This document shows positions 1 through 50,279 of a stretch of 50,279 nucleotides of DNA, piece after piece (positions within the stretch are counted from its first letter, which is position 1; every line of letters starts with the position of its first letter). The DNA is from Acidobacteriota bacterium (GTDB lineage Bacteria > Acidobacteriota > Aminicenantia > UBA2199). Under the pieces are notes generated by a model. That model saw only the letters and a program-made list of their open reading frames with translations, had not been told where the DNA came from and did not search any database. The stretch covers positions 1-50,279 of the forward strand of contig JAKLEC010000005.1 in the NCBI GenBank assembly GCA_022711715.1. Reading direction: 5' to 3'. The position numbers were made by a program, and so were the translations under genes.

Positions 1-122
1 GCCTGGATTTGTTCGGTCTCATAGTTGGTGATGACCGGCGCACCGAGCTTTTGCGCCGGGGCCGGCAGCACCGCCCCGGCGATCAGGATCAACCCCGGCA
101 GAAAAGAAGCCCTGCGTTTCAT
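1..122 (-). CDS. N-terminus of a secreted, sensor-like protein (partial)
   Basis: Only the first 40 codons are in the window; the gene runs off the left edge. The start is the ATG at 122-120. Residues 1-24 look like a signal peptide (positively charged MKRR, then a hydrophobic run ending in APA). The mature start reads KLGAPVITNYETEQIQA. That opening resembles the beginning of two-component-regulator-propeller (Reg_prop) sensor proteins, where an ITNY stretch precedes the first propeller blade; this is recall of family style and rests on few residues. A TTGACT-N17-TAGAAT promoter lies at 177-205 on the same strand. The gene is divergent from the LiaF-like gene. It could equally be another secreted protein. 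Confidence 0.5.
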   Translation of the reverse strand, partial: MKRRASFLPGLILIAGAVLPAPAQKLGAPVITNYETEQIQ

Positions 123-176
123 GGCTCGTTCACGATGCGGATGGGCTCGACGGCAGTCCCCCTGTCCATCACGGGC

Positions 177-205
177 ATTCTATTGTGCGGCAATGCGAAA
201 GTCAA
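177..205 (-). promoter_or_regulatory. sigma70-type promoter of the leftmost gene
   Basis: On the minus strand TTGACT (205-200) and TAGAAT (182-177) are separated by exactly 17 nt. It points toward the ATG at 122 and would give a leader of about 45-50 nt. It is back to back with the promoter of the LiaF-like gene. Confidence 0.6.
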
Positions 206-244
206 CCAAGCGGTTCGCCGCAATCCTGGCCGCTGGCCGGCGAA

Positions 245-273
245 TTGACATCAAGACACAACATTCCTATACT
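245..273 (+). promoter_or_regulatory. consensus sigma70 promoter of the LiaF-like gene
   Basis: TTGACA (245-250), a 17-nt spacer and TATACT (268-273) make a near-perfect housekeeping promoter. Transcription should begin near 280, leaving a leader of about 20 nt that carries the AGGAGG-type ribosome site ahead of the ATG at 299. Confidence 0.75.
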
Positions 274-298
274 GGGTCCATTGAACCAGGAGGACGCA

Positions 299-1009
299 AT
301 GGGCGCGCAAAAGAAACTTCCCGCGGGCACGATCCTGCTGGGCGGCATCCTGATCCTGGCCGGGGCGCTGGTGCTGCTGGACAACCTGGACGTCCTGTCC
401 CTGCGCTTCCGCATCGGCGACTGGTGGCCGCTCATCCTCATCGTTCTCGGCGTGGTGCATATCGTCGACAGCCGCCGGCTGTTCGACTTTTCCGGGCTGT
501 TTCTGATCCTGCTCGGCGGCGTCTTCCTGGCGGCCGAGCTGGACGCCATCCGCTGGGAGGACGTCTGGCTGTGGTGGCCGGCGGTGCTGATCCTGCTCGG
601 CCTGTCGCTGCTCTTCCGCCACGCGCCGCTGCTGTCCGCGGCCCGGCCCGCCCCCCTCCCCGGGGCCGCCTGCGGCGACCCCTGCCTGCGCGTGCACAAC
701 ATCCTGGCCGGCGGCGACCGCCGCGTGACCAGCCGGGAGTTCAAGGGCGGCGACGTTTCCAACGTCCTGGGCGGAGTCGAGATCGACCTGCTCGAGGCCA
801 GGCTGGCGCCGGGCGAATGGCTGCTCACCGTCTCCACGGTGCTGGGCGGCGTCGACATCCGCCTGCCCCGCGACTGGCGCATCGAGGTCCAGCCCACCAC
901 CATGCTGGGCGGAGTCGACGACCACACGCGCCAGAATCCCGACGCCGCCGGCGGCAAATTGGTCATCCGCGCCTCGGCCTTGCTCGGGGGGATCGAGATC
1001 AAGAACTAG
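299..1009 (+). CDS. LiaF/LiaI-like membrane protein (DUF5668 plus cell-wall-active response domain)
   Basis: A 236-residue protein. Residues about 8-110 hold several short hydrophobic helices with the glycine-rich GGILILAGALVLLDNL and WWPLILIVLG patterns typical of LiaI/LiaF-type transmembrane regions (DUF5668). The C-terminal half has the repeated short beta motif LGGVEIDL / LGGVDIRLP / LGGVDDH / LLGGIEIKN that characterises the LiaF C-terminal domain. In Firmicutes LiaF restrains an envelope-stress kinase; no kinase is adjacent here, so only a membrane-stress or scaffold role is inferred. The start at 299 is preferred over an upstream in-frame ATG because it has AGGAGG at good spacing and lies just after a strong promoter. 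It is monocistronic. Confidence 0.8.
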   Translation: MGAQKKLPAGTILLGGILILAGALVLLDNLDVLSLRFRIGDWWPLILIVLGVVHIVDSRRLFDFSGLFLILLGGVFLAAELDAIRWEDVWLWWPAVLILLGLSLLFRHAPLLSAARPAPLPGAACGDPCLRVHNILAGGDRRVTSREFKGGDVSNVLGGVEIDLLEARLAPGEWLLTVSTVLGGVDIRLPRDWRIEVQPTTMLGGVDDHTRQNPDAAGGKLVIRASALLGGIEIKN

Positions 1010-1021
1010 AAGAAGAGATAT

Positions 1022-1053
1022 CGTGACGCGTAACGCGTAACGCGTGACGAGTA
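1022..1053 (+). repeat. ACGCGTAACGCGTGACG-type tandem repeat, copy 1
   Basis: A low-complexity run of CGTGACGCGTAACGCG units ending in GACGAGTA, beginning 12 nt after the LiaF-like stop codon. The same unit recurs at 1883-1909 (minus), 24994-25025 (plus), 25229-25259 (minus) and 46803-46834 (plus). Here it is followed by GCGGCAAGGGAGCGGAC, a relative of the inner core seen next to other arms. Confidence 0.85.
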
Positions 1054-1063
1054 GCGGCAAGGG

Positions 1064-1086
1064 AGCGGACTTATTCCGGTTTTTTT
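1064..1086 (+). terminator. weak intrinsic terminator candidate
   Basis: AGCGGA / TCCGGT (one mismatch) can pair across a CTTAT loop and is followed at once by a run of seven T. The stem is short, so this is tentative. It would end the LiaF-like transcript. A second stem, TCCGTCC / GGACGGA at 1101-1125, follows. Confidence 0.35.
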
Positions 1087-1168
1087 AGAAGAAGCCAATA
1101 TCCGTCCACTGACATGCCGGACGGAGGCGCGGGAACCTCGAGCCGGATCCGCGGATTAAAATCCCGGT

Positions 1169-1546
1169 TCAGTGGAACGCCCTGGTCAGGGCGAGAACGA
1201 CGGCGGCCAGGACCACGATCCAGAAAAGGATGAACAAGGAAGCGAACAGCCAGTTCTTCTTTAGGGATACCGGCTCGCGAGCGGCCTTCTCCCTGGCGGC
1301 GTTCATGACCTCGGCCGGGACCAGGCGCAGCGCCAGGGCGATCAGCGCCGGCAGGATGAGCAGGTCGTCAAGATAACCGAGCACGGGGATGAAGTCGGGG
1401 ATCAGATCGATCGGGCTGAGGGCGTATCCCAGCGCCACCAGCATGATCGCCTTGGCCGTCCAGGGAACGCGGGGGTCCTGCGCGGCGTAATAGAGAGCCG
1501 TGATCTCCGCTTTCAGCCGTTTCGCCCTGGCTTTCAGGTTTTCCAT
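1169..1546 (-). CDS. YkvA-family (DUF1232) membrane protein
   Basis: 125 residues. The central segment has the DUF1232 signature: a hydrophobic helix leading into YALSPIDLIPDFIPVLGYLDD, where SPIDLIPD and the following acidic pair are diagnostic. A second hydrophobic segment (about 100-120) forms a C-terminal transmembrane helix. The biochemical role of this family is unknown. The ATG at 1546 has no Shine-Dalgarno, but TACAAT lies only 8 nt upstream, so the mRNA is probably leaderless. It converges on the LiaF-like gene. Confidence 0.85.
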   Translation of the reverse strand: MENLKARAKRLKAEITALYYAAQDPRVPWTAKAIMLVALGYALSPIDLIPDFIPVLGYLDDLLILPALIALALRLVPAEVMNAAREKAAREPVSLKKNWLFASLFILFWIVVLAAVVLALTRAFH

Positions 1547-1554
1547 GCGCCACC

Positions 1555-1560
1555 ATTGTA
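1555..1560 (-). promoter_or_regulatory. -10 box next to the YkvA-like start
   Basis: TACAAT on the minus strand ends 8 nt before the ATG. Expected initiation 6-8 nt downstream falls on or beside the start codon. No convincing -35 is visible at 16-18 nt. Confidence 0.45.
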
Positions 1561-1582
1561 CCAGAAATCGGCGAGAAACATT

Positions 1583-1911
1583 CGGCAGATCAGTATCAGT
1601 GACAGTGCCAGTGTCAGCAAAGCCAAGGTTTTAAACATACTCGAACTACTTGTGGTGCTCATGGTGGTAGTAGCGGGCATTCTAGGTAAGATCCTGATCA
1701 GTGATGAGTGATGAAAAGCAGCAAGAACGACCAGCGCCTAAATAGAAATCTTCAGCAACCAAGCGAATTGGCTTTCGTTACGTCGGACTTCGAACCTCGA
1801 ACGTCGAACCTTGTAGCAATACCAGGAATTGTTTCTGATCGTTCGCTGTACGCCTAACGCCATACGTCGAGCGCCCTTGCTTGTCACGCGTCACGCGTTA
1901 CGCGTCACGAT
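1583..1911. repeat. repeat-filled spacer (several low-complexity units)
   Basis: The 372-nt gap between the YkvA-like start and the dipeptidase stop has no credible gene. It holds four kinds of simple repeat: CAGTGTCAGTGACAG-like (about 1590-1618), a GATGAGTGATGAAAAGCAGCAAG stretch (about 1699-1728), a TCGAACCTCGAACGTCGAACC run (about 1786-1810), and a minus-strand copy of the ACGCGTAACGCGTGACG unit (1883-1909), just after the dipeptidase stop. Read on the minus strand that copy continues as CAAGGGCGCTCGACG, the inner core shared with elements at 34.6 and 41.9 kb. Confidence 0.75.
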
Positions 1912-1918
1912 CGTTCTT

Positions 1919-3166
1919 CTATTTCTTGGCCAGGTCAATGACCTGCTGCATCACGCGCATGACATTGCCGCCCCAGATCTTGGCGACCTGCTCCTCCGTG
2001 TAGCCGCGGCGCGCCAGCTCGATGGTGATGTTCTTTAGCTCGGTGGCGTCGCGGCAGTCGGCCAGGCCGCCGCCGCCGTCGAAATCGGTGCCGATGCCCA
2101 CGTGATCGATGCCGATGAGCTTGACGATGTGGTCGATGTGATCGACGGCATCCTTGACGTAGACCGGAGGCTGGGGATAGCGGGCCTCCAGCGCGTCGTG
2201 CTCCGCCTCCACCTTGGCGCGCTCGGACGGGGTCTTGATGCCGCCCCAGCCGCCGTAGGTCTCCTGGATGCGGCGGTAGAAGTCCTCGAAGGCCTTGTCG
2301 CGCCCGGCGTCGGCCGGCGGCTGCTTGACGTAGTCGGTCAGGATGCAGAGCTGGACGACGCCGCCGTTCTTCTTCAGCGCCAGCAGCATCTCGTCGGTCA
2401 GGTTGCGCGGGCTGGCGGACAGGGCGCGGGCACAGGAGTGCGAGGCGATGACCGGAGCCCGGGTCAGGGCCAGCACGTCGAAGAAGGAGCGGTCGGAGAT
2501 GTGCGAGACATCGACCATGACGCCCAGGTCGTTGAGCCGCCGCACCACCTGCCGGCCCCAATCGCTCAGGCCGCGGTCCTCGGGATCGCGGCGGTCGGTC
2601 GCGGAGTCGCAGATGTCGTTGTCGGCGGTGTGGGCCAGGGTGACGTAGCGCACGCCGCGGCGGTAGAAGGCGTCGATCCATTCCGGGTCGCGGCCCAGCG
2701 GGTAGCCGTTCTCCATGCCGATGAAGATGGCGCGCTTGCCCTCCTGCTCCAGGCGGCGGGCGTCCCCCGGCGTCAGGGCCAGGCCGCACAGCTCCGGGTA
2801 TTTCCTGTACATGGCGTCCATGCCGTCCAGGATGGCCACGGCCTTGTCCCGCGCGTCGGCGTAGCCCTCGGGCGTGCGCGGGCCCTGGCCGACAAAGACG
2901 GCGAAGAAGGAGGCGTCGAGCCCGCCCTCCTTCATGCGCGGCAGGTCCTGGCAGCCGCTGCCGCGCTCGCCGGTCCTGTGGTACTGGCCGATGTCCCAGC
3001 CCGGCTCCAGGAGCTTGAAGGGCGTGTCGCAGTGGGTGTCGACGGTCAGGGCCCGCTCGTGCCAGAGCAGGGCCTTGGCCGCGAGCGCTGGGTCTTCGGC
3101 GGCGCCGGTGGCCGCGGAAAGGACGGAACCGGCCAGGAAGGCGACGAGCAGTGACTTTCGTTTCAT
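1919..3166 (-). CDS. secreted membrane-type dipeptidase, peptidase family M19
   Basis: 415 residues with an N-terminal signal peptide (MKRKSLLVAFLAG... to about residue 23). The binuclear zinc ligands of the renal dipeptidase family are visible: H45 and D47 in VDTHCDTP, the Glu of FIGMENGYP, the His of VMVDVSH and the His of VIASHS. The family motif VGIGTDFDG lies near the C-terminus. It should hydrolyse dipeptides (some members D-amino-acid dipeptides) in the periplasm. The open frame extends further upstream, but the start at 3166 has GAGGTG at proper spacing and begins the signal peptide. A TATAAT lies 16 nt before the ATG. Monocistronic and divergent from serS. Confidence 0.9.
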   Translation of the reverse strand: MKRKSLLVAFLAGSVLSAATGAAEDPALAAKALLWHERALTVDTHCDTPFKLLEPGWDIGQYHRTGERGSGCQDLPRMKEGGLDASFFAVFVGQGPRTPEGYADARDKAVAILDGMDAMYRKYPELCGLALTPGDARRLEQEGKRAIFIGMENGYPLGRDPEWIDAFYRRGVRYVTLAHTADNDICDSATDRRDPEDRGLSDWGRQVVRRLNDLGVMVDVSHISDRSFFDVLALTRAPVIASHSCARALSASPRNLTDEMLLALKKNGGVVQLCILTDYVKQPPADAGRDKAFEDFYRRIQETYGGWGGIKTPSERAKVEAEHDALEARYPQPPVYVKDAVDHIDHIVKLIGIDHVGIGTDFDGGGGLADCRDATELKNITIELARRGYTEEQVAKIWGGNVMRVMQQVIDLAKK

Positions 3167-3182
3167 GGGCACCTCGAAAGAC

Positions 3183-3188
3183 ATTATA
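3183..3188 (-). promoter_or_regulatory. -10 box of the dipeptidase gene
   Basis: A perfect TATAAT on the minus strand, 16 nt before the ATG. The leader would be only about 10 nt, just enough to hold the GAGGTG ribosome site. No clear -35 is seen. Confidence 0.45.
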
Positions 3189-3251
3189 CCGCAAAACGGC
3201 GGCGAAGGTTTGCCTGCGTTCCCGCCCCCCACAAGCCGTCTTCTGCGCAAA

Positions 3252-3440
3252 AACAATGTCCAAAACCAAATCCATTTCAAGCATCTTATCCTTGTTTTGG
3301 TCATTTCGCCATTGGAATTTGGAACTTGTTTGGAATTTGCTGCCTGGGAATTTGGTACTGTAGTCCTGCCGGATCGCTCGCCTGAAAATCCATGCTTTGC
3401 GCAAATAAATGAAAGAAAATTGAAATATTTTGGACAGATC
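3252..3440 (+). repeat. CCAAATTCC-type inverted-repeat element (copy 1)
   Basis: The 299-nt spacer between the divergent dipeptidase and serS genes carries a left arm of CCAAAACCAAATCC units and a right arm TTGGAATTTGGAACTTG...GGGAATTTGG, followed by the core AGTCCTGCCGGATC (from 3362). Matching arms and core occur at 12.0-12.3 kb and 39.0-39.3 kb. The conserved outer stretch TGGACAGATC (3431-3440) also occurs in the 12-kb copy and here overlaps the serS -35 box. Confidence 0.7.
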
Positions 3441-3458
3441 TGGCCGCTGTGCTATAAT
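3430..3458 (+). promoter_or_regulatory. serS promoter, predicted leaderless
   Basis: TTGGAC (3430-3435), 17 nt, TATAAT (3453-3458). The ATG of serS follows after only 7 nt and no Shine-Dalgarno fits in between, so transcription probably starts at the start codon. The -35 lies in the conserved edge of the adjoining repeat element. Confidence 0.65.
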
Positions 3459-3465
3459 TATTCCC

Positions 3466-4731
3466 ATGCTGGACACCCATTTTGTCAGGAACAACCTGGA
3501 GCTGGTCAAGAAGAAGGTCGAGGCCAAGGGCGTTCCCTTCGCCGACGACCGTTTCGTCGCCATGGACCTGCGCCGCCGCCGCGTCCTGGCCGCCAGCGAG
3601 GAGCTGAAGAGCCGCAAGAACAAGCTGGCCAAGGAGACCGGCTACCTCAAGCGCAGCGGCGCCGGCACGCACGACCTGGAGCAACAGTCCGTCGAGCTGT
3701 CCAAGCAGATCGCCGAAAGCGAGCAGGAGCTGGCGGCGCTCGAGGCCGAGTTCCAGGAATTCCTCCTGGGCATCCCCAACCTGTTCCACGACTCGGTGCC
3801 GGTGGGCCACGACGCCACGGCCAACGAGGTGGTGCGCGAGTGGGGCGAGAAGCCCGCCTTCGACTTCGCCCCCAAGCCGCACTGGGAGCTGGGCGAGGCC
3901 GCCGGCACCCTGGATTTCGCCCGCGCCGCCAAGGTGGCGGGCTCGCGCTTCGCCGTCTACTACGACGGCCTGGCGCGGCTGGAGCGGGCGCTGCTGCAGT
4001 TCATGCTCGACGTGCACACCGGCGCGCACGGCTACCGCGAAGTGCTGCCCCCCTTCCTGGTCAACGACGCCAGCCTGGTCGGCACCGGCAACCTGCCCAA
4101 GTTCAAGGCCGACCTGTTCAAGGTCGAGGGCTACAACCTGTACCTGACGCCCACCGCCGAGGTGCCGCTGACCAACCTGCACCGCGACGAGACGCTGGAC
4201 GAGGAGCGGCTGCCGGTCAAGTACGCCGCCTTCACCCCCTGCTTCCGCAGCGAGGCCGGCTCGCACGGCAAGGACATCCGCGGCCTGGTCCGCCTGCACC
4301 AGTTCGACAAGGTGGAGCTGATGAAGTTCGCCGCCCCCGACCGCTCCTACCTGGAGCTGGAGGAGCTGACCGCCGACGCCGAGGACATCCTGCGCCGGCT
4401 GGGGCTGCCGTTCCGCACCGTGGTGCTGTGCAGCGGCGACATGTCCTTCTCCTCGGCCAAGACCTACGACATCGAGGTGTGGATGCCGGCCCGCGCCGGC
4501 TACCTGGAGATCTCCTCCTGCTCCAACTTCGAGAGCTTCCAGGCGCGGCGGGCGCGCATCAAGTACAAGGGCCGGGACGGCAGGAAGGACTTCGTGCACA
4601 CCCTGAACGGCTCCGGCCTGGCCATCGGCCGCACCGTCGCCGCCATCATGGAAAACAACCAGACGTCCGAGGGCCGCGTCCGCGTTCCCGACGCCCTGCG
4701 CCCCTACATGGCCGGCTACGAGCGGATCTGA
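3466..4731 (+). CDS. serS: seryl-tRNA synthetase
   Basis: 421 residues, the usual length for bacterial SerRS. It charges tRNA-Ser in the cytoplasm. The N-terminal third is the helical hairpin arm (charged KKKVEAKG...EELKSRKNKLAKETG... to about residue 110). Class II motif 2 is FRSEAGSHGKDIRGLVRLHQF and motif 3 is NGSGLAIGRTVAAIMEN. The TxE serine-binding motif is in LTPTAEVPL. The start at 3466 (MLDTHFVRNN) fits the family N-terminus. It is the first gene of a transcript continuing into pilC: its TGA overlaps the pilC ATG by one base, so pilus assembly genes appear to be driven from the serS promoter. Confidence 0.97.
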   Translation: MLDTHFVRNNLELVKKKVEAKGVPFADDRFVAMDLRRRRVLAASEELKSRKNKLAKETGYLKRSGAGTHDLEQQSVELSKQIAESEQELAALEAEFQEFLLGIPNLFHDSVPVGHDATANEVVREWGEKPAFDFAPKPHWELGEAAGTLDFARAAKVAGSRFAVYYDGLARLERALLQFMLDVHTGAHGYREVLPPFLVNDASLVGTGNLPKFKADLFKVEGYNLYLTPTAEVPLTNLHRDETLDEERLPVKYAAFTPCFRSEAGSHGKDIRGLVRLHQFDKVELMKFAAPDRSYLELEELTADAEDILRRLGLPFRTVVLCSGDMSFSSAKTYDIEVWMPARAGYLEISSCSNFESFQARRARIKYKGRDGRKDFVHTLNGSGLAIGRTVAAIMENNQTSEGRVRVPDALRPYMAGYERI

Positions 4732-5939
4732 TGCCCTATTTCAAGTGCACCCTGGTCGACGAGCAGGGGCATTTCCAGACGCGCGAGCAGTACGCCGAGA
4801 GCCGCCAGGAGCTCGTGGCCTCGCTGGCCGGCCTGGATGAGAAGCTGCTGGCGGCGCGCCGCCTGTGGCTGCGGGACTTCTCGCTGGGCCACCTGTTCCG
4901 GCGCAAGATCGGCACCACCGAATTCCTGCTGTTCAACCAGGAGATGATCACCCTGCTCAAGTCGGGCATTCCGCTGATCCGCGCCCTGGAGATCATCGTC
5001 CAGAACACCCCCTTCGGAGTGCTGCGCGAGGTGCTGGCCAAGGCCGCCGGCAACATCCGCAACGGCATGCAGGTCTCCGAGGCCTTCGCCTCGCCGCAGA
5101 TCCCCCATGTCACCATCTACCGCGCCTCGCTGACCGCCGGCGAGCGCAGCGGCCACCTGGAGCAGGTTCTGGAGAAGTTCAACGTCTACCTGGGCAAGAT
5201 CAACAACCTGCGCCGCAAGATGATCAGCGGCCTGACCTATCCCATCATCCTGCTGCTGTTCATGGTGGCCGTCATCCTGGTCATCGCCATCTTCGTCATC
5301 CCGCGCTTTTCCTCGTTCTTCACCGACATGGATGCGCAGCTGCCGTCCATCACCCTGTTCTTCATGGAGGTCACGCAATTCCTGCGCGCCAACCTGCTGC
5401 CCATCCTGGGGGCGCTGCTGCTGGCCTACCTTACCGTGCGCGGCATCGAGCGCCTGAACCCGCGGGTGGTGGTGGTCGACCAGCTCAAGCTCCGCGCCCC
5501 CTTCCTGGGGCGCATCGCCCACGAGAACGCCATCGCCGTCTTCGCCCGCACGCTGGCGATCCTGATCTCGGGCGGCATCCCGGTGCCCGAATCGGCCGAG
5601 ATCGCCGTGGCCACCTTCGCCAACCGCTTCCACCACCAACAGGTGCTCGACGTCCCCGACAAGATCCGCCAGGGCAACCTGCTCTCGGCGGTGCTGGAGG
5701 AGGTGCCCATGATGCCGCGCATCCTGGTGGAGATGGTGCGCGTGGGCGAAACCTCGGGCAACCTGACCGCCGTCCTCGACGAGAGCGCGGAATACTTCGA
5801 GCGCTCGCTCGACAACCGCATCGGCACGTTGATTTCGCTGATCGAACCTGTTATAATCATCGGCCTGGGAGTGGTAATCGCCGTGATGCTCCTGTCCGTT
5901 TACTTGCCGATATTCAGCGTCGTAAAGGTCGCGCAGTGA
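4731..5939 (+). CDS. pilC: type IV pilus / type II secretion inner-membrane platform protein (PilC/GspF)
   Basis: 402 residues with two T2SF domains (about 65-190 and 265-395), each followed by strongly hydrophobic membrane segments (about 170-190, 221-236 and 372-396). The GIPL...AL...NT/AGERSG pattern of the first repeat and the VGETSGNL pattern of the second are typical. It anchors the pilus machine in the inner membrane and couples the cytoplasmic ATPase to pilin assembly. It overlaps serS by one base (TGATG) and the following ATPase by four bases (GTGA), which suggests tight translational coupling. Confidence 0.92.
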   Translation: MPYFKCTLVDEQGHFQTREQYAESRQELVASLAGLDEKLLAARRLWLRDFSLGHLFRRKIGTTEFLLFNQEMITLLKSGIPLIRALEIIVQNTPFGVLREVLAKAAGNIRNGMQVSEAFASPQIPHVTIYRASLTAGERSGHLEQVLEKFNVYLGKINNLRRKMISGLTYPIILLLFMVAVILVIAIFVIPRFSSFFTDMDAQLPSITLFFMEVTQFLRANLLPILGALLLAYLTVRGIERLNPRVVVVDQLKLRAPFLGRIAHENAIAVFARTLAILISGGIPVPESAEIAVATFANRFHHQQVLDVPDKIRQGNLLSAVLEEVPMMPRILVEMVRVGETSGNLTAVLDESAEYFERSLDNRIGTLISLIEPVIIIGLGVVIAVMLLSVYLPIFSVVKVAQ

Positions 5940-7483
5940 AGAAATCGATCCACATCGCGGACGTCAAGATCGACTACACCCTGCTGGCGAAGTTCCCCGC
6001 CGAGTTCCTGATCAAGAACCTCTTCTTCCCCATCGAGGAGAACAACGGCAGCATCTCGGTGGCCATGCCCGACCCCGACAACCTGGACAAGATCGGCATG
6101 ATCGAGAACTTCACCCAGAAGAAGGTCGTGCCCTTCCTGGCCAACCGCGACGAGCTGGAAAAGTTCCTAAAAAAAAGCGACACCTACACCAAGGTGCTGC
6201 GCGACAAGACCGAGACATTCGCCCTGAAGAAGACCGCCGCGGCCGACGCCGCCGAGGACGACGTCGTCACCATCGAGAGCGTCACCGAGAACGAGGAGGA
6301 CGACTCGGTCATCAAGCTGCTGAACAACATCATTCTCACGGCGGTGAACAAGAAGGCCTCCGACATTCATATCGAGATCGGCGCCGACGCCCTGGTCATC
6401 AAGTACCGCATCGACGGCATCCTGCACCAGATCATGGAGCCGCTGGACAGTTCCTTCCATTCCTTCCTGCTCACCCGCCTCAAGGTCATCTCCGAGCTGG
6501 ATATCGCCGAGAAGCGCGTCCCGCAGGACGGCCGCTTCCGCATGAAGTTCAAGCAGAAAACCATCGACTTCCGCGTATCGATCATGCCCGGCGTATACGG
6601 CGAGAACGCCGTCATCCGCATCCTCGACCGCGAGATGATCACCGAGAGCCTCGGCGAGCTGAAGCTGGACCAGCTGGGTTTCTCCCCCGACCTGCTGGAG
6701 AAGATCCACTACTACATCCGCCAGCCCTACGGCATGTTCCTGGTCACCGGGCCGACCGGCAGCGGCAAGACCACCACGCTGTACGCGGCCCTGAACGAGA
6801 TCAAGGACCCGGCTGACAAGATCATCACCATCGAGGACCCGGTGGAATACCAGGTCGAGGGCGTCATCCAGATCCCGGTCAACGAAAAGAAGGGGCTGAC
6901 CTTCGCCCGCGGCCTGCGCTCCATCCTGCGCCACGATCCCGACAAGATCATGGTCGGCGAGATCCGCGACCCGGAGACGGCGCAGATCGCCATCCAGTCG
7001 GCCCTGACCGGCCACCTGGTGTTCACCACCGTCCACGCCAACAACGTCTTCGACGTGCTGGGGCGCTTCATCCACATGGGCATCGACACCTACAGCTTCA
7101 TCTCGGCGCTCAACTGCATCGCCGCCCAGCGCCTGGTGCGCGTCCTCTGCCCGCTGTGCAAGAAGCCCTACACCCTGAGCAAGGCCGACTTGGCCTACAA
7201 CCGCATCGAGCGCAGTTCCTTCTCGCAGCCCGTCTACCGCGCCGCCGGCTGCGAGGAGTGCGGCGGCCTGGGCTACGCCGGGCGCACCGCCATCGGCGAG
7301 ATCTTGGAGCTCACCGACGAGATCAAGGAGATGATCCTGGCCAAGAAACCGACCTCGGAGATCAAGAAAACGGCCATGCAGCAGGGCATGGTCCCCATCC
7401 GCCGCAATGGCCTGGAGCGCGTCCGCTCCGGCATCACCTCCCTCGAGGAGCTGAACCGGGTGACAGTCAAGGAATGGGTCTGA
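5936..7483 (+). CDS. pilB: pilus assembly / secretion ATPase (PilB/GspE)
   Basis: 515 residues from a GTG start that overlaps the pilC stop (GTGA). An N-terminal region (about 1-80) is followed by an acidic linker (about 101-125) and the secretion ATPase core. Walker A GPTGSGKT is at about 272-279; the Asp box reads IITIEDPVEY, Walker B region IMVGEIRDPET and the His box TGHLVFTTVHANN. The zinc tetracysteine insert is present (CPLCKK ... CEECGG). It powers pilin polymerisation. The shorter N-terminus and the gene order make it impossible to choose between T4P and T2SS on this gene alone. Confidence 0.92.
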   Translation: MKKSIHIADVKIDYTLLAKFPAEFLIKNLFFPIEENNGSISVAMPDPDNLDKIGMIENFTQKKVVPFLANRDELEKFLKKSDTYTKVLRDKTETFALKKTAAADAAEDDVVTIESVTENEEDDSVIKLLNNIILTAVNKKASDIHIEIGADALVIKYRIDGILHQIMEPLDSSFHSFLLTRLKVISELDIAEKRVPQDGRFRMKFKQKTIDFRVSIMPGVYGENAVIRILDREMITESLGELKLDQLGFSPDLLEKIHYYIRQPYGMFLVTGPTGSGKTTTLYAALNEIKDPADKIITIEDPVEYQVEGVIQIPVNEKKGLTFARGLRSILRHDPDKIMVGEIRDPETAQIAIQSALTGHLVFTTVHANNVFDVLGRFIHMGIDTYSFISALNCIAAQRLVRVLCPLCKKPYTLSKADLAYNRIERSSFSQPVYRAAGCEECGGLGYAGRTAIGEILELTDEIKEMILAKKPTSEIKKTAMQQGMVPIRRNGLERVRSGITSLEELNRVTVKEWV

Positions 7484-8292
7484 TCGACCGTCTGCTCCCC
7501 CTGCGGCCGCCGCGCCAGGTGGTGTTCGCCGGCGAGCGCCACGCCGAGGTGTTCCGCCTGCGCAACGGCCGGGTCGCCCACCGCGTCCCCGTCCCGGGCG
7601 CGGCGCTGGCGGAGGACCCGGGCGACGACTGGCAGGCGTTGTTCGCCGCCCTGGAGCGCGAGGAGACCGGCGTGGTGTTCGGCGCCTCACCGTTCATCTT
7701 CAACGTCTTCGAGTTTGACCGGCTGCCCTGGCGGCGCCAGGCGCTGCGCGAGCTGGTGGCCTGGCGGCTGCAGAAGATTTTTCCCGAGAACATCGAGGCC
7801 TACGACCACCGCTGGTTCGTGCTGAACCGCCGGCGGGTGCTCTCGGTGCTGGTGCGCCGCTCGCTGCTGGACAGCGTGGAGAGCGCGTTCCACGAGCGCA
7901 ACATCCCCCTGACCGCCATCGGCAGTTCCACCCTGCAGATTCTGGGCCGGGCCCTGGGAGCCCGTCCCGTCCCCGACCTGGTCATCGAGCGGGACGGCGC
8001 CGGCTGCACCCTGGCCTTCCTGCAGGGGCACAGCCCCATCTACATCCGCAAGTTCCGCGGCGTTTCCGAGTCCCCCGCCGACGCCGGCGATGAGATCGGC
8101 CGCACCGTGTCCTTCGTGCGCGGCCAGTACGGCATCGATCCCCGCCGCTGCTGGCTCCACGACCACGGCGGCGAAACCGCGGCGGTCGAGGCGGCGTTGC
8201 AGGAGCTCAGCGAGGAAGCCCTCGGCGGCGGCAGGCTTTCGCCGTTGCCGCCGGGCCCCGGGCCGACGCCCCATTTGCCGGTGCGCCCATGA
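7474..8292 (+). CDS. pilM: PilM/GspL-like actin-fold pilus assembly protein
   Basis: 272 residues, shorter than typical PilM (about 350). Assignment rests mainly on position between pilB and pilN. Support comes from the stretch ELVAWRLQKIFPENIEAYDHRWFVL, which resembles the region of PilM/GspL proteins where the family tyrosines and the substrate lobe meet. A proline-rich tail ends the protein. The gene starts 10 bases inside pilB and its stop overlaps pilN by four bases. It should form the cytoplasmic ring component binding the PilN N-terminus. Confidence 0.7.
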   Translation: MGLIDRLLPLRPPRQVVFAGERHAEVFRLRNGRVAHRVPVPGAALAEDPGDDWQALFAALEREETGVVFGASPFIFNVFEFDRLPWRRQALRELVAWRLQKIFPENIEAYDHRWFVLNRRRVLSVLVRRSLLDSVESAFHERNIPLTAIGSSTLQILGRALGARPVPDLVIERDGAGCTLAFLQGHSPIYIRKFRGVSESPADAGDEIGRTVSFVRGQYGIDPRRCWLHDHGGETAAVEAALQELSEEALGGGRLSPLPPGPGPTPHLPVRP

Positions 8293-8894
8293 GGAAGCTG
8301 GAGTACAATCTCGCCCGCCAGCCACGGCTGGACGTCTTCGCCTTCGTCCTGCGCGCCGCCCTGCTGTTCCTCCTGGCGCTGCTGCTGGCCGGCCTGGCCG
8401 CCGCCTATTGGGGCGGGCGCCGCGCCCGCCAGGAGGCCGCGGCGCCCGCCGCCGGGCGGCTCCGCGACCTGGCCGGCGAGACCAGCCGCCTGCGCGCCGA
8501 AATCGAGTCCAGACAGCGCGCGCTGGGCGGCCAACTGGCCGTGGCCAACGTCCTGATCGAGCGCAAGAGCTATTCCTTCGTGGGACGCCTGGATTTCCTG
8601 GAGCATGTCGCCGGACCGGGCATCCGCCTGCGCAGCCTCTCGCTGGTGAACCAGCGCGGCGACCGCGTGAGCCTGGCCCTCAGCGCCCGCTCGCTTCCCG
8701 AGCTGTTCGCCGTATACAAGAAGCTGTCCGCCTACGGCCTGGCCATCGCCAGCGAAACCCAGACCCCGGACGAGTACCTGGTACAACTCAGCTTCTCCGC
8801 CCCCGATCCGGAGGCGCCTTCGCCGCGGACCGCTCCGAGCCGGAAAAGTCCCCAGCGGACGCCGATGACTCCCCGGAGGCCTGATCGCAAATGA
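8289..8894 (+). CDS. pilN: PilN-like inner-membrane alignment protein
   Basis: 201 residues. It opens with MRKLEYNLARQP, matching the short cytoplasmic PilN tail (INLL/YNLAR type) that binds PilM. A single transmembrane helix spans about residues 19-42, then a coiled-coil stretch (about 50-85) and an alpha/beta domain. The last about 30 residues are rich in Pro, Ser and Arg and probably disordered. Four-base overlaps on both sides (ATGA) join it to pilM and pilO. Confidence 0.75.
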   Translation: MRKLEYNLARQPRLDVFAFVLRAALLFLLALLLAGLAAAYWGGRRARQEAAAPAAGRLRDLAGETSRLRAEIESRQRALGGQLAVANVLIERKSYSFVGRLDFLEHVAGPGIRLRSLSLVNQRGDRVSLALSARSLPELFAVYKKLSAYGLAIASETQTPDEYLVQLSFSAPDPEAPSPRTAPSRKSPQRTPMTPRRPDRK

Positions 8895-9409
8895 GGCCAT
8901 ACCGGATCACCCTCATGTCGCTGCTGGTCCTGGTGGCCGTCGCCGCGGCGGTGCTGCTCCTGTCCCTGGGCTGGGGGGCGTCCCAGGACCTGCGTCGCCA
9001 GGGCCGCGGCGACCCGCAGGCCGCCCTGCGCCGGCAGGAACAGGAGCTGGCGCAGACGGCCGCCGAGCACAAGGAATGGCAGCGACTGCCCGAGGACCTG
9101 CGCCGCTTCCGCGAGCGCACCATCATCACCCTGGACGGCTTCGCCCGTTTTCGCCGCGACCTGAACCTTTGCCTGGACGACAACAACCTGCGGGCCCCGA
9201 ACATTTCCTTCAATTTCCAACAGCGCCAGAACGGCCTGCAGCCGGTGGCCATGCAGTTCAGCCTGAACGGTCCCTATCGCAGCCTGAAGAAGTTCATCTA
9301 TGACATGGAACGCAAGCCGCAGATGGCGTTCATCCGCTCGGTCGACATGAGCGCCAGCGGTGACGCCGTCAACGCCCACTTCAGCATGGAGGCCTACCTT
9401 GGCGACTGA
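8891..9409 (+). CDS. pilO: PilO-like inner-membrane alignment protein
   Basis: 172 residues: one N-terminal transmembrane helix (about 8-27), a coiled-coil segment rich in Arg, Glu and Gln (about 38-75) and a C-terminal ferredoxin-like fold ending in VNAHFSMEAYL. The pattern QFSLNGPYRSLKKFIYDMER...IRSVDM is characteristic of PilO/GspM-type periplasmic domains. It should pair with PilN to link the inner-membrane platform with PilP and the secretin. Confidence 0.75.
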   Translation: MRPYRITLMSLLVLVAVAAAVLLLSLGWGASQDLRRQGRGDPQAALRRQEQELAQTAAEHKEWQRLPEDLRRFRERTIITLDGFARFRRDLNLCLDDNNLRAPNISFNFQQRQNGLQPVAMQFSLNGPYRSLKKFIYDMERKPQMAFIRSVDMSASGDAVNAHFSMEAYLGD

Positions 9410-9836
9410 ACGTTGCGGCCTGTCGCGACTCACGCTGCCGGCACTGCTGCTGGCGCTGGCGACCGCGCCGGCAGGCGCCGAGCTGCTCAAGCTGAGCCAG
9501 CTGCAGCGCCCCGCGCCGCGCTTCACGGTGAAGCGCGACCTGTTCGCCGGCGCGGAGACGCCGGCGCCGGCGCGGGCCGGCAAACAGGAGGAAACGCAGT
9601 CGCAGTCCCTGCAGCAGAGCATCGCCGAGGAGATCGCCAGCTCGGTGAGCTTCGAGGGCATCATCCTCAAGGGCGGCAAGCCGCTGGCGCTGCTCAACGT
9701 CAGCGGCGAGTACCACACCGTCGGCGAGGGCGAGACGATCCTGGGCAAGATCCGCGTCCTGACGATCACCCGCGAGCGGGTGACCATCGAGTACGACGGC
9801 CAGCCCTACGAGATCCGCAAGAAAGGAGAGGAATAA
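9399..9836 (+). CDS. pilP: PilP-like periplasmic pilus assembly protein (TTG start)
   Basis: 145 residues from the TTG at 9399. This start is chosen because GGAGG sits six bases upstream and a clean signal peptide follows (LSRLTLPALLLALATAPAGA). An upstream in-frame ATG would add 13 residues before the signal peptide. The C-terminal region FEGIILKGGKPLALLNVSGEYHTVGEGETI...VTIEYDGQPYEI has the beta pattern of PilP/GspC HR domains. It has no lipobox, unlike many PilP. It overlaps pilO by 11 bases and pilQ by one (TAATG). It should bridge PilNO to the secretin in the periplasm. Confidence 0.75.
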   Translation: MATERCGLSRLTLPALLLALATAPAGAELLKLSQLQRPAPRFTVKRDLFAGAETPAPARAGKQEETQSQSLQQSIAEEIASSVSFEGIILKGGKPLALLNVSGEYHTVGEGETILGKIRVLTITRERVTIEYDGQPYEIRKKGEE

Positions 9837-11971
9837 TGGCAGCGAACGCGCATCCGCACCGCATGGCATTCCTGCTGGCCGCCCTGCTCGTCTGGCAAGG
9901 CTGCCTGACCACCACGTCCAACCTGCGCCAGGCCCGGGAGCTGTACACGACGGGCGACTACGACCGGGCCAGCGAGGTCCTGCAGAAGGCGGCCGCCGAG
10001 AACCCGCGCAGCGAAGAGATCAAGACCCTGCTGTTCCGCGCTCAGCTGGGCAGCTACCTGCAGCACCGGCAGCTGGCGCGCGCCCGCGTCCGCGACAACG
10101 ACCGCGCCGCGGCGCTGCGCGAGTACCAGCAGGCCCTGGCCGTCTTCCCCGGCAACCGCGAGCTGCAGGCGGAATACGACGCCTACGTCAACCCCAGGAA
10201 GGCCGCCGCCGAGAAGCCGCAGCCGGCCATCGTGCCGCCGGTGCAGTTGCGCGTGCGCCCCGACGAGAAGGTCAGCCTGAGCCTGCGCAACACGCCGATC
10301 AGCAACATCTTCAAGAGCCTGGGCCGCACCTTCGGCGTCAACTTCATCTTCGACAAGGACTTCCGCGACTTCCTGCACAGCCTGGAGATCGAAAACTCGG
10401 GCTTCTACGAGATCCTGCGCGTGCTGTGCATGGTCTCCTCCTCGCAGTACCGGGTGCTGGACCCGACGTCCGTCATCGTCTACCCCGACATCTTCGCCAA
10501 GAAGAAGGCCTTCGACCTGCGCGGCATCAAGACATTCTACCTGTCGGACATCAAGGCCGAGGACGCGCGCAAGCTGGTGCAGACGGTGTTCCGCGACGAG
10601 CAGCTGCTCATCCAGGAGGATCCCAACCTCAACGCCCTGGTCATCCGCGGCGACTTCCAGTCACTGGCCGACGTCGAGCGCTTTCTGGGCCGCATCGACA
10701 AGGGCAGGAGCGAGGTCGAGGTGCACATCGAGATCCTGGAGATCAACCGCACCCTGATCAGCAAGCTGGGGGCCGACTTCGCCAGCGGCACCTTCGGACT
10801 CGCGGCGGGCGTGCTGGGCGAGGACGGCAAGGTCTCCTCGACGCTGAACGTCGAGGACCTGGGCAGCACCAACTTCTTCATGACCATCCCCACCGTGGCC
10901 ATGAACTTCCTGGAATCGGACAGCAACAACAAGATCCTGGCCAAGCCCAACCTGCGCGGCCTGGACGGCGAGGAGATCTCCTTCATGGTCGGCGACGAGG
11001 TGCCCATCCCCGAGACCCAGTTCCAGGCCATCGCCGCCGGCGGCATCAACTCCTCGCCGGTGACCACCTACCGCTACCGCAACGTCGGCGTGGAGATCAA
11101 GGTCACCCCCTTCGTCCACCAGAACAACGAGGTGACGCTGAAAACCAAGCTGACGATCAACTTCATCTCCTCGGGCGCCACCTCGTCCTTCCCCACCTTC
11201 GGCAAGCGCGAGATCGAGAACAAGATCCGCCTCAAGGAGGGGGAGACCAACATCATCGGCGGCCTGATCCGCGACGACATCCGCGGCTCGATCAACGGCA
11301 TCCCGCTGCTGAGCAAGATTCCGCTGCTGGGGAAGCTGTTCGGCCGCTCGGACCGCGACATCAGCCAGACCGACCTGATCTTCTCCATCACCCCCAAGGT
11401 CATCCGCCGCACGCCGGTCAGCGCCGAGGACAACCAGGCCATCTGGAGCGGCGGCATGCAGCCGGGCTCGGGGCTGGCCCCCATGGAGCCCGGCCGCGGC
11501 GAGGGGGAGGGCGAGGAGCCGCCGACAACCGAGGCGGCCGGCATGGAGGAGGCGCGCGCGCCCGAAGCCGGCGCCGGCGACCGGATCACCATCGATCCGG
11601 CCCAGGCCGCCCTGCCGGCCAACTCCGACGCCTTCTTTACCGTGCGCATCGAGTCGCAGGCCCCGCTGGCCAGCCTGGCGCTGCGCGGCTCCATCAGCGG
11701 CGCGGGCTGCGAGATCCTGGAGGTCAACGCCGACGCCCTGAGCGGGAAAGGGGTGAAGGTGCTGAAGAACGTGTCGGGGAACGGTTTCGACCTGGGGCTG
11801 TCGCTCAGCGACACCGGCACCCAGGCGCTGGCCGGGGCCGCCATCCAGGTGAAAGCCAAGTTCGGCGCCAAGGGGCGCTGCCAGTTCACCATCGGCGGCA
11901 TCAGCGCCTACGACGCCAAGCGCAACCGCGTGCCGATCGCCGGCGCCTCCTGCCCAATCACTGTCGAGTGA
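9836..11971 (+). CDS. pilQ: secretin (PilQ/GspD) with N-terminal TPR and C-terminal cohesin-like domain
   Basis: 711 residues. A lipoprotein-type signal ends at C23 (VWQGC). Residues about 30-125 form TPR-like helices (ARELYTTGDYDRASEVLQKA). Residues about 140-290 hold the STN/N-domains (LSLRNTPISNIFKSLGRTFGVNFIFD, FYLSDIKAEDARKLVQTVF). The secretin core is about 295-530, with the hallmark VPIPETQ, YRNVGVEIKVTP and ENKIRLKEGETNIIGGLI...KIPLLGKLFG. After an acidic linker a beta-rich domain (about 580-711, ITIDPAQAALPANSDAFFTV) looks like a cohesin fold. It forms the outer-membrane pore. A strong GAAAGGAGAGG ribosome site precedes the ATG. It is the last gene of the serS-pil operon. Confidence 0.92.
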   Translation: MAANAHPHRMAFLLAALLVWQGCLTTTSNLRQARELYTTGDYDRASEVLQKAAAENPRSEEIKTLLFRAQLGSYLQHRQLARARVRDNDRAAALREYQQALAVFPGNRELQAEYDAYVNPRKAAAEKPQPAIVPPVQLRVRPDEKVSLSLRNTPISNIFKSLGRTFGVNFIFDKDFRDFLHSLEIENSGFYEILRVLCMVSSSQYRVLDPTSVIVYPDIFAKKKAFDLRGIKTFYLSDIKAEDARKLVQTVFRDEQLLIQEDPNLNALVIRGDFQSLADVERFLGRIDKGRSEVEVHIEILEINRTLISKLGADFASGTFGLAAGVLGEDGKVSSTLNVEDLGSTNFFMTIPTVAMNFLESDSNNKILAKPNLRGLDGEEISFMVGDEVPIPETQFQAIAAGGINSSPVTTYRYRNVGVEIKVTPFVHQNNEVTLKTKLTINFISSGATSSFPTFGKREIENKIRLKEGETNIIGGLIRDDIRGSINGIPLLSKIPLLGKLFGRSDRDISQTDLIFSITPKVIRRTPVSAEDNQAIWSGGMQPGSGLAPMEPGRGEGEGEEPPTTEAAGMEEARAPEAGAGDRITIDPAQAALPANSDAFFTVRIESQAPLASLALRGSISGAGCEILEVNADALSGKGVKVLKNVSGNGFDLGLSLSDTGTQALAGAAIQVKAKFGAKGRCQFTIGGISAYDAKRNRVPIAGASCPITVE

Positions 11972-11973
11972 CG

Positions 11974-11999
11974 GCTCCGCCCGTCCGCTTGCGCGGAGC
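11974..11999 (+). terminator. stem-loop immediately after pilQ
   Basis: GCTCCGC and GCGGAGC pair perfectly (7 bp, 12-nt loop) two bases after the pilQ stop codon. There is no T run, so it may be a transcript end stabiliser or a rho-assisted stop. Confidence 0.35.
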
Positions 12000-12002
12000 A
12001 TG

Positions 12003-12274
12003 ACCGGTCAGGGTGCGAGCGGGTAGGCCTATCGCTCCAATATCCAAGCAGCAAATCCCAAACAAATTCCAAGTTCCAAAATCCAATGACCCAAACCAGG
12101 GCGCTCAATTGATCGGGGGTCTATACCGGAAAATAGGCAGTGATTCCATAGGCGAGTGCGTTTACTCTTCGTTTGGGTCATTGGGACATTGGTGCTTGGT
12201 GCTGATTTGGAATGTGATGCTTGGAATTTGGCGCTTCAGTCCTGCCAGATTCTGAAAGTTACTCTGGACAGATC
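12003..12274. repeat. CCAAATTCC-type inverted-repeat element (copy 2)
   Basis: This fills most of the 431-nt gap between the convergent pilQ and HU genes; no gene is supportable there. The left arm (about 12037-12098) is CCAAT/CCAAG/CAAATTCCAAGTTCC units. The right arm (about 12172-12232) is TTTGGGTCATTGGGACATTGG...GGAATTTGG. Outside the right arm comes AGTCCTGCCAGAT (from 12238) and TGGACAGATC (12265-12274), both shared with the copy before serS. Outside the left arm, read on the minus strand, a related GCTTGGATATTGGAGCGATAGG stretch appears. Confidence 0.7.
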
Positions 12275-12307
12275 GGACATGAAAAACTCAAGCGGCCCGC
12301 GCCCGCA

Positions 12308-12329
12308 CCGATCCCCTGGCAGGGATCGG
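12308..12329. terminator. GC-rich stem-loop between convergent pilQ and HU
   Basis: CCGATCCC / GGGATCGG, 8 bp with a 6-nt loop. It lies in the convergent spacer and could serve either strand. No clear T tract follows. Confidence 0.3.
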
Positions 12330-12360
12330 GGGATGGGGCGGAAAGGGGACGAAGAACGGC

Positions 12361-12380
12361 GCGGGGGATGCCTCCCCCGC
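12361..12380 (-). terminator. stem-loop downstream of the HU gene
   Basis: GCGGGGGA / TCCCCCGC, a perfect 8-bp stem with a 4-nt loop, 22 nt beyond the HU stop on the minus strand. The sequence after it is pyrimidine-rich but has no pure T run. Confidence 0.4.
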
Positions 12381-12402
12381 TATGAAGAAAGCAACGGTCT
12401 CG

Positions 12403-12675
12403 CTACTTGACCCGGTCCTTCAGGGCCTTGCCGGCGCGGAACACCGGGACGTTCTTGGCCTTGATGGAGATCTTCTGGCCGGTCTTGGGATTGATGCCGA
12501 TCTTGGCCTTGCGGTGAGCGACGGCGAAGGTGCCGAAGCCGACCAGCGTCACCTTGTTCTTCTTCTTCAGGCAGGTGGCGACCGAGTCCAGGAAGGCGTT
12601 GACCATCTTCTCCGTCTCGGACACCTTCAGGTTCGCGTTCTCCGCGATCGCCTTGACCAGTTCGGTTTTGTTCAT
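12403..12675 (-). CDS. hup: HU-family DNA-binding protein
   Basis: 90 residues, the exact family length. It opens MNKTELVKAIAE, has the GFGTF turn, the DNA-intercalating arm around INPKTGQKI and ends PVFRAGKALKDRVK. It bends and compacts DNA as a dimer. The upstream in-frame codons are rejected because the ATG at 12675 has AGGAGG at ideal spacing and the family N-terminus. TTGACT-N17-TACAAT lies 18 nt upstream. HU and IHF share this fold; the sequence is closer to HU. Confidence 0.95.
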   Translation of the reverse strand: MNKTELVKAIAENANLKVSETEKMVNAFLDSVATCLKKKNKVTLVGFGTFAVAHRKAKIGINPKTGQKISIKAKNVPVFRAGKALKDRVK

Positions 12676-12693
12676 GCGTGCCTCCTGCGAAGG

Positions 12694-12722
12694 ATTGTAA
12701 GAAGCCGGATCGGCAAAGTCAA
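12694..12722 (-). promoter_or_regulatory. sigma70-type promoter of the HU gene
   Basis: On the minus strand TTGACT (12722-12717), 17 nt, TACAAT (12699-12694). The leader would be about 11-12 nt and carry the AGGAGG site. Confidence 0.65.
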
Positions 12723-12841
12723 GCAAAATCAAGGGGTTTGCGATTTTTTCCCCCCGAAACCCTCTGCCAGACTGGGATTCCGGGGATTGAAGCCGATAAA
12801 TCCCCTGCTGACGGCGAGTCCGGCATGCAGCGCTGCCCGGC

Positions 12842-12870
12842 TTGTGGCCCGCGGCGGCATGCTGTATAAT
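12842..12870 (+). promoter_or_regulatory. promoter of the coiled-coil / glycosyltransferase / thiI operon
   Basis: TTGTGG (12842-12847), 17 nt, TATAAT (12865-12870). GAGGAGG follows 16 nt downstream of the -10, and the ATG is at 12894. Confidence 0.6.
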
Positions 12871-12893
12871 CAGCCCCGAGAGGAGGACCGCGC

Positions 12894-13445
12894 ATGGAAC
12901 CCTTCATCCAGGCCGCCCCGGAGATCGACGTCAACGCCATCATGGCCGCCATCGAAAAGCAGATCCAGGAGCGGAAGGATTCCGGGCTGCTGAAGCAGAG
13001 CGACATCGACGAGATCGTCGACATGGAGCTGCAGCCGCTGCCCGACTTCCAGGACATTCCCAACGTCTACGAGCCGGTGCTCTACCCCGGCTTCGAGGCC
13101 AACGTGGCCCCGGCGCCGCCGGCGGAGGAGAGCTTCGGGGAAAAGGGCCCGGCCAAGGCGGCGCTGAAGGCGCTGCGCCGGCTGCTGGAGCCGTGGCGGC
13201 GCTTCATGAACCGCCCGGTGTACCTGGAGCTGAAGAACGAGGCCGCCGGTCTGCGCCGCATCGCCGTGCAGAGCAGCGAATACGTCCGCCTGCTGCACAA
13301 CGCCCTGCACAACCTGGTCGTCGAGTCGACCAAGATGAAGACCGACGAGGAGATGCTCAAGACGCGCCTGCGCGTCCTGGAAGACCGCGTCGAGTTCCTG
13401 GAGAACCGCCAGCGGGCCCTGGAGCGCAGGCTGCCGGGCGAATGA
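12894..13445 (+). CDS. uncharacterised coiled-coil protein of a glycosyltransferase operon
   Basis: 183 residues, function unknown. The N-terminus PEIDVNAIMAAIEKQIQERK resembles the short linker (IDV..IM..I...I..R) often found at the front of proteins in surface-polysaccharide gene clusters. The middle is Pro/Ala-rich; residues about 85-183 are helical and heptad-like (VVESTKMKTDEEMLKTRLRVLEDRVEFLENRQRALERRL), predicting an oligomeric coiled coil. There is no signal peptide or membrane segment. Its stop overlaps the glycosyltransferase ATG by three bases, so the two proteins may act together. Confidence 0.7.
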   Translation: MEPFIQAAPEIDVNAIMAAIEKQIQERKDSGLLKQSDIDEIVDMELQPLPDFQDIPNVYEPVLYPGFEANVAPAPPAEESFGEKGPAKAALKALRRLLEPWRRFMNRPVYLELKNEAAGLRRIAVQSSEYVRLLHNALHNLVVESTKMKTDEEMLKTRLRVLEDRVEFLENRQRALERRLPGE

Positions 13446-14515
13446 ACGTCCACCAGTTCCTCACCTCCTTCTCCTACGGCGACGCCATCGGCAACGAGGC
13501 GCTGGAGATCCGCGATTTCCTGCGCGCCCGGGGCATCGGCTCCGAGATCTTCACCATGCTCTTCCACCCGCGCTACGCCGGCCAGGTGCGCAATTACCAG
13601 GAATACGACCGCTTTTCGGCGCCGGAGAACACCGTCATCTTCCACTTCTCCATCGGCTCGCCGGTGACGCGCAAGTTCCTGCGTTTGAGCGACCGCAAGG
13701 TGATCATTTACCACAACATCACGCCGCATCGCTTCTTCCTCGACTATCACCGCGTCCTGGCCAAGGACTGCTACAAGGGGCGTCTGGAGCTGGGCCGCCT
13801 CGCCGGCCAGGTCGACCTGGCCCTGGGCGACTCGGAGTACAACCGCCGCGAGCTGGAGGAGGCCGGCTTCGCCCGCACCGGCGTCCTGCCGCTGGTGATG
13901 GACTTCGCCAAGTTCGATCGGCCGGTGCTGCCGGTGTACCGCGAGCTCTACGGCGACGGACGCCGCAACCTGCTCTTCATCGGCCGCGTCATTCCCAACA
14001 AGAAGGTGGAGGACGTCATCCGCGTCTTCGCCGCCTACCAGCGGCACTTCGATCCGGGCTCGCGCCTGTTCATCGTCGGCGAACATCGCGGCTTCGAGCG
14101 CTACCTGTCGGCGCTGCAGGGCCTGACAACGGCGCTGGGCGCCCGCGACGTCCGCTTCAGCGGCCACGTCCCCCTGGACGAGATGGTCTCGATCGCCAAG
14201 CTCTCCCACCTCTACCTGCACCTGAGCGCGCACGAGGGCTTCTGCGCCCCGCTGGTGGAGAGCTTCCACCTGGGCATCCCGGTGCTGGCCTACGACGCCG
14301 GCGCCGTGGCCGAAACCCTGAACGGCGGCGGCATCCTGCTGCGCGACAAGGACCCGCTGCGCGTCGCCGCCCTGTGCCACCAGCTGCTGACGCGCCCCGA
14401 GCTGCGCGCGGCCGTGCTGGCCGGCCAGGCGCGGGCGCTGGAGAAGTACCGCCGCCAGCGCACCGGCGGCATCCTGCTCGATTTCCTGGGCGCGCCGGCG
14501 CCCCGGCAACCATGA
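13442..14515 (+). CDS. GT4-type glycosyltransferase
   Basis: 357 residues with a GT-B fold. The C-terminal half shows the family 1/4 landmarks: NLLFIGRVIPNKKVEDVIRVF (nucleotide-sugar lobe start), VRFSGHVPLDEMVSIAKLSHLYLHLSAHEGFCAPLVESFHLGIPVLAYDAGAVAETLNGGGILL, with the EGFCAPLVE motif equivalent to EX7E. The donor sugar and acceptor cannot be told. The N-terminus MNVHQFLTSFSYGDAIGNEALEIRDFLR is typical of a clade that builds surface glycans. It overlaps both neighbours (ATGA at each end). Confidence 0.88.
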   Translation: MNVHQFLTSFSYGDAIGNEALEIRDFLRARGIGSEIFTMLFHPRYAGQVRNYQEYDRFSAPENTVIFHFSIGSPVTRKFLRLSDRKVIIYHNITPHRFFLDYHRVLAKDCYKGRLELGRLAGQVDLALGDSEYNRRELEEAGFARTGVLPLVMDFAKFDRPVLPVYRELYGDGRRNLLFIGRVIPNKKVEDVIRVFAAYQRHFDPGSRLFIVGEHRGFERYLSALQGLTTALGARDVRFSGHVPLDEMVSIAKLSHLYLHLSAHEGFCAPLVESFHLGIPVLAYDAGAVAETLNGGGILLRDKDPLRVAALCHQLLTRPELRAAVLAGQARALEKYRRQRTGGILLDFLGAPAPRQP

Positions 14516-15633
14516 GCGGTTCGGGCCGCGGACTCCCCCGCCGGGCGCTGATCGTGCGCTACGGGGAGATCAGCCTCAAGGGGCGCAACCGCGGCGCCTT
14601 CGAGCAGCGGCTGCGCGACGACCTGGCCTGGTTCCTGAAGGCCCACGGCCACGCCTATGCGGAGATCGAGGTCGAGCGCGGCCGCATCTACGTGCGCGGC
14701 GTCGACGGCGCCCCCGACCTGCGCCAGGTGCTGGGTGTCTACTCCTACAGCCCGGCGCTGGAGATCGAGCGCGACTACGGCCGGCTGCAGGAGGAGGCGG
14801 CGCGTTTTTTCCCCGCCATCCGCGCCAGCCGCGACTTCCGCGTCAGCTGCCAGCGCATCGCCAAGGACTTCCGCCCCGACTCCATGGGCGTGGAGCGCGA
14901 GCTGGGCACGCTCATCGAGAAGAACACCGGCACCCCGGTGCGGCTGCAGGAGCCCGCCTTCGAGCTGCACGTCGAGATCGGCCACCGCCGCATCTACCTG
15001 TTCACCGAGAAGACGCGCGGCTTCGGCGGCTTCCCGGTGGGCAGCGCCGGGCGGCTGGTTTCGCTGCTGTCGGGAGGCATCGACTCGCCGGTGGCCACCT
15101 TCCTGATGATGAAGCGCGGCGTGCTGCCCGTGCTGCTGCACTTCTCGCACTCGGACGAGGAGACCGCCAAGGTGCGGCGCCTGCGCGACCGCCTGCAGGA
15201 GTACGCCGCCGGCCACGAGCTGCCGCTGACCGTCCTTCCCCACGCCGATCTGTTCCAGGGCCGCCTGGGAGACTTGCTCGCCACCCGCCTGGAGCCCTAC
15301 GTCTGCGTGGTCTGCAAGTACCGCATGCACAAGGCGGCGGCCGAGCTGGCAATGCGCGAGGGGGCGCTGGGGGTGATCACCGGCGACAACCTGGCGCAGG
15401 TGGCCTCACAGACGCTGAAGAACCTCTACGCCTCGCGCGCGGCCGCCACGCTGCCCGTTTACAGCCCGCTGATCGCCTTCGAAAAGAACGAGACCATGGC
15501 CCTGGCGCGCGAGATCGGCACGTACGAGATCTCTGTCGCTCCGGCCGCCGGCTGCACGCCGCCGCGCAACCCCAAGACGGGCGTCGATGAGGCCCGCCTG
15601 CTCAAGGTCCTGGACGAGGTCGGCCTGCGCTAG
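14512..15633 (+). CDS. thiI: tRNA 4-thiouridine synthase ThiI, rhodanese-less three-cysteine type
   Basis: 373 residues: an N-terminal ferredoxin-like part, a THUMP domain (about 75-165) and a PP-loop ATP pyrophosphatase (LVSLLSGGIDSPVA, about 182-195). It adenylates and thiolates U8 of tRNA; in some bacteria it also feeds thiamine synthesis. The C-terminal rhodanese domain of the E. coli enzyme is absent. Instead there is a CxxC pair (C265, C268 in CVVCKYRM) and a third cysteine (C348 in AAGCTPP), the pattern of rhodanese-less ThiI proteins that are thought to use an iron-sulfur cluster. Last gene of its operon, overlapping the glycosyltransferase by four bases. Confidence 0.92.
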   Translation: MSGSGRGLPRRALIVRYGEISLKGRNRGAFEQRLRDDLAWFLKAHGHAYAEIEVERGRIYVRGVDGAPDLRQVLGVYSYSPALEIERDYGRLQEEAARFFPAIRASRDFRVSCQRIAKDFRPDSMGVERELGTLIEKNTGTPVRLQEPAFELHVEIGHRRIYLFTEKTRGFGGFPVGSAGRLVSLLSGGIDSPVATFLMMKRGVLPVLLHFSHSDEETAKVRRLRDRLQEYAAGHELPLTVLPHADLFQGRLGDLLATRLEPYVCVVCKYRMHKAAAELAMREGALGVITGDNLAQVASQTLKNLYASRAAATLPVYSPLIAFEKNETMALAREIGTYEISVAPAAGCTPPRNPKTGVDEARLLKVLDEVGLR

Positions 15634-15640
15634 AAAAAAG

Positions 15641-15815
15641 TGATAGTGATAGTGTTAGTGTTAGTAACAGCCATCAAAGAACTTCTGGAATTCTGACAAT
15701 TCCCTGACAAAAGGCATCTTAATTCTGTCTATTATTCTTTTTTATGGCCGGCGATTCTTTTTGGACAGTGCCGGGTAATTGCTGTTCCAAACACTAACAC
15801 TAACACAAACACAAA
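15641..15815. repeat. GTGTTAGTGATAG-type inverted-repeat element (copy 1)
   Basis: It sits between the convergent thiI and rsmD genes. Left arm GTGATAGTGATAGTGTTAGTG, right arm the inverse (CACTAACACTAACACAAACAC, ending near 15815). Inside each arm comes GTAACAGC (15664-15671) and, inverted, GGAACAGCAATTACCC (GCTGTTCC at 15781-15788). The about 110-nt interior is AT-rich with no open frame. Confidence 0.75.
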
Positions 15816-15833
15816 GAGCTCGTTCCCTAGTTC

Positions 15834-15921
15834 CTAGCGGATGGCACAGGCGGCGTTCGAGTCGTCGCGCCGGGTGGGTTCCAGCTGCAACTGCACGCGG
15901 ACCGTGTAGCCGCCGCCCGCC
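15834..15921 (-). pseudogene. possible orphan C-terminal coding remnant
   Basis: Downstream of rsmD on the same strand, in a different frame, a stretch reads GGGYTVRVQLQLEPTRRDDS followed by NAACAIR and a TAG at 15834. The alternating beta-strand pattern and codon usage look coding, but no start codon or ribosome site fits it. It may be the tail of a gene truncated by rearrangement next to the repeat element, or chance in GC-rich DNA. Confidence 0.25.
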
Positions 15922-16515
15922 TCACGGCTCGGATTCCGCGCCGGCGGGCGGACCGCCCGCCGGGTCGGCATAACCGTAGAAATCGAGGCACTCGCGGCCG
16001 ATGTTCACCTTGCGGCGCAGGGCAAAATAGGGAGTCTGGAAACGAAGCCGCGCCGGCCGCTCCAGGACGATCAGCCCGTCGGGCCTCAGCACGCCGCGCT
16101 TGTGGATGACCTTCAGCGGGTTGGCATACTCCAGCATGGCGTAAGGCGGGTCCAGGTAGGCCAGGTCGAAACGGAAGCCGTCCCTGGCCAGGGCGATGAT
16201 CGAGCGGTTGAAGTCGCCGCAGATGACGCGGTAGAAGTCGGGGGCGACGCCGATCTTCTCCAGGTTGTGGCGGATGGAGCGCGCCGCCTCGGGCAGGTCG
16301 TCGATGAACACCACATACTCGGCCCCGCGCGACAGGGCCTCGATGCCCATGTTGCCGCTGCCGGCGAAGCCGTCGAGGAAGATCTTTTCCTTGACTTCGG
16401 TCTGCAGGATGTCGAAAAAGGTCAGCTTGACCTTGGACATGGTGGGGCGGATGAGCGGGCTCTTGCCGCCGCGCAGGACGCGCCCCTTGTAGAGGCCGCT
16501 GTTGATGCGGATCAT
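15922..16515 (-). CDS. rsmD: 16S rRNA m2G966 methyltransferase RsmD
   Basis: 197 residues. It opens MIRINSGLYKGRVL and carries RPTMSKVKLTFFDIL, the RsmD substrate region. The SAM site is FLDGFAGSGNMGIEALSRGA, and the catalytic motif IV is DLAYLDPPYA (NPPY family). It methylates G966 of 16S rRNA during 30S assembly. The C-terminus has a Pro/Gly/Ala-rich extension (ADPAGGPPAGAESEP) beyond the usual FYGY end. The start at 16515 lies 7 nt after a TTGACT-N17-TATCCT promoter. Confidence 0.92.
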   Translation of the reverse strand: MIRINSGLYKGRVLRGGKSPLIRPTMSKVKLTFFDILQTEVKEKIFLDGFAGSGNMGIEALSRGAEYVVFIDDLPEAARSIRHNLEKIGVAPDFYRVICGDFNRSIIALARDGFRFDLAYLDPPYAMLEYANPLKVIHKRGVLRPDGLIVLERPARLRFQTPYFALRRKVNIGRECLDFYGYADPAGGPPAGAESEP

Positions 16516-16522
16516 GCCCCCA

Positions 16523-16551
16523 AGGATAGCGGCTCCCGGGCTCCGAGTCAA
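16523..16551 (-). promoter_or_regulatory. rsmD promoter, predicted leaderless
   Basis: Minus strand TTGACT (16551-16546), 17 nt, TATCCT (16528-16523), then 7 nt (TGGGGGC) and the ATG. Initiation would fall on or beside the start codon. Confidence 0.6.
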
Positions 16552-16590
16552 GCCCGGCGGCGGAACTGGCGGCGGCGCGGGAAAATGCGC

Positions 16591-16596
16591 TATAAT
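16591..16596 (+). promoter_or_regulatory. -10 box of rsh, predicted leaderless
   Basis: Perfect TATAAT, 6 nt before the ATG at 16603. No Shine-Dalgarno and no clear -35 are visible, resembling -10-only leaderless promoters. Confidence 0.5.
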
Positions 16597-16602
16597 GGGC
16601 CG

Positions 16603-18747
16603 ATGATCAAGCGCTTCCATGAACTGCAGGAGAGGGTGCTCAGCTACTACCCCGAGGCCAACATCGAGCTGCTGAAGAAGGCCTACGCCGTCTCCACCGA
16701 CGCCCACCTGAACCAGCGCCGCGCCTCCAACGAGCCCTACATCACCCACCCGCTCTCGGTGGCCGCCATCCTGGCCGAGATGAAGCTCGACGAAATCTCC
16801 ATCGCCGCCGGCCTGCTGCACGACGTGATCGAGGACTCGCAGTACACCCGCGAGGACCTGGCCCGCCTCTTCGGCCAGGAAATCAGCGACATCGTCTGGG
16901 GAGTGACCAAGATCTCCAAGATCTCCGAGGTGGACGTCGAGGACGCACAGGCGGAGACGCTGAAGAAGATGATCGTGGCCATGACCGCCGACGTGCGCGT
17001 CATCCTGATCAAGCTGGCCGACCGCCTGCACAACGTGCGCACGCTGGCGCCGCTGGCGGAGGAGAAGCGGATCAAGATCGCCCGCGAGACCCTGGAGATC
17101 TACGCCCCCATCGCCTACCGCCTGGGCATGGGCAAGATCCGCGACGAGCTCGAGGACATCGCCTTCATGCACCTTTACCCCGAGGACTACCGGCGCATCA
17201 AGGAGGAGGTCGGCGGCCGCACCGACTGGGCGCTGCAGCAGGTGGAGAGCCTGCAGCAGCGCATCCAGGCCATGCTCAAGGAGCTGAAGATCAAGGCCGA
17301 GATCCAGTACCGCATCAAGCGCGAGATCTCGATCTTCCGCAAGCTGCAGAAACAGAACATCGAGCTGGAAAACGTCTACGACCTGCTGGCGCTGCGGGTG
17401 ATCACCGACACCGTGGCCAACTGCTACGTGATCATGGGCGCCATCCACCAGCAGTGGGTGCACATCCCCAGCCGCTGGCGCGACTTCATCACCAATCCCA
17501 AGAGCAACTTCTACCAGTCGATCCACACCACCATCATCACCCGCGAAGGGGTCAAGTTCGAGATCCAGATCCGCACCCAGGAGATGCACCGCAACGCCGA
17601 GGAGGGCATCGCCGCCCACTGGAAGTACAAGGAGGGGCTGGCCTTCCTGGAGAACGACAACCGCCTGCAGTGGTTCCGCGAGATGATCGACTACCACAAG
17701 AGCAACCCCGACCCCAAGGAGTTCCTCAGCCTGGTCAAGCGCGACCTGACCCCCAACGAGATCTACGTCTTCACGCCCAAGGGCAAGGTGGTCAACCTCA
17801 AGGCCGGCTCCACCCCCGTCGACTTCGCCTACGCCATCCATTCCGAGGTCGGCGACCACTGCAAGAACGCCGTAGTCAACGAGAAGCTGGTGCCGCTGCG
17901 CACGCGCCTGAGCTCCGGCGACGTGGTCGAGATCGTCACCCACAAGGACAGCCACCCCAGCGCCGACTGGCTGCGCTTCGCCGTGACCCCGCGCGCCAAG
18001 AAGCGCATCATGGCCTGGCTGCAGAAGGAGGAATCGGCCGAGGACCTGGAGCGCGGCCGCCGCCTGTGGCAGAAGGTGCTGCGCGCCTACGGCCGCCGCC
18101 TGCGCACCGGCTTCAGCGAGGCGGACATCGCCCGCCGACTGCGCGAGCTGCGCTACGACGACCTGGAGGCGTTCCTGCGCGACGTGGGCGGCGGCCGCCA
18201 GGCGCTCGACCGCCCGGCGCTGCGCGCCCTCTTCCCCGAGGCCGGCGCCGTGGCCATCGCGCCGGCGCGCCGGGCGGCGCCGCGCCGCGGCGAGCGCCAC
18301 AGGCTGATCAGCGTCGAGGGCGCGGGGGACACCGACTTCACCTTCGCCAAGTGCTGCCACCCCATCAAGGGCGAGGAGATCGTCGGCTACGTCACCAAGA
18401 ACCGCGGCCTGGTCGTCCACCGCCGCGACTGCCCCAACGTCAACGCCGAGATCCCCTCGCGGCTGAAGCGCGTCAGCTGGATGGAGGCCCCCGACTACAC
18501 CTACCGGGTCAAGCTGCAGCTGCTGGCCGACGACAAGCCGGGCATGCTCAGCACCATCACCGGGGTCACCGCCGAGACCGGCTCCAACATCAAGAAGGTG
18601 GAGATCGAGCCGGCCAGCCAGGCCGTGGTGCGCATCACCCTCGTCTTCGAGGTGCGCGACATGTTCCAGCTCAATGACATCACCGGCCGCCTGCAGGCGC
18701 TGCCGGGCATCTACTCGCTGCAGCGGCGCAAGGCGGCCGCGGGATAG
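16603..18747 (+). CDS. rsh: bifunctional (p)ppGpp synthetase/hydrolase, RelA/SpoT (Rsh) family
   Basis: 714 residues with the full long-RSH architecture. The HD hydrolase domain is intact (H49; HD at 73-74 and ED at 77-78 in LLHDVIED). The synthetase domain spans about 220-375 (VYDLLALRVI, NFYQSIHTT, EIQIRTQEMHRNAEEGIAAHWKYKEG). Then come TGS (EIYVFTPKGKVVNLKAGSTPVDFAYAIHSEVG), helical, zinc-finger-like (CCHPIKGEEIVGYVT...HRRDCPN) and ACT domains (LQLLADDKPGMLSTITGVTAE). It makes and degrades the stringent-response alarmone. NFYQS replaces the common NGYQS, and ISIFRK the common YSIxxK, so the synthetase side differs slightly from the norm. It converges on the MscS gene with a 6-nt gap. Confidence 0.94.
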   Translation: MIKRFHELQERVLSYYPEANIELLKKAYAVSTDAHLNQRRASNEPYITHPLSVAAILAEMKLDEISIAAGLLHDVIEDSQYTREDLARLFGQEISDIVWGVTKISKISEVDVEDAQAETLKKMIVAMTADVRVILIKLADRLHNVRTLAPLAEEKRIKIARETLEIYAPIAYRLGMGKIRDELEDIAFMHLYPEDYRRIKEEVGGRTDWALQQVESLQQRIQAMLKELKIKAEIQYRIKREISIFRKLQKQNIELENVYDLLALRVITDTVANCYVIMGAIHQQWVHIPSRWRDFITNPKSNFYQSIHTTIITREGVKFEIQIRTQEMHRNAEEGIAAHWKYKEGLAFLENDNRLQWFREMIDYHKSNPDPKEFLSLVKRDLTPNEIYVFTPKGKVVNLKAGSTPVDFAYAIHSEVGDHCKNAVVNEKLVPLRTRLSSGDVVEIVTHKDSHPSADWLRFAVTPRAKKRIMAWLQKEESAEDLERGRRLWQKVLRAYGRRLRTGFSEADIARRLRELRYDDLEAFLRDVGGGRQALDRPALRALFPEAGAVAIAPARRAAPRRGERHRLISVEGAGDTDFTFAKCCHPIKGEEIVGYVTKNRGLVVHRRDCPNVNAEIPSRLKRVSWMEAPDYTYRVKLQLLADDKPGMLSTITGVTAETGSNIKKVEIEPASQAVVRITLVFEVRDMFQLNDITGRLQALPGIYSLQRRKAAAG

Positions 18748-18753
18748 GCCGGC

Positions 18754-20232
18754 CTACTTCTTCCCGCCGAAGTACTTGAGGATGCGGCGCAGCAGGTTGT
18801 CGGAGTCCTTGCGCAGGGCGGCGGCATCGGCCGGGCGGTTGCGCGCGCTGAAGTCGCGCGTCTCCTCCTGGCGGCGGGTGATGACCTCGGCCAGGCTGCG
18901 GGCCACGGCCTCGCTCATGTCGACGACCGCCTTGAAGCGCTCGCGCGAGAACGACAGCAGCAGGCATTCGCGCTCGGCCACGACCGTGGCGTTGGTGGGA
19001 TCGCCGGTGACCAGCGAGATCTCGCCGAAGAAGTCGCCCGGGCCGAGGCGGGCGACGACCTGCCCCTCCTTGAGGACGCGCGCCGCCCCGGAGTGGATGT
19101 GGTGAAAGTGGTCGCCGGCTTCGCCCTCGCGGATCACCGTCTCGCCGGCGCCGTAGACCCGCTGCTCCACGCCCGGCAGCAGCGCCTGGAACTCGGCGTC
19201 GCCCAGCGCCGCCAGCACGCCGTTGCGCCGCAGCCCCGCCTCCAGCTCCCCGCGCGGCAGCCCCGCGGCGCGCTCCGTCTTCATGGTCACGTCGCGCTTG
19301 GGGAAGGGGATCTCGATGCCGCCGCGGCGGAAGGCGTACCAGATGCGGCGCCGGGCATCGGAGGCGATGGGGGCATGCCGCTCGTAGTCGTCGACCCAGA
19401 ACTTGGCCGTATAGTTCAGGGAGGAGTCGCCGAATCCGGACAGGTACACGACCGGCGGCGGCTCGGCGCGCACGTCGGGCATCGCCGCCAGGGCGGAGAG
19501 GACGGCCTCGCCGACGCGGTCGGGGCTGTCGCCGTAGCCGGCCGCCACCTGCACCTTCAGGGCCACGGGCTGCCGGCCGGCGCCGTAGATCAGCACTTCG
19601 GCCTTGGCAGCGGACTGGTTGGGGATGACGATCAGCTCGCGGTCGACGGTGCGCACCTTGAACGAGCGCCAGCCGAACTGTTCCACCCGCCCCTCGCGCT
19701 CGCCGACCCGCACCCAGTCGCCGATCTTGAAGGCATCCTCGAAATTGAGCACGATGCCGGAGAAGAGGTTGCCCAGGACGTCCTGCAGGGCGAAGCCGAT
19801 CACCACCGTCAGCACCGCCGTCGAGGCCAGCAGCCCCGAGACCGGCTGGCCGAGATAGTACTTCAGGATCAGCAGCACGCCGGCGACGAAGAGGATGAAG
19901 ACCACCACGTCCTTGATCAGCTTGGGATAACGCACTCCCTGCTTGCCCTGGACCAGGTAGTCGAAGATGAAGTAGGCCACGACCTTGACGGCCAGGACCA
20001 GCAGGAAGAACCAGAAGAGCAGCCAGAGGAAGAAGCGCAGGCGCGGGGCGTAGGCCAGCGCCCCCAGCCAGCCGCCGTGCAGCAGCGCCGCGGCGGCACT
20101 CAGCAGAAAGAGCAGCAGCAGCTGCGGCAGCGCCTGGCGGAACAGGCCGCCGCCCGGCCGCCGGCGGCCCATGGCAAAGAGGACGGCCGCCAGCAACAGG
20201 AACAGGACGGGCAGGGCGAGGTTCCAGTTCAT
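18754..20232 (-). CDS. mechanosensitive MscS channel with C-terminal cyclic-nucleotide-binding domain
   Basis: 492 residues. About five hydrophobic helices fill residues 5-165. The MscS pore and beta domain follow (TAVLTVVIGFALQDVLGNLFSGIVLNFEDAFKIGDWVRVG...EQFGWRSFKVRT...IPNQ). A cNMP-binding domain lies at about 355-460 (ETVIREGEAGDHFHHIHSGAARVL...LGPGDFFGEISLVTGDPTNATVVAE), with the phosphate-binding GEISL present. It probably is an ion channel gated or tuned by a cyclic nucleotide. The ATG at 20232 is chosen because GGAGGTG precedes it at good spacing; the GTG nine bases earlier lies inside that ribosome site. Confidence 0.9.
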   Translation of the reverse strand: MNWNLALPVLFLLLAAVLFAMGRRRPGGGLFRQALPQLLLLFLLSAAAALLHGGWLGALAYAPRLRFFLWLLFWFFLLVLAVKVVAYFIFDYLVQGKQGVRYPKLIKDVVVFILFVAGVLLILKYYLGQPVSGLLASTAVLTVVIGFALQDVLGNLFSGIVLNFEDAFKIGDWVRVGEREGRVEQFGWRSFKVRTVDRELIVIPNQSAAKAEVLIYGAGRQPVALKVQVAAGYGDSPDRVGEAVLSALAAMPDVRAEPPPVVYLSGFGDSSLNYTAKFWVDDYERHAPIASDARRRIWYAFRRGGIEIPFPKRDVTMKTERAAGLPRGELEAGLRRNGVLAALGDAEFQALLPGVEQRVYGAGETVIREGEAGDHFHHIHSGAARVLKEGQVVARLGPGDFFGEISLVTGDPTNATVVAERECLLLSFSRERFKAVVDMSEAVARSLAEVITRRQEETRDFSARNRPADAAALRKDSDNLLRRILKYFGGKK

Positions 20233-20290
20233 GGCTTGCACCTCCGGGCGGCGGCGCCACCGCCGCCCCGGTAAGGGGATGCGGCGGCGC

Positions 20291-21352
20291 TTACTGGGGA
20301 GGCAGCTCGCCGAAGGTCGCCTCGCCCGAGGCCTCGGCGGAAGCCCCGGCGGGCGCGCCCATCGTCTTCGCCTTTTCCTTGGCCTTGTCGCCCAGCTTGT
20401 TCAGCAGCGCCTCGGAGAGGGTGAAGGTCAGCTTGACGTGGTCGGCAGCCGAGCTCAGCTGCAGGCCGTTGAGCAGCTCGCCCAGCTCGGGCTCCTTCTG
20501 CGCGCCCATGGCGCCCAGCGCCTTCAGGCCGTTGAGCATGTCGGCGATCTGCTTGTTCCCCGCCTCGTTGTGGGAGATCAGGCGCAGCTCGCCCGCCAGG
20601 GTCTTGTTCTTGAAGTCGGCGACCGCGGTGAAGGCCTCGGCCTTGCTCAGGTCGACGGGCATCATGCCGCCGGCGGGCGCCTGCTTCATCTTCTCCGGCA
20701 GGCTGCCCACGGCCAGCCAGAACATGTTTTTCTTGTCGATGGCGTCGACGTACTTCATCAGCACGGCGGTCTTCAGGACGCTCTGGCCCTTCTTGGCGGC
20801 CAGGTCGACGGCCTTCTTGACCGGCTCCAGGGCACCGGCGACGATCGTGCCCTTGTTCAGGAAGGCCAGTCGCATGTCCTGCTCCGGCTTGTCCTCGTTC
20901 TTCAGGGCGTACAGCGCCAGGCCGCCGTAGTTCTCCTCGGCGGTGATGACCGCCTTGGCGCGGAGCACGCCCAGCAGCTTGGCCTGGTCGTACTTCAGGT
21001 TGACCACGGCCAGCGGCGCGGGCTGCTTGTCCTCGAAATTGCCGTAGAGGGCGACGACCACGCCGTAGACGTCCTTCTGCAGGTCGATGCCGGTCTGCTG
21101 CACGAATTCCTGGTAGTCCTTGAACTCCTTCGCTCCCTTGGCGTTCTTCTGCCAGTCTTCCTTCAGGGCCTTGTCGACGAAGCCCAGCGCGGCGAAGCGC
21201 TGGAAATCAAAGGCCATTAGTACCACCGGGTTCTCGGGCACCATGGACAGCATGTCCTGCGAATTCATCTGCCCGGCGGCCTTCTTCTTGCAGGCGGGCG
21301 CCAGCAGCATCAGCACCAGGACCAGCGTCAGGGTCAACGTCTTTTTTTTCAT
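20291..21352 (-). CDS. uncharacterised lipoprotein
   Basis: 353 residues. A lipoprotein signal ends LLAPAC (C21). The body starts DMLSMVPENPVVLMAFDFQRF, a pattern like large periplasmic lipoproteins that begin with a P.da..ll.fd....l motif (DUF3352-like), but I cannot place the family firmly. It has two loosely similar alpha/beta halves and a low-complexity Ala/Gly/Ser tail. AAGGAG precedes the ATG. A 10-bp hairpin lies in its leader. The MscS gene follows 58 nt downstream on the same strand and may share the transcript. Confidence 0.65.
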   Translation of the reverse strand: MKKKTLTLTLVLVLMLLAPACKKKAAGQMNSQDMLSMVPENPVVLMAFDFQRFAALGFVDKALKEDWQKNAKGAKEFKDYQEFVQQTGIDLQKDVYGVVVALYGNFEDKQPAPLAVVNLKYDQAKLLGVLRAKAVITAEENYGGLALYALKNEDKPEQDMRLAFLNKGTIVAGALEPVKKAVDLAAKKGQSVLKTAVLMKYVDAIDKKNMFWLAVGSLPEKMKQAPAGGMMPVDLSKAEAFTAVADFKNKTLAGELRLISHNEAGNKQIADMLNGLKALGAMGAQKEPELGELLNGLQLSSAADHVKLTFTLSEALLNKLGDKAKEKAKTMGAPAGASAEASGEATFGELPPQ

Positions 21353-21371
21353 GGTTCACTCCTTGCGTTTC

Positions 21372-21400
21372 GCGCCGGCAGGCCAGGGGACTGCCGGCGC
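21372..21400. promoter_or_regulatory. perfect 10-bp hairpin in the divergent spacer
   Basis: GCGCCGGCAG / CTGCCGGCGC with a 9-nt loop. It lies 19 nt before the lipoprotein ATG on the minus strand and would be in its mRNA leader; it could also be an operator. A second imperfect palindrome, GTTCGCGG...CCGCGAGAAC, lies at about 21434-21456. Confidence 0.4.
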
Positions 21401-21494
21401 AGAATATAGCATAACGCGAAAAAAAAGAAAACGGTTCGCGGAAACGCCGCGAGAACTTTCCTGCCGCCGCCTGCGTATAGTCGGGCAGGAAGCC

Positions 21495-22410
<916 letters not shown>

Positions 22411-22421
<11 letters not shown>

Positions 22422-23261
22422 GCAGAAGGGCTACCAGCGCTGGCAGGGCGAGCTGACGCCGGCGCGCTTCCACTGGCTGCCGATCGCCCGCGCCGGCATC
22501 CGCGCCGTATGGAAGAAGAAGTACGCCAAGCTCGTCCTCTCGCTGTGCGCCTCGTCGTTCCTCGTCTTCCTGGCCGCCGTCTACGCCTCGACCAAGCCCG
22601 AGCTGAAGATCCTCGGCGAGCTCGTGCGCATGCTCAAGAGCGACGCCGAGCTGTTCAAGACCTTCTACAGCAACGGCTTCCTGACCTTCATGCTGATCAT
22701 CCTCAGCGTCTTCAGCGGCGCCGACCTGGTCGCCGCCGACCTGAAGTTCAAGGCCTTCCCGCTCTACTTCGCCCGCCCGCTCACCCGAGTCGACTACCTG
22801 GCCGGCAAGCTGGCGGTCATCCTCTTCTACCTGCTGGCCTTCACCCTGCTGCCCGGCGTCCTGCTGCTGCTGTTCAAGATGCTGTTCAGCGGCAGCCTGG
22901 CGGTGGCGCCGCGGGTGCTGCTGGCCCTGGCCGCCTTTCCGCTGGTGGAGAGCGCCTGCCTGGCCGCGCTCACGCTGGCCCTGTCCAGCCTCAGCGCCAA
23001 CGTCAAGTTCGTGCAGATCGGCATCTTCCTGGTCTATATCTTCTCCAACAACCTGGCGCTGATCCTCAAGGCCATCTTCAAGAGCGACACCGCCATGCTG
23101 GTCTCGCTGCCCGCCAACGTCCAGCAGCTGGGGAGCTTGCTGTTCGGCCTGCGGCCGCAGTACCGCTTCCCGGCCGGGCTGTCGCTGCTGCTGCCGCTGG
23201 CCGTCACGGCCCTCTCCCTCTGGCTGCTGGCCTGGCGCGTGCGCCGGGCGGAGGCGGGCGC

Positions 23262-23265
<4 letters not shown>
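22411..23265 (+). CDS. ABC-2 type permease (first copy)
   Basis: 284 residues with about six hydrophobic helices (from LVLSLCASSFLVFLAAVYAS to LLPLAVTALSLWLLAW). The motif DLKFKAFPLYFARPLTRVDYLAGK, between the second and third helices, is the ABC-2 permease signature (here ARPLTR for SRPLSR). It should form the membrane part with one of the two adjacent ATPases. It overlaps the ATPase upstream by 11 bases and the one downstream by four. Confidence 0.85.
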
Positions 23266-24188
<923 letters not shown>

Positions 24189-24190
24189 CC

Positions 24191-24979
24191 ATGAGCAGCG
24201 AATCGCCCCTCCGCGTCATCTTCGCCGCCTTCCTGCGCTCCGGCCTGCGCGCCCGGCGCACGCGCCTGTTCATCCTGCTCGGCCTGGTGCCGGCGCTGCT
24301 GATGATCGCCGTGCGCCTGCTGGAGGGGAGCGGCGCCGTCGAGACCGGCGCCAGCGGCCAGTTCTTCTCGCACCTCATGCTCTCCCTCTACTTCCAGCTG
24401 CTGATCCCGGTGCTGGCCCTGTTCTTCGGCTCGGGCGTGGTCAACGAGGAGCTGGACAACAAGACCCTGGTCTACCTGACCAGCGTGCCGGTGCGCCGCC
24501 GCGACGTGCTGCTGGGCAAGTACCTGGCCGCCTTCCTGCTGGCGGCGCTGCTGGTCGCCGCCGGCTTCCTGCTCAGCTTCCTGGCCAGCGCCCTCGAGCG
24601 CCTGGGCGACGCCGGCGCCTGGGCCGAGCTGGGGCTCTTCCTGGGCACGGCGCTGCTGGCCCTGCTCTGTTACAGCGCCCTGTTCACCGCCCTGGGCGCC
24701 TTCATGAAGAAGTCGATCCTGCTGGGGCTGTTCTTCGTCTTCGGCTGGGAGAGCGTGGTGCAGTACTTCCCCGGCGTCACCCAGAAGTTCACCATCGTCC
24801 ACTGGATCAAGTCGCTGCTGCCCCTGCCCCCCGGCCAGAACTCCTTCCTCGTCTTCCAGCTGCAGCCCTCCCCGCCCATGCAGTCGGTGCTCACGCTGCT
24901 GGTCCTGGGCGCCCTGTTCCTCGCCCTGGCCGTCTTCATCTTCGAGCGCAAGGAATATATCCTCTCGGACAATGCATGA
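24191..24979 (+). CDS. ABC-2 type permease (second copy)
   Basis: 262 residues with about six hydrophobic helices. GSGVVNEELDNKTLVYLTSVPVRRRDVLLGKYLAA matches the ABC-2 permease signature region (E-x-E..T...L.S.PV.R..vl.GK). It closes the four-gene export cluster, starting two bases after the second ATPase. It is followed at once by repeat material. Confidence 0.85.
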   Translation: MSSESPLRVIFAAFLRSGLRARRTRLFILLGLVPALLMIAVRLLEGSGAVETGASGQFFSHLMLSLYFQLLIPVLALFFGSGVVNEELDNKTLVYLTSVPVRRRDVLLGKYLAAFLLAALLVAAGFLLSFLASALERLGDAGAWAELGLFLGTALLALLCYSALFTALGAFMKKSILLGLFFVFGWESVVQYFPGVTQKFTIVHWIKSLLPLPPGQNSFLVFQLQPSPPMQSVLTLLVLGALFLALAVFIFERKEYILSDNA

Positions 24980-24993
24980 ACCTGGCGATCTCA

Positions 24994-25259
24994 CGTGACG
25001 CGTAACGCGTGACGCGTGACGAGTAGCCGCATGAATGGGCGATCGTAATTCGTGATTCGTAATTCGTAATTCGGAACGGCAATCACCCACCACTTGGTAC
25101 ACGTCACAACAGATCACTCTGCGGAAGCCACGGTAAAACAGACTGAGAACGGCAGCAGCAGCAGATCTATCCATGCTGTTCCAATCACTATTTACTAATC
25201 ACCAGAATCAGTTTGCTCACTTGCCGTTGCTCGTCACGCGTCACGCGTTACGCGTCACG
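24994..25259. repeat. compound inverted-repeat element (ACGCGTAAC outer arms, GTAATTC/GTGATTAG inner arms)
   Basis: It fills the 285-nt gap between the convergent permease and CAAX-protease genes. Outer arms: 24994-25025 plus and 25229-25259 minus, of the ACGCGTAACGCGTGACG unit. Inner arms: GTAATTCGTGATTCGTAATTC (25045-25072) and, inverted, GTGATTAGTAAATAGTGATT (about 25183-25202). Inside each inner arm is GGAACGGCAATCACCC (25073) and, inverted, GGAACAGC (25175-25182). Two different repeat families are therefore nested symmetrically in one spacer. Confidence 0.8.
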
Positions 25260-25264
25260 ATGTT

Positions 25265-26164
25265 TCACTTCACAAACGCCAGCGCGTACGAGAAAAAAAC
25301 GACCACGTCCGGGAAGAAGTGGATGGTCCAGGCGCTCAGCATGCCCCTCGTCTCGAGCATGCTGCGGGCCATGATCCAGGAGAGGAAGCCGGTCATGGCG
25401 AAGCCGACGATGCCGTTGGGCGATCCGTAGAGCCAGTGGCTCAGGCCGAAGAAGACCAGGATCAGCCCCAGCGTTTGCCCTCTGCCGATCACCTCGTGCA
25501 GGGTGGAGATCAGGCTGCAGCGGAAATAGGCCTCCTCGGTGAAGGCGTTGACCGCGGCGAAGAGCAAGGCGGCGGGCAGCATGGGCAGGGCGCGCAGCAG
25601 CATCGACGCCGTCGGGGCCGCAACGAGGAACGTCGGGACGGCGACGGCCAGCGAGGCGATCCCGGCGAAGATCCAGGTGAATTTTCCCCACGACTCTCCG
25701 GTTCCGATCCCCAGCCAGCGGATGGGGGCGATCGGCGCGCCGGGGTCGCCCTTGGCGAGAAAGAAGGCCCGGCGGTCGCGCCTCATGAACCACAACACGG
25801 CCAGCACCGCCAGGGCGACCAGGACGTCGAGTACCATGACCGCGGCGAAGCCGGTAAAGTATGGAACACCCTGGTAGTTGAAATGCCCCTGGAACCAGGC
25901 GGTGCTCCTCAGCACTCCGGTCAGCCCCAGGGCCAGGAAGAGGGTGAACAGAGCCAGGGCATACGGCCGCAGCCTGTGCAGTGCCCGGATCGCCAGGGTG
26001 GCGGCGGCGAAAGCGGCCAGGAACGCGACCTTGGCCCCGGTCATCCAGGCTGGCAGCCCGGTCCCCAGCCGGACGAGGATGATTTCCGGCAGGTCGGAAA
26101 TTGCCAGCATGGCGGCCCAGGCCGCCCATGCCGACGCGCGCTTGCCCGCGGCCGACTGATTCAT
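25265..26164 (-). CDS. CPBP (CAAX/Rce1-type) intramembrane metalloprotease
   Basis: 299 residues, about seven or eight membrane helices. The three CPBP motifs are present in the last third: E210-E211...R215 (FTEEAYFR), F239...H243 (FFGLSHW) and H282 (IHFFPD). This supports an active membrane protease; substrates of bacterial members are mostly unknown, some confer peptide resistance or process peptides. The start overlaps the stop of the upstream Ntn hydrolase by four bases, so they form a two-gene unit. Confidence 0.85.
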   Translation of the reverse strand: MNQSAAGKRASAWAAWAAMLAISDLPEIILVRLGTGLPAWMTGAKVAFLAAFAAATLAIRALHRLRPYALALFTLFLALGLTGVLRSTAWFQGHFNYQGVPYFTGFAAVMVLDVLVALAVLAVLWFMRRDRRAFFLAKGDPGAPIAPIRWLGIGTGESWGKFTWIFAGIASLAVAVPTFLVAAPTASMLLRALPMLPAALLFAAVNAFTEEAYFRCSLISTLHEVIGRGQTLGLILVFFGLSHWLYGSPNGIVGFAMTGFLSWIMARSMLETRGMLSAWTIHFFPDVVVFFSYALAFVK

Positions 26165-27282
26165 TTTCCACCTCTTCCATGGGGCTCATCGGCACAGGCC
26201 AGTCCGTTCGGATAAGCGGCCATGAAGGCCAGCTCCATGTCCGAGATGCCCTGCTGGAAGCCGGCCTGGCGGTAGGCGGCGAAGGTGCGCTTCACCAGCC
26301 CGGCGTTGAACTCCGGGGTATAACCGGATAAGAGCTTCCCCAGGTCGCCGACGCCCTTCTCCAGGTCGAGGACCCGCGCCCCGTCGGCGCAGGCGAACGA
26401 AACGTCCGCAAGCCGCAGCCGGCGCGGGGCCGGATTCCTCCGGGTACGGAGGTGGATCTCCAACTTGCGGGGGTCGTAGACCAGCCGCCACTGGGTCGGG
26501 CTCTCCGGGCCGTCGCTGTGGACCTCTTCCAGGATGGCCCAGGCCCGCTCGAGCATCGCCTTCTCCTTCACCGGCCGGCGCACGGCCTCGGCCAAGGCCG
26601 CGAAGCGGTCAGGATCGTTGAGCGTCGCATGCAAGGGCTTGTCGCCGCCGAAGCCGCGGAAGCCGGGGAGCGCCGCCAGGCATCGCTCATAGGTCTGGTT
26701 GGTGAGCGCCGGCACCGGCAGGTCCCCGCCCGTGTAGAACCTGGACCGGCCGGCGATGAACTCCGCGACGGCCTCGCCGCCGGCGCGGTCCAGCAGGTGG
26801 AAATGGAGCCGGCTGCCCATGGGCATGACGCGTACCGTTTCGGCGACGGCGGCGGCGTCGCCGACCGTCGCGCAGGTGTCCAGCAGGAACTGCATCCACT
26901 GCAGTTCCATCATCCCCGGCCGCTCGTCGCGCTCCGGGTAGGCTGCCGCATCATGCCACATCATCTCCACCACCAGCCCGGCCTCGTTCATGCCGCCCAT
27001 GGGGAACTCGCGCGCCACCTGGTTGAACGTCACGCTGCCGTAGCGGGCCGTCCACGAGGCGGCCTTCTCGCCGGGGAAGACCAGCGCCGTTTTGGATAGC
27101 CCCCGGGGATTGACCATGATGGCGCCGCTCCCGGTGAAGAAGTCGAAATTGCGGGCGAACAGCAGGCGATCCCCCTTGCGCAGCGCAAAGGTCGAGCAGC
27201 CCGGCGCAGTGGCCGGCGCAATGACGGCGAGCGCGAGCAGCATCACCCAAGCCCGGAGCGTACGCGACATGATCCGTTCCAT
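26161..27282 (-). CDS. secreted linear-amide hydrolase, choloylglycine hydrolase (Ntn) family
   Basis: 373 residues. A signal peptide ends just before C29 in APGCSTFAL; Cys as the first mature residue would be the N-terminal nucleophile. FARNFDFFTG (R and D of the family) and the GGMNEAGLVVEMMW stretch, with the Asn of MNEAGL, fit the choloylglycine hydrolase / penicillin V acylase fold. It should cleave a linear amide in the periplasm; the substrate is not predictable. Start chosen at 27282 for AAGGAG spacing of 6; an adjacent ATG at 27285 is possible. It is followed by the CPBP protease. Confidence 0.85.
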   Translation of the reverse strand: MERIMSRTLRAWVMLLALAVIAPATAPGCSTFALRKGDRLLFARNFDFFTGSGAIMVNPRGLSKTALVFPGEKAASWTARYGSVTFNQVAREFPMGGMNEAGLVVEMMWHDAAAYPERDERPGMMELQWMQFLLDTCATVGDAAAVAETVRVMPMGSRLHFHLLDRAGGEAVAEFIAGRSRFYTGGDLPVPALTNQTYERCLAALPGFRGFGGDKPLHATLNDPDRFAALAEAVRRPVKEKAMLERAWAILEEVHSDGPESPTQWRLVYDPRKLEIHLRTRRNPAPRRLRLADVSFACADGARVLDLEKGVGDLGKLLSGYTPEFNAGLVKRTFAAYRQAGFQQGISDMELAFMAAYPNGLACADEPHGRGGK

Positions 27283-27339
27283 CATTTTCTCCTTGGCGGT
27301 CCGCCTCCGCCTCCATGGGCAAGGTACGGCGCCACTCCT

Positions 27340-27368
27340 AAAATAGCATGGCCGGCGTCGCTGTCCAG
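27340..27368 (-). promoter_or_regulatory. candidate promoter of the Ntn hydrolase / CPBP operon
   Basis: Minus strand CTGGAC (27368-27363), 17 nt, TATTTT (27345-27340). It is a weaker match than others in the window. Confidence 0.35.
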
Positions 27369-27370
27369 GG

Positions 27371-27455
27371 GTCTTGTGACGGGCGGCACGGTCTTGTGAC
27401 CGGCGGCAAGGAGGCGGGAGGAGGGGCAAGCTCCCGGGACCGGCGGCAAGACGGC
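27371..27455 (+). repeat. short tandem repeats downstream of the LytTR gene
   Basis: GTCTTGTGACGGGCGGCA and GTCTTGTGACCGGCGGCA lie in tandem 20 nt apart (27371, 27391). A third partial unit GACCGGCGGCAAG recurs about 45 nt later, each followed by a GGCGGG block. No gene fits here. It differs in type from the inverted-arm elements. Confidence 0.6.
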
Positions 27456-27470
27456 GGGTCCGTGGGCGCC

Positions 27471-28364
27471 TTACAGTTCCCGGATCGCGCGGCGGAACTC
27501 CGGAACGTAGCGCCGGGCGACGGGGATGACCGCGGCATCGTCCTTGAGCGTCAGCTTGAGCCCCTGGGCGTTGCCATCGGCCCGGGCGACCTGCGCCAGG
27601 TTGACGATGCAGGCGCGGTGGCAGCGGAAAAGGCGCGGGTGGAAGGGGCGCAGCTGCCGCTCGATGCGGGTCAGGCTGCTGCGCAGCAGCGCCCGCCCGG
27701 GCTTCTCGCCCTTGAAGTGGACCTGGACGTAATTCTCCTCGGCCTGGATGTAGAGCAGGTCGCTCATTGCGACGCGGAGGGTGTCGCGGTCATTCTCCGC
27801 GACCAGTTCTACGCACGGCGCGGCCCCGCTCCCGGCGGGCGGCGGCGGCTGGGCGGGCGCTGCCAGCCGCCGGTTGGTCTCCTGCACGACGCGGGCGTTG
27901 CGCCGCAGCAGGCGGGCATGGTTGGCCAGGTTGATGATGGTGATGGGGAAAACGGCGATGAAGAACGTGAACAGGACGATCTGCGGCAGCGACGGCGCCA
28001 GCAGCCCCTGGCCCCGGAAGATCAGGACGGTAAGCAGGTGGCACCCCAGTCCGATGACCAGCGTCACCCAGGACATGAAGAGGATCTGCCGGAGGAGGCT
28101 CCAGTTCTCCTCGCGGAAAAATCGCGGCCACAGCAGCGGCAGCAGCCGGTCATTGGCGACGATGGCCAGTCCGGTGACCAGCCCGTAGCCGGCGAAAAGG
28201 AGACGCCGCGGCGCCGGGGCCATGAAATTGAAGCCGAAGGGCTCGAAGACGGAGAAGAAGACGAAGACGAACAGGCCGCAGGACGCCCCGTACGACAAGG
28301 CAGACGCGGCCGAGGACTCGTACGGGTAGGGACTGCTCAGCATCGCCCAGAACCGGCGGAGCAT
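27471..28364 (-). CDS. membrane-anchored LytTR-type DNA-binding regulator
   Basis: 297 residues. Four hydrophobic helices (about 25-48, 53-75, 90-115, 125-148) precede a short linker and a LytTR domain (about 190-297). Diagnostic stretches are DLLYIQAEENYVQVHF, LRSSLTRIERQL, RCHRACIVNLAQV and PVARRYVPEFRRAI. It should bind DNA directly from the membrane and respond to a membrane or small-molecule cue without a receiver domain. It begins 13 nt after the KAS III stop, on the same strand, so the two are probably co-transcribed. Confidence 0.88.
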   Translation of the reverse strand: MLRRFWAMLSSPYPYESSAASALSYGASCGLFVFVFFSVFEPFGFNFMAPAPRRLLFAGYGLVTGLAIVANDRLLPLLWPRFFREENWSLLRQILFMSWVTLVIGLGCHLLTVLIFRGQGLLAPSLPQIVLFTFFIAVFPITIINLANHARLLRRNARVVQETNRRLAAPAQPPPPAGSGAAPCVELVAENDRDTLRVAMSDLLYIQAEENYVQVHFKGEKPGRALLRSSLTRIERQLRPFHPRLFRCHRACIVNLAQVARADGNAQGLKLTLKDDAAVIPVARRYVPEFRRAIREL

Positions 28365-28377
28365 CCTCGCGGCGGCC

Positions 28378-29466
28378 TCAGGGAAGTCGGTACACGACCG
28401 AGTTGACGTTCATGCCGGCGCCCACCGAGGCGAAGACGACGTGATCGCCGCCGGCCAGGGCGTGGTCCGCCAGCTTGCCCTTGAGGATCAGGTCGAGCAG
28501 GGTGGGGATCGTGGCCACCGAGCTGTTGCCCAGCCAGGAGATGATCATGGGCATGAGCTCGGGGCGGTACACGGCGCCGCCGATCTTGCACAGGCGCTTG
28601 ACGATCGCCTCGTCCATCTTCTCGTTGGCCTGGTGGATCAGTACCTTCTTGATGCCGCCGACCTCCACGCCCGCCTTGTCCAGGCTTTCCTTCACCACCA
28701 GCGGCACGGTCTTCAGCGCGTACTCGTACAGCTTGTGGCCGTCCATCTTGACGAGCAGCTCGTTGCCCTCGCGCCGCGGGTCGTTGGACTCGCCCATCCA
28801 CAACATGTAGGCGTGCTCGAGCGAATCGGTGCGGGCCGCGTGGGCCAGGATGCCCAGCGGCTCGCCGCTGGCGCGCGCCTCGAGGATGGTGGCGCCGGCT
28901 CCGTCGGCGAAGATCATGCAGTCCCGGTCGGCGGGGTCGGAGATGCGCGAGAGCACTTCGGCGCCGATGACCATCACCCGCTTGCTGTCGCCGGAGCGGA
29001 TGTAGTAGTCCGCCTGGATCATCCCCTGCAGCCAGCCCGGGCAGCCGAAGACGATGTCGTAGCAGACCGTCTTGGGATTGGCGATCCGCAGCTTGTGCTT
29101 GACCCGCGTGGCCAGCGAGGGGATCATCTCGGAGCGGACGTTCCCGGGATGCACGTCGCCGACGTCGTGGGCGACGATGATGTAGTCCAGCGTCTCGCGG
29201 TCGATCCCCGACGATTGCAGGGCATCCTCGGCGGCCAGGAACCCGAGGTCCGAGGACAGCTGGTCGGGGGCGGCGTAGCGCCGCTCGCGGATGCCGGTGA
29301 TCTCGGCCAGCTTGTCGATCGTCTCCTGGTTGCTCTTTTTCAGCATCTCCCCGTTGGCGTCGAAAAAAGTCTTGGACAAAAAATCGCTGTTCAAAACACG
29401 TTTGACCGGGACGTAAGAGCCCGTCCCAACGATGACCGAATACAATTTCTTTTCCATTTTCACCAT
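28378..29466 (-). CDS. 3-oxoacyl-ACP synthase III-like ketosynthase
   Basis: 362 residues, a little longer than FabH. The KAS III triad is visible: C142 (DIVFGCPGWLQG), H278 (VLIHQANEKM) and N314 (WLGNSSVATIP). The C-terminal GGDHVVFASVGAGMNVNSVVYRLP fits the family end. It joins an acyl-CoA or acyl-ACP starter to a malonyl extender. No fab genes are next to it, so it may serve a specialised acyl product instead of bulk lipid synthesis. The start could be 29466 or the ATG nine bases later (MEKKLY), neither with a strong ribosome site. Confidence 0.88.
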   Translation of the reverse strand: MVKMEKKLYSVIVGTGSYVPVKRVLNSDFLSKTFFDANGEMLKKSNQETIDKLAEITGIRERRYAAPDQLSSDLGFLAAEDALQSSGIDRETLDYIIVAHDVGDVHPGNVRSEMIPSLATRVKHKLRIANPKTVCYDIVFGCPGWLQGMIQADYYIRSGDSKRVMVIGAEVLSRISDPADRDCMIFADGAGATILEARASGEPLGILAHAARTDSLEHAYMLWMGESNDPRREGNELLVKMDGHKLYEYALKTVPLVVKESLDKAGVEVGGIKKVLIHQANEKMDEAIVKRLCKIGGAVYRPELMPMIISWLGNSSVATIPTLLDLILKGKLADHALAGGDHVVFASVGAGMNVNSVVYRLP

Positions 29467-29543
29467 TCGGGTTTGATTTGCGGAAAATTGAGCCTTTCCA
29501 AGATGATATTCTGAATGATTTTGGCCCTCATGTCAATCCTGGG

Positions 29544-31016
29544 TCACGGGGAGGGATCATCCCCGCCAAAACGGACCTGGACGTCCGGAATGCCCTCGTG
29601 ATTAAAGCGGTATATCGTATCGCCGCCATCGGTCATGTAAATGAATCGCTCCAGGGGGTGCCCGCCCAATCCAGTGGCCATGCCGCGAACAACAGTCAAC
29701 CCGGCTTCGCGGAGATGGGCGGCGAATGGGGGATCCTCATGAAAAGCGCCGGGATTCGCGTCGTTCCCGAAGGGGGTGATGAAACGGCGGACTCCCCCGC
29801 CGGCGATCGCCACATAGAGCGACCCGCACGCGAACAGGGCGGCGGAGATCTCCCGCACCTCTTTGAACTGCCCGATACAAATTGGCTGGGCATTGTCCTG
29901 CAACTGGCTCTCGATCCGGTAGATGCGCCATTGATCGCCTGCCCGGGTGATCAGCCCAAACTCCAGATCAGAAGGCATACGAATGAAGCGCAGGCGCCAG
30001 GGAATCCCGCCCGCTCCCGGCTCGGCCCGAAGCAGCGATTCGACCTTCCAGCTCCGTCCCAGGACCATTTTTTGTGGATACCAATCCTTGAATAGATACC
30101 CACACAGCATCGTACCTTCGCTTTCGACCGTCATGATATTGTAATATTTTCCCAGACATAGATCGATCACCGCGCTAAAGGAAGGCTTCCGCGCTAGATA
30201 GTCGTGGTTGCGGGGAACAGCTCGGTTCTCAAAACCCTCGGATTGGATCGGGAAATGGATCTGCCCATCACGGAAATACACGACATCCTCGGAGAATTTT
30301 AGCGGTGCCAACACATCGCAGGAAGGCAGTTTCACAGATCCCTCAATAAGCTCATCGCCGAACATGCTCAATTTTCTCCAGCCGCCGCACGATCCGTCAA
30401 AGACAAGAAGATCCCCGCCCGAATCCGGGAAACAGATCATGTTCATGAACCGGCTCCCCGCGCTGCGGAAGAACTGCCCGCTGGGTGCCGCGGTCCGCAA
30501 AAAGATCTTCCTGGATTCCTCGATATAGCGAGTATGGTTCTTGGCCAAAGAAGAAATTTCCAAGGAAAGCAATGAGGGGAAGTGGTTTGCTGCCCACTCC
30601 GGGAACTCGGACCTGAATTTCTTTCTGCGCATGAAAGTAATGCGCGCCGCATTTTCTGCGGAATCGATCGGGAAATATCCGGCTTTCAGAAACGTGTAAT
30701 TCCTGGTCACCCAGGTCAGGAGGGGAAAATGAATACGGAATCTTGACGGCAGGGAAAAAACACCCTGCGAATCAGAAAGCGCCTCGTCAATACGAAAACA
30801 AACTGAATGCCCTCCTGCCGGACTGGGTGAATCCAGCCGCAATTCTCGGAAAACCAGTACGCCGCTCAGGGGAGCCCCGCTGTGCAGGTCCCGAACCACC
30901 CCCAGGTACCCTTTTTCCAGATGAACGGACAGCAGCAAAAAAAGTAAAAAAACAAAAAAGCAACCGATCTTTTTCCAGCCGCCCTTACTCCCCGCGGCTG
31001 GAGCGAATTCCGTCAT
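29544..31016 (-). CDS. unknown membrane-anchored periplasmic protein, low GC
   Basis: 490 residues, not recognised. A signal anchor spans about 18-32. Directly after it, GYLGVVRDLHSGAPLSGVLVFRE resembles a carboxypeptidase-regulatory / transthyretin-like beta domain. The rest is rich in aromatic and beta-strand patterns (LLVFDGSCGGWRKLSMFG, DVVYFRDGQIHFP, SLYVAIAGGGVRRF, FIYMTDGGDTIYRFN) suggesting a propeller-like display domain. Its base composition is visibly lower in GC than its neighbours: one sampled line (30541-30600) is 29/60 GC. It starts 15 nt after the tricorn stop with AGGA, so it is probably on that transcript. Confidence 0.6.
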   Translation of the reverse strand: MTEFAPAAGSKGGWKKIGCFFVFLLFLLLSVHLEKGYLGVVRDLHSGAPLSGVLVFRELRLDSPSPAGGHSVCFRIDEALSDSQGVFSLPSRFRIHFPLLTWVTRNYTFLKAGYFPIDSAENAARITFMRRKKFRSEFPEWAANHFPSLLSLEISSLAKNHTRYIEESRKIFLRTAAPSGQFFRSAGSRFMNMICFPDSGGDLLVFDGSCGGWRKLSMFGDELIEGSVKLPSCDVLAPLKFSEDVVYFRDGQIHFPIQSEGFENRAVPRNHDYLARKPSFSAVIDLCLGKYYNIMTVESEGTMLCGYLFKDWYPQKMVLGRSWKVESLLRAEPGAGGIPWRLRFIRMPSDLEFGLITRAGDQWRIYRIESQLQDNAQPICIGQFKEVREISAALFACGSLYVAIAGGGVRRFITPFGNDANPGAFHEDPPFAAHLREAGLTVVRGMATGLGGHPLERFIYMTDGGDTIYRFNHEGIPDVQVRFGGDDPSP

Positions 31017-31031
31017 CGCTTTTCCTATCGC

Positions 31032-34000
31032 TTAGGATTCTGTTCCGCGACTGTCTTTTTCGATCCACTGGGAGCGGTCGGGCTCGGCGGGCATGTCTAC
31101 CCGGCGGGGCGGGTTCTGCTGCAGCTGCTCCAGCAGCACCGCCACCGCCTTCTCGATGCTGGGATCGCCCCCGGCGGCCACCTGTTCGGGCCGGTCGATG
31201 ACCTCGATGTCGGGGGCCACGCCGCGGCCCTCCACCGCCCAGGCGCCCTCGTCGTCGACGAAGCCGAAGGTGGGCACGTTGAGCGAGCCGCCGTCCGCGA
31301 AGTCGGGGTTGCCCGACAGGCCGATCAGCCCGCCCCAGGTGCGCGTGCCGATCAGCACGCCCAGCTTCTTCTTGCGGAAGTAGTAGGGGAAGGCGTCGCC
31401 GCCCGACGAGGAGTAGCCGTTGATCAGCATGGCCTTGGGGCCGTCGTGGGCCACGCCCGGGTCGGGGTTCAGCCCCAGGCCGCGGCGCGCCCAGTAGTTG
31501 AGGGTCTTGCGCGCCAGCAGCTCGGCCATGACCACCGGGATGAAGCCGCCGCCGTTGTAGCGGTCGTCGATGATCAGCGCCTCCTTGCGGCCGTAGGCGT
31601 ACATGCCCTTGAACAGCTCGGCGTTGCCGGCGCGGGAGGTGTCGGGGACGTGGATGTAGCCGATGCGGCCGCCCGACAGGCGGTCGACCATCTCGCGGCG
31701 CGAGCGCACCCAGTCGAGGTACATCAGGCCGAGCTCGCTCTTGACCGGTGTGATCCAGTACTCGCGCGCGCCGGCGCCGTCGGACCGCCCGCCGACGCGG
31801 ATGGCGACGCGGCGGCCGGCGGTGTTCTCCAGGAAGCGGTAGGGGTTGTCGGCCAGGGTCACCTCGCAGCCGTTCAGGGCGAGGAGCAGGTCGCCGGGGC
31901 GGACGTCCACCCCCGGCTCGGTCAGGGGCGAGCGCGTATCCTCGTTCCAGTTCTCGCCGGCATAGATGCGGGCGACGCGGTAGCGCCCGGCCTTCTCGTC
32001 GGCGCGCAGCTCGGCGCCCAGCAGGCCGCCCTCGACGCGGGCCGGCCGCGGGAAGTCGCCCCAGTTGACGTAGGTGTGCCCGGCGTTGACCTCGCCGACC
32101 ATCTCGCCGAAGAGGAAGTCGAGGTCGGCGCGATGGCTGAGCGAGGGCAGCAGGCGGGCGTATTTCTCGTACGTCTTCTCCCAGTCGACGCCGTGCAGGT
32201 TCTTCTGGTAGAACCAGTCGCGGAAGATGCGCCAGCCGTCGCGGAAGATCTGCGCCCACTCGCGCCGCGGCTCGATGCGCAGGGTCAGCTGCGACAGGTC
32301 CAGGGCGCCGTCGCCGGCCTTCTGGTCGGCGCCGAGGCCGACGACGCCGAACTGGTTCCGGGCCTGGTAGAGGACCTTGGCGCCGCCGGCGGCCAGCACC
32401 GCCGAGTCGATGCCGGCGATGACCAGGCCGTCCTTTTTGTCCTCCAGCTTGAACTGGCGCAGCTCGCGCTCCCTGAAATAGAGGATGCCGCCGTCGACCG
32501 CGCGCAGGGCGGCGTAGGCGCCGCTGGGCAGCGGGAAGGCGGTGACGCGCGAGCCGCAGCCGTCCACGTCGATGCGCACCGCCGCTGCGGCGGCCGGCGC
32601 GGCCGGCTTCTTCGCCTCCGGGGAGCCGGCGGCCGGCGCTTTGCCCTCCTCCACGTCGTTGCGCTCGGGGAACAGCGGCGCCGTGCCGCGGGTGAGGGCC
32701 AGGGCGTAGATGCGCGTCGCCCGGTTGTAGAGGTAGTCGAACTCGAAGTCGGAGAACTCGAGGTTGAAGTCGCGGTTGGAGAGGAAGTAGATGTAGCGGC
32801 CGTCGCGCGAAAACACGGGCGAGAAGTCGTTGTAGGCGGCGTCGGTCAGCTGAAAGGCCTGCTGGCGATCCAGGGAGTAGACCCAGACCGCATCCTGGCC
32901 GCTGTCGCCGTCCTTGCTGTAGACCAGCCAGCGCGAGTCGGGCGACCAGTCGTAGTCGGTCAGGTCGTGGCGGCGGGCGCGGTCGACCACGGTGACGGCG
33001 CCGCTGGCCACGTCGAGCAGCCGCAGCGCCTGGTCGCGGTCGGCGAAGAGGAGCATGCGGCCGTCCGGTGACCACTTGGGCGGGAAGCGCCAGCCGCGGC
33101 TGCCGCGGGTGAGCTGCCGCGGGGCGCCGGCGCCGTTGGCATCCATGACATAGACCTCGTATTCGCCGCTGGCGTCGGAATAATAGGCGATGCGCGAGCC
33201 GTCGGGCGACCAGGCGGGGAAGATCTCGCGCACGCCCTGGCTGCGCGTCAGGTTGACCGTCCGCCCCTCCTTCTCCGGCACGGTGAACAGGTCGCCGCGG
33301 GCGTCGAAGACCGCCCGCTTGCCGCTGGGCGAGAGGTCGTAGCTGCCGATGAACTCGGCGACGTTCCGGAAGTACGGCAGCACGTTGGCGTTGTCGAAAT
33401 TCAGGTTCACCGCCAGGCGCCGCTCCTGGCCGCTGGCCAGGTCTAGGACGTGCAGGCGGCCGCCGCACTCGTAGGCCAGGCGGCCGTCGCGCCCGGAGGG
33501 CCACAGGACGTCGTAGTCCTGGTGGCGGGTCAGCTGCGTGACGGTGCCTCCCTGCAGGTCGCAGGAATAGACGTTCAGCGTCCGGTCGCGGTCGGAGACG
33601 AAATAGATCCGGTCTCGCCACCAGGAAGGGTGCTGGTCGGTGCCGGGAAAGTCGGTCAGGCGCCGCGAGGAGTTGGCCGCCAGGTCATAGATCCAAATGT
33701 CCTGGGCGCGGCCGCCAAGGGTGCGCTTCCAGGTGCGGAACTCGCGCTCGATCGGAGTGTAGACGATGCGGGCGGCGTCGGGGGAGAACGACCCGCCCCC
33801 GGCTTCGGGAATGGCCAGCGGCGCCTCCAGGCCGCCGTCGAGGGGCACCAAGAAGTACTTGCCCATGCGCTCGCCCCAGGGAGTGCGGTTGCAGCGCACC
33901 AGGATGCGCCGGCTGTCGGGGGTCCAGTCCAGGACCACGTAGTCATAGCCGCCGCGCGGGGGCATGACGCCCACGTCGTTGTACCAAGTCAGCTGCCGCG

Positions 34001-34295
34001 GCTCGCCGCCCGCGGCCGGCATGACCCACACCTGCCGCGAGCCGGAGTACTCGGCCGAGAAGGCGATCCATTTCCCGTCGGGGGAGATCTTGGGGAACAG
34101 CTCCAGGCCGGGGTGCGAGGTCAGCCGCCGGGCGTCGCCGCCCGCGGCCGGCACCGACCAGATGTCGCCGGCGTAGACGAAGACGACCCGGTCGCCGTTG
34201 ATGTTGGGGAAGCGCAGCAGGCCGGCGTCGGCCGCGGCGAAGGCGCCGACGGCGAGGGACAGCATGGCCAGTGCCGCGATGATCGGTCGTTTCAT
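31032..34295 (-). CDS. secreted tricorn-like S41 protease with beta-propellers and PDZ
   Basis: 1087 residues with a signal peptide (about 1-21). Residues about 25-560 carry WD40/TolB-like propeller repeats (ARRLTSHPGLELFPKISPDGKWIAFS, PDSRRILV, PAWSPDGSRIAYYSD, ...). A helical bundle and a PDZ domain follow (VRPGDLLLALNGCEV). The S41 protease domain is C-terminal, with the nucleophile at about S964 (NGYSSSGGDAFPYYFR) and the GTRTWGGLIGL substrate-binding loop of tricorn core proteases. It should degrade peptides in the periplasm. TTGTCC-N17-TATAAT and CAGGAGG precede the ATG. Confidence 0.92.
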   Translation of the reverse strand: MKRPIIAALAMLSLAVGAFAAADAGLLRFPNINGDRVVFVYAGDIWSVPAAGGDARRLTSHPGLELFPKISPDGKWIAFSAEYSGSRQVWVMPAAGGEPRQLTWYNDVGVMPPRGGYDYVVLDWTPDSRRILVRCNRTPWGERMGKYFLVPLDGGLEAPLAIPEAGGGSFSPDAARIVYTPIEREFRTWKRTLGGRAQDIWIYDLAANSSRRLTDFPGTDQHPSWWRDRIYFVSDRDRTLNVYSCDLQGGTVTQLTRHQDYDVLWPSGRDGRLAYECGGRLHVLDLASGQERRLAVNLNFDNANVLPYFRNVAEFIGSYDLSPSGKRAVFDARGDLFTVPEKEGRTVNLTRSQGVREIFPAWSPDGSRIAYYSDASGEYEVYVMDANGAGAPRQLTRGSRGWRFPPKWSPDGRMLLFADRDQALRLLDVASGAVTVVDRARRHDLTDYDWSPDSRWLVYSKDGDSGQDAVWVYSLDRQQAFQLTDAAYNDFSPVFSRDGRYIYFLSNRDFNLEFSDFEFDYLYNRATRIYALALTRGTAPLFPERNDVEEGKAPAAGSPEAKKPAAPAAAAAVRIDVDGCGSRVTAFPLPSGAYAALRAVDGGILYFRERELRQFKLEDKKDGLVIAGIDSAVLAAGGAKVLYQARNQFGVVGLGADQKAGDGALDLSQLTLRIEPRREWAQIFRDGWRIFRDWFYQKNLHGVDWEKTYEKYARLLPSLSHRADLDFLFGEMVGEVNAGHTYVNWGDFPRPARVEGGLLGAELRADEKAGRYRVARIYAGENWNEDTRSPLTEPGVDVRPGDLLLALNGCEVTLADNPYRFLENTAGRRVAIRVGGRSDGAGAREYWITPVKSELGLMYLDWVRSRREMVDRLSGGRIGYIHVPDTSRAGNAELFKGMYAYGRKEALIIDDRYNGGGFIPVVMAELLARKTLNYWARRGLGLNPDPGVAHDGPKAMLINGYSSSGGDAFPYYFRKKKLGVLIGTRTWGGLIGLSGNPDFADGGSLNVPTFGFVDDEGAWAVEGRGVAPDIEVIDRPEQVAAGGDPSIEKAVAVLLEQLQQNPPRRVDMPAEPDRSQWIEKDSRGTES

Positions 34296-34318
34296 GGTGC
34301 CTCCTGGGGTGAAAGGCG

Positions 34319-34347
34319 ATTATAGCCGCAATCCCCGCCCCGGACAA
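34319..34347 (-). promoter_or_regulatory. promoter of the tricorn-like gene
   Basis: Minus strand TTGTCC (34347-34342), 17 nt, TATAAT (34324-34319). A leader of about 16 nt carries CAGGAGGC. Confidence 0.6.
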
Positions 34348-34395
34348 GCACGAAAAAGGAACGGTACATGCCAGCAAAAACACAACGAACTCTCT

Positions 34396-34626
34396 GTGTT
34401 CGTGTTAGTGTTAGGAACAGCCCTTGGCCGATTTCTAAAAGATTTGAAAATCATAAAAGTACATTATCGTTTTTAACTTCTGGCGCATTCCTTCCCACGT
34501 TTCCATGATCGAAACCAGGCCATCGAAAGGCAGAAGAAAAAGGGTTAAATCTCCATGCCCTTGCCTGGCTCAAAAAAGGAGGTCGGTCGAGGGCTTTCAC
34601 AAACACTATCACTAATACTAACACTT
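34396..34626. repeat. GTGTTAGTGATAG-type inverted-repeat element (copy 2)
   Basis: It occupies most of the 394-nt divergent spacer between the tricorn-like gene and the Xaa-Pro peptidase; no gene is supportable. Left arm GTGTTCGTGTTAGTGTTAG then GGAACAGCCCTTGGCCGA (34414 on). Right arm, read on the minus strand, GTGTTAGTATTAGTGATAG... then GTGAAAGCCCTCGACCGA. The two inner cores AGCCCTTGGCCGA and AGCCCTCGACCGA match at 11 of 13 positions, so the inverted repeat extends past the low-complexity arms. Confidence 0.75.
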
Positions 34627-34638
34627 TCTTCCGCGCGC

Positions 34639-34667
34639 TTGCAAATCCCCCCGCCCTTGGCTATCAT
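34639..34667 (+). promoter_or_regulatory. promoter of the Xaa-Pro peptidase gene
   Basis: TTGCAA (34639-34644), 17 nt, TATCAT (34662-34667), followed by AAGGAG and the ATG at 34690. Confidence 0.55.
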
Positions 34668-34689
34668 GGGGGGCGAAGGAGATGCCACC

Positions 34690-36081
34690 ATGTTCGACAA
34701 GAAAACCTACGTTCAGCGCCGGGCGAAGCTTGCCCGCCAGGTGAAGTCGGGGCTGCTGCTGTTCCTGGGCAACGGCGAGAGCCCGATGAACTACCCGGCC
34801 AATCCCTATCATTACCGCCAGGACAGCACGTTCCTGTACTTTTTCGGCCTCAGCCACCCGGGCCTGGCCGCGGTCATCGACCTCGACGAGGGCCGGCAGA
34901 CGGTGTTCGGCGACGACGTGGACATGGAGGACATCATTTGGATGGGGCCGCAGCCGGCGCTGAAGGGGCGCTGCGCCCGCGTCGGCGTCAGCGACCAGCG
35001 GCCGCTGGTCGACCTGGCCGCCGTGCTGCGCGACGGCGTGCGCCAGGGGCGCCGGGTCCACTTCCTGCCCCCCTACCGCGCCGAGAACGCGGCCTGGCTG
35101 GAGCGGCTGCTGGGCATCCGCGCCGAGACAGCCCGCGACCACGCCTCGGCCGAGTTCGCCCGGGCGGTCATCGCCCAGCGCTCGCTCAAGAGCGCCGGGG
35201 AAGTGGCCGAGATCGAGGCCGCCCTGGCCGTCAGCGCCGCCATGTACCGCGAGGCCATGGCCATGGCCCAGCCGGGCATCAGCGAGCGCGAGATCGCCGG
35301 CTTCATCGAGGGCATCGCCCTGGCCGGCGGCGGCCGCATGGCGTTCCCGGCCATCGTCAGCAAGCACGGCGAGACGCTGCACAACCACTTCCACGGCAAC
35401 CGCCTGGCCGAGGGCGACCTGCTGCTGATCGACTCGGGCGCCGAGGCGGAGAGCGGCTACGCCTCCGACATCACCCGCACCATCCCCGTGGGCGGCCGCT
35501 TCAACCCCCTGCAGAAGGACATCTACGAGACGGTGCTGGACATGCAGCTCACCGCCATCGCCATGATCCGCCCGGGCGTCAGCTACCGCAGCGTGCACCT
35601 GCGGGCCAGCGAGGTGCTGGCCGAGCACCTGGCGCACATCGGGCTGATGCGCGGCCGCGCCGCCGACGCCGTCGCCTGCGGCGCCCACGCCCTCTTCTTC
35701 CCCCACGGCCTGGGCCACATGATGGGGCTGGACGTCCACGACATGGAGGACCTGGGCGAGACCTGGGTGGGGTACGACGACAAGGTCAAGCGCAGCCCGC
35801 AATTCGGCCTGGCCTACCTGCGCCTGGCCAGGAAGCTCGAGGCCGGCCACGTGCTGACGGTCGAACCCGGCATCTACTTCATCCCCGCCCTCATCGACCA
35901 GTGGCGCCGGGAGAGGCGCCACGCCGAGTTCATCCGCTACGAGCGGGTGGAGAAGCTGCGCGCCTTCGGCGGCATCCGCATCGAGGACGACGTGCTGGTG
36001 CTGAAGCGGGGCGTGCGCGTGCTCGGCCCGGCCATCCCCAAGTCGGTCGCCGAGGTCGAAGCGGCGGTTCGCGGCCGCTAG
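34690..36081 (+). CDS. pepP: Xaa-Pro aminopeptidase (M24B, PepP-like)
   Basis: 463 residues. The N-terminal aminopeptidase-P domain (about 1-165) includes NPYHYRQDSTFLYFFGLSHPG. The pita-bread catalytic domain has the five metal ligands: D of LIDSGAE, D of DITRTIPVGG, H of FPHGLGHMMGLDVHD, E of TVEPGIYF and E of GIRIEDD. It removes N-terminal residues preceding proline in the cytoplasm. The start at 34690 has GAAGGAG at good spacing; upstream codons in the open frame come from the repeat element. Confidence 0.93.
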   Translation: MFDKKTYVQRRAKLARQVKSGLLLFLGNGESPMNYPANPYHYRQDSTFLYFFGLSHPGLAAVIDLDEGRQTVFGDDVDMEDIIWMGPQPALKGRCARVGVSDQRPLVDLAAVLRDGVRQGRRVHFLPPYRAENAAWLERLLGIRAETARDHASAEFARAVIAQRSLKSAGEVAEIEAALAVSAAMYREAMAMAQPGISEREIAGFIEGIALAGGGRMAFPAIVSKHGETLHNHFHGNRLAEGDLLLIDSGAEAESGYASDITRTIPVGGRFNPLQKDIYETVLDMQLTAIAMIRPGVSYRSVHLRASEVLAEHLAHIGLMRGRAADAVACGAHALFFPHGLGHMMGLDVHDMEDLGETWVGYDDKVKRSPQFGLAYLRLARKLEAGHVLTVEPGIYFIPALIDQWRRERRHAEFIRYERVEKLRAFGGIRIEDDVLVLKRGVRVLGPAIPKSVAEVEAAVRGR

Positions 36082-36137
36082 CCCGTCGCCCCGGCCCAGC
36101 CGCAGGGCACCGCGTTGCCGTGGCCGCAGGCCCTTGG

Positions 36138-36166
36138 TTGTGCATCGCCGCCGCGCGCCCTATAAT
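36138..36166 (+). promoter_or_regulatory. promoter of the SAP/Cys micro-protein gene
   Basis: TTGTGC (36138-36143), 17 nt, TATAAT (36161-36166). The leader of about 40 nt contains GGAGGGGG. Confidence 0.55.
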
Positions 36167-36214
36167 ACAGGCAGGCCATTGACGCGGCCCGACGGGGCCG
36201 GAGGGGGAATGCCC

Positions 36215-36448
36215 ATGGAAGGCAGAGAACTGAATTGGGTCGAGATGCGCCGCTACGCCCGCAGCAAGGGAGTGAACCCGGGCAAGATGAGGAAGACCGA
36301 GCTCGTGCGCGCCATCCAGGCCGCCGAGGGCAATCCGCAGTGCTTCGCCAGCGAGAGGAAGGACCATTGCCCCGAGACGGACTGCCTGTGGGAGCGCGAC
36401 TGCAAGAAGCCGCCGGCGGCCGCGCCGCGGGAAACGCCGCCCGCCTAG
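36215..36448 (+). CDS. small SAP-domain protein with a four-cysteine tail
   Basis: 77 residues. The front half is a SAP-like helix-extended loop-helix (VEMRRYARSKGVNPGKMRKTELVRAIQAAEG), a fold that often binds nucleic acids. The back half has four cysteines (CFASERKDHC and CLWERDC) that could bind a metal. Similar SAP plus cysteine proteins occur in Geobacter-type bacteria from memory; their role is unknown. The start at 36215 suits the GGAGG spacing; the ATG at 36209 is too close to it. It lies upstream of rex, which has its own promoter. Confidence 0.75.
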   Translation: MEGRELNWVEMRRYARSKGVNPGKMRKTELVRAIQAAEGNPQCFASERKDHCPETDCLWERDCKKPPAAAPRETPPA

Positions 36449-36461
36449 CCGCTCCCGGCGC

Positions 36462-36490
36462 TTGACATTCCCCGGTGGGTCGGATAAAAT
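36462..36490 (+). promoter_or_regulatory. rex promoter
   Basis: TTGACA (36462-36467), 17 nt, TAAAAT (36485-36490), one of the best promoters in the window. Confidence 0.7.
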
Positions 36491-36499
36491 TAATTTTAA

Positions 36500-36515
36500 C
36501 GTAAACTATATTACG
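36500..36515. promoter_or_regulatory. candidate operator before rex
   Basis: An AT-rich inverted repeat CGTAA-N6-TTACG lies between the rex -10 and its ATG. Rex proteins bind AT-rich inverted repeats of roughly this size (TTGTGA-N6-TCACAA type), so autoregulation is plausible though the half-site differs. Confidence 0.4.
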
Positions 36516-36522
36516 AGGCGCC

Positions 36523-37176
36523 ATGAAAAAGAAGATCAGCCTGAGGGTGATCCGCCGGATCCTGTTTTATTATGAGGCCTTGCTGAAGCTGAACCTGCCG
36601 GAAAACGCCTATATTTCCTCCAAGAAACTCGAGGAGGTCACCGGCGTCTCCTGCAACCAGGTGCGCCAGGATTTCTTCTACCTGGGCATTTCCATCGGCA
36701 AGCAGAAGAAAGGCTACCTGGTCAAGAAGCTGTTCCGCGAGCTGAAGAAGATCCTCTCCATCGAGCACGGCGCCCGGGTGATCATCATCGGCGCCGGCCG
36801 CATCGGCCAGGCGCTCTCCCATTACAAGCTTTTCAAGGACCACAACATCAGCGTCACCGCTCTGTTCGACATCAAGCCCGAGCTGGTCGGCACCGAGGTG
36901 GGCAAGCCCGGCCAGAAAAAGCCGGTCCTGCACGTCAACCAGCTGGAGGAGTACCTGAACGCCAACCCCGACATCCGCATCGCCCTGCTGACCCTTCCCG
37001 AGGAGGCGGCCCAGGAGACCCTGGACAAGCTGATCGCCCACGGCGTCAAGGGCGTGGTCAATTTCGCCCCCAAGATCCTCCGGGTGCCAAAGGAGTCCCG
37101 CGACGTGCAGCTGATCAACGACTGCATCGGCACATCGCTGTACAAGATCGTCTACCAGCTGTACAGCCGCCGCTGA
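36523..37176 (+). CDS. rex: redox-sensing transcriptional repressor Rex
   Basis: 217 residues, normal length. An N-terminal winged helix (RVIRRILFYYEALLKL...SSKKLEEVTGVSCNQVRQDFFYLG) is followed by a Rossmann domain (VIIIGAGRIGQALSHY) that binds NADH/NAD+. The C-terminal NDCIGTSLYKIVYQLYSRR is the domain-swap helix. It represses fermentation and respiration genes at low NADH and is released by NADH. The KKGYLVKKL stretch replaces the common GYNVxxL. GAGG lies before the ATG, and a perfect inverted repeat sits in its leader. Confidence 0.92.
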   Translation: MKKKISLRVIRRILFYYEALLKLNLPENAYISSKKLEEVTGVSCNQVRQDFFYLGISIGKQKKGYLVKKLFRELKKILSIEHGARVIIIGAGRIGQALSHYKLFKDHNISVTALFDIKPELVGTEVGKPGQKKPVLHVNQLEEYLNANPDIRIALLTLPEEAAQETLDKLIAHGVKGVVNFAPKILRVPKESRDVQLINDCIGTSLYKIVYQLYSRR

Positions 37177-37181
37177 GCCCC

Positions 37182-37211
37182 ATGACCGGGAACGAACGCG
37201 GCGCAGGCTGA
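37182..37211 (+). other. nine-codon leader cistron / direct repeat before the CorC-like gene
   Basis: ATG ACC GGG ... TGA spells MTGNERGAG and ends 5 nt before the CorC-like ATG. The sequence GCTGAGCCCCATG occurs twice, 36 nt apart, at the rex stop and at the CorC-like start. It may be a small duplication that created a spurious start or a translation-coupling leader. Confidence 0.3.
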
Positions 37212-37216
37212 GCCCC

Positions 37217-38485
37217 ATGGACGGCGGCTTCCTCTTCCCCCTGCTCCTTTTCCTGCTGCTGGTGCTGGCCAGCGCCTTCTTCTCCTCCGCCGAAACCTCG
37301 GTGCTGACCATCAGCCGCGCCCAGCTGGGACACCGCGCCAAACGCAGGGACCGGCCGGCCATGCTGCTGGCACGGCTGCTGGAGCGGCCCGAGGAGTTCC
37401 TCTCCACCATCCTGGTGGGCAACAACCTGGTGAACGTCGCCGCCGCCTCGGTGGCCACCTACATGCTGACCCGCTACTTCCACGGCAGCCAGGGAACGCT
37501 GCTGGTCATCTCCAGCCTGCTGACCACCCTGATCCTGCTGGTCTTCGGCGAGATCACCCCCAAGTCCTACGCCTACCGCCACGCCGAGAAGCTGGCCTTC
37601 CTCTACGCCCGGCCGGTGCACGTCTTCGCGCTGCTCTTCTCGCCGCTGGTCAAGGCGCTCTCGCTGCTGCCCGCGCTGTTTTTCCGCCGCCGGGGCGCCC
37701 AGGCCTGGGGCCGCAAGGAACTGAGCCTGGAGGAGATCAAGCACTTTCTCTCCATGGAGAGCCAGCTGTTCCGCGACCACCCCGAGACCCTGCGCATGCT
37801 CACCGGCATCCTCGACGTCTCGCAGAAGGACATCAAGGCTGTCATGACGCCGCGCGTGGCCATCACCGCCGTCCGCGAGGGCAGCAGCCCCGCCGAGCTG
37901 CGCCGCATCCTCCTGGAGAAGGGTTTCTCGCGCATCCCCCTCTACCGCGGCAAGCTGGACAACATCACCGGCATCATCGACTCGCGCGTGCTGCTGCGGG
38001 CCATGCTGAGTCAGGACCTCGAGCACATCGACCTGCGCCAGGTCGCCGCGCGGCCGATCTTCGTCTCCGAGTATTCCTCGCTGAACACGCTGCTCAACGA
38101 ATTCAAGAAGCACCAGCTGAACCTGGCCGTGGTGCTGGACGAGTACGGCTCGACCATCGGCATCGTCACCCTCGGCGACGTGCTGCGCGGCGTGCTGGGC
38201 GACCTGGAGGTGCGCGGCCGTGGCATCCAGAAGCTGGGCGGCGGCGCCTTCCTGGCCAAGGGCAGCCTGCCGGTGGAGGAGGTCAACACCGAGCTGGAGC
38301 TGGACCTGCCCGAGCGCAAGGACTACACCACCCTATCCGGGCTGTTCATCTACGAGTACGGCCGCCTGCCCCAGGAGAACGCCCGCGTGCGGGTGAAGAA
38401 CTGCCTGCTGGTGGCCAGGAAGATGGGGCGGCGCAAGATCGAAGAGGTCGTCGTCATCCGCCATGAAGACCATCGCCCAGAATAA
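37217..38485 (+). CDS. CorC/HlyC-family protein: DUF21 membrane domain, CBS pair, CorC domain
   Basis: 422 residues. The DUF21 (CNNM) domain with about four membrane helices covers 1-170 (ASAFFSSAETSVLTISRAQL, LVGNNLVNVAAASVAT, FGEITPKSYAYRHAEKLAF). Two CBS domains follow (MTPRVAITAVREGSSPAEL...SRIPLYRGKLDNITGIIDSRVLL; PIFVSEYSSLNTLLNEFKKHQLNLAVVLDEYGSTIGIVTLGDVL), then the CorC transporter-associated domain. It probably takes part in Mg2+/Co2+ efflux. Three bacterial-type motifs are intact. No clear ribosome site precedes it. It overlaps smpB by 23 bases. Confidence 0.9.
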   Translation: MDGGFLFPLLLFLLLVLASAFFSSAETSVLTISRAQLGHRAKRRDRPAMLLARLLERPEEFLSTILVGNNLVNVAAASVATYMLTRYFHGSQGTLLVISSLLTTLILLVFGEITPKSYAYRHAEKLAFLYARPVHVFALLFSPLVKALSLLPALFFRRRGAQAWGRKELSLEEIKHFLSMESQLFRDHPETLRMLTGILDVSQKDIKAVMTPRVAITAVREGSSPAELRRILLEKGFSRIPLYRGKLDNITGIIDSRVLLRAMLSQDLEHIDLRQVAARPIFVSEYSSLNTLLNEFKKHQLNLAVVLDEYGSTIGIVTLGDVLRGVLGDLEVRGRGIQKLGGGAFLAKGSLPVEEVNTELELDLPERKDYTTLSGLFIYEYGRLPQENARVRVKNCLLVARKMGRRKIEEVVVIRHEDHRPE

Positions 38486-38927
38486 GAAGGCCTTCCACGA
38501 CTACGAGATCCTCGACCGCTTCGAGGCCGGCGTCTCCCTGGTCGGCAGCGAGGTCAAGTCGATCCGCGCCGGCCGCGTCAGCCTCAAGGACTCCTACGTG
38601 GAGGTGCAGGGAGGCGAGGCCTGGCTGCTGCGCTGCCACGTCAGCCCCTACGAGCAGGCCGGACCCTTCGGGCACGAGCCCGAGCGGCGGCGCAAGCTGC
38701 TGCTGCACGAGCGCGAGATCCGCCGCCTCGACCAGAAGGTCCGCGAGCGCGGCTTCAGCATCGTGCCGCTGCAGCTCTACTTCAACGATAAGGGCCGCAT
38801 CAAGGCCGAGATCGCCCTGGCACGCGGCAAGCGCGAATACGAGAAGAAGCAGAAGATCAAGGAGCGCGACATCCGCCGCGAGGTCGATCGCGACGTGCAG
38901 CGCTTTCGCGACAAGGGCAAGCGATAG
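38463..38927 (+). CDS. smpB: SsrA-binding protein SmpB
   Basis: 154 residues, the expected length. It opens KTIAQNKKAFHDYEILDRFEAGVSLVGSEVKSIRAGRVSLKDSYVEV, and ends with the basic tail KKQKIKERDIRREVDRDVQRFRDKGKR that enters the ribosome. It partners tmRNA in rescuing stalled ribosomes. tmRNA itself is not found next to it. Its start lies inside the CorC-like gene. Confidence 0.95.
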   Translation: MKTIAQNKKAFHDYEILDRFEAGVSLVGSEVKSIRAGRVSLKDSYVEVQGGEAWLLRCHVSPYEQAGPFGHEPERRRKLLLHEREIRRLDQKVRERGFSIVPLQLYFNDKGRIKAEIALARGKREYEKKQKIKERDIRREVDRDVQRFRDKGKR

Positions 38928-38961
38928 ACGGCGGATGGCAGCCCGGCCCCACCGGTCTACC

Positions 38962-39007
38962 GGGAAAGCAGAGGGAAGAGAAAGGGAAGAGCGAGGGAAG
39001 AGAGAGT
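38962..39007 (+). repeat. purine-only GGGAAGAG repeat tract
   Basis: About 45 nt of nearly pure purine built of GGGAAAGC/AGAGGGAAGAG/AAAGGGAAGAG units, 35 nt after smpB. No inverted partner is seen. It opens the 423-nt spacer before the PilT-like gene, which otherwise holds the repeat element at 39010-39275 and a promoter. Confidence 0.65.
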
Positions 39008-39009
39008 GG

Positions 39010-39275
39010 CAGATCGGTCCGAAATAACTCTCACAAAGACCCGTGAAACGGGTAAAACCAAAGCTCCAAGTTCCCAGCACCAATGCCCAAATGACCAAAA
39101 TGAAGCTCAGTGGAAGTGACCGTGCCCGTGACAGCAAGAATTCAGCATCAGTCCTGCTTGGTTTGGCTGACAGGGACACTCACGCTGACACGTGCCTCAG
39201 CATATTTGGAACTCGGAATATGTTTGGTATTGGGTGCTTGGTGCCAGGAATTTTAGTCTGCCGAGCATCTGACCT
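39010..39275. repeat. CCAAATTCC-type inverted-repeat element (copy 3)
   Basis: Left arm CCAAAGCTCCAAGTTCC...CCAAATGACC (about 39058-39100), right arm TTTGGAACTCGGAATATG...TTGGTATTGGGTGCTTGG (about 39210-39245), then the core AGTCTGCCGAGCATC (from 39255), a variant of AGTCCTGCCGGATC in the copies at 3.4 and 12.2 kb. GGCAGATCGG at 39008-39017 echoes the GGACAGATC edge. Confidence 0.65.
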
Positions 39276-39280
39276 AGCAC

Positions 39281-39309
39281 TTGAATTATCGGAAGGTTTC
39301 ATCTACAAT
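39281..39309 (+). promoter_or_regulatory. promoter of the PilT/PilU-like gene
   Basis: TTGAAT (39281-39286), 17 nt, TACAAT (39304-39309), directly beyond the repeat element. A leader of about 35 nt carries CTGGAGG. Confidence 0.65.
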
Positions 39310-39350
39310 TTCAGTATGACCCACGTGCTGGCCGTTCCCTGGAGGGCACC

Positions 39351-40427
39351 ATGCCGATCGTCAATCTGAGCCAGATCCTTACCTTCGCCGCCGAGAAAGG
39401 GGCATCCGACATCCATTTCCAGGTCGGCGCGCCGCCGCTGCTGCGCCACCACGGCGAGCTGTTCCCGCTGAAGCATGCGCCGCTGAGCGAGGAGGACATG
39501 GTGGCCATCGGCCAGACGCTGGCCAAGTACGCTGACGCCGAGAAGTTCAAGCAGGAGCTGCGCGACTACGACGGCTCGTTCGCCCTGGCCAACGTGGCCC
39601 GCTTCCGCGTCAACGTCTTCCGCCAGAACGGCCGCTACGCCGCCGTGCTGCGCCTGATCCCCTTCAAGCCGCGCACGTTCCAGGAGCTCAACCTCCCCAA
39701 GGTGCTGGAGAAGATCGCCTCGCTCAAGCGCGGGCTGATCCTGGTCACCGGCGCCACCGGCAACGGCAAGTCGACCACCCTGGCGGCCATCATCAACCAC
39801 ATCAACCAGAAGCGGCGGGCGCACATCATCACCATCGAGGACCCGATCGAGTACCTGTTCGAAAAGAACCTGTCGGTCGTCTCGCAGCGCGAGATCGGCC
39901 CCGACACCGAGTCGTTCGCCTCGGCGCTGCGCGCGGCCATGCGCCAGGACCCCGACGTGCTGATGGTGGGCGAGCTGCGCGACCACCAGACGATCGACAC
40001 CTGCCTGAAGGCCGCCGAGACCGGCCACCTGGTCATGGCCTCCATCCACACCGCCGACGTGCTGCGCACCGTGAACCGCCTGCTGAGCTACTTCCCGGCC
40101 GAGGAGCAGCCGGCGGTACGCCAGCGCCTGGCCGAGAACCTGGTGGCCATCGTCTCGCAGCAGCTGCTGCCCAGCGTGGACAAGTCGGGGCTGGTCCCCG
40201 CCTGCGAGATCCTGCTGGCCAACAAGACCATCGAGATGTGCCTCAAGAACCCCGAGAAGACCAACGAAATCCTGGCGCACGTCGCCAAGAACCGCGACCT
40301 GGGCATGCAGACCTTCGACCAGCACCTGATCGAGCTGGTGAAGGCGCGCAAGATCTCGATGGACGACGCCATGCTGGCCGCCGAGCAGGCCGAGCAGCTC
40401 GAGCGCGACATGACGCTGGAAGAATAG
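39351..40427 (+). CDS. pilT: pilus retraction ATPase, PilT/PilU type
   Basis: 358 residues. The N-terminal PAS-like domain (GASDIHFQVGAPPLLRHHGEL) and ATPase core with Walker A GATGNGKS (134-141), Asp box IITIEDPIEY, Walker B region DVLMVGELRDHQT and His box GHLVMASIHTADV are present. AIRNLIRE, the classic PilT retraction motif, is not seen; the equivalent reads ILAHVAKNRDLGMQTFDQHLIELVK, closer to PilU. It should depolymerise pili and power twitching or DNA uptake, pairing with the pilCBMNOPQ operon 27 kb away. Confidence 0.9.
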   Translation: MPIVNLSQILTFAAEKGASDIHFQVGAPPLLRHHGELFPLKHAPLSEEDMVAIGQTLAKYADAEKFKQELRDYDGSFALANVARFRVNVFRQNGRYAAVLRLIPFKPRTFQELNLPKVLEKIASLKRGLILVTGATGNGKSTTLAAIINHINQKRRAHIITIEDPIEYLFEKNLSVVSQREIGPDTESFASALRAAMRQDPDVLMVGELRDHQTIDTCLKAAETGHLVMASIHTADVLRTVNRLLSYFPAEEQPAVRQRLAENLVAIVSQQLLPSVDKSGLVPACEILLANKTIEMCLKNPEKTNEILAHVAKNRDLGMQTFDQHLIELVKARKISMDDAMLAAEQAEQLERDMTLEE

Positions 40428-40435
40428 AAAAAATT

Positions 40436-40600
40436 ACTAAGGTAAAAGGCAAAAGGAAAAAGTAGAAAGCCCTTTGTCGGCATTTCTATAATCAGTGAAG
40501 AATTAAAAAGGGCTTCGAAAGGCAATCGCCACGATCGTGATTGAGAACGCGCCTTGCACTTTTACCTTTTGCCTTTTTCCTTTTACCTTCGGAAGTAATG
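40436..40600. repeat. AAAAGGCAAAAGG-type inverted-repeat element (copy 1)
   Basis: It fills the convergent gap between pilT and the SpoIIE-type phosphatase. Left arm AAGGTAAAAGGCAAAAGGAAAAAG, beginning about 11 nt after the pilT stop; right arm the inverse, ending about 14 nt from the phosphatase stop. The inner edges read GTAGAAAGCCCTTTGTCGG (left) and, inverted, GTGCAAGGCGCGTTC (right), related to the cores at 34.6 and 41.9 kb. Confidence 0.75.
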
Positions 40601-40607
40601 TTGCGCG

Positions 40608-41693
40608 TCAGGCGCCGATGCGGCGCAGGACCAGCAGCGTCTGGTCGTCGTCGGGGCTGGACTCGCCGATGAAGCGCTGGACGGCGTCAAGGAGGGCCTG
40701 GCCCAAGGCGGCCGCTCCTTGGCGCGCATGGCCCGCGGCCAGCGCCGCCACGCGCTGGTTGCCGAAGCACTCGCCCTCGGCGTTGCGCGCCTCGTTGATG
40801 CCGTCGGAATAGACCAGCAGCACGTCGCCCGGCGCCAGCGTCTCCTCGGCCACGGCGTAGGCGGCATCGGCCAGCAGGCCCAGTGCCGCCCCGCCCTTGG
40901 CCAGCGAGCGCGGGACGCCGCCGCTCACCAGGATGGGCGGCGTGTGGCCGGCGTTGAGCAGGCGCACGGCGCCGTCGGCGTTGCGCACCTCGAGCACGGC
41001 CAGGGTGGCGAAGCGGTTGCTGATGCCGTCACGGCGGAAGATGCGGTTGATCCGCCCCCCCAGTTCGGCCAGCGGCGTGGTCTCGCTGCACAGGGCGCGG
41101 ATGGTCGCCTGCAGCTTGGCCATGAGCAGGGCTGCGGACAGCCCTTTGCCCGAGACGTCCCCGAGCGCCAGCAGGTGCTGGCCGGCGTCGAAATGGATGC
41201 AGTCGATCAGGTCGCCGCCCACGTCGTTGGCCGGGCGCGAGAAGAGCCACACGTCCCAGCCGGGAATGAGCGGGCGGGCGTCGGGCAGCAGCCGTCGCTG
41301 GATCGCCCTGCCCTCGGCCAGTTCGCTGCGCGCCAGCAGCTTGTCCTTCAGCTCGAGCATCAGGATGAAGACGAGGATGGCGCCGCCCAGCTGGGCGATC
41401 TGCAGGTGGATGCCGGTGCCGCCCACGTTGAAGCTGATCCGCACCAGGAAGATGAGATAGAAGGCGACGACCAGCAGGACGCGGCGCAGCGGCGTCAGCT
41501 TGAGGAACAGGCTGCGGCCCAGCCAGAAGGCCTGGTAGAGCGCGCGGCGGAAGCCGTCCATCTTTTCCAGGCGGGTCTTCTGCTCTTCGTCGAGGTAGAA
41601 GCCGCGGATGTCGGCCCAATCGTGGCGGACGGTCCGCCGCCAGTCGCGGAGCGGGACCTCGCGCCCCGCCGGGTCTTTGCCGCTTGCTTCCAT
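40608..41693 (-). CDS. membrane-associated PP2C/SpoIIE-type serine phosphatase
   Basis: 361 residues. Two hydrophobic helices (about 65-87 and 95-113) precede a SpoIIE/RsbU-type phosphatase domain (about 135-361). Metal-binding landmarks are DVGGDLIDCI, ALGDVSGKGLSAALLMA, LAPGDVLLVYSDGINEARN and DDQTLLVLRR. Such enzymes usually dephosphorylate anti-anti-sigma factors; no partner switch genes lie nearby. The start at 41693 has GGAGGAGG nine bases upstream; the longer open frame begins inside the repeat element and is rejected. Confidence 0.88.
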   Translation of the reverse strand: MEASGKDPAGREVPLRDWRRTVRHDWADIRGFYLDEEQKTRLEKMDGFRRALYQAFWLGRSLFLKLTPLRRVLLVVAFYLIFLVRISFNVGGTGIHLQIAQLGGAILVFILMLELKDKLLARSELAEGRAIQRRLLPDARPLIPGWDVWLFSRPANDVGGDLIDCIHFDAGQHLLALGDVSGKGLSAALLMAKLQATIRALCSETTPLAELGGRINRIFRRDGISNRFATLAVLEVRNADGAVRLLNAGHTPPILVSGGVPRSLAKGGAALGLLADAAYAVAEETLAPGDVLLVYSDGINEARNAEGECFGNQRVAALAAGHARQGAAALGQALLDAVQRFIGESSPDDDQTLLVLRRIGA

Positions 41694-41756
41694 GGGCGTC
41701 CCTCCTCCTCGTGTCATACGGGATTCGCCGCGAATAGTTGCGCGCTGGCTGGTGGT

Positions 41757-41943
41757 GAAAAGTGAAAAGCCTGGCCAGATCCTCCGTTTTCCCTTTGATA
41801 AGGCAAAAGGCAAAAGTAAATACCCCGACCAAGATTGCACACGCCCTCTTTCAAAATAATGGGAAAAGCAAAAAAGAAATCAGGAAACCGATTGTTTGCG
41901 GTCGAGCGCCTTACACTTTTGCCTTTTGCCTTTTGCCTTTTCA
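41757..41943. repeat. AAAAGGCAAAAGG-type inverted-repeat element (copy 2), partly coding
   Basis: Left arm AAGGCAAAAGGCAAAAGTAAA (about 41800-41820), right arm the inverse of AAAAGGCAAAAGGCAAAAGG (about 41910-41943), followed inward by GTGTAAGGCGCTCGACCGC. A shorter AAAGTGAAAAG stretch opens it at 41757. The right arm and core lie inside the 3' end of the MauE-like coding region and are translated. Confidence 0.75.
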
Positions 41944-42401
41944 GGATTGGGCACGTCCCGCTCCTGGTTGAACAGCAGGATGACGATGCCGGGCAGGAGG
42001 ATCAGCAGGTCACGGCCGATGAGCACCCAGGCGTTCTCCTTGTCGGCGGCCGAGGTGGAGAAGCAGCCGCAGCTCAGGTCGACGCCGCGCAGGGCGTTGA
42101 AGGCCAGGGCGAGGATGAAGGCCAGCAGCAGCAGCGACAGCGTGGCGGCGGCGCTGCGCGTCCAGATCCCGGCGACCAGCAGCACCCCGGCCAGGAGCTC
42201 GAGCCAGGGCAGGGCCAGGGCCGGCAGCGTGACCAGCCAGTCGGGCAGGATGGCGTAGTTGGCGACGATCCCGGCAAAGGCGCGCGGATGGGCGATCTTG
42301 TCCAGGCTGGCGTAGATGAAGATGCCGCCCAGCGCCAGGCGGCACAGGACCTGCACGGGCATGGAAGCGAGCAGCGCGCCGGCCCTATCTCTCCACGTCA
42401 T
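41880..42401 (-). CDS. MauE/DoxX-like membrane protein with a repeat-derived tail
   Basis: 173 residues with four membrane helices (about 17-33, 50-77, 84-104, 127-144). DLSCGCFSTSA between helices three and four is the cysteine motif of MauE-type redox membrane proteins. The C-terminal about 22 residues (PEKAKGKRQKCKALDRKQSVS) are encoded by the AAAAGGC repeat arm and its core, so the natural stop has apparently been lost by insertion or fusion. It overlaps the rhodanese gene by 17 bases, hinting at a shared sulfur/disulfide role. Confidence 0.8.
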   Translation of the reverse strand: MTWRDRAGALLASMPVQVLCRLALGGIFIYASLDKIAHPRAFAGIVANYAILPDWLVTLPALALPWLELLAGVLLVAGIWTRSAAATLSLLLLAFILALAFNALRGVDLSCGCFSTSAADKENAWVLIGRDLLILLPGIVILLFNQERDVPNPEKAKGKRQKCKALDRKQSVS

Positions 42402-42861
42402 GCCCTTTCTCCGTCCATTCCTCCATGCCGCCCTTGAACAGCAGGAGGTTCTTCAGCCCTTGCGCCCACAGCCGGCGGGCCAGCTCCGGCGAATCGCCGC
42501 AGGTGCGGTCGCTGCAGTAGGCCACCAGCAGGCCGGCCCGGCGCAGACGCGGTTCGAGCGCCGGGAATGACCGGGAAAACTCCGCCAGCGGCAGGCTGAG
42601 GGCGCCGGGGATATGGCCGGCGCGGAAGGCCTCTCCGGCGCGGGCGTCGAGCAGCAGCGTGCCGGGGGCAGCGAGCACCGTGGCGACGAAATCGGCGTCG
42701 ACCTCGCCGATGGCGGCCGGCAGCGCGGCCTTCGCCTCCGGGGCCAGCGGCCGCAGCAGCGGCAGCTTCTCGCGCGCCAGGAAGTTGGCGCCCAGGCCCA
42801 GGGCCAGCGCGGCGGCGGCCAGGGCCAGCATGCGCAGCGCGTCCCTCCTGCCCGGCATCAT
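42385..42861 (-). CDS. membrane-anchored rhodanese-domain protein
   Basis: 158 residues. A signal anchor (about 9-28) is followed by one rhodanese domain (about 50-155) with LLLDARAGEAFRAGHIPGALSLPL and the active loop YCSDRTCGDS, where C116 is the catalytic cysteine and C121 a second one. It should carry sulfur or act in periplasmic thiol chemistry. It overlaps comM (ATGA) and the MauE-like gene, as fourth member of a five-gene operon. Confidence 0.85.
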   Translation of the reverse strand: MMPGRRDALRMLALAAAALALGLGANFLAREKLPLLRPLAPEAKAALPAAIGEVDADFVATVLAAPGTLLLDARAGEAFRAGHIPGALSLPLAEFSRSFPALEPRLRRAGLLVAYCSDRTCGDSPELARRLWAQGLKNLLLFKGGMEEWTEKGHDVER

Positions 42862-44363
42862 CCTCGTCCCTCCCAGAAGCGGCCGTTGTCCAGGGCACGG
42901 TACTGCAGCGCCTCCTGGACGTGCGCCGGGGCGATGCGCTCCGCCTCCTGCAGGTCGGCGATGGTGCGCGCCACCTTCAGCACGCGGAAATAGCCGCGGG
43001 CGCTCAAGTCGAAGCGCTCCGCGGCCCGCCGCAGCAGCCGCTCGCCCTCGTCGTCGAGCGGGCAGAAGCGGCGGATCTCGGGATTGCGCATCTGGGCGTT
43101 GGCGAACAGCCGGCGCTTCAGCCCGCGGAAGCGCTGTTCCTGGAGCGCGCGCGCCCGCGCCACCCGGGCGCGGACAACGGCCGAGCCCTCAGCCAGCGCC
43201 GGCGAGGTGATCTCCTCCAGCTTGACCTTCTTCACCTCAAGCTGCAGGTCGATGCGGTCCAGCAGCGGCTTGGAGAGCTTGGCCGCCGGTCCGCGGCCGG
43301 CGTCCGGGACGGGGTTCATGGCCGCCACCAGCATGAAGCGGGCCGGGAAGGTGGCCGAGGTGAGCGAGCGCGAGACCGTGATCTGGCCGTCCTCCATGGG
43401 TTGGCGCAGCACCTCCAGCGCCGATCTCTTGAAATAAGGGAGCTCGTCGAGGAAGAGGACGCCGTTATGCGCCAGGGAGATCTCGCCGGGCACGGGGACC
43501 TTGCCGCCGCCGCTGATGCCCACGTCGGAGATGGTGTGGTGCGGCGAGCGGAAGGGCCGGCGGCGCACCACCCCGCCGCGCTCTCCCAGCAGGCCGGCGG
43601 CGCTGTAGACGAGCGAGGTCTCCAGCACTTCGTCGTCGCTCATCTCGGGCAGGATCGAGGGCAGCGCCCGGGCGATCATCGACTTGCCCGCGCCGGCCGG
43701 GCCGATCATCAGAGCGTTGTGGGCGCCGGCGGCGGCGATCTCCATGGCGCGCTTGGCCAGGTACTGACCCTTGATCTCGGCGAAGTCGCCGTCGCCCGGG
43801 GCCGGCTCGGCGGACCGGGCAGCGCAGGCGCGCAGCGGCGCGTAACGCTCGGGGTGGGCGGCCAGGTCGACGACCTCGGCCAGGCTGCGCAGGGCGTAGA
43901 TCTCGATGCCGGAGACGAACTGCGCCTCATGGCGGTTGCCCCAGGGGATGACGATGCCGCGCCAGCCGTTGCGGCGGGCGAAGAGCGCGATGTTCAGCAC
44001 CCCCTTGACCGGGCTCAGCTCGCCGGTGAGGTTCAGCTCGCCGTAGAACAGCAGCTCGGAGAATGCCGCCCCTTCCAGGCGCAGGTGGTTGCGCACGATG
44101 CCCACGGCCATCGGCAGGTCGAGCCCCGCCCCCTCCTTGCGCACGTCGGCCGGCGAGAGGTTGACGACGATCTTCAGCGCCGGCGGGTACTCGAAGTTGG
44201 CGTTCTGGATGGCCAGGCGCAGCCGCTCGCGGCTCTCCTTGACGGCGTTGTCGGGCAGGCCGACGATGGCCATGCCCGGGATGCCGCGCGCGAAGCCGAC
44301 TTCGACCTCGGTGGCCACGACGTCGAGCCCGTTGAGCACCGCCGAATGGATGCGGCTGACCAC
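42858..44363 (-). CDS. comM: YifB/ComM-family Mg-chelatase-like AAA+ ATPase, cysteine cluster lost
   Basis: 501 residues from a GTG start directly after the transglycosylase stop. The N-terminal Lon-protease-like fold (GLPDNAVKESRERLRLAI...VNLSPADVRKEGAGLDLPMAVGI) and AAA+ core (IGPAGAGKSMIARALPSILP, RSPHHTISDVGISGGG, FLDELPYFKRSALEVLRQPMEDG) are complete. The usual NPCPCG...CxC zinc-like insert is shortened to NPVPDAGRGPAAKLSKPLLDRIDL, with no cysteines. ComM is a helicase that extends strand invasion in natural transformation. Its presence with pilus genes fits DNA uptake. The protein ends in EGRG. Confidence 0.92.
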   Translation of the reverse strand: MVSRIHSAVLNGLDVVATEVEVGFARGIPGMAIVGLPDNAVKESRERLRLAIQNANFEYPPALKIVVNLSPADVRKEGAGLDLPMAVGIVRNHLRLEGAAFSELLFYGELNLTGELSPVKGVLNIALFARRNGWRGIVIPWGNRHEAQFVSGIEIYALRSLAEVVDLAAHPERYAPLRACAARSAEPAPGDGDFAEIKGQYLAKRAMEIAAAGAHNALMIGPAGAGKSMIARALPSILPEMSDDEVLETSLVYSAAGLLGERGGVVRRRPFRSPHHTISDVGISGGGKVPVPGEISLAHNGVLFLDELPYFKRSALEVLRQPMEDGQITVSRSLTSATFPARFMLVAAMNPVPDAGRGPAAKLSKPLLDRIDLQLEVKKVKLEEITSPALAEGSAVVRARVARARALQEQRFRGLKRRLFANAQMRNPEIRRFCPLDDEGERLLRRAAERFDLSARGYFRVLKVARTIADLQEAERIAPAHVQEALQYRALDNGRFWEGRG

Positions 44364-45740
44364 CTACCCTCTCCCCGGGATGACGAGAGTCATGCCTGGC
44401 CGGATGAGGGTCGAGCGCAGGCGGTTTGCCTCCTGGATGCGGCGCACCGACGTGCCGTAGCGGCGGGCGATGGTGGAGAGCGTGTCGCCGGGGCGCACGC
44501 GGTGGGAGTTGAACTTGGGGATCTTCGCCGGCGGGATCCGCTCCAGCCCGGCCAGCGCCGCATCGTCGACCGTCGCCGGCACGCGCAGCGCATACTCGCT
44601 GACGAAGCTGGGGGTGAAGTCGCGCAACAGCTCGGGATTGAGGCGCTTCAGCTCGGCGACCGGCAGCTGCAGGCGCCCGGCGACGGCCGCCAGGTAGACC
44701 GGCGAGGGCACGACGACCGTCCGGCTGCCGGCCAGCAGCGGCTCGCCGCCGCCGACGGCGAAGCCGTACTCCTGCGGCGAGCGGGCGATGATCAGCGAGG
44801 CCAGGAATGCCGGCACGTAGTTCTTCGTCTCGCGGCGGATGTGGCGGCTCTGGTTGATGGTGAAGAAATCGGCGGTCTGCAGGGCGCGCATGGCCTTCTC
44901 CACCCGGCGCGGGCCGCCGTTGTAACAGGCCAGGGCGATGTACCAGTCGCCGTACTCCTCGTACAGGTGCTTGAGGAAGCGGGCCGCGGCATCGGCGGCC
45001 TTGAAGGGATCGAGCCGCTCGTCGACCTGCCAGTCGACGCGCAGGCCGAACAGGCGCGCCGTCGAGGACATGAACTGCCAGGCGCCGCGGGCGCGGGCGC
45101 GCGAGGTGGCGTCGACGCGGAAGCCGCTCTCGATGATCGGCAGGTAGGCCAGGTCCTCGGGGATGCCGTGGCGGCGGAAGATCTCCTGGAAGGGGCCGAT
45201 GAACTCGCCCATGCGGTCGAGGGCGCGCTGGATGCCGTCGTGGCGGATGGTCTGGAAGGCCTTCAGGAAGGAAACCACCTGGGGGTTGACGATGACCGGC
45301 AGGCTGTAGGCGACGGCGGCGCCTTCGCCCACCTTCTGCTGCAGGTCCTGGACGTCCTTCTCCGAGGGCAGGAAGAGCGGCGTGGCGATCACCTGGTCGA
45401 GGAAGGCCTCGTGCTCGCCGTTCTCGGGGCTGTTGCGGTCCTTCAGGGTGTTCAGCTCGATAGCCGATATCTTCCTGACCAGGTCGCCCACCTCGGCGCG
45501 ACCGGGGCCGTCGGCGCCGGCGTCGAGCAGGACGTCCAGCGACTGGTCGAAGCAGGCCTTGGCGCCGGCCATGTCGCCCTTTTCCAGGCGCGCCTTGCCG
45601 GTCTGGAAGATGGCCTCGGCCCGCGCCGCCGGGCCGGCAGCGGTTGCCGGGCCGGGGGCGGTGCGCGGCGCCGGACGCGACGGTGCGCAGGCAACGGCGG
45701 CGGCGGCCAGCAGCAGCAGCGGGATTCTAGCCTTTGACAT
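44364..45740 (-). CDS. MltD-like lytic transglycosylase lipoprotein with LysM
   Basis: 458 residues. A lipoprotein signal ends at C18 (AAAVAC). A helical region (about 40-170) precedes the SLT domain (YLPIIESGFRVDATSRARARGAWQFMSSTARLFGLRVDWQVDERLDP, YNGGPRRVEKA), where E of IIESGF is catalytic. One LysM domain closes the protein (HRVRPGDTLSTIARRYGTSVRRIQEANRLRSTLIRPGMTLVIP). It cleaves peptidoglycan; one job could be opening the wall for pili. It overlaps the GTPase gene by 14 bases. Confidence 0.9.
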   Translation of the reverse strand: MSKARIPLLLLAAAAVACAPSRPAPRTAPGPATAAGPAARAEAIFQTGKARLEKGDMAGAKACFDQSLDVLLDAGADGPGRAEVGDLVRKISAIELNTLKDRNSPENGEHEAFLDQVIATPLFLPSEKDVQDLQQKVGEGAAVAYSLPVIVNPQVVSFLKAFQTIRHDGIQRALDRMGEFIGPFQEIFRRHGIPEDLAYLPIIESGFRVDATSRARARGAWQFMSSTARLFGLRVDWQVDERLDPFKAADAAARFLKHLYEEYGDWYIALACYNGGPRRVEKAMRALQTADFFTINQSRHIRRETKNYVPAFLASLIIARSPQEYGFAVGGGEPLLAGSRTVVVPSPVYLAAVAGRLQLPVAELKRLNPELLRDFTPSFVSEYALRVPATVDDAALAGLERIPPAKIPKFNSHRVRPGDTLSTIARRYGTSVRRIQEANRLRSTLIRPGMTLVIPGRG

Positions 45741-46728
45741 CCAGGATGATGGTGACCTTTTTGGTCTCGGGACGCAGGGTGATGTCGAGGGAGCGCAGCG
45801 AGCGGCCTTGGCCGTCCTTGACCTCCACCGCCAGGCGGCCGTTGGCCGCGGCGATCTTTTCGATGCGCGTGATGCGCGTCGGGTCCTCCAGGCCGCCGAA
45901 CATGTCGTTCACCGAGCGGCCCGCGGCGGGGCGCGACGCGGCGGCGGGGGGCTGGGCGGCGGCCTTCTCGTCGCCGGTCGGCGGGGCGGCGGGAGCCGGC
46001 GGCAGCACCTCCTGCCCGGCCTGGCGGGCCTGAAGCTGCTCGACGCTCACCTTCTTCATCGGCAGGTCCTCCATCTTGACCATGCGCTGCCCTTCCTTGA
46101 CGTCGAACTGGACGGCCACGCTGCGCCCCGCGCGCGTCGAATGGTCCAGCGCCTCCTTGACCCGCCCCAGGGTCAGGGAGGAGATCTCGCGCAGGGTCTC
46201 GATGACGCCGCGGCCGCTGCGGGCGACGGCCTCGAAATGGGGGCGGCCCGACTGGTTGAGGCTGGCGTTCATCCGTTCCACCGGCGAGATGTTCCTCAGG
46301 TCGCGCTTGTTGTACTGGAAGACCATGGGCATGTCGTCGATGCGGTACGAATAGAATCCCAGGTTCTCCCGCAGGTTGTCGAGGCTCTCGCGGTTGGCCT
46401 GCTCCATCAGCTCCTGGGAATCGGCGACGAAGACGACGCCGTCGGCGCCCTTGAGGACCAGCTTGCGCGTCGAGTCGTAGAAGACCTGGCCGGGAACGGT
46501 GTACAGCTGGAAGCGCGTCTCGTAGCCCTTGACCAGGCCGACGTTGATGGGCAGCAGGTCGAAGAAGAGGGTGCGCTCGATCTCGGTCTCCATGCACACC
46601 AGCTCGCCGCGGGTGCGCGGGTTGGTCACCGAATAGATGTACTGCAGGTTGGTGGTCTTTCCGCCCAGGCCGGTGCCGTAATAGACGATCTTGGCGGTCA
46701 CCTGCTTGGACGTATGGTTGATCAGCAT
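45727..46728 (-). CDS. mglA: MglA-family Ras-like GTPase with a C-terminal extension
   Basis: 333 residues from the ATG at 46728. The GTPase domain (1-about 195) matches MglA: INHTSKQVTAKIVYYGTGLGGKTTNLQYIY (P-loop at 18-26), TVPGQVFYDSTRKLVLKGADGVVFVADSQ (G3 at 77-81) and YNKRD (140-143). MglA sets cell polarity and pilus switching. MglA is normally about 195 residues; here a Pro/Ala-rich linker and a beta-rich domain (about 265-333, DMFGGLEDPTRITRIEKIAAANGRLAVEV...KKVTIILDV) are added. The upstream ATG at 46758 is rejected because the promoter's -10 lies within those codons. First gene of the five-gene operon. Confidence 0.85.
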   Translation of the reverse strand: MLINHTSKQVTAKIVYYGTGLGGKTTNLQYIYSVTNPRTRGELVCMETEIERTLFFDLLPINVGLVKGYETRFQLYTVPGQVFYDSTRKLVLKGADGVVFVADSQELMEQANRESLDNLRENLGFYSYRIDDMPMVFQYNKRDLRNISPVERMNASLNQSGRPHFEAVARSGRGVIETLREISSLTLGRVKEALDHSTRAGRSVAVQFDVKEGQRMVKMEDLPMKKVSVEQLQARQAGQEVLPPAPAAPPTGDEKAAAQPPAAASRPAAGRSVNDMFGGLEDPTRITRIEKIAAANGRLAVEVKDGQGRSLRSLDITLRPETKKVTIILDVKG

Positions 46729-46748
46729 CGCGTTCTTTATCCCGACCG

Positions 46749-46777
46749 ATTTTCCCATGTTTCAGGGCACAAGTCAA
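46749..46777 (-). promoter_or_regulatory. promoter of the mglA operon
   Basis: Minus strand TTGACT (46777-46772), 17 nt, GAAAAT (46754-46749; 4 of 6 matches). It sits 20 nt before the ATG at 46728 and helps decide that start. Confidence 0.5.
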
Positions 46778-46802
46778 ACCCAGAGCCTGCCCGGCGAACC
46801 CT

Positions 46803-46962
46803 CGTGACGCGTAACGCGTGACGCGTGACGAGTAAGAAAGGAGTTTGGCATATGGCGTAAGGCAACGGCAAAAACGTACTTGCGTTATTCGTAATTCGTG
46901 ATTCGTAGCAGCAATCGGTTGTTCTATGCTGCTGCTACCACTACCACGATCACTACCATTCT
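46803..46962. repeat. compound repeat element before the mglA operon
   Basis: The 220-nt gap between mglA and the barrel-protein gene holds copy 5 of the ACGCGTAACGCGTGACG unit (46803-46834, plus), then TATTCGTAATTCGTGATTCG followed by GTAGCAGCAATCGG (about 46885-46917), then, inverted, GTGGTAGTGGTAGCAGCAGC (about 46930-46950). GTAGCAGCA and its inverse TGCTGCTAC form a hairpin inside. Unlike the 25-kb copy, the second outer arm is missing. Confidence 0.7.
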
Positions 46963-46978
46963 ATGTTCGCTCGATCTC

Positions 46979-49834
46979 CTAAAAGTCAAAGCCGATCCAG
47001 AAATTGACCCCGTTGTACGTCTTCTGCTTCAGGTCGGTGCGCCAGACCCACTCGACGTGGAAGGGATAGCCGAAGAGGAAGAACTCGACGCCGTAGCCGT
47101 AGGAGGAGAGGGCGTCGCGCAGCCGGAACTCCCCCTTCTCGAAGACGCGGAACTCCTGGCCGTGGAACCACAGGGCGCCGAGGTCGAAGAAAAACACGCC
47201 GCGCACGGGGCCGATGACGCCGATGGGGGTCAGGGCGGCGTGGACCAGCGGGAAGCGGAACTCGGCGTTGAAGAAGAATCCCTTGTTGCCCACCAGCGAG
47301 CGGAACTCGGCGCCACGCATGCTGTTGTTGCCGCCACTCCAGAAGAGCAGGGCGTTTTTGCCCCCCGAGTAGTAGCCGCTCAGGCGGAAGGCCAGCAGCG
47401 AGTGATTGTCCAGGCGCAGATACTTGCGGAAGTCACCCTCCAAGGTGTAGGCGTCCATCGACTTGGAGAACAGCTTGACGAACTTGGCGGCGCTGAGCCG
47501 GAAGGTGGTGCCGCTGTTGGGGCCGTACTCGGCGAAGCGCGTGGTCTCGGCCGTCAGCGACGCCTCCAGCGGCAGGGCGAAGCCGTTGAAGAACTGGCCG
47601 TAGGGCAGCTCGTGGCCGTAGTAGAACAGGTCGGAATCCTCGTCCTGGTGGTAGGCCGACAGCGTGAGCTCGGCGCGCAGCGAGCGGCTGAAGGGGTAAA
47701 TGAGGGAGAAGTCGCCGCCGATGCGGCTGCGCAGCGTCAGGAACAGGTTGTTGGTATAGGGAATGTAGTAGGCGTCGCTCTCGGAAAAAAGGTGGCTGTA
47801 GAACTGCAGGCGGCGGCGCTGGTTGAGGTAGGCCAGGTGATAGGAGCGGTAGCCGTAGTAGGAGGCGAGGTAGAAGACGAAGTTGTGGTCGCCCAGCATG
47901 TCGGTCACATTGAGGTAGGAGGAGCCGTAGAAGCCGCCGTTGGTGTCGATGCCCACGTTGATGGGCGGCAGCGAGGTGACGATCAGCTTCTCGAAGGGCT
48001 TGTACGCCTTCACCTCCAGCGCCGGCGGCACGGCGGCCGCGGCCTCGCCGGTCAGCTGCGGGGCGGGGGCGGCCGGCTGGGGCGGCAGGAACTCCGCCGC
48101 CTGCTCGGCCAGGGCGGGCTGCAGGTCCTTCTGGAACAGCAGGAAACTGCCCTTGTGGTAGGAGGAGATGACCAGCCGGCCCTGGCCGCCGGGGATTTCC
48201 ACCGGGAAGAAGTTGCCAGTGCGCACGTCGCTGTGGCGGCGGAAGACGCGGTTCTCCAGGTCCAGCGAGCAGATGTTGTAGGCGCCGAGCTCGTCGGAGC
48301 TGTAGTAGACCGTCTTGCCGTCCAGGGAGAAGGCGGGGGCGATATCGTTGAAGTCGCCGCGCGTCAGCTGCAGGGCCTGGTCGGGGCCGTCGCTGGGGGC
48401 CAGGAACAGCCGGTCGAAGCCGTTGGCCGTGGCCGAGTAGACGACGCGCCCGCCGTCGGCGGAGATGTCGACGGCCTTGACGTAGGTGCGGCCGTCAGTC
48501 CGCTTGCGCACCGCGCCGCTCTCCAGGTCGAGCTCGTAGAGGAACGAGCGGATGCCCTCCACGCCGGTGAAGAGCAGGGAGTTGCGCCGCGGGTGGAAGA
48601 CCGGCGAGCTGGCCTTCTGGATCTCGGGAACGCGGACCTGGCGCACGACGCGGTTGTCGAGGGCGTTGAGCACGACCAGGTAGGTGTCGAGCTCCTTGCG
48701 CGCGAAGAAGGCGACGTTCTCGCCCTGGCGGTCCCAGCAGAAGGAGCGGCCGTCGGCGGGCAGGAACTTGAAGTCGATGCCGTCGTAGGTGGACTGGAAG
48801 CCCGGGGTGACGTTCTTGATCACCTTGCCGTCCTTGAGCGAGAGCAGGACGATGTCGATCTTGTAGGTGCGGTAGTTCACGGTGACGACGGCCAGCAGCT
48901 CGCCGCCGGGCGAGACCTGGTGCGAGAACGAGTAGGCGAAGGGGAAGTCGGGGCCGATGACGAAGCTGTAGTCCTCGGGGTTCTCGCGGCCGGCGAAGGC
49001 GCGGAAGCGCTCGCGGGCGTACTTCTTGAACTCGAAGTTGAAGGTCTTGGGCGAGGAATAGTTGAATTGCTCCAGGAAGGAGCGGCGCTTGCCGATCAGC
49101 GCCGGCCGCCGCTGGCTCTGCAGCAGGTCGCGGACCCCCTTCTTGCCGAACTTCTCGTAGAAGAACTCGTACATCAGGTGGCCGAAGTCGTAGGCCACGC
49201 GGTTGCTGGAGGAGGCGGAAGCGATGTCGCCGTCCTCCTGCACCTCGGGCATGCGGTCGCTGAGCACGGCGTCGATGACGGTCATCAGGTTGAAGCTCTC
49301 CCAATGGCCGGTCACGAAGTCGGCGAAGCCCTCCAGCACCCAGTCAGGCGGGCGGTTGTAGTCGAACATGCCCGCCGAGCGGTTCTTGTAGAGGATGGCG
49401 TACTCGAAGATGTGCGCGAGCTCGTGGCTGATCAGCCGCCCCAGGTCCTCGCTGGTGCGGTTGCCGTAGATGACCACGCGGTTGCCGACCGGCTCGGCGA
49501 AGCCCTCGAAGCTGCCGGGGGCGATGAGGCCCGGATAGAGGTTGGTCTGCTCCAGATCGGTCTGCTTGTTGTAGAAGATGATCGGCGTGCGTTCCTCGAT
49601 GTTCACGTTCAGCAGCGAGGAGAGCTTCTCGTAGGCCTTCTCGGCCTCGACGGCGATGCGCTGCAGCAGGTCCCTGTCCTCCATGTAATGGAAGATGCGG
49701 AAATGCTTGGTGTCGGCGTGCTTCCAGGGGAAGGCGCGCTGCACCACCTTGTTCTTGCCGTAATAATAAGAATACTGGGCGCCCAGGGAGGCGGCCCACA
49801 GGAACGCGGCCAGGGCGACGATCGTTCTTTTCAT
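46979..49834 (-). CDS. protease-propeller-barrel fusion: gluzincin, TolB-like propeller, BamA-like outer-membrane barrel
   Basis: 951 residues. A signal peptide (1-19) is followed by a zinc peptidase domain (about 40-250) with HELAH (137-141) and a third ligand E168 (WVLEGFADF), resembling Peptidase_MA/gluzincins. A TolB/PD40-like propeller covers about 275-590 (SHQVSPGGELLAVV, DISADGGRVVYSAT, APAFSLDGKTVYYSSD). After a Pro/Ala-rich linker (about 592-625), residues about 640-951 show alternating beta strands with GVIGPVRGVFFFDLGALW and an aromatic C-terminal Phe, as in BamA/surface-antigen barrels. Probably anchored in the outer membrane with periplasmic or surface protease. AGGAGGG precedes the ATG; the next gene upstream ends 9 nt away. 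Confidence 0.85.
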   Translation of the reverse strand: MKRTIVALAAFLWAASLGAQYSYYYGKNKVVQRAFPWKHADTKHFRIFHYMEDRDLLQRIAVEAEKAYEKLSSLLNVNIEERTPIIFYNKQTDLEQTNLYPGLIAPGSFEGFAEPVGNRVVIYGNRTSEDLGRLISHELAHIFEYAILYKNRSAGMFDYNRPPDWVLEGFADFVTGHWESFNLMTVIDAVLSDRMPEVQEDGDIASASSSNRVAYDFGHLMYEFFYEKFGKKGVRDLLQSQRRPALIGKRRSFLEQFNYSSPKTFNFEFKKYARERFRAFAGRENPEDYSFVIGPDFPFAYSFSHQVSPGGELLAVVTVNYRTYKIDIVLLSLKDGKVIKNVTPGFQSTYDGIDFKFLPADGRSFCWDRQGENVAFFARKELDTYLVVLNALDNRVVRQVRVPEIQKASSPVFHPRRNSLLFTGVEGIRSFLYELDLESGAVRKRTDGRTYVKAVDISADGGRVVYSATANGFDRLFLAPSDGPDQALQLTRGDFNDIAPAFSLDGKTVYYSSDELGAYNICSLDLENRVFRRHSDVRTGNFFPVEIPGGQGRLVISSYHKGSFLLFQKDLQPALAEQAAEFLPPQPAAPAPQLTGEAAAAVPPALEVKAYKPFEKLIVTSLPPINVGIDTNGGFYGSSYLNVTDMLGDHNFVFYLASYYGYRSYHLAYLNQRRRLQFYSHLFSESDAYYIPYTNNLFLTLRSRIGGDFSLIYPFSRSLRAELTLSAYHQDEDSDLFYYGHELPYGQFFNGFALPLEASLTAETTRFAEYGPNSGTTFRLSAAKFVKLFSKSMDAYTLEGDFRKYLRLDNHSLLAFRLSGYYSGGKNALLFWSGGNNSMRGAEFRSLVGNKGFFFNAEFRFPLVHAALTPIGVIGPVRGVFFFDLGALWFHGQEFRVFEKGEFRLRDALSSYGYGVEFFLFGYPFHVEWVWRTDLKQKTYNGVNFWIGFDF

Positions 49835-49843
49835 GGAGCCCTC

Positions 49844-50279
49844 CTACCGGCCCAGGATGTGTCGTTCCTGCTCCGTTTTGCGCGGCTGCAGGGCGGCGGT
49901 CAGCCTGGCGGCGAGCTTGGCGAACATGCTGCTGAAGGTGAAGCGCGCTGTGGCGCCGGCGACGGGCTCGCCCTTCTCGGCGTAGGTCTCCTGCCAGAGG
50001 AGGCGCCGGGCATCGCCGTCGATCAGCCCGACCTGCATTTCCATCTCCCACATCTCGACCGTGTCGTACACGTTCTTGCTTTTCCCCGCCTCGTCGCGGC
50101 CTTCGCGGATGACCCCCATCTTCTTGACGTTCAGCTTCAGGCGGCCGGCGAAGAACAGCCCCTGCGGGTGGGCGCGGAAGACGCGCTGGAAGAAGAGGCT
50201 GTCGGCGTACTGGATGTCCACGGCCAGGCGGTAGCGCCGCAGGGTGGCCAGGATGTCGGCCCAGTGCTCGGGCTCGAGG
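49844..50279 (-). CDS. C-terminal part of an uncharacterised envelope protein (partial)
   Basis: The gene enters from the right edge; about 145 codons are visible and the start lies outside. The segment begins LEPEHWADILATLRRYRLAVDIQYADSLFFQRVFRAHPQ, and continues with beta-strand patterns RLKLNVKKMGVI and EMWEMEMQVGLID. That pattern recalls lipoproteins whose C-terminal half handles an envelope partner, but I cannot name a family. It ends 9 nt before the barrel-fusion gene and is presumably co-transcribed with it. Confidence 0.6.
   Translation of the reverse strand, partial: LEPEHWADILATLRRYRLAVDIQYADSLFFQRVFRAHPQGLFFAGRLKLNVKKMGVIREGRDEAGKSKNVYDTVEMWEMEMQVGLIDGDARRLLWQETYAEKGEPVAGATARFTFSSMFAKLAARLTAALQPRKTEQERHILGR

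Follow-up and report, generated by a model that had tools for sequence, protein, structure and literature searches.

The window analysed here, a stretch of 50,279 nucleotides, belongs to contig JAKLEC010000005.1 of the assembly GCA_022711715.1, from a Candidatus Aminicenantes (Acidobacteriota) bacterium. On its minus strand lies a gene for a 951-residue protein in which a signal peptide, a zinc protease of gluzincin type, a TolB-like propeller and an Omp85-type barrel are carried in a single chain (Table 1). As the sequence-only reading had proposed, this is one intact gene; it starts with ATG, and its ribosome-binding site (GGAGGG) stands directly behind the stop codon of the upstream gene. 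That stop codon, 9 nt before the fusion, ends a gene for a secreted protein or lipoprotein of ~225 residues. Of the partner genes described below, which the sequence-only reading had missed, only this part of one falls within the window, and the gene is complete in L007, L013 and other loci. Downstream of the fusion, on the same strand, genes for a Ras/MglA-like GTPase, a lytic transglycosylase with LysM and, further on, a ComM-like ATPase make up a group spanning 42858-46758, in which the GTPase and the transglycosylase are conserved in close relatives.

Table 1. Features at the fusion locus, in positions of the window
Feature	Positions	Strand	Evidence
Single 951-aa gene: signal peptide, gluzincin protease, TolB-like propeller, Omp85 barrel	46979..49834	-	Open reading frame, profiles, intact homologues
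Signal peptide, residues 1-19, MKRTIVALAAFLWAASLGA/QYS, without lipobox	49778..49834	-	Sequence read by eye
Zinc protease domain, residues 30-300	48935..49747	-	Profile A4, gluzincins only in the PDB; Peptidase_MA_2, sub-threshold; fold search
HELAH zinc-binding motif, residues 137-141	49412..49426	-	H137, E138 and H141 invariant in 55/55
E168 in WVLEG, third zinc ligand	49331..49333	-	Invariant in 55/55; aligned with the ligand Glu of collagenase G
TolB-like beta-propeller, ~residues 301-575	48110..48934	-	PD40, TolB chains, TIGR02800, Foldseek
Pro/Ala-rich linker, ~residues 576-623	47966..48109	-	Sequence; length variation among homologues near residue 599
Omp85-type beta-barrel, ~residues 624-951, aromatic end ...WIGFDF	46982..47965	-	Pfam, BamA profile, indel pattern
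R840-G841 at the position of the loop-6 signature (V/I)RG(F/Y)	47312..47317	-	R840 invariant; aligned to VRGF of BamA
3' part of the gene for the ~225-aa secreted protein or lipoprotein, 5' end off the contig	49844..50278	-	Profile A2 match, 2.1e-35
Ras/MglA-like GTPase	45727..46758	-	
Lytic transglycosylase with LysM	44364..45740	-	
ComM-like ATPase	42858..44363	-	

Domain matches and the zinc site

Two Pfam families matched the fusion protein above their gathering scores, namely Omp85 (residues 703-951, E 2.8e-10) and the propeller repeat PD40 (residues 489-522, E 1.1e-7), and Peptidase_MA_2 matched residues 64-241 below its cut-off (E 0.005), as it did again in relatives. Partial NCBIfam matches were obtained to the TolB propeller (TIGR02800, 6e-14), to BamA and to an HExxH family, and a sequence search of the PDB with the propeller returned TolB chains (E 7e-10). 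The protein is not a full-length TolB equivalog, its NCBIfam score of 51.8 bits lying below the cut-off of 343. No POTRA domain was matched in the fusion by Pfam or NCBIfam, and no M48 or TPR domain by Pfam. A patatin-like domain was likewise looked for with Pfam and NCBIfam and none was found, so that the fusion lacks the combination of patatin and POTRA domains that marks type Vd proteins.

Domain profiles were built from 38 homologues. In the PDB, the protease profile (A4) matched gluzincins only, these being peptidase domains of M9 collagenases and an M1 aminopeptidase (best 3e-4), and in the collagenase alignments printed, the HExxH motif and the downstream Glu of the fusion align with the zinc ligands. 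H137, E138, H141, W165, E168, G169, Y215 and G218 are invariant when 48 orthologues and 7 paralogues are aligned; the pairing of HExxH with a downstream Glu, by which gluzincins of clan MA are recognised, is thus present as H137/E138/H141 and E168 in every sequence. One could suppose from the sub-threshold Pfam match that the domain is a non-catalytic scaffold with a structural zinc site, but E138 and all ligands are kept throughout these divergent sequences, which would be unusual if the site were not catalytic, and we regard such a scaffold as very improbable.

Structure prediction, which the sequence-only reading had named as a check, gave weak models. For the protease domain (alignment A5, 11 close relatives) the AlphaFold model reached a pLDDT of 49.6; a Foldseek search with it returned only gluzincins among its best 50 matches (best E 9e-4, TM 0.36), which is supportive of a gluzincin fold, not proof of one. 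The full-length model (A1, 12 close relatives) was poor, at pLDDT 42 overall and ~22 in the barrel, which was left unresolved, and TolB ranked first in the Foldseek search made with it. The models therefore did not confirm the folds or the superposition of the zinc site. By sequence, the remaining domain assignments of that reading, from the signal peptide and the HELAH/E168 protease to the TolB-like propeller and the BamA-like barrel, all held, and its outer-membrane-tethered zinc protease is well supported as a prediction.

Barrel topology and the side of the membrane

All 39 PDB matches of the barrel profile (38 rows) were Omp85 proteins, the best being BamA (4e-14), and the BamA alignment spans the C-terminal two thirds of the barrel. 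Of the features by which the Omp85 superfamily is recognised, a C-terminal barrel of Omp85 type and an RG motif in loop 6 were found; a POTRA domain, which had no match, is typical of the superfamily but is not needed in the non-POTRA subfamilies of the 2014 classification. Within the barrel, P714, R720, Y805, A815, G825, R840, E858, R860 and P862 are invariant across the 48 orthologues and 7 paralogues. By our own strand assignment, made by alignment to BamA, strand 11 lies directly before R840 and five more strands run up to the WIGFDF end, for a total of 16 when the earlier ones are counted back. Insertions of at least three residues occur after residues 631, 661, 694, 735, 788 and 828/843, at 892-900 and after 935. 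Each of these sites lies in one of the eight hairpins that share the side of loop 6, and the turns on the opposite side have none. Loop 6 of BamA is extracellular. Since all barrel indels lie on this side, the N-terminus of the fusion should be periplasmic, and the even strand number together with a periplasmic C-terminus should likewise place the protease-propeller part in the periplasm. Both termini are probably periplasmic, judging from this alignment and indel pattern, and the protease would most likely work at the periplasmic side of the outer membrane.

This arrangement bears on the suggestion, made in the sequence-only reading, that the protein presents or secretes itself, perhaps as a peptide harvester. 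In such an explanation, the barrel exports the protease-propeller part to the cell surface, where it harvests peptides or sheds surface proteins. The signal peptide and barrel would suit it, as would the Pro/Ala linker of ~48 residues, which is long enough that length alone would permit passage through the barrel; in addition, the catalytic domain is similar to those of secreted collagenases and aminopeptidases, and a Salinibacter protease-propeller protein of the same kind has no barrel. Against it, the topology of Omp85 proteins leaves the N-terminal part on the periplasmic side, and the precedent for self-secretion has changed: PlpD, a patatin-Omp85 protein and the best-studied fusion of an enzyme with such a barrel, was once thought to secrete itself, but work from 2024 showed that its enzyme domain stays in the periplasm (PMC11116518). 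The two partner proteins described below are also expected to be periplasmic and co-occur tightly with the fusion. We consider a surface-exposed or self-secreted protease improbable; self-presentation runs counter to the barrel topology, and the peptide harvester is unsupported, given the periplasmic placement of the N-terminal protease by the barrel alignment and the indels. The envelope sheddase, also suggested in that reading, may fit if it is taken to mean cleavage within the periplasm.

Partner genes and proposed role

In most orthologues, two genes lie upstream of the fusion, mostly tightly spaced or overlapping, and in complete loci a TPR gene, its product mostly 105-150 aa long, comes first, followed by the ~225-aa gene and the fusion. 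The TPR and ~225-aa genes usually overlap, and the latter ends ~3 to 20 nt before the fusion; as the longest frame was used to set the start sites, these overlaps are maximum values. Many copies of both partner proteins read as lipoproteins and others as secreted only, a lipobox not being recognisable in every copy. A few orthologues (L043, L045 and L047) have no partner genes beside them, and a context search found neither beside any of the seven paralogues (L061-L067).

When 80 genomes were compared with the ~225-aa profile and the full fusion, 38 had both, 1 had the ~225-aa gene only, 1 had the fusion only and 40 had neither (Fisher p 2e-20, a value that ignores shared ancestry and so overstates independence). 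The ~225-aa gene stands directly upstream of the fusion in 33 of the 38 co-occurring genomes and elsewhere in the other five, in at least two of which it has a TPR neighbour. Comparative sequence analysis establishes the architecture, the zinc ligands and the partner genes with their co-occurrence, and, on gene order and co-occurrence, the fusion, the TPR protein and the ~225-aa protein form a three-gene unit that is new here.

Among the exceptions, L076-L079 (genomes G014, G054, G028 and G041) carry the ~225-aa gene apart from a lone fusion, and obgE follows it in three of these four loci; in L077 it has an intact TPR gene as its neighbour, and in G014 a TPR match adjoins it. At L075 (G072 C15), the ~225-aa gene lies between relA/spoT-like and dnaN-like genes, with no orthologous fusion adjoining.

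The FlgT middle domain has a fold common to the N-terminal domain of TolB and CsgG. Weak matches to it appeared in 9 of 23 ~225-aa proteins (best 5.5e-5), so that this partner is possibly TolB-N/FlgT/CsgG-like, which we offer as a lead only. A PDB search with the ~225-aa profile gave no credible match, and HigB, U57 and other weak Pfam matches of this protein were regarded as noise.

We propose that the fusion and its two partners constitute a periplasmic zinc endopeptidase module anchored in the outer membrane and devoted to quality control or processing of envelope proteins, a reading to which we give even weight for and against. In this proposal, the barrel would fix the protein in the outer membrane, and the propeller beneath it would serve as a docking platform, occupying the position that POTRA domains and BamB have in a BAM complex. 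Envelope proteins held at the propeller would be cleaved by the N-terminal gluzincin domain, and the TPR protein and the ~225-aa protein would be the remaining members of the complex and would probably choose its substrates. The likeliest task would be to mature outer-membrane or exported proteins or to control their quality, in the way that BepA serves BAM. The proposal draws on the invariant zinc site and the gluzincin-only matches, the BamA-type barrel with its loop-6 motif and loop-6-side indels, the signal peptide without a lipobox, the upstream partner genes and their co-occurrence, and the precedents of PlpD (PMC11116518) and BepA (PMC13067283). Its periplasmic side, complex formation, catalysis and substrates are what we infer from these.

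The same barrel could instead make the fusion a dedicated insertase or translocon that assembles or exports clients, with the built-in protease trimming them and the partners acting as subunits like BamB-E. Its BamA-like barrel with the invariant R840 in loop 6, a propeller in the role of BamB and accessory genes as in a BAM complex fit this account, and a role like that of BamA with BamB was put forward for propeller-Omp85 proteins in the main text of Heinz and Lithgow (PMC4104836). The lack of a POTRA match in Pfam tells against it, as does PlpD, an Omp85 barrel that serves without known insertase work (PMC11116518); we hold an insertase or translocon to be rather unlikely, though less so than surface export. 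A machine joining both ideas, a three-component outer-membrane apparatus of Acidobacteriota that is made up of two partners and an Omp85 insertase or translocon with its own protease and that couples client insertion or export to cleavage, is a tentative thought that we would not expect to hold.

The envelope protease module, as the best-supported reading, is comparable with BepA of E. coli in role and not in family. BepA too is a periplasmic zinc protease linked to TPR and an Omp85 protein, with a part in outer-membrane protein quality control, but it belongs to the M48 family, has its TPR in the same chain and is unfused to a barrel, whereas the TPR of the fusion system is a separate protein. 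BepA acts on stalled proteins at BAM (PMC13067283). Little is understood of proteolysis at the outer membrane, and it is still debated how BepA, YcaL and LoiP reach and choose proteins during their folding on BAM (PMC13067283). A single complex in which a protease, a docking platform and an Omp85 barrel are kept in fixed order, with two dedicated partners, would allow this to be tested.

PlpD and FplA (type Vd) share with the fusion a signal peptide, an N-terminal hydrolase and an Omp85 barrel in one chain; they differ in having a patatin lipase in place of the zinc protease and a POTRA domain in place of the propeller, and we know of no partner genes of the TPR or ~225-aa kind for them. The fusion also bears on the roles of Omp85 barrels beyond insertion, which PlpD has reopened. 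Its propeller is of the same family as TolB, the best match in both Foldseek and PDB sequence searches, but TolB is a separate, soluble periplasmic protein. With BamA and the BAM lipoproteins, the system shares a homologous barrel, an accessory TPR protein that is BamD-like in kind and a propeller that is BamB-like in kind; unlike them, it lacks POTRA domains and has an added protease. The same genome encodes a canonical BamA (E 1e-135) and its own TolB (1e-113) elsewhere, so the fusion is an addition, and its having replaced either protein was rejected.

A calcineurin-like metallophosphoesterase family is what we take PF00149 to be, and a class assigned to it is therefore not the fusion described here. 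Such is the 'Omp85-metalloprotease' ('Metallo') class of the 2014 classification (PMC4104836, section 10), whose label may mislead readers seeking proteases. The WD40-Omp85 subfamily named in 2014 by Heinz and Lithgow is closer: according to the main text, it has a TolB-like propeller N-terminal to an Omp85 barrel and no POTRA domain, and a BamA-BamB-like role was suggested for it, but that text mentions no zinc protease or partner genes (PMC4104836). The sequence-only reading took the three domains to be usually separate proteins; this is partly outdated, as propeller-Omp85 fusions had been reported and the present fusion is common in Acidobacteriota. In the open-licence literature, we found no description of an Omp85 protein combined with a zinc peptidase and partner genes.

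Distribution and relatives

A match to the fusion was found at E <= 0.001 in 264 of 297 sampled Acidobacteriota genomes, many of these being matches to the propeller only; by our count, 147 genomes had a match at < 1e-20, and ~130 of these are in the range of full orthologues. The fusion is intact and conserved across independent genomes, which excludes an assembly artefact, and chance or a frameshift was rejected on the same ground. Large families within the phylum are without the entire set, which is thus dispensable for Acidobacteriota as a whole. To Acidobacteriota, which have few genetic models, it would add a conserved envelope system.

The paralogues L061-L067, also of Acidobacteriota, are protease-propeller-barrel proteins of ~1000-1040 aa with the same zinc ligands. 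Three of the four that were scanned matched Omp85 in Pfam, with the same protease and propeller, and a long branch separates the paralogues from the orthologues in the tree.

A scan of viral contigs found no homologue of the fusion, and a scan of plasmids found one match, in a Salinibacter record. This protein of Salinibacter ruber plasmid pSR116 (L068:4935-6833), encoded downstream of a zinc transporter gene and annotated 'basic secretory protein-like protein', shares the protease and propeller with the fusion (26.5% identity over residues 12-564 of the latter); it differs in its length of 633 aa and in having no barrel, and a context search found no partner genes beside it.

The scan of genome contigs returned records of Aminicenantes and other Acidobacteriota and one that is probably misnamed. 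In this record (L018, titled Chrysiogenales bacterium), the fusion, the GTPase and the lytic transglycosylase are ~79-83% identical to those of Aminicenantes loci, which suggests that the contig was probably misnamed or misbinned.
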